NCBI GenBank assembly: GCA_016788065.1
Contig: JAEUTI010000007.1
Location: 1 to 42,066 of the forward strand
Reading direction: 5' to 3'
DNA: 42,066 bases
DNA from: Bacteroidia bacterium
GTDB taxonomy: Bacteria; Bacteroidota; Bacteroidia; AKYH767-A; OLB10
Shown here: positions 1 through 42,066 of the stretch, piece after piece
Position numbering within the stretch: the stretch's first letter is position 1
Layout of the letters: the number at the start of each line of letters is the position of its first letter
Program-made: the position numbers and the translations under genes
The notes under the pieces: generated by a model
Database searches by the model: none
Told to the model about the DNA's origin: nothing
What the model saw: the letters and a program-made list of their open reading frames with translations, nothing else

Positions 1-747
1 GTCAGGTAATTGTTTTTGAAAGTCTTCAGCAGCTTCAAAGAAGTGCTCCACACAAACAGCAAAAAACTCTTCCATATTAGTTGCTGCATAAGGCCTGAGG
101 AATGAAGATTCCCCATTTTGTAATCTGGTAAATTCAGGAAGAGCAATTTCTTCCCAGCTATCCACATAATTGGCAAATCTCTTATCGAAATCGTTGCCAT
201 ACTTAAGTTGAATGCGAAGTGCATGTGCCATTTCATGCAGGCCCAGATTATATTTATCTTTTTCATCGGCGAAACCTTCCATGAAATCTTTCCAGGAAAG
301 AAACAAAACGCCGGAAGTAGAAGCTCCGCCTTTCAGATATCTGTCGAACATTTTGGAGTAAAAAGATTCCGGGAAAATACGAATGGTTTTGTAATGACTG
401 AAACCCGAAGTATTGAAGCCAAATGAAATTTGTGCAGCAGTTCCCGCAATGGCAACATGCATTTCTTCTGTCACTTCTAACCCTTCTCTTCCTTCTAAAC
501 TTTTGGAATAAATGAACTCAAAACATTTCTCAATCATCCGCACTTTGCCAGCTTCCGACAAGTTCCGGTAAAAAGAATTATGTTTTTCAAGGTTTGCCCC
601 TATCTCTCTAAATTCGGCATTTTTATATGGCCTGAACAATAAAAGCAGCCAGACTTTAAGTTTTGATGATGACATCTGATTGGCATAAACCATCAGCAGT
701 ATAAATACCAGAATAATTGCGATCAGAAACGTACCTGATAAATTCAT
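1..747 (-). CDS. Zinc-dependent peptidase, M90 (MtfA-like) family, 3' end cut by window edge
   Basis: I translated this from the minus strand; no stop is reached before the left edge, so at least 249 residues are present and the C-terminus is missing. Residues 5-22 form one hydrophobic helix, followed by the M90 domain. The zinc signature HEMAH is at residues 171-175 and a downstream MEEFFA, at about 225-230, supplies the third ligand (Glu226 or Glu227); this spacing matches MtfA, the soluble E. coli peptidase linked to the glucose transport regulator Mlc. The membrane anchor differs from E. coli MtfA and is common in Bacteroidota homologues as far as I recall. ATG at 747 is chosen because it begins the hydrophobic segment and lies 24 bp after the crotonase gene stop. 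It is last in the paa-associated run, but a role in phenylacetate metabolism is not implied by its family. The substrate is unknown. Confidence 0.85.
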   Translation of the reverse strand, partial: MNLSGTFLIAIILVFILLMVYANQMSSSKLKVWLLLLFRPYKNAEFREIGANLEKHNSFYRNLSEAGKVRMIEKCFEFIYSKSLEGREGLEVTEEMHVAIAGTAAQISFGFNTSGFSHYKTIRIFPESFYSKMFDRYLKGGASTSGVLFLSWKDFMEGFADEKDKYNLGLHEMAHALRIQLKYGNDFDKRFANYVDSWEEIALPEFTRLQNGESSFLRPYAATNMEEFFAVCVEHFFEAAEDFQKQLPD

Positions 748-771
748 GGAGTTATACTGTAAACAGGTAAA

Positions 772-1539
772 CTACCTGGCTCCGGACTTGAAACCTGAAA
801 TTGCAGATCTGGTGTATTCTGACAACACCAGTGTACCACTCATTTCAGCTCGTTCAACCAACAAAGAATCCCAATGATCGGTACCTTTCCAGAAAACCTG
901 TTTGAGTGCTGCCATGGCTTCGGGACTGCTTGCAGAAAGTTTAGATGCAAGTTCATCGACAGCCTTATCAAGTTCATCGATGGTATTAAAAACATCTGCA
1001 TACAAACCTTTTTCACGGGCCCATGCAGCCGATTGCCATGCAGTGGCATTTATTGATAAAGATGTGAATGCTGCAGTACCAACTTTACGTTCTACGGCAG
1101 GTCCAACTACAAATGGTCCAATACCTACAGCTAACTCCGATAATTTCACAGCAGCGCTTTCATGAGCGAGCGTATAATCTGCAGCGGAAGCTAATCCAAC
1201 ACCTCCACCAACTGCTTTTCCCTGAACACGTGCAATTACGAATTTAGGTGCCTTTCTGATTGCATTAATTACCATCGCAAATCCGGAAAAAAATTGTCTG
1301 CCTTCATCAAAACTATTTATCGACATCAGCTCATCAAAAGATGCACCGGCACAAAATGCTTTTTCACCGCCACTGCGTAATACAATGACATTAACTCCGG
1401 AATCATTTCCTGCTTCCGTAATGGCAGCTGCAAGACCTCTTAAAAGTTCTCCAGGCAAAGAATTACTTTGAGGATGAAAAAAAGTAATTGTTGCAATTCC
1501 GTTATTATTTGATGTTTGAATTGTTCCTTCGTTCAACAT
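772..1539 (-). CDS. Enoyl-CoA hydratase/isomerase (crotonase) family protein
   Basis: A 255-residue crotonase-fold protein. The oxyanion-hole segment AFCAGASF is near residue 61 and the second Gly-rich loop (GGGVGL) is at 111-116. Of the two catalytic glutamates of classical hydratases, the first is replaced by Gly115, while the second position keeps Glu135. The usual IPG.GG segment is altered to GIGPFVVGP. This pattern fits an isomerase or a specialised hydratase/lyase better than a standard 2-enoyl-CoA hydratase. By context it could fill the PaaF (2,3-dehydroadipyl-CoA hydratase) step, since no ordinary paaF is seen here, but that is inference. An in-frame TTG at 1548 would add three residues; ATG at 1539 is preferred. 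It lies 30 bp after the SHOCT-like gene, probably in the same transcript as paaZ. Confidence 0.85.
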   Translation of the reverse strand: MLNEGTIQTSNNNGIATITFFHPQSNSLPGELLRGLAAAITEAGNDSGVNVIVLRSGGEKAFCAGASFDELMSINSFDEGRQFFSGFAMVINAIRKAPKFVIARVQGKAVGGGVGLASAADYTLAHESAAVKLSELAVGIGPFVVGPAVERKVGTAAFTSLSINATAWQSAAWAREKGLYADVFNTIDELDKAVDELASKLSASSPEAMAALKQVFWKGTDHWDSLLVERAEMSGTLVLSEYTRSAISGFKSGAR

Positions 1540-1569
1540 AGAAACCAAATTAAATTAAATAATCAAATT

Positions 1570-2163
1570 TTATTTTCCCAGCACCCGTTGTTTCTCCAGT
1601 AAAAATTCCGCTTCAGAAAGCAGGCCTTTTTCCTTTAAAGCTCCAAGGCGCTCCAAATGCTGTAATTTATCTTCGAATGTTCCAAAATTTATTGCTCCGG
1701 AAGATGGTTGACCGGTTTCATTTGGTTTGTCGGAAATAGATGAGTTTTTCCTTTTTCCAATTCTCTTTAAAAAATAAAAGAGTGTCACAAGCAATAGAAC
1801 AGCAACCAGTGAATTAAAGACGATCAAAATCCGGTTACTTTGATTTAATTTCAGATTTTCACCTTTGAAAGAATTGATATTTGCTTCGAGTTTTTTTCTG
1901 TAATCATCAATTCTGATTACCTGATCACGCAGATCTGCACTCGTCAACTTCTCAATTTTGTAAAAGGAATCCAATTGATTTATTTCCATCTGCATGCGAA
2001 GCACCATTAATTCCAGACTGTCGATTGTCTTCTGGGAGTTTTCGCTTTTTGAACTGACAGTCCTGGAACTTTTCGCAACAGGTTTTACCTGAGCAAAGCT
2101 ATTGCCGGCTACTGACAAAATCAGCAGACAGATACCCAAATATAACCTGAAACTTTTCATCAT
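1570..2163 (-). CDS. Small secreted/membrane protein with coiled coil and C-terminal SHOCT-like motif
   Basis: A 197-residue protein from ATG 2163. The open frame extends to 2226, but that would overlap paaZ and place basic residues ahead of the obvious signal peptide (LYLGICLLILSVAG). Next come a Ser/Lys-rich linker, a coiled-coil-prone segment with evenly spaced Leu/Ile, and a transmembrane helix (VAVLLLVTLFYFL). The cytoplasmic tail ends in a SHOCT-like helical pair (LERLGALKEKGLLSEAEF). SHOCT motifs are short oligomerisation or tethering modules, often at the ends of membrane proteins. The gene sits 13 bp after paaZ and 30 bp before the crotonase gene, so it is cotranscribed with catabolic genes, yet no member of the canonical paa pathway looks like this. 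Function is unknown. Confidence 0.7.
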   Translation of the reverse strand: MMKSFRLYLGICLLILSVAGNSFAQVKPVAKSSRTVSSKSENSQKTIDSLELMVLRMQMEINQLDSFYKIEKLTSADLRDQVIRIDDYRKKLEANINSFKGENLKLNQSNRILIVFNSLVAVLLLVTLFYFLKRIGKRKNSSISDKPNETGQPSSGAINFGTFEDKLQHLERLGALKEKGLLSEAEFLLEKQRVLGK

Positions 2164-2176
2164 TCCTATTCGTATT

Positions 2177-4222
2177 TTATATATCTTCTTTTCTCTCCAC
2201 AAGGGTAAGAACTGTTTCAGTAGCAACAGTTTCCCCTTTTTGATTCTTCACTTCTACATCCCACTCCACTACGCCTTGCGGAATTTGTCCTTCTCTTTTT
2301 TCCTTCTTGGTTTTCCTTTTGCAGGTTAGACGCACCGAGATGGTATCACCCACATAAACAGGCTGTGTAAATCGCAGATTATCTAAACCATAATTTGCAA
2401 GTACCGGTCCTTTTTTAGGATCGACGAACAGGCCTGCTGCAGCAGAAATGATAAAATATCCGTGAGCTACTCTTTTTTCGAATACAGATCCTTCCAATGA
2501 GGTTTCATCGGTATGTGCATAAAAGAAATCGCCACTGATACCGGCAAAGTTCACTATATCGGCTTCTGTTACAGTACGGCGATGCGTAAACAAAGTATCT
2601 CCGATCTGAATTTCTTCAAAATATTTTCTGAATGGATGAATTACATCTTCTTTTACTTCTGCGCCACGGATAAACTCTTTACAAATATGTGTTAGCGTAG
2701 TTGGGGAACCTTGAATTGCAGTGCGCTGCATGTAATGTTTCACACCTCTGATGCCGCCCATTTCTTCGCCACCACCGGCCCTTCCCGGTCCACCGTGTAC
2801 AAGGTGTCCGAGTGGAGATCCATGTCCTGTAGATTCAGCCGCGCTGGCTTCATTGACCACCATAAGCCGACCATGCCATGCGGCAGTTCCCATAACAATT
2901 TCACGGGCAAAGTTGTTATCGGCTGAAAAAACTGATCCTACCAAACTACCTTTACCTTTTCTGGCAAGTTCAATGGCATCATCCGTATTTTTATATCCCA
3001 TAATGGTACTCACGGGACCAAAGGCTTCAATATCGTGTGGACCGTTATTTTTAATTCCATCCTTGCAATGCAAAAGCATGGTTGGCATAAATGCTCCAGT
3101 TGCTTTATCGGCACCGGTTACTTCAAAGTCATTTATATTTCCGTAGGCAACCTCACAACTCTTAAGCAATTCTGCTACTTTGGATTTCACCTCAGCAACT
3201 TGTCCGTTACTTGCCAACGGTCCCATTTTAACACCTTCCACAGCAGGATTACCCAATTTCACGGCAGCAAGTTTCAACTTCAATTCTGAAACCACTGCAT
3301 CAGTGAGATGTTCCGGAACCAGAATACGGCGAATCGCAGTACATTTCTGACCTGCTTTAACGGTCATTTCTCTGGTAACTTCCCGGATAAACAATCCAAA
3401 TTCTGCAGAGCCCGGTTTAGCTTCCGGCCCCAGCATTGAAAAGTTTAAGGAATCGGCTTCCATATTAAAACGAACCGAATTTTCTATAATAGCAGGATGT
3501 TGTTTCAGCATTCTGCCGGTAGATGCAGAACCGGTAAATGTAACTACATCCTGAAGGGTAACATGATCAAGAATATCTCCTGCTCCACCACAAATTAATT
3601 GTAGTGCACCGGGAGGTAAAATTCCGGAATTGATAATTTCGCGAACCATCAATTCTGTCAGGTATGAAGTAACTGTTGCGGGCTTGATTATGGCAGGTAC
3701 ACCGGCTAAAAACGTTGGCGCAATCTTCTCCAACATCCCCCAACAGGGGAAATTATAAGCATTTATGTGGATAGCAACACCATGCAGTGGTACACAAATG
3801 TGATGTCCAAGGAATGTTCCGTTTTTAGAAATTTGTTCGGGATTACCTTCTACCAGAAATGTTTCATCGGGCAATTCACGGCGCCCTTTACTGGCAAAAA
3901 CGAACATTGTTCCGATGCCTCCATCGATATCAATCCACGAATCAACTTTAGTAGCACCGGTTGCTGCTGATAATTCATAAAAAAGTGCTTTTTTATCGTT
4001 CAGAAACATGGCCAGCTTCTTCAGCATAAGCGCACGTTCATGAAAAGTCATTTTGCGCAATGCAGGACCACCTACATTTCTGGCATAATCAAGCATTGCC
4101 TTAAAATCCACACCTTCAGAACCGGCAATTGCAATTTGCGTTCCGGTTACAGCATTAAAAAGAGGGGTTCCGTTTCCTGTTCCTGCAACCCATTCGCCGG
4201 CAACATAACTTTTTAGTTTCAT
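2177..4222 (-). CDS. paaZ: PaaZ: bifunctional oxepin-CoA hydrolase / 3-oxo-5,6-dehydrosuberyl-CoA semialdehyde dehydrogenase
   Basis: A 681-residue fusion, the same length as E. coli PaaZ. Residues 1-500 are an aldehyde dehydrogenase with catalytic Cys294 (GQKCTAIRR) and general-base Glu255 (FNMEADSLN). Residues 530-681 are a MaoC-type (R)-hydratase domain with the Asp565/His570 pair in GDFFYAH. The hydratase opens oxepin-CoA to the semialdehyde and the NADP-dependent dehydrogenase oxidises it to 3-oxo-5,6-dehydrosuberyl-CoA, which passes to PaaJ. Both active sites look intact. A good Bacteroidota promoter lies just upstream (4244-4273), so paaZ and the genes after it may be transcribed separately from paaI-paaJ-paaY. 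ATG at 4222 gives the family N-terminus. Confidence 0.97.
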   Translation of the reverse strand: MKLKSYVAGEWVAGTGNGTPLFNAVTGTQIAIAGSEGVDFKAMLDYARNVGGPALRKMTFHERALMLKKLAMFLNDKKALFYELSAATGATKVDSWIDIDGGIGTMFVFASKGRRELPDETFLVEGNPEQISKNGTFLGHHICVPLHGVAIHINAYNFPCWGMLEKIAPTFLAGVPAIIKPATVTSYLTELMVREIINSGILPPGALQLICGGAGDILDHVTLQDVVTFTGSASTGRMLKQHPAIIENSVRFNMEADSLNFSMLGPEAKPGSAEFGLFIREVTREMTVKAGQKCTAIRRILVPEHLTDAVVSELKLKLAAVKLGNPAVEGVKMGPLASNGQVAEVKSKVAELLKSCEVAYGNINDFEVTGADKATGAFMPTMLLHCKDGIKNNGPHDIEAFGPVSTIMGYKNTDDAIELARKGKGSLVGSVFSADNNFAREIVMGTAAWHGRLMVVNEASAAESTGHGSPLGHLVHGGPGRAGGGEEMGGIRGVKHYMQRTAIQGSPTTLTHICKEFIRGAEVKEDVIHPFRKYFEEIQIGDTLFTHRRTVTEADIVNFAGISGDFFYAHTDETSLEGSVFEKRVAHGYFIISAAAGLFVDPKKGPVLANYGLDNLRFTQPVYVGDTISVRLTCKRKTKKEKREGQIPQGVVEWDVEVKNQKGETVATETVLTLVERKEDI

Positions 4223-4243
4223 AAATATATTGTGATGACGTTA

Positions 4244-4273
4244 CAAATATAAGACAGTTTTAATGTTACCAAA
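4244..4273 (-). promoter_or_regulatory. Candidate Bacteroidota-type promoter for paaZ
   Basis: On the minus strand there is TTTG (4273-4270), an 18-bp spacer and TATATTTG (4251-4244), an exact match to the TTTG/TAnnTTTG consensus of the primary sigma factor in Bacteroidota. The expected start site lies roughly 15-20 nt before the paaZ ATG. It sits in the 96-bp paaY-paaZ gap, the largest gap in this half of the operon. Confidence 0.6.
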
Positions 4274-4318
4274 AGTCGTTCAGAGCATTGAAAACACTAA
4301 GTTTTGAACATCCCGGAC

Positions 4319-4909
4319 TCAGCCATTACTTTTCCAGGGGGCATAACCGGAATCCTGAATTTTGAGATCTTCAGGAACTGAACGTAATGGCTCGCATGGC
4401 TCCAGGGTATTTTCAAGATCAGCAGGTAGTTGCTGGTAAATTTTTGTCCCTTCACTTTTCCAGGCTATCATTTCGTCGGAAGCATCCTTAATTATTTTAA
4501 AAGGATTACCAACCACAACCTTTCTTTCAGGAATGTTAGCATCAGCAGGAATAAAGGTCAGTGCACCTATGATAGAATGATCTCCTATCACTGCCCGATC
4601 CATAATAACGGCATTCATTCCAACGAGTACATTTTTACCGATGGTAGCACCATGAATAATGGCTCCATGCCCAATGTGTGCATCCTGCATCAGTCGAACC
4701 GTAACTCCCGGAAACATGTGGATGGTACAATTTTCCTGAACATTACAGCCATCTTCAATGATAATCTGTCCCCAGTCGCCACGAATGGCGGCACCAGGAC
4801 CTATATAAACATTTTTGCCAATGATCACATTACCAGTTACTGCGGCTTGAGGATGCACAAAGGAACTCTCATGTACCACAGGCTGATATCCATTGAATTT
4901 ATAAATCAT
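4319..4909 (-). CDS. paaY: PaaY: left-handed beta-helix (gamma-carbonic anhydrase-like) thioesterase
   Basis: A 196-residue protein, the length of E. coli PaaY. The body is hexapeptide repeats of the [LIV]G.. type (residues about 20-130, for example VTGNVIIGKNVYIGPGA), which form a trimeric left-handed beta-helix. Metal-site histidines are His64, His81 and His86, the last two spaced as in gamma-class carbonic anhydrases. In the phenylacetate pathway PaaY is a thioesterase that removes the dead-end CoA ester formed when the PaaZ aldehyde intermediate cyclises, so it protects the pathway rather than catalysing a main step. It lies 9 bp after paaJ. Identification rests on the length, the fold and the context. 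Confidence 0.92.
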   Translation of the reverse strand: MIYKFNGYQPVVHESSFVHPQAAVTGNVIIGKNVYIGPGAAIRGDWGQIIIEDGCNVQENCTIHMFPGVTVRLMQDAHIGHGAIIHGATIGKNVLVGMNAVIMDRAVIGDHSIIGALTFIPADANIPERKVVVGNPFKIIKDASDEMIAWKSEGTKIYQQLPADLENTLEPCEPLRSVPEDLKIQDSGYAPWKSNG

Positions 4910-4918
4910 GGCTATTAA

Positions 4919-6124
4919 TTAAACGCGTTCAATAATCAAAGCATATCCCTGGCCCACTCCAATGCACATGGTACAAAGGGCGTAACGACCTCCGTTTTTT
5001 TGAAGTTCTCTGGCTGCAGTCAGTACCAGTCTGGTCCCAGACATGCCCAATGGGTGACCAATCGCAATTGCTCCACCATTCGGATTTATGCGTGCATCAT
5101 CATCTTTCAAGCCCCATTCGCGGATACAGGCCAGTCCTTGAGCTGCAAATGCTTCATTCAATTCAATTACGGATAAATCATTAAATGTTAATCCGGCTTT
5201 GCGAAGTGCTTCATTTGCGGCAGGAACTGGACCAATTCCCATATATTTTGGCTCTACACCAGCTACAGCGGATGAGATTATTTTTGCAATTGGTTTCAGT
5301 TGATTTTCTGCTACTGCTTTGGCAGATGCTAAAAGGACTACTGCAGCACCATCGTTAATTCCCGATGCATTTCCGGCAGTGACCGTACCACCTTCCCGGA
5401 AGGCAGCTTTGAGGTTTGATAGTATTTCCAGGGTCGTTCCCGGTTTCAGGTATTCGTCTTTGTCAACGATTAAAGGATCACCTTTTTTCTGTGGTATAAC
5501 AACTGGTGTGATCTCTTCAACAAAACGACCGGCGGTTTGTGCAGCTGCAGCTTTTTGTTGTGAACGAAGAGCAAAATTATCCTGATCAATTCTGTTGATA
5601 TTATATTTTTCGGCAACATTTTCAGCTGTTTCACCCATGCTATCGGTGCCATACATTTTTTTCATGGCAGGATTAACAAATCGCCAGCCTATGCTGGTAT
5701 CAAAAACTTGCACATCTCTGGAAAAAGGAGTTGTAGCTTTAGCCATAACAAATGGAGCTCGTGTCATACTTTCAACCCCGCCAGCAAGGAAAAGATCGCC
5801 ATCACCGGCTTTTATATTTCTGGCAGCATTGGCTATTGCGGCCATACCGGAAGCACATAAAATATTAACCGTTTCAGCAGGAACAGAAAGTGGTAAACCA
5901 CTCAGTAAGCCAGCCATTCTGGCCACATTGCGATTGTCTTCGCCGGCCTGATTTGCACATCCGAAAATTACTTCATTTATATTCTTAGGATCAACCCCTG
6001 GATTCCGTTTCAGTAATGCTGCAATTACAGTGGCAGCAAGGTCATCGGGTCTGACCTGAGCAAGTTTACCTCCAAAACTGCCAACCGGAGTTCTGATTCC
6101 ATCAACAATAAATGCGTTTTCCAT
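4919..6124 (-). CDS. paaJ: PaaJ: 3-oxoadipyl-CoA / 3-oxo-5,6-dehydrosuberyl-CoA thiolase
   Basis: A 401-residue thiolase, the same length as E. coli PaaJ. The nucleophilic Cys90 lies in NILCASGMAA, His357 in GGAIAIGHPLG and the second catalytic Cys387 in CTMCIGVGQG, so the complete thiolase triad is present. The enzyme acts twice in the pathway: it cleaves 3-oxo-5,6-dehydrosuberyl-CoA to 2,3-dehydroadipyl-CoA plus acetyl-CoA, then 3-oxoadipyl-CoA to succinyl-CoA plus acetyl-CoA. It lies 30 bp after paaI and 9 bp before paaY. A general acetyl-CoA acetyltransferase is the only real alternative, and the neighbours argue against it. Confidence 0.95.
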   Translation of the reverse strand: MENAFIVDGIRTPVGSFGGKLAQVRPDDLAATVIAALLKRNPGVDPKNINEVIFGCANQAGEDNRNVARMAGLLSGLPLSVPAETVNILCASGMAAIANAARNIKAGDGDLFLAGGVESMTRAPFVMAKATTPFSRDVQVFDTSIGWRFVNPAMKKMYGTDSMGETAENVAEKYNINRIDQDNFALRSQQKAAAAQTAGRFVEEITPVVIPQKKGDPLIVDKDEYLKPGTTLEILSNLKAAFREGGTVTAGNASGINDGAAVVLLASAKAVAENQLKPIAKIISSAVAGVEPKYMGIGPVPAANEALRKAGLTFNDLSVIELNEAFAAQGLACIREWGLKDDDARINPNGGAIAIGHPLGMSGTRLVLTAARELQKNGGRYALCTMCIGVGQGYALIIERV

Positions 6125-6154
6125 GATCTGATATTAACGGCACGAAGGTAAGAA

Positions 6155-6586
6155 TCATTCCTCGTCGGGGAACCAATTTTCACTTTTCCGAAACACAATA
6201 CCTTTAAAAACTGCAATAAGTTTATCATCCTGATTGGTGACTGAAATATTATAGATACCGGTTCGATTCGTAATGTTTACTTCTGTAGCTGTGGCATAAA
6301 GCTGGTCGTGTTCCTTCACCGGAGCCAGAAATGAAATATTAGCATCCAACACCAGACTTTTCTTATTTCTTGAATTAGCCGCAAAAGCTAAAGCACTGTC
6401 TGCCAATGCAAAAGCAATACCCCCATGTGCTATTCCAAAACCATTGAGCATGTCTTTTTTTACCGTCATTTTAAGTTTGCAAGTGCCTTCAGTGACATCC
6501 AAAACTTCGATACCAAGCCATTGACTGAAGAAATCATTTCTCATCATTTCCTGCACAACAGCTTTCGGAATTGTTAACTTTTTCAA
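6155..6586 (-). CDS. paaI: PaaI: hydroxyphenylacetyl-CoA thioesterase (hotdog fold)
   Basis: A hotdog-fold thioesterase. The conserved block MLNGFGIAHGGIAFALADSA contains the HGG motif and the catalytic acidic residue on the hotdog helix. PaaI hydrolyses ring-hydroxylated phenylacetyl-CoA and related dead-end esters, releasing trapped CoA. The frame is open back to ATG 6670, giving 171 residues with a low-complexity Lys/Asn/Gln-rich start. TTG at 6586 gives 143 residues, close to the 140 of E. coli PaaI, and leaves the forward promoter at 6604-6633 outside the gene, so I prefer it. ATG at 6547 or 6544 would be slightly short. It heads the paaI-paaJ-paaY run; its own promoter is not clear. Confidence 0.85.
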   Translation of the reverse strand: MKKLTIPKAVVQEMMRNDFFSQWLGIEVLDVTEGTCKLKMTVKKDMLNGFGIAHGGIAFALADSALAFAANSRNKKSLVLDANISFLAPVKEHDQLYATATEVNITNRTGIYNISVTNQDDKLIAVFKGIVFRKSENWFPDEE

Positions 6587-6603
6587 ATTATTTTCAGTTT
6601 TTT

Positions 6604-6633
6604 TTTGTTTTTGTAAAAATAAGTATAATTTTG
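6604..6633 (+). promoter_or_regulatory. Candidate promoter reading toward the alpha-oxoamine-synthase-like gene
   Basis: TTTG (6604-6607), an 18-bp spacer and TAATTTTG (6626-6633) match the Bacteroidota TTTG/TAnnTTTG consensus on the plus strand. The nearest plus-strand gene starts at 6840, so the leader would be about 200 nt. The site lies inside the longest possible paaI frame, one reason to doubt the upstream paaI start. The surroundings are T-rich, which raises the chance of a random match. Confidence 0.4.
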
Positions 6634-6839
6634 TCGTCACATAATCATTGGCATACCCCCCCTTTGCCATTCAGGAAACCACCAAACTAGCCGGTGAGAC
6701 CAAAATGTTTATGTAAGTTCAGTACATTGTAATTATTTATTAAATCGTTGATTAATAAGCTATTAGCAGCTATACTCTTATGCTGTTGTACTTATTTCGA
6801 CGCCCTTATAAAACACACACAACCTAAAAAACTAAGCTT

Positions 6840-8138
6840 ATGGTACTGCAGGACGCGAAGAGCAAGCATGAACAGATTATGGAGATTACAAATCAGAATG
6901 TAATCACTTCCAAAGAGTTAGGTATCATTCACCTATCCGATGAAAATGAACTATTAGATGGTCGGCATATCAGGATCAGAGGAAAAGAAACAATCAATTT
7001 CGGCACATGTGGATACATGGGTTTGGAAATGGATGATCGGTTGAAGACAGGAGTTATCGATGCTGTTCAGAAGTACGGAACTGCATTTGCTTCTACCCGT
7101 GTTTATGTGAATGTGAAGCTTTATGCAGAAATGGAAGAGCTTCTAAGAAAAATGTTCAACAAGCCTGTGATGCTTTTAGCCAATGTTACTCTATCGCATG
7201 TTTCCAATATTCCAATTTTGGTTAACGACAACGATGCCGTAATATTAGATACTCAGGTGCATGACAGTGTTCAAACTGCAGTACAATTATTAAAGGCACG
7301 AAATGTCAGAATAGAGATTATCCGTCATAACAGAATGGATCATCTCGAAGAAAAAATCAATGAACTAAAAGGGCAGTACAAGAAAATCTGGTACATGGCT
7401 GATGGAGTTTATTCCATGTTCGGCGATTGTGCTCCGATGACAGACATTTACTCACTACTTGATAAGTACGAGCAATTCAATCTGTATATTGATGATACAC
7501 ATGGTATGAGTTGGACGGGACCAAATGGAACCGGATATGTAATGAGTGCCGTTCCATATTTCCATGACAAGATGATTTTGGTTACATCTTTGAATAAGGC
7601 ATTTGGTGCAGCAGGCGGAATAACTGTATTCCCTAACGAAAAAATACACGAATTTGCCAGAAACTGCAGCAAGCCATTCATTTTCTCAGGTCCAATTCAA
7701 CCTCCTATGCTGGGTGCTTGTATCGCTTCTGCAAAAATTCACCTTTCACCTGAAATCACAACCATGCAAAAGCAGTTGAATGACAGAGTGAATTATGTAA
7801 ATAGCCTTTGTAAGGAATATGAATTGCCTTTAATGTGGGAAAACAATACACCTATATTCTTTATCGGAGTATCTAAACCTATGGTAGCATTCAGCATGGT
7901 TAAACGACTGATGAACAGAGGATTCCTGTTTAATCTTTCAGTATTCCCAAGTGTTGCTATTAATAATGCGGGACTCAGATTGCCGATCAGCAGAAATCAT
8001 ACTTTCGAAGATCTGAAAGGACTTATTTCAAACATAGCTGAAGAACTCCCTGATGCATTCAAGGAATCAAACATTACTGCGAAAGAAGTATATCGTGCTT
8101 TCAAAAAGCCTTACCCATATCAGAAAAAAACAGCCTGA
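6840..8138 (+). CDS. Alpha-oxoamine-synthase-like PLP enzyme (class I/II aminotransferase fold)
   Basis: A 432-residue fold-type I PLP enzyme of the group containing KBL, serine palmitoyltransferase, 8-amino-7-oxononanoate synthase and ALA synthase. The Schiff-base Lys is Lys253 (TSLNKAFGAAGG), the cofactor Asp is in DDTHG (218-222), and a ring-stacking His is at 141. The usual substrate-loop segment (G.R...G.H..LE) is altered: STRVYVN is followed by VKLYAEMEELL without the canonical His. These enzymes join an amino acid and an acyl-CoA with loss of CO2. In Bacteroidota, relatives make sphingolipid or sulfonolipid bases, but the substrate here cannot be told from sequence. It is monocistronic: a long leader precedes it and the terminator at 8149-8197 follows. 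An alternative start is Met14 at 6879. Confidence 0.85.
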   Translation: MVLQDAKSKHEQIMEITNQNVITSKELGIIHLSDENELLDGRHIRIRGKETINFGTCGYMGLEMDDRLKTGVIDAVQKYGTAFASTRVYVNVKLYAEMEELLRKMFNKPVMLLANVTLSHVSNIPILVNDNDAVILDTQVHDSVQTAVQLLKARNVRIEIIRHNRMDHLEEKINELKGQYKKIWYMADGVYSMFGDCAPMTDIYSLLDKYEQFNLYIDDTHGMSWTGPNGTGYVMSAVPYFHDKMILVTSLNKAFGAAGGITVFPNEKIHEFARNCSKPFIFSGPIQPPMLGACIASAKIHLSPEITTMQKQLNDRVNYVNSLCKEYELPLMWENNTPIFFIGVSKPMVAFSMVKRLMNRGFLFNLSVFPSVAINNAGLRLPISRNHTFEDLKGLISNIAEELPDAFKESNITAKEVYRAFKKPYPYQKKTA

Positions 8139-8148
8139 TATTAGATTT

Positions 8149-8197
8149 GAACTTCCATAAAAAAACCGCCTTATGGGCGGTTTTTTTATGGAAGTTC
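8149..8197. terminator. Bidirectional terminator: 22-bp perfect inverted repeat between convergent genes
   Basis: The arms at 8149-8170 and 8176-8197 are perfectly complementary around a 5-nt loop. The stem core is CCGCC/GGCGG flanked by A7/T7, so a U-tract forms on either strand. The right arm includes the last codons and stop of the response regulator gene; the left arm lies 10 bp past the stop of the PLP-enzyme gene. Confidence 0.9.
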
Positions 8198-8614
8198 GGT
8201 CAAGCTCCAGAAGCCATTGAGTACCGAGACGGCATCTACATAGCTTTCCAGACTTAATGGTTTAACAATATAACCTGCCACATTCTGGCCATATGCTTCG
8301 ATGCGATCACGGTCATCATTAGATGTCGACATTACATAAACCGAAATAGGCTTCAACTCCTCATCGGCCCGTAATTCTTTTAAAAATTCGTGTCCGTTCA
8401 TTTGAGGCATGTTTAAGTCAAGTAAAATGATACTTGGACGAGGTGTAATTTTTTCAAATCCATTAGTTCCCCGCAACATATCTAATGCCATAAGTCCATT
8501 CTTTGCCTGATACAATTTGTAATTCAAATCGGTCTTTTTCAGGGCCCTTTGCATGACCATGGCGTCCACTTCGTCATCCTCTACATGGAGGATATTTACC
8601 GTCTTCGTTGACAT
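8186..8614 (-). CDS. Single-domain response regulator (Rcp1/CheY-like receiver)
   Basis: A 142-residue stand-alone receiver domain. The acidic pocket is Glu12-Asp13-Asp14 (HVEDDEVD), the phosphoacceptor is Asp66 (ILLDLNMPQMNG), Ser96 is the switch hydroxyl and Lys118 is in GYIVKPL. No output domain is present. The sequence type, with an insertion before the phosphorylation site (GTNGFEKITPRP), is that of Rcp1-like regulators that typically pair with PAS or phytochrome histidine kinases in Bacteroidota and cyanobacteria. It is divergent from the two kinases starting at 8807, so it is a plausible partner. Its last codons lie in the shared terminator stem, and a TG/CA microsatellite sits in its 5' leader. 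Confidence 0.93.
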   Translation of the reverse strand: MSTKTVNILHVEDDEVDAMVMQRALKKTDLNYKLYQAKNGLMALDMLRGTNGFEKITPRPSIILLDLNMPQMNGHEFLKELRADEELKPISVYVMSTSNDDRDRIEAYGQNVAGYIVKPLSLESYVDAVSVLNGFWSLTELP

Positions 8615-8631
8615 AATTTCGCTTCAGTGTT

Positions 8632-8647
8632 TGTGTGTGTGTGTGTG
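8632..8647. repeat. Eight-unit TG/CA dinucleotide repeat in the response-regulator leader
   Basis: Eight uninterrupted TG units lie 17 bp upstream of the response regulator ATG, read as CA repeats in its leader. Dinucleotide tracts of this length can change length by slippage. Here a change would alter leader length rather than reading frame. Confidence 0.8.
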
Positions 8648-8806
8648 TTTTAATAAATTAAAGATAGCAAAAATCCTTTTATCGTTTAAACTTATACGCA
8701 ATCATTTTAAAAAGTTTTAAACTACTAATTGTTTATTGTACAGGGAAAACCCTTGGTTTATAAGTTTTTGATGTAACCCAACCATTTACCTGACGTTAAA
8801 CGCCTT

Positions 8807-10570
8807 ATGTTTGGGAAGTTTATAAGAAAAATCAGAAAAGTCCTTTCCTGGGGTATTTACAAAAGTATTCCGGAAGACGATCTACTTGAAAGACAACGAT
8901 ATAAGTTGTTTTTTACATTTTCAATCACCTGTTTTCTGCTCTGTTTTGCGGAATCTTTTCATGCGATGTCGTTTGATACCGGAAACAACATATTAGGTGC
9001 TGGTTTACAGACATTTGCAGCAATTTTCCTGGTCAATTATATTTGGCTGCAGCGACACAAACAACTTCGCATTGCCTACATGGTTTGTCTGGCAACTGCA
9101 TTTGCATGTGTACACTTGTTCAACTACTATTATGGTGGAATCAGGAACGCAGGGAACTTTTACTACCTGTTCATGATTATTGCAACAGTTATTTTATTAG
9201 GCAATAAACAAGGTTGGATCATGCTAGGGCTTTCAGTCGTCAACATGGTTTACTTCTATTTTATTAGTGATGACCCGGAATTGGTGAGCAATGTTTTAGC
9301 AGCAAATCCATCCGATTTAAATCAGGATTTTCTTTTCTCAACCGTAATGGCAGTGATCGCCATTGCAGCTTTAAGCAATAGTTTGGGAAGCTCCAAGAAT
9401 ATTGTTATTGAAAAAATACGAGAATCGCAGGAAATTCTTGCCATCAAAAATAAGGAACTGCAAAAGCTATCATTAGTTGCAAGTAAAACTGACTCGGCAG
9501 TAATTATAACGAATAGCAACTTCGAAATAAACTGGGTCAACGATGCATTCCAAAGATTGAGTGGATACGAACTTTCAGAAATAGCAGGTAAATCATCTCA
9601 GGATTTGTTGCATGGTTCAGCTACAGACTTTGCAACTATTCAGTTTATGCATCAGCGATTGAATGCAAAAGAAACCTTTGTTGGAGAATTGGAGCAGTAC
9701 CATAAAAACGGATCCACATTCTGGAGCCAGGTTTCTATAACCCCAATTGTAGACGCTGCAGGTGAAATTGTAGAATTTATTACCCTTCAGGATAATATCA
9801 CTGAAAGAAAAATTGCAGAAAATAAAATAAGAGATTATCTGAAAGACCTTGAAAAAACTAATAAGGAATTGGATGAATTTGCATATGTGGTATCACATGA
9901 TCTGAAAGCTCCATTGCATGCAATTTCAAATCTAACCGGATGGATTGAAGAGGATATGAAAGGCAAGTTCTCGGATGAAACCAGCTCCAACTTTAATATC
10001 ATCAAGAGTCGTGTTGCAAGAATGGAAGATCTGATTAACGGACTGTTGGAATTTGCCCGGGCAAATCATAAAAAAGGTGAAAAAGCAATAGTGGATTTAA
10101 ATGAATTCATCAATGAAGTGATTGAGTTTTGTGCGGTACCTCCTAATTGCTCCATAGCAATTCACGGAAAACTACCTGTGCTATTCGGTGACAAAATAAA
10201 ATTCCAGCAAATATTTGCCAATCTTATTGGCAATGCCATTAAATATAATGACAAACCGGAAATCAATATTCAGATCTCAGCTGAAGAAAAAGAACACGAC
10301 TGGTTAATCGTTGTAAAAGATAATGGCCCGGGTATTGATTCACGTTTTTACGAGAAAATATTTGTGATTTTCCAGACATTAAACCCACGTGATACAGTTG
10401 AAAGTACCGGTGTTGGCTTGGCTATTGTTAAGAAAATAATTGAAGAGGAAGGTGGGGAAATCTGGGTTGAATCGGAATTAAAGAAAGGTTCTGAATTTAA
10501 ATTCACCTGGCCTAAAGAACCAAAACCTGAAGCGTATCAATTTAACGGTGCAATGACTTACTACCAATAA
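8807..10570 (+). CDS. Membrane PAS sensor histidine kinase (first of a tandem pair)
   Basis: A 587-residue kinase. About six hydrophobic helices fill residues 33-193, followed by a short coiled linker, a PAS domain with PAC tail (about 220-335, ending NITERK) and a second coiled linker. The dimerisation/phosphoacceptor domain has His364 in FAYVVSHDLKAPL. The ATPase domain carries the N-box FANLIGNAIKYN (Asn472, Asn476), DNGPGI (505-510) and GVGLAIVKK. All kinase motifs are intact. The membrane part is not a known ligand-binding module that I recognise. The H-box type belongs to the phytochrome-like kinase group that works with Rcp1-type regulators such as the one at 8186-8614. The stop is 4 bp before the next kinase, so the two are cotranscribed. 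Confidence 0.95.
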   Translation: MFGKFIRKIRKVLSWGIYKSIPEDDLLERQRYKLFFTFSITCFLLCFAESFHAMSFDTGNNILGAGLQTFAAIFLVNYIWLQRHKQLRIAYMVCLATAFACVHLFNYYYGGIRNAGNFYYLFMIIATVILLGNKQGWIMLGLSVVNMVYFYFISDDPELVSNVLAANPSDLNQDFLFSTVMAVIAIAALSNSLGSSKNIVIEKIRESQEILAIKNKELQKLSLVASKTDSAVIITNSNFEINWVNDAFQRLSGYELSEIAGKSSQDLLHGSATDFATIQFMHQRLNAKETFVGELEQYHKNGSTFWSQVSITPIVDAAGEIVEFITLQDNITERKIAENKIRDYLKDLEKTNKELDEFAYVVSHDLKAPLHAISNLTGWIEEDMKGKFSDETSSNFNIIKSRVARMEDLINGLLEFARANHKKGEKAIVDLNEFINEVIEFCAVPPNCSIAIHGKLPVLFGDKIKFQQIFANLIGNAIKYNDKPEINIQISAEEKEHDWLIVVKDNGPGIDSRFYEKIFVIFQTLNPRDTVESTGVGLAIVKKIIEEEGGEIWVESELKKGSEFKFTWPKEPKPEAYQFNGAMTYYQ

Positions 10571-10574
10571 TATT

Positions 10575-12329
10575 ATGTTCAAGCAACTTTTAAAACAAAT
10601 CACCAAGGGAGGGATTTATCAGGCAATACCAGCCGATAATATTCTGGAACGTCAGCGCTACACCCTTTTCAGTGTTTTCACATTTTTAGGGACACTGTTA
10701 TTGCTCGCATTTACGATTGAGGAGTACTCCATTAGTTCACTGGATCAGGCAAAAACTATATTATTTCTGGCAATTGCGTCAACATTGATCATTAATTACG
10801 TCGGGCTACAATTCCACCGAATGCCGGCTGTAGCATATAGCATCAGCATTGTTGCAGGACTTTCATTGATTCATTGTGCTACCTATTACTCAGGCGGGGT
10901 CAAAAACCCTGATTTTTTCTATATGGGATCAATTATCTTGTATTCATACATAGTACTTGAAAATAAAGGTGGCAGGGTTACTCTATGGCTTTCGGTTGCA
11001 AACATCATTTATTTTTATGCTTTAACAGACTTTACAGAGCCGGGAATTTACATTTCCCAACAACTGAATGACAGGGCAATTGATGGCAAACATTTGTACA
11101 CAGCCATAACAAGTATGTTCCTGATGACTTCTTTGAGCACCTATCTTGCTTACTCAAAGAATGCAGTTATCAGAAGAATTGAAGATTCAAAAGCAGTTCT
11201 GGAAAAGAAAAATGAAGAACTTCAGGAATTATCGTTGGTAGCTAGTGAAACCGTAAACTCAGTAATTATCACCGACAAAACCGGAAAAGTAGAATGGGTG
11301 AATGATGGTTTCACCAGATTGACCGGCTATTCTTCTGAAGAAATTACAGGACAACCGAATTGTAATATGTTGTTCGGAAATAAAAGTGACAAACTTATCA
11401 GACAGCAATTAGCTGAATTAAACTTCGAAGGAAATAATTTTAATGCTGAGATCATAAAGTATCGCAAAAACGGTGAAATGATTTGGGTTCAGGAAAATGT
11501 TACCAGAATTATTGATGAAACCGATCAGCTCACCAAATATATTTTCATTGAAAGTGATATCTCCGAGAGAAAGAAATCGGAGGAAAAGATGGCTGAATAT
11601 CTGAAGAATCTTGAAAAAACAAACAAGGAACTTGATAAGTTCGCTTATGTTGTTTCTCACGATCTCAAGGCACCACTCAGAGCTATTGGAAATTTAACAG
11701 GATGGATCGAAGAAGATGCCGGTCACTTACTTCCCGGAGAAGTCAGGAAGAATTTTAATCTGATTAAGGAACGTGTTGGAAGAATGGAGAATCTCATTAA
11801 TGGTATTCTTGACTACTCCAAAGCTGCAAAAAGAAACGATCAGTTTGAGTTGTTTGATACAGGCACAATCGTTAAAGAAGCCGTTGAATTTTTAGGCCAT
11901 AAGTCTGAGGTTAATTTCCAGGTACAAGATAAACTCCCAATGGTTTTGGCTGATAAGGTTAAAGTCCAGCAAGTGTTTATGAACCTCATAGGCAATGCAA
12001 TTAAATTTAATACCAAAGCCGACAAGCAGGTCAAAATTTCATTTACGGAATCCGGTCCATTTTATCAGTTCAGTATAAAAGATAACGGCCCCGGAATTGA
12101 CCCGCGTTTTCATGATAAAATATTTGTGATTTTTCAAACAGTTAACACTCGTGATGAATTTGAAAGTACCGGTGTTGGTCTGGCTATCGTTAAAAAAATT
12201 ATTGAAGAACAAGGTGGACGCATTTGGGTGGAATCACACGCAGGCAACGGCGCAACATTTCATTTCACCTGGCCGAAATACCATGAAAACGCACAACTAA
12301 AGAATGAACAATACGCTAAAGCAATATAA
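10575..12329 (+). CDS. Membrane PAS sensor histidine kinase (second of a tandem pair)
   Basis: A 584-residue paralogue of the preceding kinase with the same layout: six hydrophobic helices (about 30-195), a PAS/PAC unit (about 218-335), His362 in FAYVVSHDLKAPL, N-box Asn470/Asn474, DNGPGI (503-508) and GVGLAIVKK. The kinase halves are very alike (GRIWVES versus GEIWVES, and matching FVIFQT.N.RD segments), while the membrane and PAS parts have diverged more. This suggests duplication followed by a change in sensed signal. The PAS segment reads GQPNCNMLFG, which recalls but does not match the LOV cysteine motif. It probably forms an operon with the kinase before it and the small gene after it. 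Confidence 0.95.
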   Translation: MFKQLLKQITKGGIYQAIPADNILERQRYTLFSVFTFLGTLLLLAFTIEEYSISSLDQAKTILFLAIASTLIINYVGLQFHRMPAVAYSISIVAGLSLIHCATYYSGGVKNPDFFYMGSIILYSYIVLENKGGRVTLWLSVANIIYFYALTDFTEPGIYISQQLNDRAIDGKHLYTAITSMFLMTSLSTYLAYSKNAVIRRIEDSKAVLEKKNEELQELSLVASETVNSVIITDKTGKVEWVNDGFTRLTGYSSEEITGQPNCNMLFGNKSDKLIRQQLAELNFEGNNFNAEIIKYRKNGEMIWVQENVTRIIDETDQLTKYIFIESDISERKKSEEKMAEYLKNLEKTNKELDKFAYVVSHDLKAPLRAIGNLTGWIEEDAGHLLPGEVRKNFNLIKERVGRMENLINGILDYSKAAKRNDQFELFDTGTIVKEAVEFLGHKSEVNFQVQDKLPMVLADKVKVQQVFMNLIGNAIKFNTKADKQVKISFTESGPFYQFSIKDNGPGIDPRFHDKIFVIFQTVNTRDEFESTGVGLAIVKKIIEEQGGRIWVESHAGNGATFHFTWPKYHENAQLKNEQYAKAI

Positions 12330-12339
12330 CGACTGCGGT

Positions 12340-12612
12340 ATGAGAAACGAAAAGAAAATAGCTGTAATAATGGAGCAGGTTAAAGAACTTACTGCACATA
12401 TGGCACCTGCAGAAAAAGAATCCTTCCGTGACGAATTGCTGGCCTGGTTGCTGTTTGGCGAAAACGGTACTGCAAAAGAAAATCAAACCAGTGCTCCTTC
12501 CGGGATGCGTGGATTGACAGAAAAAGAGAAAGAAATGATCAAGCAGCTTGCTGAAAGAACGGAAGCTCTCTATAAAATAAGCCGCAGGATTGAAGACAGC
12601 GACTGTGATTAA
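12340..12612 (+). CDS. Small charged helical protein downstream of the kinases
   Basis: An approximately 90-residue protein of unknown family, rich in Glu and Lys, with a heptad-like pattern at both ends and a Gly/Ser/Pro linker in the middle. I chose ATG 12340, 11 bp after the kinase stop; ATG 12304 is also in frame but would overlap the kinase gene by 26 bp. The position suggests an accessory or adaptor for the two kinases, but nothing in the sequence proves this. Its TAA overlaps the paaH stop on the other strand (12609-12612), so no room is left for a terminator between them. Confidence 0.6.
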   Translation: MRNEKKIAVIMEQVKELTAHMAPAEKESFRDELLAWLLFGENGTAKENQTSAPSGMRGLTEKEKEMIKQLAERTEALYKISRRIEDSDCD

Positions 12613-13781
12613 TTGTTGAAGAACTTAGATTTTTCAGAAGCCATTTTTTTCAATAGTAAGGAAGGTCTGTAACGGTCTTCCTGATAGTCGGCTTGCAATG
12701 AATTTAAAGCTGCAAGCACCTTATCAACTCCCATTTCATCAGCCCACTTTAACAATCCTTTAGGATAATTCACACCTTTCATCATAGATGTTTCTATGTC
12801 TGATGCTGTTGCTATCTTCAGGTAAAGTGCATCGGCAGCTTCATTAATTAACATAACCAACACGCGAGTAAAAATAGCTTTTCCTAAATATTCATTTTTC
12901 ACAGGCTCGGGCATTGAACTATTAGATTCATAATTATAATAGCCTCTCCCCGACTTCCTGCCAAACAAACCTGCCTCAAATAGCCTTTTTTGTGTTAACG
13001 AAGGTCTGTATCGGGGATCATAAAAAAATTGTTCCCAAACTGTTTCTGTAACTTTATAATTGATATCGTTTCCAATAAAGTCCATGAGTTCAAACGGTCC
13101 CATTTTAAAACCTCCAAACTCTTTCATAGCCCAATCAATTGTAGCGAAGTCTGCAATCCCCTCTTCATAAATACGAATTGCTTCCCCATAAAATGGGCGG
13201 GCAATGCGATTTACAATGAAACCCGGCGTATCTTTTGCAAGCACGGTAATTTTACCCCAAGAGTCAATCATTGCTCTTGCCTGACTCACCGTATTTTCAT
13301 CAGTAGTGAAAGAAGGAATAATTTCAACAAGGGGCATCAGATTTGCAGGATTAAAAAAGTGAATACCTAAAACCCTACCACGATTCTGACAAGCTGAAGC
13401 TACCGACACCACCGATAAGGAAGATGTATTGGTTGCCAGTATGCAGGATGTATCAACGACTGCTTCAATACTTTTAAAAAGACTTTTTTTAATTTCAATA
13501 TTTTCAACGATTGCTTCAATTATCAAATTGCAGGGAGAAAATTCTCCTACAGAATTGATTGTTTTAATTCTTGAGAGAATTTGTTGTCCAGCATCTTCGG
13601 TAAGCTTGCCCTTGGCAACAGATTTTGAAACAATATCGCTTATAGAAGAAATAGCTTTCTCAAGAGCCTGAGGGTTCGCATCAAAAATCAGCACCGGATG
13701 GCCTGCAGTAGCTGCAACTAGTGCTATACCACTACCCATTGCACCGGAACCGGCAACCCCAATCGTTTGTTTACTGCTCAT
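12609..13781 (-). CDS. paaH: PaaH: 3-hydroxyadipyl-CoA dehydrogenase
   Basis: A 390-residue 3-hydroxyacyl-CoA dehydrogenase. The N-terminal Rossmann domain starts with GVAGSGAMGSGIA (residues 8-20). Catalytic His141 lies in GIHFFNPA and partner Glu153 follows in LVEII. The first C-terminal 3HCDH domain spans about 184-285 and a second, partial copy (about 300-388, with VNYPKGLLKWADEMG) closes the protein, as in PaaH proteins. It is shorter than E. coli PaaH (475). The enzyme oxidises 3-hydroxyadipyl-CoA to 3-oxoadipyl-CoA with NAD. It starts 3 bp after paaG. A butanoyl-type dehydrogenase is possible on sequence alone; the double C-terminal domain and the paa neighbours favour PaaH. Confidence 0.92.
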   Translation of the reverse strand: MSSKQTIGVAGSGAMGSGIALVAATAGHPVLIFDANPQALEKAISSISDIVSKSVAKGKLTEDAGQQILSRIKTINSVGEFSPCNLIIEAIVENIEIKKSLFKSIEAVVDTSCILATNTSSLSVVSVASACQNRGRVLGIHFFNPANLMPLVEIIPSFTTDENTVSQARAMIDSWGKITVLAKDTPGFIVNRIARPFYGEAIRIYEEGIADFATIDWAMKEFGGFKMGPFELMDFIGNDINYKVTETVWEQFFYDPRYRPSLTQKRLFEAGLFGRKSGRGYYNYESNSSMPEPVKNEYLGKAIFTRVLVMLINEAADALYLKIATASDIETSMMKGVNYPKGLLKWADEMGVDKVLAALNSLQADYQEDRYRPSLLLKKMASEKSKFFNN

Positions 13782-13784
13782 ATT

Positions 13785-14558
13785 TTACTCTCCTTTAAAC
13801 AAGGGTGTACGTTTTTCTAAAAATGCATTTACACCTTCTTTGTAATCATAAGTTGCAGCTGATTTGGTTTGCAAATCTTCTTCCACATCCAATTGATCAT
13901 CGAGATTATTGAACATCGACAAATTGAGCGCCCTTTTTGTATAACCTAATCCACGGGTTGGCATCTTAGCCAATTGACGTGCAATTTTAAGAGATTCATC
14001 CTGCAATTGATCATCGGCGCAAACCCGATAAATCATACCCATTGATAAGGCGTCCTGTGCTTTAACTTTATCACCTAACATCATCAATGCAGTTGCCCTT
14101 TGCAAACCTATTAAGCGGGGCAGAAAAAAAGTTCCACCACTGTCTGGTATCAATCCGATTTTACTGAAAGCCTGTATGAAAGATGCAGATTCTGCAGCAA
14201 AAACAATATCACATGCTATAGCAATGTTGGCTCCGGCACCGGCGGCAACTCCATTGACGGCACATATAACCGGCTTTTCAATGCCTCGTATGCGCGCTAT
14301 AATCGGATTATAATGATCTTTAACGATATCCTGTAAACTTGGTCCGTCAGTAGCAATTGCTTCTGCTAAATCCTGGCCGGCACAAAAAGCTCTTCCCATA
14401 CCGGTGATGTGAACTGCTCTTATCTCAGGATCCTTATCGCATTGATCCAAAACCTTTTGAAATGCTAATGCCATTTCCTTGTTGAAGCTATTCAATACAT
14501 CAGGTCGGTTTAATCTGATCTGAGCTACGTTTTCTGAAATTTCAAATTGTATTGTCAT
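13785..14558 (-). CDS. paaG: PaaG: ring-1,2-epoxyphenylacetyl-CoA isomerase (oxepin-CoA forming)
   Basis: A 257-residue crotonase-family protein closely resembling E. coli PaaG (262). Shared blocks are the AFCAGQDL oxyanion segment (58-64), KPVICAVNGVAAGAGA (95-110) and AFSKIGLIPDSGGT (130-143). The last contains the catalytic Asp139 used by PaaG isomerases in place of the hydratase glutamates. It converts the PaaABC epoxide to the seven-membered oxepin-CoA and also shifts the double bond of later intermediates. The gene is 111 bp after paaD and 3 bp before paaH. Confidence 0.95.
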   Translation of the reverse strand: MTIQFEISENVAQIRLNRPDVLNSFNKEMALAFQKVLDQCDKDPEIRAVHITGMGRAFCAGQDLAEAIATDGPSLQDIVKDHYNPIIARIRGIEKPVICAVNGVAAGAGANIAIACDIVFAAESASFIQAFSKIGLIPDSGGTFFLPRLIGLQRATALMMLGDKVKAQDALSMGMIYRVCADDQLQDESLKIARQLAKMPTRGLGYTKRALNLSMFNNLDDQLDVEEDLQTKSAATYDYKEGVNAFLEKRTPLFKGE

Positions 14559-14669
14559 ATATCTTTTTAATTGCGGCTAAAATTAAAACAAAAGTTGCAA
14601 TTCCAACCTGTATTTAACGAATCAATTAATTAACAAAAAGCTAAGATGATTAACAGAAAAGCCATCCAA

Positions 14670-15170
14670 TCAATGGCATTTAAACTCTTCAAAAGGTTGG
14701 CGGCAATGATCGCAATAGTGCAGTGCCTTGCACGCGGTGGAACCAAAAGCGCTGGTTAATCGGGTGTTTACAGAACCGCAAAAAGGACAGGCGACCGCTT
14801 TATTTTTTCCTGTGAGAATGGCCTTCAAATGTTCTTCCGTAGATTGTGATGGCGGAGCAATACCGTACTTTCTTAGTTTTTCTCTGCCTAGTTCTGAAAT
14901 CCAGTCGGTGGTCCATGCCGGTGACATTACCATTCTAACTTTATAATTTTGTATCCCATTCTCGACTAAGACTTCAGAAATATTTTCTTCAATGGCCTTC
15001 ATCGCAGGGCAGCCTGTGAAAGTTGGGGTGATTTTTATTTCATAAACGCCATCCACAAATTCCACATCCCTCAAAATACCTAAATCAGCAATTGTGAGTA
15101 CAGGCACTTCAGGATCCTGAACCTGTGTAAGCAGGTTACGAATGTGAGAAATATCAGTGGTGTCAGTCAT
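14670..15170 (-). CDS. paaD: PaaD: MIP18/DUF59-type Fe-S assembly factor of the phenylacetyl-CoA oxygenase
   Basis: A 166-residue protein from ATG 15170. The N-terminal DUF59-like domain (QVQDPEVPVLTIADLG near 16-31, TGCPAM at 52-57) is followed by a C-terminal Cys-rich knuckle: CPFC (128-131), Cys147, CDHC (153-156) and Cys165. PaaD is needed for the epoxidase complex and is thought to help build a metal centre, probably that of the reductase PaaE. The frame also allows ATG 15194, overlapping paaC by 10 bp; the shorter start matches the known N-terminus better. It lies 14 bp after paaC. paaE would normally follow, but is absent here. Confidence 0.94.
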   Translation of the reverse strand: MTDTTDISHIRNLLTQVQDPEVPVLTIADLGILRDVEFVDGVYEIKITPTFTGCPAMKAIEENISEVLVENGIQNYKVRMVMSPAWTTDWISELGREKLRKYGIAPPSQSTEEHLKAILTGKNKAVACPFCGSVNTRLTSAFGSTACKALHYCDHCRQPFEEFKCH

Positions 15171-15184
15171 GGGTAGGACTGAAT

Positions 15185-15961
15185 TTACAACCATTCAGCA
15201 TCAGGGTATGCACGGGGCAGAAATTGCATTTCAGCCAGAATGTACCCCAAATATTCGGTATGATTTCCTTTTCTGCTACCGGTACGCATTGCGCTGTTTA
15301 CCTGTGGGATTTGAAGTCCGGCTTTCACCATAGTCAGCTGCACCGTTTCATTCCAGAGAGGACGAATCGCATTCAATTCGGGTGCTATATTCTGACTCAC
15401 AAGCATCGCATCAACTTCGTCACCATTGAAAAAGTCATCAACGTAGATCCATAAATCATTAATTGATTGCTGAACTCTTTCGTGACTTTCAGCTGTCCCA
15501 TCTCCCAATCGGATGAGCCAGTCACTGCTATGTCGAACATGGTAAGCTACTTCTTTTACAGATTTAGCAGCAATTGCAGCCAATTCGGCATCAGCACTTT
15601 TAGACAAAGCACTATACAAGTGAAAATTATAAACACTGATTAAAAACTGTCTTACCATTGTATTTCCAAAATCCCCATTTGGTTGTTCCGCCATCAGCAA
15701 ATTGCGGAATTGTCTGGCATCTCTATGATATGCCAATGCATCTTCACTTCTTCCTTTGCCTTCAATTTTTCCGGCATAATCGAGTAGTAATCTGGCCTGA
15801 CCGATATGATCGAGTGAAATATTTGTCAAAGCAATATCTTCTTCCAGAATTGGAGCATGTCCGCACCATTCAGCGAGCCGGTGACCCAGAATCAGGGAAG
15901 TATCGCCCAATCGGAGCAAATATTCAAAGAGGGCACTATTGTTTTCAGTAGTAGTATTCAT
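15185..15961 (-). CDS. paaC: PaaC: structural subunit of the phenylacetyl-CoA epoxidase
   Basis: A 258-residue ferritin-like helical protein. The N-terminal block LRLGDTSLILGHRLAEW and the following ISLDHIGQARLLLDYAG are hallmarks of PaaC. It partners with catalytic PaaA in the heterodimer core of the oxygenase and has lost a working di-iron centre in characterised homologues. It sits 13 bp after paaB and just before paaD, the standard order. Confidence 0.96.
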   Translation of the reverse strand: MNTTTENNSALFEYLLRLGDTSLILGHRLAEWCGHAPILEEDIALTNISLDHIGQARLLLDYAGKIEGKGRSEDALAYHRDARQFRNLLMAEQPNGDFGNTMVRQFLISVYNFHLYSALSKSADAELAAIAAKSVKEVAYHVRHSSDWLIRLGDGTAESHERVQQSINDLWIYVDDFFNGDEVDAMLVSQNIAPELNAIRPLWNETVQLTMVKAGLQIPQVNSAMRTGSRKGNHTEYLGYILAEMQFLPRAYPDAEWL

Positions 15962-15974
15962 GGCAATAATCAGA

Positions 15975-16280
15975 TCAGGAGGTCCATTTTACTCCATCCG
16001 GAGTTTTATAAAAATTTGGGTGTCTGTATAATTTGTCGTTTGCCGGATCAAAAAAAGAACCGACATCTTCCGGTGTCGACGATACCATACATTCGGATGG
16101 AACAACCCAGATACTAACTGCTTCATTTCTTCTGCTGTAGACATCACGGGCGTTCAGCAATGCCATTTCAGCATCCGGAGCCCGGAGACTTCCTGCATGT
16201 TCATGAGGCAAACCTGATTTTTTTTGAGTAAAAACTTCCCACAATTTCCATTGATTGGTGGGGATATTTGAATCTGACAT
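15975..16280 (-). CDS. paaB: PaaB: small subunit of the phenylacetyl-CoA epoxidase
   Basis: A 101-residue protein with the PaaB signature: WKLWEVFTQKKSGLPHEHAG, then a central block with ALLNARDVYSRRNEAVSIWV. E. coli PaaB has 95 residues. PaaB bridges PaaAC units and is needed for activity of the multicomponent oxygenase. It lies 58 bp after paaA and 13 bp before paaC. Confidence 0.96.
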   Translation of the reverse strand: MSDSNIPTNQWKLWEVFTQKKSGLPHEHAGSLRAPDAEMALLNARDVYSRRNEAVSIWVVPSECMVSSTPEDVGSFFDPANDKLYRHPNFYKTPDGVKWTS

Positions 16281-16338
16281 AATGATAAATTTAACGGTGC
16301 AAATTGTTTAATGATTCCTGGTAAAAAAATGACTGATA

Positions 16339-17271
16339 TCAGTTCATATGCTTTTTTGCATATGCTTCAGCAGCATCTCTGACCCATTTTCCATCAGCAT
16401 CTGCTTTCACTCTGGCCCGCAAACGTTCGCGATTACACGGACCATTTCCATTAACTACATTTTTAAATTCCTGCCAGTCAATTTCACCATGTTCATAATG
16501 GCGGGTAGTCTCGTTATACTTCAATTTCGGATCAGGAATTTTCAAACCGATTGCCTCCGCTTGAGGGACTGTTCTGTCTATGAACCTTTGTCTTAACTCG
16601 TCATTTGAATATAACTTCACTTTCCATCGCATCAATTCAGCGCTGTTTGGTGAATCGGTATCAGAAGGTCCAAACATCATCAATGCGGGCCACCAGAAAC
16701 GGTTCATAGCATCCTGAGCCATTTCCTGCTGTTCCTTAGTGCCACGCATCATATAAGCCAGCATTTGATAACCTTGTTTATGATGAAAATTCTCTTCTTT
16801 GCAAATGCGGATCATGGCTCTTGAATAGGGACCATAAGAGCATTTTGCCAATGCAGTTTGATTTACAATTGCGGCCCCATCAACGAGCCAGCCAATTGCT
16901 CCGATATCGGCCCAGTTTAAAGTTGGGTAATTAAAAATAGATGAATATTTTGCTTTGCCGGTATGAAGCTGATCAATCATTTCACCCCTGTCGATTCCAA
17001 GAGTTTCTGCGGCGCTGTAAATATAAAGTCCGTGACCACCTTCATCCTGAACTTTGGCAAGTAAGATGGCTTTTCTGGCAAGAGAGGGTGCTCTTGTAAT
17101 CCAATTTCCTTCAGGAAGCATTCCAACAACCTCTGAATGAGCATGTTGCGACATCATCCGAATTAATTGTTTCCGATATCTTTCCGGCATCCAATCCTTA
17201 GGTTCAATAACTTCTCCCCTGTCAATTTTAGCCTGAAATTCCAATTCTCTTTCTGTGTCTGTAGCTATCAT
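16339..17271 (-). CDS. paaA: PaaA: catalytic di-iron subunit of the phenylacetyl-CoA epoxidase
   Basis: A 310-residue ferritin-like protein (E. coli PaaA 309). The two iron-binding motifs are seen: Glu47 with Glu77/His80 (VQDEGGHG), and Glu160/His163 (EENFHHKQG). With PaaBC and an electron-donating reductase it inserts one oxygen atom into the aromatic ring of phenylacetyl-CoA to give the 1,2-epoxide. It is first in the paaABCD transcript, with a candidate -7 element 20 bp upstream. The divergent polysaccharide operon begins on the other side of the same intergenic region. Confidence 0.97.
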
Positions 17272-17290
17272 AATTTTTCAATTAATGTCA

Positions 17291-17298
17291 CAAAATTA
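17291..17298 (-). promoter_or_regulatory. Candidate -7 element of the paaABCD promoter
   Basis: On the minus strand TAATTTTG (17298-17291) matches TAnnTTTG and ends 19 bp before the paaA ATG, giving a very short leader. No TTTG is present at the expected -33 position, which could mean dependence on an activator, or that the match is random. Confidence 0.4.
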
Positions 17299-17489
17299 CC
17301 ACTTTAAAACGACGATATAATGATTTTTATCAATTTGAATAACATGAATTGCAAATTACTAATTAACGTTAAATTAAGTTAGAATTTAACTCAATTTACA
17401 AGTGAACCAAATTCATCTACTTGAATATCAATAGGTAATTGCTAAGTTAAATCAGAACACAATTTCAGACCTGATGGGTAAACTACCTG

Positions 17490-17517
17490 TTTGAAGTAAA
17501 GAATTTTTCTATCTTTG
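17490..17517 (+). promoter_or_regulatory. Candidate promoter of the polysaccharide operon
   Basis: TTTG (17490-17493), a 16-bp spacer and TATCTTTG (17510-17517) match the Bacteroidota promoter consensus, although the spacer is a little short. The expected start near 17521-17525 gives a leader of about 80 nt before the export lipoprotein gene. Confidence 0.6.
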
Positions 17518-17604
17518 CCGACTAATTTCATGGCTAAAGGCTAAAATCACATTTAATTACTTGTGATTCAATTAATTAAAAATCCATTTCAATCAATCAT
17601 ATTC

Positions 17605-18393
17605 ATGATGAAATCAATTCTTTTCAAACAAAAATCGGGATACTTTAGTTTATTGCTATTTGTATTGATGTTCCTTTCTTCCTGTCTGAATAGAAAGCAT
17701 ACTGATTATTTTCAAAAAGATACTGAGGCCAGAAAGAATATGGATACCTTATCAATGCCGGAAGTTTTTGAACCAAAGATTGAACCTAACGATATTCTTG
17801 CAATCCATATTTCAAGTATCAATGCAGAAGCAGCCAGTTTTTTCAATCCAGCTCAATCGAATGCCGGTGAAGCCGGAACCGAAATGACCAATTACCTGGT
17901 CGATTTGAAAGGTGAAATTGAGATACCATTAGTTGGGAAACTAAAAGTTCAGGGACAATCAACCCGTGAAGTAAGAGAAGCATTACGCCAAAAACTTGAG
18001 AAGTACCTTCAGGATCCTTCGGTGCGCATATATCTGGAATCTTTCAAAGTAACTTTATTAGGTGAAGTTAAACTACCAGGCGTATACCAGGTAAAAAATG
18101 AGAAATTGACTCTCCCGGATGCTTTAGGACTTGCCGGTGATATGACAATCTATGGTGATCGAAAATCTGTCATGGTTATTCGTAATGTTAAAGGACAAAA
18201 AGTATTTTCAAGCATTGACCTCACAACCAGAGATATTTTTCAATCTGAATATTATTACTTACGACCAGGAGATGTTGTATACGTAGCTGCAGGAAAAGGA
18301 AGATTAGCATCTGCAGATGCATTTTACCGAATTGCTCCATTGGTAATCAGTGCTTTATCCCTGATTGCCATACTAGCCACAAGAGTTAACTAA
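17605..18393 (+). CDS. Wza-like polysaccharide export lipoprotein (Poly_export/SLBB)
   Basis: A 262-residue outer-membrane polysaccharide export protein. ATG 17605 starts a lipoprotein signal peptide ending in the lipobox LSSC, which predicts a lipidated Cys. A Poly_export domain follows (IEPNDILAIHISS, then NYLVDLKGEIEIPLVGKLKV) and one SLBB-type domain (TLLGEVKLPGVYQVKNEKL). The C-terminus has a hydrophobic helix (IAPLVISALSLIAILATRV). The frame opens upstream at GTG 17563, which would bury the signal peptide. It forms the outer-membrane channel that works with the Wzc-like protein encoded 17 bp downstream. Confidence 0.92.
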   Translation: MMKSILFKQKSGYFSLLLFVLMFLSSCLNRKHTDYFQKDTEARKNMDTLSMPEVFEPKIEPNDILAIHISSINAEAASFFNPAQSNAGEAGTEMTNYLVDLKGEIEIPLVGKLKVQGQSTREVREALRQKLEKYLQDPSVRIYLESFKVTLLGEVKLPGVYQVKNEKLTLPDALGLAGDMTIYGDRKSVMVIRNVKGQKVFSSIDLTTRDIFQSEYYYLRPGDVVYVAAGKGRLASADAFYRIAPLVISALSLIAILATRVN

Positions 18394-18410
18394 TAACCGT
18401 TTACCGGAAA

Positions 18411-20822
18411 ATGACTGATACTCAGAAAGACCAAAAATTACAGGACGAGAAGCGATTCAACATTAAGCACTTCTTTTACAGAAACGTTCTCAAATACTGG
18501 TATTTATATGTAATAAGTTTGGCTTTGGCCATATTAGCCGGGTATTATTACAATTGGTACACCACTCCGGTCTATTCAGCATCGTGTACAATTCTTATTA
18601 AGGATGATAAACGAACTGCTCCCGGTCAGGATCTGTTGACTCAGTTAAACTCATTGGATAACCAGGGTGGAATTGATAATGATGTTGAGTTAATTAAATC
18701 AAGATCCATTATTAGTAAAACACTCCGTCGCCTTGAATTCGATATTACTTATTTACTAAGAGGTAATGTAAAACGCTCGGAACTTTACTTGCAGTCGCCT
18801 ATTAAATTAATTACAGATTCTGTTTCTTTTAAAATCTACGAGAAACACATTGAAGTTTCAGTAATAGATGACAAAACCTATGAGATCAGTTACAAGTTAA
18901 ATGACGACAAAACCAATGTTGAAAAATATCGGTTCGGCCAGGAAGTAACAAACAGCTTTGGTAAATTTACCATTGAGAAGACCGATAAATTTCGTGATGC
19001 ATCTTTCAGAAGTGCAGATTATGAAAAACGAAATTTTCTGATTATCATTCACAATTTTGACAATCTCGTTGATAAGTATACAAAAGGATTATCAATTGAA
19101 TTTGTTTCTAAAAAATCCACAGTCCTTAAGCTTTCTTTCAATGATCCTGTCCCACAAAAGGCAGGTGATTTCTTAAACACCCTGCTTGAAGTATATATCC
19201 AAAGTGGTATTGATCAAAAAAATGAAAATGCTGCAAGCTCGCTTAAATTTATTGATGAACAACTTGATAAAATTACCAATGATTTAAAATCTTCTGAGGA
19301 AGATCTGGAATTATTCAAGACTGAAAAAGGCATCACTGATTTAGGAACTGAAGCACAATCATTTCTTGGAAGTGTGAAAGTTTACGATGAGAAAATTTCC
19401 GAAATCGATATTCAATTATCATTCCTCAGATACCTTGAAGATTACATTTTAAAAGATAAAGATTTAGATAAAATATCTCCTTCTTCATTAGGAATTGCTG
19501 ATCCGTTGCTGACCAAATTAATCACTTCCTTAAGTGATCTTCAAATGCAAAGAAAAGGTCAGCTAAACTCAACACAACCCGACAATCCAATCATTGTATC
19601 TCTGAATATTCAGATACAAAACACGAAACAGGATTTATTGGAAAACGTACGTTCTATAAAAAATGGACTTGAAGCTTCCAGAGATCAGGCATCAATTCAA
19701 CTTGCCAGAATTCAGGGCAAAATCAAAACGGTGCCTAAGACACAACGTGAACTCGTTGGCATGGAGCGTCAGGCAACCATCCGCGAAGGTTTATACAATT
19801 ATCTGCTTCAGAAAAAAGCTGAAACTGCCATTTTATTGGCTTCAACTAATTCAGACAACAGAATTGTAGATAAAGCAACTGCTTCTTACAAACCAATCAG
19901 GCCGGTTCCAAATCAAACCTATTCTTTTGCTATTTTATTGGGACTGCTCATACCTGCAATTTTTATTTTCCTTAAAGAGGCGTTGAATGACAGAATTAAA
20001 GACGGGTCAGATCTGGAAAACAATACTTCAATTCCGGTACTTGGACTGGTTGGCTATAATGAGGATCATGACAATCAAATCGTAGCTTCGAAACCAGATT
20101 CATTTATTTCGGAATCTTTCCGCTCTATCAGAACTAACCTGCAATATTATCCCCAAAAAGGAAAGTGCCGGAAAATTCTGGTTACATCGTCTATCAGCTC
20201 TGAAGGAAAGAGTTTTTGTGCAGCTAACCTTTCTGCCATTTATGCAATGTCAGGAAAAAAAGTTGTACTGGTGGGTGGTGACTTAAGAAAGCCGAAAAAG
20301 AATGAAGAATTCAACTTGCCTTCTAACAGCGGAATCTCGAACTTCCTGATTGGCGCTTCTGATATAGCCGGTGTTATTCAGTCCTCTTCAACTGTTCCTA
20401 ACCTGGATATTATTCTTTCAGGTCCTAAACCTCCAAATCCATCCGAGCTTATTATGAGTTCTAAAATGGATGATTTCTTTAACTATTTGGAAGCAAATTA
20501 TGAGGTCATAGTAATTGACTCACCTCCTATTGGTGTTGTAACCGATGGTATGCTTTTGAGTAAATATGTTGACAACACTATTTATGTTGTTCGTCAGAAT
20601 GTTACCAGGAAACAACACATCGAATTCATTAATAGCCTTTATAAAGACTCCAAGTTACCGAACCTCAGTTTAATTTTCAACGCGGTAAAAACAAATCAGT
20701 TGGGTTACGGATATGGCTATGGTTACGGCTATGGCTATGGCTATGGTTATGGCTATGGTTATTATGAAGATGACACAAAGTCAAAAAAAGGTCGCAGGAA
20801 AAAATCTTCAAAAACGACCTAA
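18411..20822 (+). CDS. Wzc-like polysaccharide co-polymerase / tyrosine autokinase
   Basis: An 803-residue inner-membrane protein. Transmembrane helices at about 29-47 and 504-521 flank a large Wzz-like periplasmic domain with coiled coils (270-470). The cytoplasmic BY-kinase domain has a Walker A motif SSISSEGKS (Lys600), a Walker A' segment VVLVGGDLRKP (618-628) and Walker B VIVIDSPP (699-706). The first Asp of the usual A' DxD is Gly622, with Asp624 kept; I recall similar changes in other Bacteroidota Wzc proteins. The C-terminus is ten Gly-Tyr pairs plus one Tyr (residues 765-785), the phosphorylatable tyrosine cluster, then an Arg/Lys-rich tail. It sets chain length and drives export together with the Wza-like protein. 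Confidence 0.94.
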   Translation: MTDTQKDQKLQDEKRFNIKHFFYRNVLKYWYLYVISLALAILAGYYYNWYTTPVYSASCTILIKDDKRTAPGQDLLTQLNSLDNQGGIDNDVELIKSRSIISKTLRRLEFDITYLLRGNVKRSELYLQSPIKLITDSVSFKIYEKHIEVSVIDDKTYEISYKLNDDKTNVEKYRFGQEVTNSFGKFTIEKTDKFRDASFRSADYEKRNFLIIIHNFDNLVDKYTKGLSIEFVSKKSTVLKLSFNDPVPQKAGDFLNTLLEVYIQSGIDQKNENAASSLKFIDEQLDKITNDLKSSEEDLELFKTEKGITDLGTEAQSFLGSVKVYDEKISEIDIQLSFLRYLEDYILKDKDLDKISPSSLGIADPLLTKLITSLSDLQMQRKGQLNSTQPDNPIIVSLNIQIQNTKQDLLENVRSIKNGLEASRDQASIQLARIQGKIKTVPKTQRELVGMERQATIREGLYNYLLQKKAETAILLASTNSDNRIVDKATASYKPIRPVPNQTYSFAILLGLLIPAIFIFLKEALNDRIKDGSDLENNTSIPVLGLVGYNEDHDNQIVASKPDSFISESFRSIRTNLQYYPQKGKCRKILVTSSISSEGKSFCAANLSAIYAMSGKKVVLVGGDLRKPKKNEEFNLPSNSGISNFLIGASDIAGVIQSSSTVPNLDIILSGPKPPNPSELIMSSKMDDFFNYLEANYEVIVIDSPPIGVVTDGMLLSKYVDNTIYVVRQNVTRKQHIEFINSLYKDSKLPNLSLIFNAVKTNQLGYGYGYGYGYGYGYGYGYGYYEDDTKSKKGRRKKSSKTT
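20703..20765 (+). repeat. Hexanucleotide (Gly-Tyr) repeat in the kinase tail
   Basis: Ten GG(N)TA(Y) units followed by TAT encode ten Gly-Tyr pairs and an eleventh Tyr in frame. Units differ only at third codon positions. Gain or loss of a unit keeps the frame, so tail length and tyrosine number can vary between strains without killing the gene. Confidence 0.95.
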
Positions 20823-20857
20823 GCTAATTGCAAAAGGGGAAACTAACTCCTTTTACC

Positions 20858-22201
20858 ATGATAAAATTTCTCCGAAAAAAATTAGATAGCCAAATTAAGA
20901 CACTGCTTAAAAACAGTTCATGGGTTATCTACTCCTTTATTTTCGGAACTCTTCTGGCTTTTGTCAGAAGCATCATTGTAGCGCGTGGATTGGGTGCTGA
21001 GCTTTTTGGAATTTATGCAGTTATCACAGCATTTATAGGAACTTTGCAGGCAATATTCAATTTGAATCTTGGAGCCGTTGTCATCAAATACGGCTCAACC
21101 TATAAAACTGAAAACCGGGAAGATAAAATAGTATCACTTGTTAAATTGTGTTTTCTTGCCAGCAGTGTGGCGATTGTAATTTCGGTGTTAATCGTATCAG
21201 GATTTGTACTGTTTTCTTATGATACATTTATTAAAGCACCCGGTTTAGGCTGGTTTGCTATTCTGTACTCTATTGCCGCTTCCGGATTATTTTTCACACA
21301 AATAAGTAAAGGTACCTTAAGGTTATACTTCAAATTCAAGTCAAATTCAATAGTCCAAATGGTTATAGACTTTATTGAAGTATTGCTTATCTTCCTTTCG
21401 TTATATTTCTTCCCTAAAAATCTAAATATGTTCCTGTTGGCAATTCTTGTTTCCAGGCTTGTAAACAATGTAATACCCAATATTGCTGCTTTCAGAGAAC
21501 TCATTCCAGAATTAAGAACACATTTAGACGCTTCCATTAGTCTGATTAAATCTCAATTTAAACAAATTGGATATTTTGCCTTTCACAATTCGCTTGCTAA
21601 GACTTTGCAAACTTTAATTAACACAGGAGATATTCTGATCATTGGATTATTTGCTGGCAGTCCAACACAAGCAGGCTTTTACAGCGTCGGGAAACGTGTT
21701 GCATTTTCAATTTTGGCACTCACAGATCCTTTAGTTTCCTCTATATATCCACAATTGTGTTTACTTTATGCTGAGAATAAAATTTCAGAAATAAAGAGAA
21801 TGATTTTGAAGCTTTCAATGATGGCAGCAGTTCCTGCTACAGTTCTGGTGCTCATTGCCTTTTTCTTTCACGAAATTATTATGAAAACTTTATATGGTCC
21901 GGAATACATCGCTGCAGGTGAAACCTTTTATCTGTTAACCGGTGCGTCACTTATTTCAGCGGTATTCTTCTGGATTCATCCATTACTTCAAGCGTTGGAT
22001 CTGCTGAAAATCAGATTAAAAATATATCTTATTGGAATTTCAGCAGGACTGATTTCAGCCTATTTTTTAGTTCCTCTTTATGGCTCAAAAGGAATGGCCT
22101 TTTCTTTAATTTTAGTTAACCTCACAATGCCCTATTTTCTTATTCATTATTCTCTAAAAAAGCTTAATGAATCAAAAATTGAAAACAAAGAAATTAATTG
22201 A
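20858..22201 (+). CDS. Wzx-like polysaccharide flippase (MATE/MOP superfamily)
   Basis: A 447-residue polytopic membrane protein with about 12-14 hydrophobic helices. The N-terminal pattern SWVIYSFIFGTLLAFVRSII and VARGLGAELFGIYA is typical of the polysaccharide biosynthesis (RfbX/Wzx) family. It would flip the undecaprenyl-linked repeat unit to the periplasm for polymerisation. I prefer ATG 20858; a TTG at 20828, 5 bp after the kinase stop, adds ten residues. It ends 3 bp before the sulfotransferase gene. Confidence 0.9.
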   Translation: MIKFLRKKLDSQIKTLLKNSSWVIYSFIFGTLLAFVRSIIVARGLGAELFGIYAVITAFIGTLQAIFNLNLGAVVIKYGSTYKTENREDKIVSLVKLCFLASSVAIVISVLIVSGFVLFSYDTFIKAPGLGWFAILYSIAASGLFFTQISKGTLRLYFKFKSNSIVQMVIDFIEVLLIFLSLYFFPKNLNMFLLAILVSRLVNNVIPNIAAFRELIPELRTHLDASISLIKSQFKQIGYFAFHNSLAKTLQTLINTGDILIIGLFAGSPTQAGFYSVGKRVAFSILALTDPLVSSIYPQLCLLYAENKISEIKRMILKLSMMAAVPATVLVLIAFFFHEIIMKTLYGPEYIAAGETFYLLTGASLISAVFFWIHPLLQALDLLKIRLKIYLIGISAGLISAYFLVPLYGSKGMAFSLILVNLTMPYFLIHYSLKKLNESKIENKEIN

Positions 22202-22204
22202 ATC

Positions 22205-23053
22205 ATGAGAAAACCAAAACCTACATTCCTGACGGTTCTGAATAATAAATCCAAAGAATGGTCACGACGAATAAATAGCTTTCAAAGAGCATTGCCTGAT
22301 TTTATTATTATAGGCGCAGCAAAAGGCGGAACAACCTCATTATTTAATTATTTAATTCAACACCCTCAAATTGTTGGACCATACCGAAAAGAAGTTCATT
22401 ATTTCGACCACCACTTTCACAAAGGTTTGGATTGGTACAAGCATCACTTTCCTACTATATCGAAATTAAAAAAAACACATCAGCATGCTATTACCGGTGA
22501 AGCCTCGCCTTATTACCTTTCACATCCATTGGCTGCACATCGTATAAAAGAATTATTACCTCATGTTAAACTTATTGTACTTTTAAGAAATCCTATCGAC
22601 AGAGCTTTATCCAATTACCAACATATAAAACGCTTAAAGCTGGAGCAAGAACCGTTTGAAAAAGCCATTAAACTGGAAGCTGCAAGAATAAACGGGGAAG
22701 TTGAAAAAATTATCCAGAATCCAAACTACTACAGCTTTACTCATAAGCACTTCTCCTATCTGAGCCGTGGAATTTATCATAAAGAACTAGAAGTTTGGTT
22801 TAAGGAATTTCCGGCATCACAGATTTGCATATTTAACAGTGAGCAATTTTATTCAGATCCGGCATCAGTACTTGAAAAGACTTTGAATTTTTTAGAAATT
22901 GAGCAATGGTCGCCACCCTCCTTTAAGAAATTTAATTCTGGTGGTGACTATGAACCTATTTCTGACGAACTGCGCAGTGAACTGGTTAAGTTTTATGAAC
23001 CTCATAATAAAAAACTCTTTGAACTTATTCACCAACAATACGACTGGAAATAA
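22205..23053 (+). CDS. Sulfotransferase, PAPS-dependent (heparan-type domain)
   Basis: A 282-residue sulfotransferase. The 5'-phosphosulfate loop is PDFIIIGAAKGGTTSL, with Lys40 and Thr43/Thr44, and the 3'-phosphate site is LIVLLRNPIDRALSNY, with Arg128 and Ser136. YFDHHF after the first motif and the C-terminal SRGIYHKELEVWFKEF block are like N-deacetylase/N-sulfotransferase and related carbohydrate sulfotransferases. It likely adds sulfate to the polysaccharide built by this locus. No PAPS synthesis genes (cysD/N/C) are nearby. The gene is tightly packed after the flippase. Confidence 0.92.
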   Translation: MRKPKPTFLTVLNNKSKEWSRRINSFQRALPDFIIIGAAKGGTTSLFNYLIQHPQIVGPYRKEVHYFDHHFHKGLDWYKHHFPTISKLKKTHQHAITGEASPYYLSHPLAAHRIKELLPHVKLIVLLRNPIDRALSNYQHIKRLKLEQEPFEKAIKLEAARINGEVEKIIQNPNYYSFTHKHFSYLSRGIYHKELEVWFKEFPASQICIFNSEQFYSDPASVLEKTLNFLEIEQWSPPSFKKFNSGGDYEPISDELRSELVKFYEPHNKKLFELIHQQYDWK

Positions 23054-23096
23054 CTTCATATATCACTACTAAACAGCATTCCGCAATAATTAAAAA

Positions 23097-24098
23097 ATGA
23101 ACTCGAACCGGTTCCATTCTATTCTTTCCAAATATATAAATACCGGATGCCTGAACCGAACCGATAAGCTTTTATCTTTTATTAATGGTAAAATTCCTTT
23201 TCAAAAAAATGCTACATCTATAGTTAAAGAGTTCAATCAACTTGATGATGCTGTTATCGGAAACTCGGTACAATACTTATGTAATAAATATAATGGCGGG
23301 AACAAGAAGGTTCAGGAAATAATGAAATTCCTTCAGAGTGAATTATCCAATGATTTGAAAGGAGCATTCCTGCATGGAAGTCTGGCAACAAATGAAGGAA
23401 TACCCTACAGCGACTTTGATGGTTTAGTAATAATTAAAAATGAAGTCTTCAAGGACAAAGATCGGCTGATTTCAGTTGCTATCAAATTGAGTAAAGCTTA
23501 TTCGATGATGATATCTATGGATGCTCTGCAACACCATGGATGGTTTGTGATGACAGAAAAAGATTGTAAAAATTGGCCAAACAACTACTTTCCCCCAATA
23601 CTTTTCGAATATTCCCAATCGCTACTCTTTTCCAATGCAGTTATTGATCTAACCTATTTGCCATCCATTGAAAAAGATAAAGCAGCATTGTTGCGACTCT
23701 GCTCATCAACGGCTAACCACCTTCGTTCGTTAACAATACCGGATAATAGCTTCCAGCTAAAAAGTATTTTGAGCGAATTTATGTTACTGCCATCTCTGTA
23801 TATTCAGTATAAGACCGGCAAAGGCATTTACAAGAAATTCAGTTTCGAAGAAGCAGCCAAAGATTTTACTCCAAACGAATGGGAGATCATGAATGAAGTA
23901 TCAGCCATTCGTGAGAACTGGGATCTTAATACAGGCATTGAGCTCTTCGAATCCCCGGTAATAGTGACTCCCTGGCTTAAAAAACAGCAAGTTAACAGGA
24001 GCAGCAAAATATCCCATGAATTGCGGATCAAAATGGATCCGGACTTTGTCGGAAGAATGATGAAGTTTACCAATTTAATCCGTAGCAAAATCATATGA
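23097..24098 (+). CDS. Nucleotidyltransferase-fold protein of unknown function (first of an adjacent pair)
   Basis: A 333-residue protein. Residues 88-115 carry a polymerase-beta-type nucleotidyltransferase signature: FLHGSLA (Gly94-Ser95), a short loop, then YSDFDGLVII with Asp106 and Asp108. Asp142 in SMDALQHHG is a candidate third acidic residue. The remainder is mostly helical and not recognised. Such domains transfer NMP to proteins, sugars, drugs or RNA; the target here is not evident. It is not a LicD-type enzyme by motif. The stop overlaps the start of the next gene by 4 bp (ATGA), implying translational coupling with the second nucleotidyltransferase-like protein. Confidence 0.6.
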   Translation: MNSNRFHSILSKYINTGCLNRTDKLLSFINGKIPFQKNATSIVKEFNQLDDAVIGNSVQYLCNKYNGGNKKVQEIMKFLQSELSNDLKGAFLHGSLATNEGIPYSDFDGLVIIKNEVFKDKDRLISVAIKLSKAYSMMISMDALQHHGWFVMTEKDCKNWPNNYFPPILFEYSQSLLFSNAVIDLTYLPSIEKDKAALLRLCSSTANHLRSLTIPDNSFQLKSILSEFMLLPSLYIQYKTGKGIYKKFSFEEAAKDFTPNEWEIMNEVSAIRENWDLNTGIELFESPVIVTPWLKKQQVNRSSKISHELRIKMDPDFVGRMMKFTNLIRSKII

Positions 24099-25066
24099 AA
24101 TACAAGTACATTGATATTCCGTCTGAAATTTCATTGAATTCCTACGAAACCGCCATCGAAAGAATGGTAGCAACGCTGCTGCAATCGGAAAGTGTTAAAT
24201 GCATCTATCAAATCGGAGGTGTTTCCTCCCCGGGAATATCAGACATTGATCTGTATGTTGTTTTTCATGATAATCAATCATTTCTATCCAATCCCGTTGA
24301 AAAGTTATCTTTTCCTGACAATCAATTATTTACTCATAAATTATTTGGTTGTTGCGAGTCCTTTGCCACTCAACTGGAACAATTTACGTATTTTGGTAAT
24401 TATAAATTACTTGGAGGAACCCCGGTAATTATGAATAATTATTTTGCAAATATTGAAGAGGATGAACTCTTAAAAAAACAGATTGCAATAGAATACCTCA
24501 TAAAAGCATGGTTCAGCATATACATCAACATTACCTATGGATTAATTAAGCTCAGAAGTTTATTATTACATTCCAAAGCTATTCTGTATGATTTGGATTT
24601 CCTGGATATAAAGACAGGCAAATTGCATGAATGCATCCATGAACTTTTGGAAATAAGAAAAAATTACTTCCAAACAAAACCAGACTTCAAAAAATTGGAT
24701 CTCTTGTGTGAAACATACAGCCAAGAATTAGAGAATGAAATTATAAAAGCTATTTCTAATTACAAGTTTTATATTTCAAAAACAGGAAACAGGCAAATAA
24801 GTAAAAGAGCTAACATAGTATATAAAGCGAAACCAGGCATAACTAATTCAGGAGTAACGTTCCCTATTCAAATTACTAAAAATGTAAAAAGCATTCAAAG
24901 ACTACAAAACAAATTAAATTCCTATAAAGTTGGTGTACCATTTGAAGAGACTAATCTACCTGCAATCATCTCTAAGAGATCGGAGATTATTGGATCAGCA
25001 ATAAATTACAACAGAACTAACTTACCGAACTTCATAAGCACTGCATATGGCATCAATATATTTTAA
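24095..25066 (+). CDS. Nucleotidyltransferase-fold protein of unknown function (second of an adjacent pair)
   Basis: A 323-residue protein. The pattern QIGGVSSPGISDIDLYVVF (residues 39-57) matches the active-site entry of minimal nucleotidyltransferases: a Gly/Ser turn followed by Asp50-x-Asp52. The rest has a helical middle (about 155-245) and a Lys/Asn-rich end, neither recognised. The first gene of the pair uses a similar catalytic pattern but the two proteins share little else, so they are not simple duplicates. The 4-bp overlap suggests they act together. Placement between a sulfotransferase and a methyltransferase suggests modification of the polysaccharide or a lipid-linked intermediate, but this is inference. 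Confidence 0.55.
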   Translation: MKYKYIDIPSEISLNSYETAIERMVATLLQSESVKCIYQIGGVSSPGISDIDLYVVFHDNQSFLSNPVEKLSFPDNQLFTHKLFGCCESFATQLEQFTYFGNYKLLGGTPVIMNNYFANIEEDELLKKQIAIEYLIKAWFSIYINITYGLIKLRSLLLHSKAILYDLDFLDIKTGKLHECIHELLEIRKNYFQTKPDFKKLDLLCETYSQELENEIIKAISNYKFYISKTGNRQISKRANIVYKAKPGITNSGVTFPIQITKNVKSIQRLQNKLNSYKVGVPFEETNLPAIISKRSEIIGSAINYNRTNLPNFISTAYGINIF

Positions 25067-25077
25067 ATCTTTCTAAT

Positions 25078-25803
25078 ATGGCAATTCGGAATCTTGGCGC
25101 AATTATAGTAGATACACTGAGGTATGATTTTATTAAGAAATCCTTTACAAATTCAGGCCCCAGAGAATATTTGCTGGATTTAGGTTGCGGCGTTAAACCA
25201 TTCAAACCCTATTACGACACGATAGCTAAAAAATCAATTGGTATTGATGTAGCACAAAGTCCACATGGCACAAATGCTGTCGATATTGTTTATGATGGAA
25301 AAATATTCCCCTTTAAAGAGAGCGAATTTGATTTGGTGTTTTGTACAGAAGTTATGGAACATGTTCCTGACCCCGTTTTATTTCTTTCTGAAATAAACAG
25401 AGTTATGCAAATGAATGGAAAGCTAATTATGACGACACCATTCATGGTGCCACTTCATGAAGAGCCATATGATTTCTATCGTTATACCAAATATGGAATT
25501 AAAGAACTTCTTACACGATCAGGATTTGAGGTAGAACAAATAACTCCTTTTGCCGATTATTTTGGAGTAATAATGGCTTTCCAAATGCAAATCTATCTCA
25601 AGTTCTGGAATACACTTTCAAAATTAACCAGGCTGAATGTATTATATACGGAATACAATCCATTTATTTTTTTACCGGTTGTTGTTCCTCAATGGCTGTA
25701 TCTGCAATATTTAAAACTTCCGCTTCCAAAAGGACTTAGAAGGTATTTATTCAGAACAACCCGCGGTTATGGATATACTGCAATAAAAAGAAGAAATCTC
25801 TAA
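25078..25803 (+). CDS. Class I SAM-dependent methyltransferase
   Basis: A 241-residue protein with a Methyltransf_11-type Rossmann domain. Motif I is YLLDLGCGVKPF (residues 31-42), an acidic residue ending strand 2 is in SIGIDVA, and the motif IV-like segment is FDLVFCTEVMEHVPDP, followed by the post-motif NRVMQMNGKLIMTTPF. The C-terminal third is aromatic-rich and includes a mildly hydrophobic stretch (FIFLPVVVPQWLYLQYL). The substrate is likely a glycan or lipid-linked sugar given the neighbours. It lies 11 bp after and 2 bp before its neighbours. Confidence 0.88.
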   Translation: MAIRNLGAIIVDTLRYDFIKKSFTNSGPREYLLDLGCGVKPFKPYYDTIAKKSIGIDVAQSPHGTNAVDIVYDGKIFPFKESEFDLVFCTEVMEHVPDPVLFLSEINRVMQMNGKLIMTTPFMVPLHEEPYDFYRYTKYGIKELLTRSGFEVEQITPFADYFGVIMAFQMQIYLKFWNTLSKLTRLNVLYTEYNPFIFLPVVVPQWLYLQYLKLPLPKGLRRYLFRTTRGYGYTAIKRRNL

Positions 25804-25805
25804 AA

Positions 25806-26915
25806 ATGAATACCATTAAAGTAATTCATTATATATGGTCTGCAAATTTCGGAGGTATTGAAAAACTCGCAATTGACCTAACCAAAGCACAGGAAGAAAA
25901 CCCTGAAGTTAAAAGTTCTATTTTAATAGGTTGCCATAAAGGTAACTTCATCGAAAAGCTGACAGAAGAAAATATCCCTCATCAGTTTGCATTCATGAAA
26001 CATGGGTTCGATTTCAGATTAAAACCCATTCGAAAAATCAGGGCTGCTTTCCGGGAAATCGATATTGTACACATCCATACTTTCAATCCGGTTATTTTTC
26101 TGTTGGCAATTTTAATGAAAAAGAAAATTGTTTACACGATACATGGGAATTTCAATTTCGGAAGAAAGGTTACCCTTTCAGATCGCTTTAATCATTATCA
26201 AAGAAAATTTTGCCTGAATCATTTTACTGATTTCATTTCCTTTAATTCCAAATTCACAATGAATAAAGCAATTGAGAAGTATGGCTTGAAAAATGTGAAC
26301 TGTAAGGTAATTTACAATGGCATATTCCTCTCTGCCAAAAATATTTCTGAAATTGAAGATGCAGCATTACAAAACAGACTTAAAAATAAATTTGTGGTCG
26401 GGACATCAAGCAGATTTGCCGGGTTCAAGAGAATTGACCGGCTGATCGAAGCATATGCTTTATTTGTTCAAAACAAACAGGATACCCTTTTATTGGTTGT
26501 GGGAGACGGCCCATTAAGAGATGAACTCAAAAGTCAGGTTAGTGCACTACAAATTTCAAACTCAACGATATTTACAGGTTATCAATCAAAGGTAAAAAGC
26601 TATCAGAACCAGATGTCCATTTGTGTGTTTCCATCTGAAAATGAACCATTTGGACTAGTAGCTGTAGAAACTTTGTCTTTGGGCAAACCAACATTGGCAT
26701 TCAAAGACGGAGGGGGAATGACTGAAATTCTAAGTGAATCCCTTCAGGAAGATATTGTTGACGACATCCCGCAAATGGCAGCCAGAATTGAATACTATTA
26801 TCATCAGTTCAAATCGGGAAATTTAAAAGGTAGTGATCTCAGAGTAAAAGTTGCATCTCGCTTTGAAGTGCATACGATGGAAAAGTCATTTTTCAATGCC
26901 TATCGGTCAGTTTGA
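25806..26915 (+). CDS. Glycosyltransferase family 4 (GT-B fold)
   Basis: A 369-residue GT-B enzyme. The N-terminal acceptor domain has IWSANFGGIEKLAIDL and DIVHIHTFNPV. The C-terminal donor domain has FKRIDRLIEAY, LLLVVGDGPLRDEL and the retaining-enzyme E-x7-E motif (Glu280 and Glu288 in ENEPFGLVAVETLSLGKP). It probably adds one sugar of the repeat unit from a nucleotide donor on the cytoplasmic face. The donor and linkage cannot be read from sequence. Confidence 0.93.
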   Translation: MNTIKVIHYIWSANFGGIEKLAIDLTKAQEENPEVKSSILIGCHKGNFIEKLTEENIPHQFAFMKHGFDFRLKPIRKIRAAFREIDIVHIHTFNPVIFLLAILMKKKIVYTIHGNFNFGRKVTLSDRFNHYQRKFCLNHFTDFISFNSKFTMNKAIEKYGLKNVNCKVIYNGIFLSAKNISEIEDAALQNRLKNKFVVGTSSRFAGFKRIDRLIEAYALFVQNKQDTLLLVVGDGPLRDELKSQVSALQISNSTIFTGYQSKVKSYQNQMSICVFPSENEPFGLVAVETLSLGKPTLAFKDGGGMTEILSESLQEDIVDDIPQMAARIEYYYHQFKSGNLKGSDLRVKVASRFEVHTMEKSFFNAYRSV

Positions 26916-27013
26916 ATTCTGGTTTCCAAAAACCAATTATAAAATTCTAATATTCAATTATTTAACATCTTGAAAAAGTAGTCCATTAATGGGTTATCAA
27001 CTAAAATAATTGC

Positions 27014-27021
27014 TAAATTTG
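27014..27021 (+). promoter_or_regulatory. Possible internal -7 element ahead of the Wzy-like gene
   Basis: TAAATTTG matches TAnnTTTG inside the 113-bp gap, but no TTTG is seen at the -33 position. If used, transcription would start at or within a few bases of the first ATG (27029), giving a leaderless or nearly leaderless transcript. Confidence 0.3.
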
Positions 27022-27028
27022 CGATGAA

Positions 27029-28288
27029 ATGTTGATGACTTATAAAGAATGGCTGTCCTGGTTCCGGAACCTGAACTGGACAGTTAAATGGTTTGTTATT
27101 ATCGTACTTATCAGACCAATTGTAGACAACTTCTACTATCTTAAGGAAATATCTCCTCTTATATCTCCAAATTACATAGTTGGTATTTTAACACCAATTA
27201 TGGCTCTTTATGGCATATTCACCATGAAGATGCCAAATTACAGTCGCCTTGATTCCTATATGCGAATTTTTACACTAATCTCCGGATTAGGCTGTTTAGC
27301 GATACTTATCAGTGACTCACTTTCATTTAATTCTATTGAACAAACCATAAAAATTACATTTACAAGCTACATGTATTTCTTCCTTCGAAGAATGATAGTA
27401 ACCAAAAATGATTTACATGGAGTTCTTCAGGCTTTTGTATATTCATCACTGGTTGTTGTTATTTCATTTGGATACGAACTAGTATTTCAACCAATCAATG
27501 TCCAAATATCTCGAGGATTAGAGCGATATCAGGGTAATTATTCAGATGTACTCAACTATGCATTGTACATGTGTGGCTCATTACTTATTATATGTTATGC
27601 ATATTTAAGCAGAGATACAGAAAAAGACCGAACCAAGAATATAGTAATCTTAGTTGGTGGGACAATTTTTGCCTTTTTGATTTTATTTAATATTCATCAT
27701 ACCGCCAGTTATGTTGTAATCCTGACTATTTTAATTTTATTCATGGTTTATAATTTTAAAAAGAATGCCATAATAGGGCTTGTATTCATAAGCATTCTTG
27801 GAGGTGTTGGCTACTTTTTAGGCTCAGAAACTGTTGATGAAAAACTGATGCCACTAATTGAAACAGATATTGAAGTTTATGAAGGTGAACGAAGTAATGA
27901 AATGTTGTTACATGGACGGGTTGGGAGATGGACCAGATTTCTTGAATACTTCTTTGAAAAAAACATGGTGGTACAATTCCTTGGACTTCCTCTCACATTT
28001 GAAAATCCATATATGTACATTGGGAAAGGTGTACACAATGATTTTGTAAGAACCTTATTGAGCGTTGGATACATAGGGTTTACACTTTACATAGTCATAT
28101 TATTGAATATTTTTAATCGAGCGATTCGTCAAAAAGCTACGATGCAATTCCTGGCTCTTGGTGTACTTTCAGCTTTATTTCTATACTCAATCAGCACAAC
28201 ACCTTTGCTATACCCTCCACTTATGTACATCTTATTACCAATAACTTGTATGTTAACGCTTCCTAAACACGTAATGGATAATAATTGA
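27029..28288 (+). CDS. Wzy-like polysaccharide polymerase / O-antigen ligase family membrane protein
   Basis: A 419-residue protein with about ten hydrophobic helices. A longer hydrophilic periplasmic loop near residues 275-335 is followed by KGVHNDFVRTLLSVGYIGF, which fits the HN..L..L...G..G pattern of the Wzy_C/O-antigen ligase family. It most likely polymerises flipped repeat units. ATG 27029 and ATG 27035 are both possible. It follows the largest gap inside the operon, where a weak promoter match is seen. Confidence 0.85.
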   Translation: MLMTYKEWLSWFRNLNWTVKWFVIIVLIRPIVDNFYYLKEISPLISPNYIVGILTPIMALYGIFTMKMPNYSRLDSYMRIFTLISGLGCLAILISDSLSFNSIEQTIKITFTSYMYFFLRRMIVTKNDLHGVLQAFVYSSLVVVISFGYELVFQPINVQISRGLERYQGNYSDVLNYALYMCGSLLIICYAYLSRDTEKDRTKNIVILVGGTIFAFLILFNIHHTASYVVILTILILFMVYNFKKNAIIGLVFISILGGVGYFLGSETVDEKLMPLIETDIEVYEGERSNEMLLHGRVGRWTRFLEYFFEKNMVVQFLGLPLTFENPYMYIGKGVHNDFVRTLLSVGYIGFTLYIVILLNIFNRAIRQKATMQFLALGVLSALFLYSISTTPLLYPPLMYILLPITCMLTLPKHVMDNN

Positions 28289-28292
28289 TAAA

Positions 28293-29393
28293 GTGAAGTA
28301 CAAATTATTAATTCTCGGCAAGCTTCCTCCTCCCTATATGGGACCTTCTATAGCCTTTCAAATACTGATCAATTCAGGATTGAAAAATGAATTCAATCTC
28401 GACTATTTAGATGTTACAGCAAATGAGAATCTGAATACCTTAGGCAAGTGGAGTCTGAAAAAAGTATTTACTAACCTGGATATTTATAGAAAACTAGGTA
28501 AAAAGTTAAAAAACAATAAGCCTGATGTCGTTCTTATCCCAATAAGTCAAACTGGGTTAGGATTTTTTAAGGACTCTGTGTTTATAGTAATATGCAAACT
28601 CTATGGATGCAAAGTAATGATTCAGTTGAGAGGAAGCGGATTCAAACATTGGGTTCAAAATTCCAATCCTCTGAATAAATTTTACGTTAATCTCATACTT
28701 AAAATCCCAAAAGGTGTAATAGTTTTAGGTAATAACCTTAAATATTTGTTTGCCGATTACTTTAAGGAAAATGAAATTTACGTTGTTCCTAACGGCGGAA
28801 ATTACAATGTGAATGACCGAACTTATACGAATAACAACAAAGTCAAATTAATTTATTTAGCAAACTTACAACCATCAAAAGGAATTGAAGATGTTATTGA
28901 CGCCTTAGTAATTCTTAACAAAAAATTGCCCAATTCCTTTTCTATGACTATAATTGGAGAGTGGCGTAAGAATGAAACTAAAATAAAATGCCTGGATATA
29001 ATAGAAAAAAATAATCTCCCAGTTACTTTCTATAATTCAGAAGTAAGTAAAAATAAATTCGACTATCTCACTTCAAGTGATATTTTCATTTTTACGCCAC
29101 GTGAACCTGAAGGCCACCCATGGGTGATCGTGGAAGCCATGGCTTCAGGATTACCAATAATTTCAACAGATCAGGGAGCAATAATAGAATCGGTTATTGA
29201 TGGTGTTAATGGATACATTGTACCTGTCAAGTCGCCGGATATCATAGCCGACAAACTGATAACTCTGATTAATAATTATGATCTGAGACATAAAATGAGT
29301 GTAAGCAGTCGCAACATGTACCTTGAAAAATTTACTGAAACTAAAATGGTTTCCAACTATACTTCCGCTTTAAAGTCTGTTATTGAAAAATGA
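28293..29393 (+). CDS. Glycosyltransferase family 4 (GT-B fold)
   Basis: A 366-residue GT-B enzyme starting at GTG 28293, 4 bp after the Wzy-like gene. The N-terminus LILGKLPPPYMGPSIAF is a common start for this GT4 group. The donor domain includes LIYLANLQPSKGIEDVIDAL and an E-x7-E motif (Glu273/Glu281 in EPEGHPWVIVEAMASGLP). This is the second of only two glycosyltransferases in the locus besides the initiating sugar transferase, which suggests a short repeat unit or further enzymes elsewhere. Confidence 0.92.
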   Translation: MKYKLLILGKLPPPYMGPSIAFQILINSGLKNEFNLDYLDVTANENLNTLGKWSLKKVFTNLDIYRKLGKKLKNNKPDVVLIPISQTGLGFFKDSVFIVICKLYGCKVMIQLRGSGFKHWVQNSNPLNKFYVNLILKIPKGVIVLGNNLKYLFADYFKENEIYVVPNGGNYNVNDRTYTNNNKVKLIYLANLQPSKGIEDVIDALVILNKKLPNSFSMTIIGEWRKNETKIKCLDIIEKNNLPVTFYNSEVSKNKFDYLTSSDIFIFTPREPEGHPWVIVEAMASGLPIISTDQGAIIESVIDGVNGYIVPVKSPDIIADKLITLINNYDLRHKMSVSSRNMYLEKFTETKMVSNYTSALKSVIEK

Positions 29394-29472
29394 CAGGTTC
29401 ATAACTAACTTTAAAAGCTATATCTCAATATAGTCATATCACTTCATCCAGAAAATATAAATATACGTTCTC

Positions 29473-31614
29473 ATGGAACAATTAACCCAAAGTTTAAAAG
29501 ACGGACAAATGAATTTACTTGATGTGCCATTCCCGGCACTCAATGATGGTTGCATTTTAGTTCGTAATCACTTTTCATTAATAAGTGCGGGTACTGAAGG
29601 AAAAACAGTAAAAGATGCACGACTTGGATATATTGGAAAAGCACGTGCAAGAAAAGATGAAGTGAAGAAGGTTATTCAAACCGCAAAAACTATGGGTATA
29701 ATGAAAACCTATAGAATGGTCATGAATAAACTTGATGCTCCTACTCCACTTGGATATTGTTGCGCCGGCGAAGTCATTGAAGTCGCTGACGATGTTACCG
29801 AATTCCGCATTGGAGATATGGTGGCATGTGGAGGAAACTCTGCAAATCATTCTGAAGTTGTGGCCGTACCAAAAAATCTATGTGTAAAAATTCCAGTTGG
29901 TGTTCATCCTGAACAGGCATCAATTGCAACCTTAGGTGCCATTGCTATGCAAGGTATCAGACAGGCTGATTTAAGACTTGGTGAGAGTGCAGCTGTTATT
30001 GGACTTGGTTTGATAGGACAATTAACTATTCAGATGTTAAAAGCTTCCGGTGTTAAAACAATAGGAATTGATATAGATGCTACTCAAGTAAATATCGCAT
30101 TGCAAAATGGTGCCGACATGGCTTACACCAGAAACAGCGAATATATTTATAAAGCCATTGAAGAACTTACAAATAATTATGGAGTTGATGCTGTAATTAT
30201 TACTGCCGGCACAGCTTCTACTGATCCAATCGATTTTTCCGGAGAAATTTGCAGACAAAAGGGAAAAGTGGTCGTTGTTGGAGCTGTCCCGACCGGTTTT
30301 AAAAGAAATAACTATTTTAAGAAAGAACTTGACCTTAGAATGTCATGCTCCTACGGCCCAGGGAGATACGATAGTGATTATGAAGAAAAAGGTATCGATT
30401 ATCCTTATGGCTATGTAAGATGGACTGAAAACAGAAATATGGAAGCGTTTCTGGAATTAATCCGTTCAAAAAAAATAAATATTGAGCCATTTATCAGCCA
30501 CAGATTTAGTTTTAATGATGCTGTTAAAGCATACGATTTAATCGTGAACCGAAGCGAACCTTTTCTTGGCATTGTTTTAAATTATGATATCACAAAAAAA
30601 CTGGTTTCTACAGTTCACAATGAAAAAAATAGTTTTCAAAATTTAACTGCAGGTACTCCTGTTATTGGATTTATTGGAGCTGGTAATTTTGCCCAAAATT
30701 TCCTTTTACCTTCAATTGGGAAAAGTGGTGTTTTAAAAGGAATTACTACCGCCAGACCTGCAAATGCCAAAAACTTAGCTGACAAGTACAACTTTAAATA
30801 TTGTACAGGAAACTCTGAAGAAATACTTAACGATAAGGAAATAAACACCATTTTCATAGCCACTCGCCACGACTCCCACGCGGCCTATGTTATCAAATCT
30901 CTTCAAAGTGGAAAGAATGTTTTTGTTGAAAAACCACTTTGCATGACTCTTTCAGAATTGGATGAAATAAAAGATATTCAAGAAAAATCCGGGAAATCAC
31001 TTATGGTGGGCTTTAACAGAAGATTTTCTCCACTCATAAAAGATCTCACAAAACTAGTCCATGAAAAGGCCAACTCACAAATAGCTATCAATTACAGAAT
31101 AAATGCAGGAGTTGTACCTTCAGATCATTGGATTCATGACAAATCAGTTGGAGGTGGACGAATCATTGGTGAAGCATGTCACTTTATAGATCTCGCGTCT
31201 TTCATAGCTAACTCCCCTATAGTTTCGGTGAGTGCAGTTGCCGTGAATGATTCATTAGCCCAAAACGACACTGCTGCAATTAATTTATATTTCGAAAATG
31301 CAAGCGTTGCAAATATTTCATATTTCTCAAACGGAAATAAAGATGTTGGTAAAGAATATTTAGAAGTATTTTTCGGAGGCAGAATTGGTGTAATCGACGA
31401 TTTTCAATCTCTAAAAGTTTTTGGCAAATCAACAACTGAAAAAAAATCAAAAGGTATGGATAAAGGACATGCACAGGAAGTTGCTGCCTTCCTCGAAAGT
31501 ATTCAGGCTGGTGCTCCCTGCCCTATCCCTTTTGAACAACAATACAATAGTTTTAAAGCTACATTTAAAGTCATGCAATCAATTGCATCAAACGGCGAAC
31601 GAATAATTGTATAA
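29473..31614 (+). CDS. Two-domain oxidoreductase: MDR dehydrogenase fused to Gfo/Idh/MocA oxidoreductase
   Basis: A 713-residue fusion. Residues 1-375 are a medium-chain dehydrogenase/reductase (GYCCAGEVIEVADDVTEF near 94-111, NAD-binding GLGLIG at 177-182). Residues 395-713 are a Gfo/Idh/MocA domain (FIGAGNFAQ near 400-408, EKPL at 486-489). The MDR half lacks the usual catalytic-zinc Cys region and has SLISAGTEGK at the corresponding place. Fusions like this occur in Bacteroidota and proteobacterial polysaccharide clusters, often beside heparinase II/III-like proteins, and are thought to modify a sugar by oxidation-reduction. The precise reaction is not established to my knowledge. Confidence 0.9.
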   Translation: MEQLTQSLKDGQMNLLDVPFPALNDGCILVRNHFSLISAGTEGKTVKDARLGYIGKARARKDEVKKVIQTAKTMGIMKTYRMVMNKLDAPTPLGYCCAGEVIEVADDVTEFRIGDMVACGGNSANHSEVVAVPKNLCVKIPVGVHPEQASIATLGAIAMQGIRQADLRLGESAAVIGLGLIGQLTIQMLKASGVKTIGIDIDATQVNIALQNGADMAYTRNSEYIYKAIEELTNNYGVDAVIITAGTASTDPIDFSGEICRQKGKVVVVGAVPTGFKRNNYFKKELDLRMSCSYGPGRYDSDYEEKGIDYPYGYVRWTENRNMEAFLELIRSKKINIEPFISHRFSFNDAVKAYDLIVNRSEPFLGIVLNYDITKKLVSTVHNEKNSFQNLTAGTPVIGFIGAGNFAQNFLLPSIGKSGVLKGITTARPANAKNLADKYNFKYCTGNSEEILNDKEINTIFIATRHDSHAAYVIKSLQSGKNVFVEKPLCMTLSELDEIKDIQEKSGKSLMVGFNRRFSPLIKDLTKLVHEKANSQIAINYRINAGVVPSDHWIHDKSVGGGRIIGEACHFIDLASFIANSPIVSVSAVAVNDSLAQNDTAAINLYFENASVANISYFSNGNKDVGKEYLEVFFGGRIGVIDDFQSLKVFGKSTTEKKSKGMDKGHAQEVAAFLESIQAGAPCPIPFEQQYNSFKATFKVMQSIASNGERIIV

Positions 31615-31616
31615 TT

Positions 31617-32789
31617 ATGAATAATATTGTTAATGCTGACACCCTTATTTCCGAGTCTCTTCACAGGCTTCAACATTATATCGAAAAGGAAGCATTTAAA
31701 GGATATGATCCCTATGATGCGTTAAAGTCACCATTATTTAAACTCCCTGTTTTAAAGAACAATAAAATCATTCGATTTGGGACACAACAACTGGTTAAAC
31801 GATTTCCATTGAATTTAAGGCCGGTTCTTTTCATTAAAAAAGGGTTGAATCCGGTAACTCTGGGACTGGCAATTCAAGCTTATGTAGCTATTGGTAAAGC
31901 AGGCCAGCTTTCACTTGATGAAGTTAATAACAAATGCAAACCTCTTATAGATCAACTAGTGAGTCTGATTCCTCCAGGTTATCATGGAGCTTGTTGGGGC
32001 TACGACTTTGACTGGGAGTCACGCTATGCAAAAATTCCTGCGTATCAACCTACCATTGTAGCTACAGGCTTCATTACAAATGCCCTGTTTAAATTATACA
32101 AATTAACAGGTAGTAAAGAAGCCATTGATTTGTGCACAAGCGCCTGTGAATTTATTTATAATGATATTAATCATTTTGAAGCTCCGGATGGTTCTGTTTG
32201 CTTTTCCTATTCACCTTTCGACAAAATCCAGGTATTTAATGCCAGTATGAAAGGGGTTCGATTATTGTCTCAGGTTTATAGTGTGAACAATGATAAAAAA
32301 CTAGCCATACTTGCTAAAAAAGGAGCATCATTTGTTGCAGGTCACCAACAAAATGACGGCTCCTGGAAATATGCAGCTTTAAACAAGGGAGAGTGGATTG
32401 ATAACTACCATACAGGTTATGTCCTCGATTGCTTCGATGAATACCAAAAATGTTGTAATGATAATTCATACGATCAGCAAATTAAAAATGGTTATGAGTT
32501 TTACCTGAACTCATTTTTCGAAAATGGAGAAATTCCAAAGTTTTTTAACAACAATACCTTTCCTATCGATTGTACCTCCGCAGGTCAATCTATTTTAACT
32601 TTAATACGGTTTGGAAATATTGAAACAGCTAAGAAAGTTGCCCTTTACACGATTAAAAACATGCAACATAATTCCGGCTATTTCTATTTCAGGAAATACC
32701 AATACTTCACAGAAAAACACTCTTTTATGAGATGGTCAAATGCCTGGATGTTTGCAGCTTTAGCCGAACTTCAGTCTTCAATCCGGTAA
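31617..32789 (+). CDS. Alpha/alpha-toroid protein of polysaccharide clusters (possible epimerase/lyase-like)
   Basis: A 390-residue soluble protein with repeated helical hairpins and Gly-rich turns (GYHGACWGYDFDWESR, ATGFITNALFKLY, GHQQNDGSWKYA, GEWIDNYHTGYVLDCF). This suggests an (alpha/alpha)n toroid like those of glucuronyl C5-epimerases, polysaccharide lyases and GH88/GH105-type proteins. Conserved aromatic and acidic residues in these loops would face a sugar-binding cleft. I recognise the type as a common partner of the two-domain oxidoreductase, whose gene ends 2 bp earlier, but not its function. No signal peptide is seen, so it acts in the cytoplasm. It ends this tightly packed transcript. 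Confidence 0.6.
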   Translation: MNNIVNADTLISESLHRLQHYIEKEAFKGYDPYDALKSPLFKLPVLKNNKIIRFGTQQLVKRFPLNLRPVLFIKKGLNPVTLGLAIQAYVAIGKAGQLSLDEVNNKCKPLIDQLVSLIPPGYHGACWGYDFDWESRYAKIPAYQPTIVATGFITNALFKLYKLTGSKEAIDLCTSACEFIYNDINHFEAPDGSVCFSYSPFDKIQVFNASMKGVRLLSQVYSVNNDKKLAILAKKGASFVAGHQQNDGSWKYAALNKGEWIDNYHTGYVLDCFDEYQKCCNDNSYDQQIKNGYEFYLNSFFENGEIPKFFNNNTFPIDCTSAGQSILTLIRFGNIETAKKVALYTIKNMQHNSGYFYFRKYQYFTEKHSFMRWSNAWMFAALAELQSSIR

Positions 32790-33139
32790 TTCCAATAATT
32801 TGCCCTGCTTTACCTTTTCCACCACCAATTTCTTGAATTTCAAAGATTTAATTTTAATCTAGAATCTAAAAATAACCTGATTTAACGTTGGAGTCGCTGT
32901 TTTTCGATGTTAATTGATTGAGCTTTTCACTTGAATCGGCACGATCAAAAATTTTATAAGATTCATATAATATTGATATTCAATATTATATATGTTTATC
33001 AACACTCGCTTGTAACAAACAGTGGTAATTGGCTATTGCGTCGGGTTTATAAAAAGATTAAATTTACACACCATTTAATTCATGAGTGTTCAACTTACTC
33101 CTCCCAAAAATGGCTTTTCTTAAAATAATAAACTAATGA
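32790..33139. other. 350-bp AT-rich gap before the sugar transferase
   Basis: No convincing gene: a 65-codon frame at 32931-33128 has no family resemblance and an AT-driven composition. The gap holds the inverted repeat at 32965-32991 and a weak promoter-like TAAATTTA at 33059-33066. No rho-independent terminator is evident after the toroid gene, so read-through remains possible. Confidence 0.6.
32965..32991. repeat. 12-bp perfect inverted repeat with 3-nt loop
   Basis: Arms at 32965-32976 and 32980-32991 pair perfectly around TAT. They are almost wholly A/T with a single G-C pair and no following T-tract, so this is a poor intrinsic terminator. A dimeric DNA-binding protein site or a chance AT palindrome are both possible. 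Confidence 0.7.
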
Positions 33140-34246
33140 ATGAGGAATAATATACTATCTGCTAAAGAAAAAAGCGAAGGTAAATTACGCGATCTTTTTA
33201 AGTTTGGGAATGTTAGAAATTCTATTCTTAAAGATCCGGGTCAGGAGGTATACGATTATTTATCCGAGTACGTAAGCCTGGAAAATGAAAGAACAATGGT
33301 ATTGATGACCAAGACAGCATTCAATGTTCATGCTCTTTCAGACAATTATTTTGATACGCTTGTCAATTTTGCCCGCATCAATGATATTCAACGCATAAAT
33401 AAATTTTTTGAAGCGGTGAATGGCAAACTACCGAAAGACGGATTGTTTGTGGGATGTGTGGAAACCAAAGGGGACAGAAAACATCGGATATTGAAAAAGT
33501 ATCCCTGGGGATTTTCTCATATTTATTACTTCTTTGATTTTATCCTTAAAAGGATTTTCCCAAAACTTCCAATTACAAAAAAGATATATTTCAAAATCAC
33601 TAGTGGTCGAAATCGCGTGATTTCAAGAACAGAAACTCTTGGAAGATTATACAGCTGTGGATTTAGTGTATTGGATGAGAAAAAAATCAATGGCAGAATG
33701 TACTTCGTAGTCAGGAAAATTGATGAACCTGCTTTTGATGAAGAACCATCCTACGGGCCAATTTGCAAAATGAGACGATTTGGCAAAGGTGGCAAAATTA
33801 TAAGTGTATACAAATTCCGCACAATGCATCCTTTTTCAGAATATTTGCAACAATACATTTATGAAAGAAATCAGTTAAAAGAAGGTGGCAAGTTCAAAGA
33901 TGATTTCAGAATATCCACAGTTGGCAAGTTTATGCGAAAATATTGGCTTGACGAACTTCCAATGATCATAAATCTTCTGAAAGGTGATCTTAAAATTGTT
34001 GGTGTTCGTCCTTTAAGTAAACAATATCTGAATCTTTATACTGATGAACTTAAAGCCAAAAGACTTCAGCACACTCCCGGATTAATCCCTCCATTTTATG
34101 CTGACCTCCCTAAAACACTTGATGAAATAATGGAATCAGAAATGAGGTACCTTACACAATATGAAAAGAATCCTATCCGAACTGATCTGAAATACTTCTT
34201 TAAAGCATTTAATCAAATATTTCTAAAAAAAGCAAGAAGTAATTGA
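33140..34246 (+). CDS. Sugar transferase (phosphoglycosyl transferase-like) with unusual N-terminal domain
   Basis: A 368-residue protein. Residues 206-368 match the bacterial sugar transferase (PglC/WbaP-type) catalytic domain: GPICKMRRFGKGGK, YKFRTMHP (224-231), the catalytic DE dyad in YWLDELP (Asp271-Glu272), KGDLKIVGVRPLS and TPGL. This family moves a phosphosugar to undecaprenyl phosphate to start the repeat unit. The hydrophobic re-entrant helix that normally precedes GP[IV] is missing; instead residues 1-200 form a mostly soluble domain ending GFSVLDEKKINGRMYFVVRK, which looks like the last part of a class I methyltransferase fold without a visible SAM motif. It is separate from the main operon and followed by a strong terminator. 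Confidence 0.88.
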   Translation: MRNNILSAKEKSEGKLRDLFKFGNVRNSILKDPGQEVYDYLSEYVSLENERTMVLMTKTAFNVHALSDNYFDTLVNFARINDIQRINKFFEAVNGKLPKDGLFVGCVETKGDRKHRILKKYPWGFSHIYYFFDFILKRIFPKLPITKKIYFKITSGRNRVISRTETLGRLYSCGFSVLDEKKINGRMYFVVRKIDEPAFDEEPSYGPICKMRRFGKGGKIISVYKFRTMHPFSEYLQQYIYERNQLKEGGKFKDDFRISTVGKFMRKYWLDELPMIINLLKGDLKIVGVRPLSKQYLNLYTDELKAKRLQHTPGLIPPFYADLPKTLDEIMESEMRYLTQYEKNPIRTDLKYFFKAFNQIFLKKARSN

Positions 34247-34255
34247 TACTACAAA

Positions 34256-34294
34256 TAAAAAGAACGCTACCATCGAAAGGTAGCGTTCTTTTTA
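34256..34294. terminator. Bidirectional rho-independent terminator closing the polysaccharide locus
   Basis: A 16-bp perfect stem (34256-34271 with 34279-34294) surrounds a 7-nt loop. The G/C-containing core GAACGCTACC is bordered by A-rich and T-rich ends, so it can act on both strands. It lies between the convergent sugar transferase and T9SS protein genes. Confidence 0.93.
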
Positions 34295-34321
34295 TTTTAA
34301 CTCATGGTAACTATTTTGCAG

Positions 34322-35779
34322 TCACTTATCCCTGATAACTTTCATGGTATGAATTTCAGATGTATTACTGATTCGAAGCATATATACTCCTGGAGGTAAA
34401 TCATTTTTTGAAACATATTCAAATTGATTACTTCCTTCATAAACATTCATCTGTTCATTGTAAACCATTTGCCCTCCGGCATTCATCAATTGAACATGTG
34501 CTGTTGTTGCAACATCACTGTAGAACCTCACGAAAAAGCTATCCTTAAATGGATTCGGTCCGAAAACAATATTTTGTATACCATCATTCTGCTCAAGTTT
34601 CACCGCCTGATTTTCAGCTCCATTACTTACATCTTTTGCCTTCACCTTAGACCTGGTAATTTTCCAGGAAACTTTGTTTTCTCCATCAGTACCAGTAACT
34701 GCTGAACCAATTTTCATCCAGGCTTCTTCAGGACCATTAGACAAAAGAGCCGTATAAAAACCCTTTTCAGTTATACCTATAACTATTTGCCTGGCATCAA
34801 ATGGATTCTTCGATACATCAGCCAGAGAACCCGGATGACTCACTACTTCAATCATGCCTTTCTGGTATTCAGGAATATCTGAAGTGAAATTGAATGCTGT
34901 AAATGCAACAGCATCACTCATTGGAAAGCTAATATCCTTTAAATTCACAGGGCCATACCATCTCTTAAGCTTTCCACAAACAGAACCTTTAACACGAACA
35001 ATAGTGCCAGGTGCCACAGAAGACACCCCCATTGTTACCGGAAATCTTCCGGTGTGTAAAATCCCATTTTCCAAAACCAATTGATCGAGAACGATGAAGG
35101 ACTGATCCATAGTAACTCCGGAATTATTATTGATAACTAATTCCCGTACGGTACCCGGTAATCCATTTCCTGTATGTTGTTTTACGGATCCATTAAATGT
35201 ATAAACAGCATCACGGCTTAAATTAATCTTTCCTTTAAGCTGAATATTTCCGGTTGAACATTTCTTATCGATACCGGCATCAGATCCGATCAATAATTTA
35301 GCCTTGTTACCAACCGTAAAATCAGCATTGCCTTCTATGATCGAAGTTCCCAGGTCAAGAGTTCCATTCACAAGAATGCCCGCTTTACCTGTAGTTGATG
35401 CAACTTTAAGAACATTTGCCTGAAGATTCAATCTGGCTCCCTCGTCAATTATAATGTTTGAAACTGCAAGTTCTTCTGAAAGGATAAGTTCCGTTCCACT
35501 TGAAACAAGGATAGTTGAAACACCAGGGCCGGGGGGCATAGATGCAGCTGTCCAGGATTCACCATCAAACACCTCCCATGATTCAGCCTGTTCCCAATCT
35601 CCCGAGGAAATCGCTCTATAGTCACCTGAACTAAAGGCTCTGGTTTCTTTAACATCCGAAAGGTTAAAAACAACTATTAAAAGTAAGGACGCAGCCGCAA
35701 AAATAGATGCTCCTATTACTATGCGCATCCGGGTACTCAAATACGCTTTTTGTCTGTTTCTCAATTTATTTTTGCTCAT
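34322..35779 (-). CDS. Secreted protein with T9SS C-terminal sorting domain
   Basis: A 485-residue protein. The N-terminus has a long basic region and one hydrophobic helix (residues about 19-41, RIVIGASIFAAASLLLIVVF), which may be a signal peptide or an uncleaved anchor. After it comes SGDYRAISSGDWEQAESW, a motif common at the start of beta-helix-like regions in Bacteroidota surface proteins, then repeated short beta-strands (about 90-270). The last 85 residues are a type A T9SS sorting domain (FGPNPFKDSFFVRF near the start, DLPPGVYMLRI near the end). It would be exported by the Sec and T9SS routes to the cell surface. No enzymatic motif was seen. It lies 18 bp after the 1488-residue protein gene, probably in one transcript. 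Confidence 0.85.
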   Translation of the reverse strand: MSKNKLRNRQKAYLSTRMRIVIGASIFAAASLLLIVVFNLSDVKETRAFSSGDYRAISSGDWEQAESWEVFDGESWTAASMPPGPGVSTILVSSGTELILSEELAVSNIIIDEGARLNLQANVLKVASTTGKAGILVNGTLDLGTSIIEGNADFTVGNKAKLLIGSDAGIDKKCSTGNIQLKGKINLSRDAVYTFNGSVKQHTGNGLPGTVRELVINNNSGVTMDQSFIVLDQLVLENGILHTGRFPVTMGVSSVAPGTIVRVKGSVCGKLKRWYGPVNLKDISFPMSDAVAFTAFNFTSDIPEYQKGMIEVVSHPGSLADVSKNPFDARQIVIGITEKGFYTALLSNGPEEAWMKIGSAVTGTDGENKVSWKITRSKVKAKDVSNGAENQAVKLEQNDGIQNIVFGPNPFKDSFFVRFYSDVATTAHVQLMNAGGQMVYNEQMNVYEGSNQFEYVSKNDLPPGVYMLRISNTSEIHTMKVIRDK

Positions 35780-35797
35780 ATTTCAGTTCTCCTTTAT

Positions 35798-38700
35798 TTA
35801 AAAGAATCTCACATTCAATTGCTGCGACTTCCCATTATTCTCGATTACTAAACGATACACAGCATTTTCTAATGTTGACATATCTATTTGCTCCATATTG
35901 CTTCCTTTCAAGGAATTGAATTCACCTGAACCAGCTTCCCTGTTCGCCTGATCAATCAGCTTATACCGGTAAACACCATCTTCCGGAGCATTAAATGTTA
36001 CAGTTAAAATTTTTGTGTCCGCATCAGGAAATGCCTGAAGATTGAATTCCTTGGTTACTACAACTTCAGTAGTATTAACACTTGTATTTGAACTGTTTCC
36101 TGTACGGCAATTTGATGCAATGTTAAAATATCTGTTTGCAGAAACACCACATGTTCCAACTGATTGAACAGAAATCCGGCTTACCGTATTACCAAAAGCA
36201 ACTTCGATATTTTCAGTTCCATCACCAGATGTTATACTTGACCCCTGGGGTAAATTCCACCGGTAAGCAGAGCTTCCGGTAACACTGGCAATTGAATAAG
36301 CATAACCATGAGTATTGGGGCATGCTTCAGGCAATCCGGTAACTACTCCCGGTGTAGAAGGCAACGATGTAACTGTAATTTTTCTTTCAGGACCCTGAAT
36401 ACCACAAATATTGGTAGCTCTTACTGCAATGCTTCCATTAACATTACTTCCAAATTGTACTCTTATGGAATCCATTCCAGCTGAAGTCCATAGAATAGCA
36501 GCACCAGTCGGAACAGTCCATTGATAGGTTTGACGTGGCCGGGTTCTTATAGTATATATTTGTTCTGAATTACACAAATTACCTCTTGCTCCAATTATTC
36601 CAAATGGTATTAAAGGAGTAGCTGAAACAGAAACTTCTCTGTTCGCAGTAAAATCACAACCTGAAGTTGAAGCAACTCCTATTTTTGTTGAAGTAAATCC
36701 TACAGGTACACTAACAACGACTGACGTGTCAGTTGTATAATATGGCGAAGGATTTCCATTGAATGTAATTCCATTAGTAGCTGTCCATCTGTAATTTGTT
36801 GCTCCTGCAACAGAAAATATTCTGTATGTATAATCGGTACCTTCACAAACATCACTAAAGCTATCACTTAATCGAGGCACACTAGTATTAGCCCGAATAC
36901 CCTGACACTTTACAACATTAGATCCACAAGCATTTGAGCCGGTTACACAAGCATCATATCCGGTTGCTGATGTTGCACCCAAAATAATTCTTGCATTCTG
37001 TGTTCCTTGTCCTGATAAAATTATTCCATCTGGTCTTATTTCCCAAACCATATTGGGAGCATTTAAATTTGTTACGAAATCAACCGTATCACCCATACAA
37101 CCTCTTGGAGGACCGGTTACACTTGGCTTATTTCTTGGAGGTGCTGTATACAGCTTTACAGATACATCGTCACTGCCGCTCCCACATCCATTACTAACGG
37201 TCCAGCGAAATATGTTCTCAACTGTTGAGTCAAGATTTGAAACGGAAGACTCAGGATTATTAAGATCATTTATGATTGCATTACCCGAAATTACAGTCCA
37301 TGTTCCGGTTCCATGAACAGGTGCTACTGCAGCGAGTTCTATTGAAAACACATTACATAGAGACTGATCTGAACCTGCTTCTGCTGCAGAAACTGATGTT
37401 GGTGCAGTCAATTCCTGCTCAAGGTTAGTAGTACAACCACTAGCATCAAAAATCGTTACCGAGTACGGCCCAATCGCTAAATTAGAAGCAGTAGCATTCG
37501 ATTGCCCATCAGACCAGAAATAAGTATACGGTTGTGTTCCACCTGAGGGTGTAACTTCTATGCTTCCATTAGTATTTCCTTCACAAGAAGGATTTTGAAC
37601 AGAAGCAATAGTTGCTGATAATGCAGGAGAAATAACAGCACTTGTTGAAGATGAACTGGTACATCCATTAATGCCTGTCACCGTTACACTATAACTTCCC
37701 GAATTCGATGAAGTACTTCCCGAAACTACTGGATTTTGAAGTGTTGAACTAAAACCTGAAGGACCTGACCAACTATAAGATGAAACAGGATCATTCACAT
37801 TTACACTAAGCATCAAATCTGCGCCATCACATAAAGGTGAATTAGAACTTGAAGTTATAGCTGGTCCATTTCCAACAACTGCTGTATAAGGTGAAGATGA
37901 AACCGAAGGAACCGAGGCACATGCATGATTCGAAGTCATAGTAACTGCAATTACATCACCATTATTCACAGAGGAGGAAGAAAAAGTTGCAGAAGTTTGA
38001 CCGGTTGGTGCACTGTTCACTGTCCAAGAATAGGTTGGACTTGTTCCACCATTTACCGGAACTGCATTTAATGTTAATGTTCCGCCATTACAGATTGCTG
38101 ATCCTCCCGTGATAGAAACAGAAGGGACAACCGATCCACCAGATCCTTCAGAAACATTTAATCCAAAAGTACCTGATGCTGGTGATGCAAAGCGGTATGC
38201 CTGAACAACAATATAGTATTCCGTATTTGGTGTTACAGTGATATCCTGAAGCCTCGATAACCAATCAGAACCGGCAACGAGATAAGTGCAACCAACATAA
38301 TCATCATTGGAGGCAATTACTGTTCCTGATGAATTCAACAAAAAGATGTATGTGTCAAAAATAGATGTAACATCACAGGTATTTATAGAAATTTTGTTTC
38401 CACATGAGGAAGTAGTAAACTTGAAAAACTTCGCAGCTGTTGATTGGTTACCGGTTCCAGCCCATGTTGTTGGTAGGCAATAAGTGGAATGCAATCCGGA
38501 ATATGGTAAACCGGTAATTAAAAATGGTGAACTCATAGAAGCTCCAGCTGTTGGTGCGCTTACTGTAGTGGTAAAAATATTGCTATAAGATGAAACACAT
38601 CCTGCTGAAGTTCTCAAAACGCGAATCTTGAAATTTCCAGATGTGTTAAATGATAAAGATACAGAGGTTCCTGTTGCACCCGAAACATCGGTGTATGTAG

Positions 38701-40264
38701 TTCCTCCATCAGCAGAAGTTTGCCATTGATAGGCGCCTGATCCTCCTGAAATGGAATACGACAATGGTTGACCACACTCAGCAGTTGCAGGACCGGAAAC
38801 AGTACCCCCTGATGTGGGAGTTGAACACGTTGTATATGTTAATGTTACTTTCCATGTGTTGTTAAGAACTGATAAATTGGTAGCATTACATGAAGCACCA
38901 CTGTTGGTATTTCGTAATACATTTATTGAAAAAGGAATTACACCTGTTGCAGATAATCCATTTGCAATTACAGTGCTATTTGTTGAAAGCACACAATTCC
39001 CATTGGCATTTTCATTGCAATAAAAATCGGCTGTCGTTCCACCAGGCCCCGTGTATTTAATTCTTGCATTTCGTTTCTTGGTAGAACCGGAAGCTGCGTA
39101 AGTTGATTCTAGCAAAGCATTCGAAACAGTTGAATTTGCCGGAATAGTCACATTCATATTGACTGTACAATATGCATTATAGGATGATCCAATCACTCCT
39201 GATGAATAAGTTCCTGTTAAGGTTGGGTCAATTACAACTGGAAATACCCTGGCAGAGTTTGTTAGCCAATGTGCAGGGACAAAAGCTGAGATTCTGATAT
39301 TATTTCCATCTTTAGAAATTTTATATCCTCCTTCTATTTCAGAATTTTCTGATGCATCAAAATATACTAGTTTTTCAAAAATTCCAACTTTAGAATTAGA
39401 TGCATTTAATACTTCCAGTTCACCAAACCACATTCCATTCTCTTCTTTACCAGGCTGCATTTTTCGTACCTGCCAACCTGTAGGAACTGTAATCGTTTCT
39501 GTAAACACCAGAAATCCATCCGATTCAATTCCACCAGGTAAAGAGTTTAAAACATAATTGGTTTTTAAACGATCAACATCGATCACATGAACGAGGTCAA
39601 TCCCGTTCCAATAATTACTAAATTTTGCTTCATTCGAAAATGATTGACCCTCCTTATTGGAAGATTGTTCAATTGAAGAAATAAACTCTCCTTTTGCATT
39701 TGCTGTGTGTAGAGCTGTTTCAGATAAACTTACTCCATTGCCTCCGTCCAGAACCATCAATGTATTTCCGGTTCGAAGATTTACAGTAATTGGTTTATCA
39801 GAATTAACTATTCCAAATTCACCTGCAGTCCTGTTATTGGCGGATGGAGTCATATCAATACTCATCCAATTACCGTTTACATCCTTGTAATGCATTCTAC
39901 CGGATGCCTGAGTAGTTGTGTAGGATCCATCAGGGTTCAAAAATGTTCTCGAATTTTCAGTACGTTTATGAATCAATTCTACAGACTCCACTGATCCTTC
40001 CAACTTTAATTTCCCAAATTCAGGATGTTGTCTAAAAGATTCAGGTATAACTGAAATTAATCTTTCCTTAGATAGGCCCTTTGAACCCGGCTCAGAAAGC
40101 ATTGTAACATAAGGTACCGGAACAGGCACTCTGTTCGCGGCATCTGGTGGATATCCACGTTTAACTTGTTGTTGAGAAAAGGCATCGTTTAATTGAAGCA
40201 ATACTGTGCCTGCCACCAAAAAAACAAAAACCCATTTTAATAGTTTTCTGTTAATTATTTCCAT
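35798..40264 (-). CDS. Large multidomain cell-surface adhesin-like protein with SprB repeat and T9SS-type C-terminus
   Basis: A 1488-residue secreted protein. A signal peptide (WVFVFLVAGTVLLQLNDAFS) precedes an N-terminal region (40-340) with NPDGSYTTTQASGRMHYKD, as in DNRLRE-type surface proteins. A DNRLRE-like beta domain (about 345-475), an Ig-like domain (about 480-565) and a pre-peptidase-C-terminal-like domain (about 570-710, with NTEYYIVVQAY) follow. Two PKD/Ig-like domains come next, then one SprB repeat (about 885-960, NGSIEVTPSGGTQPYTYFWS), further PKD-like modules with ACGS/CG.. cysteine pairs, and a T9SS-like C-terminal domain (about 1405-1488). SprB repeats occur in gliding adhesins. 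No catalytic domain is evident. ATG 40264 begins the signal peptide. Confidence 0.87.
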   Translation of the reverse strand: MEIINRKLLKWVFVFLVAGTVLLQLNDAFSQQQVKRGYPPDAANRVPVPVPYVTMLSEPGSKGLSKERLISVIPESFRQHPEFGKLKLEGSVESVELIHKRTENSRTFLNPDGSYTTTQASGRMHYKDVNGNWMSIDMTPSANNRTAGEFGIVNSDKPITVNLRTGNTLMVLDGGNGVSLSETALHTANAKGEFISSIEQSSNKEGQSFSNEAKFSNYWNGIDLVHVIDVDRLKTNYVLNSLPGGIESDGFLVFTETITVPTGWQVRKMQPGKEENGMWFGELEVLNASNSKVGIFEKLVYFDASENSEIEGGYKISKDGNNIRISAFVPAHWLTNSARVFPVVIDPTLTGTYSSGVIGSSYNAYCTVNMNVTIPANSTVSNALLESTYAASGSTKKRNARIKYTGPGGTTADFYCNENANGNCVLSTNSTVIANGLSATGVIPFSINVLRNTNSGASCNATNLSVLNNTWKVTLTYTTCSTPTSGGTVSGPATAECGQPLSYSISGGSGAYQWQTSADGGTTYTDVSGATGTSVSLSFNTSGNFKIRVLRTSAGCVSSYSNIFTTTVSAPTAGASMSSPFLITGLPYSGLHSTYCLPTTWAGTGNQSTAAKFFKFTTSSCGNKISINTCDVTSIFDTYIFLLNSSGTVIASNDDYVGCTYLVAGSDWLSRLQDITVTPNTEYYIVVQAYRFASPASGTFGLNVSEGSGGSVVPSVSITGGSAICNGGTLTLNAVPVNGGTSPTYSWTVNSAPTGQTSATFSSSSVNNGDVIAVTMTSNHACASVPSVSSSPYTAVVGNGPAITSSSNSPLCDGADLMLSVNVNDPVSSYSWSGPSGFSSTLQNPVVSGSTSSNSGSYSVTVTGINGCTSSSSTSAVISPALSATIASVQNPSCEGNTNGSIEVTPSGGTQPYTYFWSDGQSNATASNLAIGPYSVTIFDASGCTTNLEQELTAPTSVSAAEAGSDQSLCNVFSIELAAVAPVHGTGTWTVISGNAIINDLNNPESSVSNLDSTVENIFRWTVSNGCGSGSDDVSVKLYTAPPRNKPSVTGPPRGCMGDTVDFVTNLNAPNMVWEIRPDGIILSGQGTQNARIILGATSATGYDACVTGSNACGSNVVKCQGIRANTSVPRLSDSFSDVCEGTDYTYRIFSVAGATNYRWTATNGITFNGNPSPYYTTDTSVVVSVPVGFTSTKIGVASTSGCDFTANREVSVSATPLIPFGIIGARGNLCNSEQIYTIRTRPRQTYQWTVPTGAAILWTSAGMDSIRVQFGSNVNGSIAVRATNICGIQGPERKITVTSLPSTPGVVTGLPEACPNTHGYAYSIASVTGSSAYRWNLPQGSSITSGDGTENIEVAFGNTVSRISVQSVGTCGVSANRYFNIASNCRTGNSSNTSVNTTEVVVTKEFNLQAFPDADTKILTVTFNAPEDGVYRYKLIDQANREAGSGEFNSLKGSNMEQIDMSTLENAVYRLVIENNGKSQQLNVRFF

Positions 40265-40434
40265 GATCTTATAAAGGTTTGAAGTTCCAGACTTTGATCA
40301 GGGGCAGACCAATTAATTGCTGATTTTCAAGGGAATTCAACGGAGCCTTTCGGAAGAAGTTTCCGTATTGAAATAAAAAATCAATTAGATTGAAAAAATG
40401 AAACTTTTATAAAAATGTACCGTTTAGGCCACGC

Positions 40435-40466
40435 AAAAAAAAAGGGAGCCTGTTAAAGCTCCCTTT
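40435..40466 (-). terminator. Rho-independent terminator after the PKD-repeat protein gene
   Basis: A 9-bp stem (40441-40449 with 40458-40466, AAAGGGAGC/GCTCCCTTT) with an 8-nt loop is followed, on the minus strand, by a run of nine T (40443-40435). It lies 20 bp past the stop of the upstream gene, so the 1488-residue protein must have its own promoter in the 221-bp gap. I saw no TAnnTTTG match there. Confidence 0.92.
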
Positions 40467-40485
40467 AAAATCATTAATGATATTT

Positions 40486-42066
40486 TTATTGAATTACGAT
40501 CTTTTCATTTGCCAAATTAACAGCATCTGAGGAAATAGTAAGAATGTATACACCTTTTGCTAATGCACTTACATCCAAAACGAAACCACTTTCTAACTCA
40601 TTGTTATTCATTACGCTAACAACACTTTCTCTTCCTGTCAAGTCTGTTAGTTTAATATAATAAGTACCTTCAGTAAGAACAGGCATTTGAATGGTAATTT
40701 TTTCACTGGCAGGGTTTGGATTAACAGAAACAAGAGTCTGATTGAGTGCGTTTCCGGCAACCTTACAATTAACCAATACACTCAAAGTACGGGCACCTGA
40801 AGTTCCGCATCCGTTGGTTGTGCTTACAATTACAGAACCACTTGCATTTCCCCAATCAACAACTATGCTGTTGGTATTTGCTCCCGCTACAATAGTTGCT
40901 CCAGCAGGAAGGGTCCAGTTATAAGATGATGCTCCGAATACTGCAGGAACTGAATAAACCAATCCTTGCTCAGCAGCACATACAGTTGTTGGTCCGGATA
41001 TCACTCCTGGATTTGCAGGTGCTCCTTTAACATTTATACAACGGGCTGTACTTGATCCGCAAGTGTTATTTGAAGTCACACACAGTTGTCCGGTGGTAAA
41101 TGAATTGGTATAAGAAATATCTACCGTATTTGTGCCTTGGCCTGCTACAATGGTTGCACCTACAGGAGCTGTCCATGTATAAGAAGTTGCACCTGCTACC
41201 GCTGGAACACTATGAGTAATTGTTGCTCCACAGATTCCTGTTGCAGCTCCGGAAACGTTACCTGGAGTTACTGGTTTCTGACTTGCTACGGTTTTACATC
41301 TTGGTGCTGATACTACTCCGCAATTTGAGGTTGCTGTCAGACAAATGTTTCCTACATTGAAACCTGCTCCAACATTCACTGAAATGGAGTTCGTTCCTTG
41401 GCCGGATACTATGCTGATATTGGCTGGTACTGTCCATGCATAAGATGCTGCATTAGCTACTGCAGGCACGGAATATACTACTCCATTTTGTCCTGGGCAT
41501 ACTGCAAAGGTTCCGGAGATTGTTCCAATGAATCCTACGCTGTTGGTAATCGACATGCAACGTTGTGCACTTTGATATCCACAAGGCAATACGGCTCTAA
41601 CACATAAAGTTCCTGTTGTGAAGGCAGGTCCGAAGGTTACTGAACCCGTGGTTCCTGTTCCTGTTACAGAAGCATCTCCTGTGATACTCCAGGAATATCC
41701 TGTTGCACCTGCTACTGCACCTGTTGAATAACTGCCGGCACTTGAAGGACATGCATAACTGCTACCCACGATTGAAGATGGAGTGCTTAATGCTCCACGG
41801 ATGTTACGGCAATTGGTATTAGTTACTCCGCATGCATTGCTTGCAGATACACAAACTTCCCAACCTGAACCATTCGCTGGAACTGCTCCAAGTGTTAAAG
41901 TTGCAGTTGGTAAGGTAGTAGTATAAGGTCCTGCGTTTCCATTAACCAATGTTCCTGCATCTACTGACCAGGTATATCCTGTAGCTCCTATTACTGCATT
42001 TGTATTAATAACTACTACATCTCCCACGCATGCATTCACCGGGAAGCTCGTAATGGTTACAGAATT
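40486..42066 (-). CDS. PKD/Ig-like repeat surface protein with T9SS sorting domain, 5' end cut by window edge
   Basis: The frame is open through the right edge (527 residues seen), so the true start lies outside; a GTG at 42039 is internal. The visible part has five PKD-like repeats of about 80-90 residues, each with a pattern like YSVPAVAGATSYTWT, then GQGTN, a hydrophobic strand and N.CG......C. The repeats are joined by linkers of the P[GA].[IV].G type. The protein ends in a T9SS sorting domain (SVNPNPASEKITIQM to GVYILTISS). Repeats of this kind make extended stalks in Bacteroidota adhesins and large secreted enzymes; the functional head, if any, is beyond the window. It resembles the PKD-like part of the neighbouring 1488-residue protein. 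Confidence 0.88.
   Translation of the reverse strand, partial: NSVTITSFPVNACVGDVVVINTNAVIGATGYTWSVDAGTLVNGNAGPYTTTLPTATLTLGAVPANGSGWEVCVSASNACGVTNTNCRNIRGALSTPSSIVGSSYACPSSAGSYSTGAVAGATGYSWSITGDASVTGTGTTGSVTFGPAFTTGTLCVRAVLPCGYQSAQRCMSITNSVGFIGTISGTFAVCPGQNGVVYSVPAVANAASYAWTVPANISIVSGQGTNSISVNVGAGFNVGNICLTATSNCGVVSAPRCKTVASQKPVTPGNVSGAATGICGATITHSVPAVAGATSYTWTAPVGATIVAGQGTNTVDISYTNSFTTGQLCVTSNNTCGSSTARCINVKGAPANPGVISGPTTVCAAEQGLVYSVPAVFGASSYNWTLPAGATIVAGANTNSIVVDWGNASGSVIVSTTNGCGTSGARTLSVLVNCKVAGNALNQTLVSVNPNPASEKITIQMPVLTEGTYYIKLTDLTGRESVVSVMNNNELESGFVLDVSALAKGVYILTISSDAVNLANEKIVIQ

What the first reader, a model, noticed from the sequence alone, without database searches (positions are those of the whole stretch)
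33140..34246. Sugar transferase that lacks the membrane re-entrant helix and carries a methyltransferase-remnant-like domain
The catalytic half keeps KFRTM and the DE dyad, so it should be active, but the hydrophobic helix that seats phosphoglycosyl transferases in the membrane is absent. Residues 1-200 are replaced by a soluble domain whose end (GFSVLDEKKINGRMYFVVRK) resembles the tail of a Rossmann methyltransferase. The protein may reach the membrane by other means, use another acceptor or work with a partner.
Basis: partly seen in the sequence, partly recalled or inferred. Interest (0 to 1): 0.65.

Follow-up and report, generated by a model that had tools for sequence, protein, structure and literature searches.

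The report
Sugar-phosphate transferase without usual membrane helix
This gene makes what is probably the starter enzyme of a bacterial surface polysaccharide, but the helix that seats all described enzymes of its kind in the membrane is gone and a broken-down methyltransferase domain stands in its place; close to a hundred relatives share the layout, so it is a real and apparently undescribed branch of a well-studied family.

Summary
The 368-aa protein (33140-34246, +) has a C-terminal phosphoglycosyl transferase (PGT) core (205-362) with KFRTM and the Asp-Glu dyad. The core begins exactly after the point where ordinary PGTs end their re-entrant membrane helix (RMH). No RMH-like hydrophobic stretch exists (best 19-residue hydropathy 0.87; 3.0 in two of this genome's ordinary PGTs). 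Residues 27-196 fold (AlphaFold2, pLDDT 89) as a class I methyltransferase-like domain. It lacks two strands and the SAM-binding motif, so it is probably not a methyltransferase.

This is not a lone oddity. About 100 homologues in Bacteroidota and nearby groups share the layout. Some 45 are soluble-looking like this one; others carry 4 or about 8 N-terminal transmembrane helices. All examined lack the RMH. The gene closes a Wza/Wzc/Wzx/Wzy polysaccharide cluster that holds no other PGT, so it most likely starts that polysaccharide.

Best model: the methyltransferase-derived domain replaced the RMH. A proline-broken aromatic helix pair (125-154) and near-invariant Arg138, Arg159 and Arg169 would hold the core on the membrane and help bind polyprenyl phosphate. 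The replacement is shown by sequence; the membrane role is inferred. Published work describes the RMH as present in all members. New variant of a known kind.

The parts
33140..34246 (+). Whole gene: 368-aa RMH-less phosphoglycosyl transferase with N-terminal methyltransferase-like domain
   Evidence: ORF, Pfam, homologues
33218..33727 (+). Methyltransferase-like domain, residues 27-196
   Evidence: AlphaFold2 mean pLDDT 89; VIA-align Z up to 13.2 to class I SAM methyltransferases; weak CMAS match
33293..33376 (+). Residues 52-79: first two strands of the domain with only about 17 residues between them; the place where the SAM motif and two strands of a full methyltransferase are missing
   Evidence: Secondary structure; comparison with the window's own methyltransferase at 25078-25803
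33512..33601 (+). Proline-broken helix pair, residues 125-154 (FSHIYYFFDFILKRIFPKLPITKKIYFKIT): candidate membrane contact with R138 (72/72), P141 (71/72), Y150 (71/72)
   Evidence: helices 125-142, 144-154; highest interfacial-partition peak of the protein, 7.5 kcal/mol at 123-140; conservation
33620..33718 (+). Last helix and beta-hairpin of the methyltransferase-like domain, residues 161-193, with invariant E165, G168, R169, G174
33719..33751 (+). Linker, residues 194-204; an ordinary PGT would have its RMH directly before the core here
33752..34225 (+). PGT catalytic core, residues 205-362
   Evidence: PF02397 E 8.5e-25; superposes on PglC 39-183 (Z 13.6) and WbaP 311-471 (Z 14.5)
33812..33826 (+). 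KFRTM motif, residues 225-229
   Evidence: K225, R227, T228, M229 invariant
33950..33955 (+). Catalytic Asp271-Glu272 dyad
   Evidence: Invariant in 72 sequences; aligned with the DE of WbaP
34172..34225 (+). C-terminal amphipathic helix, residues 345-362 (PIRTDLKYFFKAFNQIFL), second candidate membrane contact
17563..18393 (+). Wza-type polysaccharide export protein of the same cluster
   Evidence: PF02563
18411..20822 (+). Wzc-type chain-length/tyrosine kinase protein (identified by reading the sequence)
   Evidence: ORF; inferred from sequence
20828..22201 (+). Wzx-type flippase
   Evidence: PF01943
25806..26915 (+). Family 4 glycosyltransferase
   Evidence: PF00534, PF13439
27029..28288 (+). 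Multi-spanning protein, probable Wzy polymerase (no Pfam match; inferred)
   Evidence: ORF; no Pfam hit
28293..29393 (+). Glycosyltransferase (group 1)
   Evidence: PF00534
29473..31614 (+). Two-domain dehydrogenase (zinc dehydrogenase + GFO/IDH/MocA)
   Evidence: recurs near homologues of the PGT in four of the 80 loci
31617..32789 (+). Conserved cluster protein directly upstream (weak pectate-lyase match below cut-off)

Best explanation
It is the initiating sugar-1-phosphate transferase of the Wzx/Wzy-type polysaccharide cluster it sits in. It moves a sugar-phosphate from a nucleotide sugar to a polyprenyl phosphate with the usual PGT core and Asp-Glu dyad. The re-entrant membrane helix is absent, and in its place before the core stands a degenerate class I methyltransferase-like domain that has lost the SAM site. 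I propose that this domain took over the two tasks of the RMH: its proline-broken aromatic helix pair (125-154), with the C-terminal amphipathic helix (345-362), rests on the membrane surface, and its conserved basic residues (R138, K142, R159, R169) help hold the phosphate of the lipid carrier. Other members add 4 or about 8 transmembrane helices in front, which would strengthen the anchoring. Shown: the core, the missing RMH, the fold and its missing motif, the family and its architectures, the gene cluster. Inferred: activity, the membrane contact, the phosphate binding, the sugar used.
For: Catalytic residues invariant over 72 sequences. R266, five residues before D271, is invariant; PglC Arg88, which lies five residues before its Asp93 (the Asp93-Glu94 numbering is from my own knowledge), binds undecaprenyl phosphate (PMC10519829). 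RMH absent in every member measured and present in nearly all other PGTs surveyed. Core superposes on PglC from residue 39 and on WbaP from 311. Methyltransferase-like fold, Z about 13. R138, E165, G168, R169 and G174 are invariant, and P141, Y150, G156 and R159 are 71/72, as strongly kept as the catalytic site. Helix pair has the highest interfacial-partition score of the protein (7.5 kcal/mol, against 0.8-6.6 for 19 other window proteins taken as soluble), and in 52 of 72 members the peak lies there, in 16 at the C-terminal helix. The most reduced member, L112, has lost the front of the domain but keeps the helix pair, the last helix and the beta-hairpin. Last gene of a Wza-Wzc-Wzx-GT-Wzy cluster with no other PF02397 or PF00953 protein in the window; homologues sit beside Wza/Wzc and sugar-modifying genes.
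Against: No biochemical data. The helix pair is far less hydrophobic than an RMH (0.76 against 3.0), and one window protein taken as soluble (24095-25066) scores 6.6 on the interfacial scale, so the peak is suggestive only. The median value of the fixed segment 127-144 over the family is only 2.2. The genome has three other PF02397 and four PF00953 proteins that might start this polysaccharide. The region after the core motifs (PGLIPPFYADLPKTLDEI) differs from ordinary PGTs, so the substrate may differ.
Confidence: 0.62

Rival explanations
1. The methyltransferase-like domain is a regulatory or protein-docking module, as the PF13727 domain is thought to be in large PGTs, and the soluble forms are brought to the membrane by a partner such as Wzx, Wzy or a cluster glycosyltransferase.
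For: 4-TM members have the layout of large PGTs (4 TM + Rossmann-like domain + core). Their TM part resembles that of ordinary large PGTs (hhalign score 27.7, controls at most 16). The PF13727 domain of WbaP binds uridine nucleotides and is proposed to regulate activity (PMC10942596). Conserved surface residues could serve docking.
Against: No TM gene recurs next to the soluble forms. Direct membrane-substrate enzymes normally need their own membrane contact. The methyltransferase-like domain shows no profile similarity to the PF13727 region (probability 0.4%).
Confidence: 0.25
2. The helix pair 125-154 is a shortened, displaced RMH, so the family is an ordinary monotopic PGT with an insertion between RMH and core.
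For: [quoted passage not shown]). The most reduced members keep this part.
Against: Profile comparison with the RMH of ordinary PGTs is at control level. It is joined on both sides to methyltransferase strands in the model. The structural alignment to PglC starts at residue 38-39. Hydropathy is far below that of an RMH.
Confidence: 0.1
3. The protein is no longer a lipid-linked PGT: it transfers a sugar phosphate to a soluble acceptor, or is a degenerate, non-catalytic subunit.
For: Loss of the RMH; the unusual sequence after the core motifs; soluble predicted character of about half of the family. PGT-like parts without catalytic motifs do exist elsewhere.
Against: All catalytic motifs invariant in 72 sequences; close relatives with 4 or 8 TM helices; gene in a Wzx/Wzy cluster with no other PGT.
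Confidence: 0.13
4. Artefact: a MAG assembly error or gene fusion.
For: The window comes from a draft genome of 97 contigs, and several homologues are from MAGs.
Against: 88%-identical orthologue of the same length in another assembly, homologues in isolate genomes (Polaribacter, Aquimarina, Flavobacterium branchiophilum, Tangfeifania) and equal constraint on both domains.
Confidence: 0.01

Closest known systems
Small monotopic PGT, PglC (Campylobacter concisus, PDB 8e37/8g1n)
   Same: Catalytic core with the same fold (Z 13.6, 30% identity over 141 residues), KFR(S/T)M-type motif, Asp-Glu dyad, Arg five residues before the dyad
   Different: PglC residues 1-38 (RMH) have no counterpart; a 200-residue methyltransferase-like domain precedes the core instead
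Large PGT, WbaP (Salmonella enterica, PDB 8t53)
   Same: Core (Z 14.5, 32% identity over 119 residues). 4-TM members of the family have the same order of parts, and their TM segment resembles that of ordinary large PGTs
   Different: No PF13727 domain, no RMH, and in the window protein no TM helices at all
Class I SAM-dependent methyltransferases (for example PDB 3cc8, 1vl5, UbiG 4kdr)
   Same: Fold of residues 27-196 (Z 12-13)
   Different: About 17 residues between the first two strands instead of about 47 in the window's own methyltransferase; no glycine-rich motif I, no room for strands 2 and 3, so no recognisable SAM site
Bifunctional PGTs (Bi-PGT)
   Same: Extra domain fused to a PGT core (definition in PMC10942596)
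   Different: Bi-PGTs are described as keeping the core with its RMH and adding a functional enzyme; here the added domain lacks its cofactor site and the RMH is gone

Membership tests
Monotopic PGT superfamily (PF02397) | Homology to the PF02397 catalytic core | tested here: met
   E 8.5e-25, 87.8 bits against a cut-off of 27; Z 13.6 to PglC
Monotopic PGT superfamily (PF02397) | Catalytic Asp-Glu dyad and core motifs | tested here: met
   D271, E272, K225, R227, R290, P291 invariant in 72 sequences
Monotopic PGT superfamily (PF02397) | Re-entrant membrane helix directly before the core (stated as common to all members in PMC10519829) | tested here: not met
   Profile match starts at 36; hydropathy 0.87 against 3.0; core alignment starts after the RMH
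Monotopic PGT superfamily (PF02397) | Transfer of a sugar-phosphate to polyprenyl phosphate | not testable with these tools
   Cluster context only
Large PGT (Lg-PGT) | N-terminal four-helix membrane bundle | tested here: not met
   No TM helix in the window protein; 4 TM in about 44 of 100 homologues
Large PGT (Lg-PGT) | PF13727 domain | tested here: not met
   No PF13727 match in the window protein or in the other 71 members scanned; profile comparison with the PF13727 region at 0.4%
Class I SAM methyltransferase | Rossmann-like methyltransferase fold | tested here: met
   Residues 27-196, Z up to 13.2
Class I SAM methyltransferase | Glycine-rich SAM motif I and full seven-strand core | tested here: not met
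   Five strands predicted, no glycine-rich loop after the first strand
Bifunctional PGT | Second, functional enzyme domain | tested here: inconclusive
   The added domain is methyltransferase-like but lacks the SAM site; activity not testable

The most novel reading that the evidence does not exclude
A methyltransferase-derived domain has taken over the full role of the re-entrant helix in a widespread branch of PGTs: it alone seats the catalytic core on the membrane and supplies the basic residues that bind the polyprenyl phosphate, so the RMH is not obligatory for this chemistry, and membrane modules (0, 4 or about 8 helices) are exchanged freely in front of it.
Probability: 0.4. Interest if true: 0.75.

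Novelty: new variant of a known kind. Interest (0 to 1): 0.6.

Why it matters
The RMH is described as part of the minimal catalytic domain of all members of the superfamily and as crucial for anchoring and for binding the polyprenyl phosphate (PMC10519829, PMC6133551). A conserved branch that works without it would show which of these tasks are really needed and how they can be replaced. Soluble-looking natural members of about 350 aa would also be attractive for structural work on an enzyme class that is hard to handle, and they would correct annotations that file these genes as ordinary 'sugar transferase'.

Tried and rejected
Homology of the helix pair 125-154 with the RMH: hhalign score 9.5, shuffled controls mean 9.0, maximum 17.2: no support. 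Homology of the methyltransferase-like domain with the PF13727 domain of large PGTs: probability 0.4%. A separate upstream or downstream membrane partner of the soluble forms: none recurs. dN/dS: dS saturated, so only dN was compared. Papers: searches for PGTs without RMH or with a methyltransferase-like domain found none; the library lacks most subscription journals, including, as far as I saw, the 2021 superfamily network paper. Sequence search of solved structures with the family profile found only PGTs, nothing for the N-terminal domain. In the 4-TM model the alignment with PglC starts at PglC residue 20, at the end of TM4; this concerns only a few residues and was not used. Two family searches failed on coordinates of mine; one was repeated correctly.

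Full report
What is there. The gene at 33140-34246 (+) encodes 368 aa with a stop codon directly upstream in frame. Pfam finds PF02397, the PGT core, at 208-361, from profile position 36 only, and a sub-threshold CMAS methyltransferase match at 70-155. Solved relatives are WbaP and PglC, matched in the core only.

The missing helix. In 24 genomes of the same family, 60 other PF02397 matches start at profile position 1, while 19 homologues of the window protein start at 34-36. In a draw of 61 genomes across the phylum, nearly all of about 140 listed matches start at 1-7. The exceptions are the window protein, one of its homologues, a gene matched in two pieces, fragments, and three glycosyltransferase-2 fusions with a decayed PGT part. 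A profile alignment with ordinary PGTs begins at SYGP/SKGP, directly behind the RMH. The best hydropathy window of the protein is 0.87; two ordinary PGTs of the same genome reach 3.0 in the RMH. So the RMH is truly absent, and this is a family trait.

The domain in its place. AlphaFold2 with 72 family sequences gave mean pLDDT 89.4 and pTM 0.80. Residues 27-196 match class I SAM methyltransferases (top Z 13.2 over 132 residues, nearly all other rows being methyltransferases), and residues 205-362 match WbaP 311-471 (Z 14.5) and PglC 39-183 (Z 13.6). Foldseek agrees. The methyltransferase-like domain has five strands. Between the first two lie about 17 residues, against about 47 between the matching strands of the window's own methyltransferase, and there is no glycine-rich motif. 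It is therefore very unlikely to bind SAM in the usual way. Both domains are equally constrained against the 88%-identical orthologue L024 (dN 0.079 and 0.075; dS saturated).

The family. One search of genome contigs gave 130 related places, of which 80 were kept; they come from Bacteroidota (Bacteroidales, Flavobacteriia, Saprospiraceae and others), Ignavibacteria and Rhodothermales. In 395 genomes drawn across the phylum, 26 have a member. Among 100 sequences, 45 are soluble-looking, 44 carry a four-helix membrane part, 8 carry about eight helices, 2 have an HTH-like N-terminus and 1 is odd. None has an RMH before the core: a sliding-window count found TM-like stretches in the 345-residue core of only two members, at the threshold. 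On a tree of the shared part the architecture changes at least 9 times, and the eight-helix form is one clade, so the membrane modules come and go while the two domains stay together. The four-helix part resembles that of ordinary large PGTs (hhalign score 27.7, 20 shuffled controls at most 16). A simple history is a large PGT in which PF13727 and RMH were replaced by a methyltransferase-like domain, with later loss of the helices in several lines; the direction of change is inferred.

The candidate membrane contact. Between strand 5 and the next helix of the domain lies a helix pair, 125-142 and 144-154, broken at P141/P144. R138 is invariant in 72 sequences; P141, Y150, G156 and R159 in 71; K142 is K or R in all; E165, G168, R169 and G174 are invariant. 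Residues 123-140 have the highest interfacial-partition score of the protein (7.5 kcal/mol; next best elsewhere 1.4 at the C-terminal helix). 19 other window proteins taken as soluble give 0.8-6.6, so the value is high but not unique. In 68 of 72 members the peak is in this helix pair or in the C-terminal helix. L112, the most reduced member, seems to have lost the front of the domain and keeps exactly the helix pair, the last helix and the beta-hairpin. In PglC the RMH anchors the enzyme and is thought to bind the polyprenyl phosphate together with amphipathic helices, and Arg88, Arg145 and Lys179 steer the lipid phosphate (PMC6133551, PMC10519829). Arg88 corresponds to R266 here by its spacing to the dyad. 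My reading is that the methyltransferase-derived domain replaced the RMH in both roles. This step is inference.

It is not a displaced RMH by the tests available: profile comparison is at control level and the structural alignment starts after the RMH. Coordinates could not be inspected, so a functional equivalence in space remains open.

Context and function. The gene closes a cluster with Wza, Wzc, Wzx, sulfotransferase, methyltransferase, two glycosyltransferases, a probable Wzy, a two-domain dehydrogenase and a conserved protein. The window has no other PF02397 or PF00953 protein; the genome's three other PF02397 and four PF00953 proteins lie on other contigs. Homologues lie next to Wza/Wzc, epimerase-like and other sugar genes (the names of most neighbours were read from their sequences, not tested). 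The ordinary role, starting the polysaccharide on a polyprenyl phosphate, is the best-supported one.

Membership and novelty. It is homologous to the monotopic PGTs in the core and keeps the catalytic motifs, but it fails the RMH criterion that published work treats as common to all members. It fails PF13727 and TM criteria of large PGTs and the SAM-site criterion of methyltransferases. I therefore call it a new variant of a known kind. No paper found describes it; the library is incomplete.

Noticed in passing
L154:17-2086, L155:2838-4832, L156 (minus strand, about 2.06 kb): 665-690-aa proteins made of a family 2 glycosyltransferase joined to a large-PGT-like part whose PF02397 section has lost KFRTM and the Asp-Glu dyad, next to an ordinary large PGT.
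   Followed up: partly
L120 and L121 (family members, N-terminal 130 residues): Two members carry an N-terminal segment with a helix-turn-helix; L120 has a sub-threshold HTH_Tnp_1 transposase match (E 3e-4).
   Followed up: partly
L104-L111: Eight members carry about eight TM helices in a 290-330-residue N-terminal part with no Pfam match where tested (L104), and form one clade.
   Followed up: partly
L112, L113, L114: Very divergent members; L112 seems to lack the front half of the methyltransferase-like domain.
   Followed up: partly
window 29473-32789; also L024, L025, L068, L079, L094: The two-domain dehydrogenase and/or the protein after it recur near the PGT homologue in several distant genomes, which hints at a shared sugar pathway.
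   Followed up: partly
L022/L023 (G020), L010 (G008): Family members interrupted by stops or frameshifts, possibly decaying genes or assembly errors.
   Followed up: no
window 18411-20822: The Wzc-like protein ends in a long Gly-Tyr repeat (GYGYGYGYGY...).
   Followed up: no
window 34255-34300: An inverted repeat (AAAAAGAACGCTACC...GGTAGCGTTCTTTTT) between the convergent genes looks like a two-way terminator.
   Followed up: no
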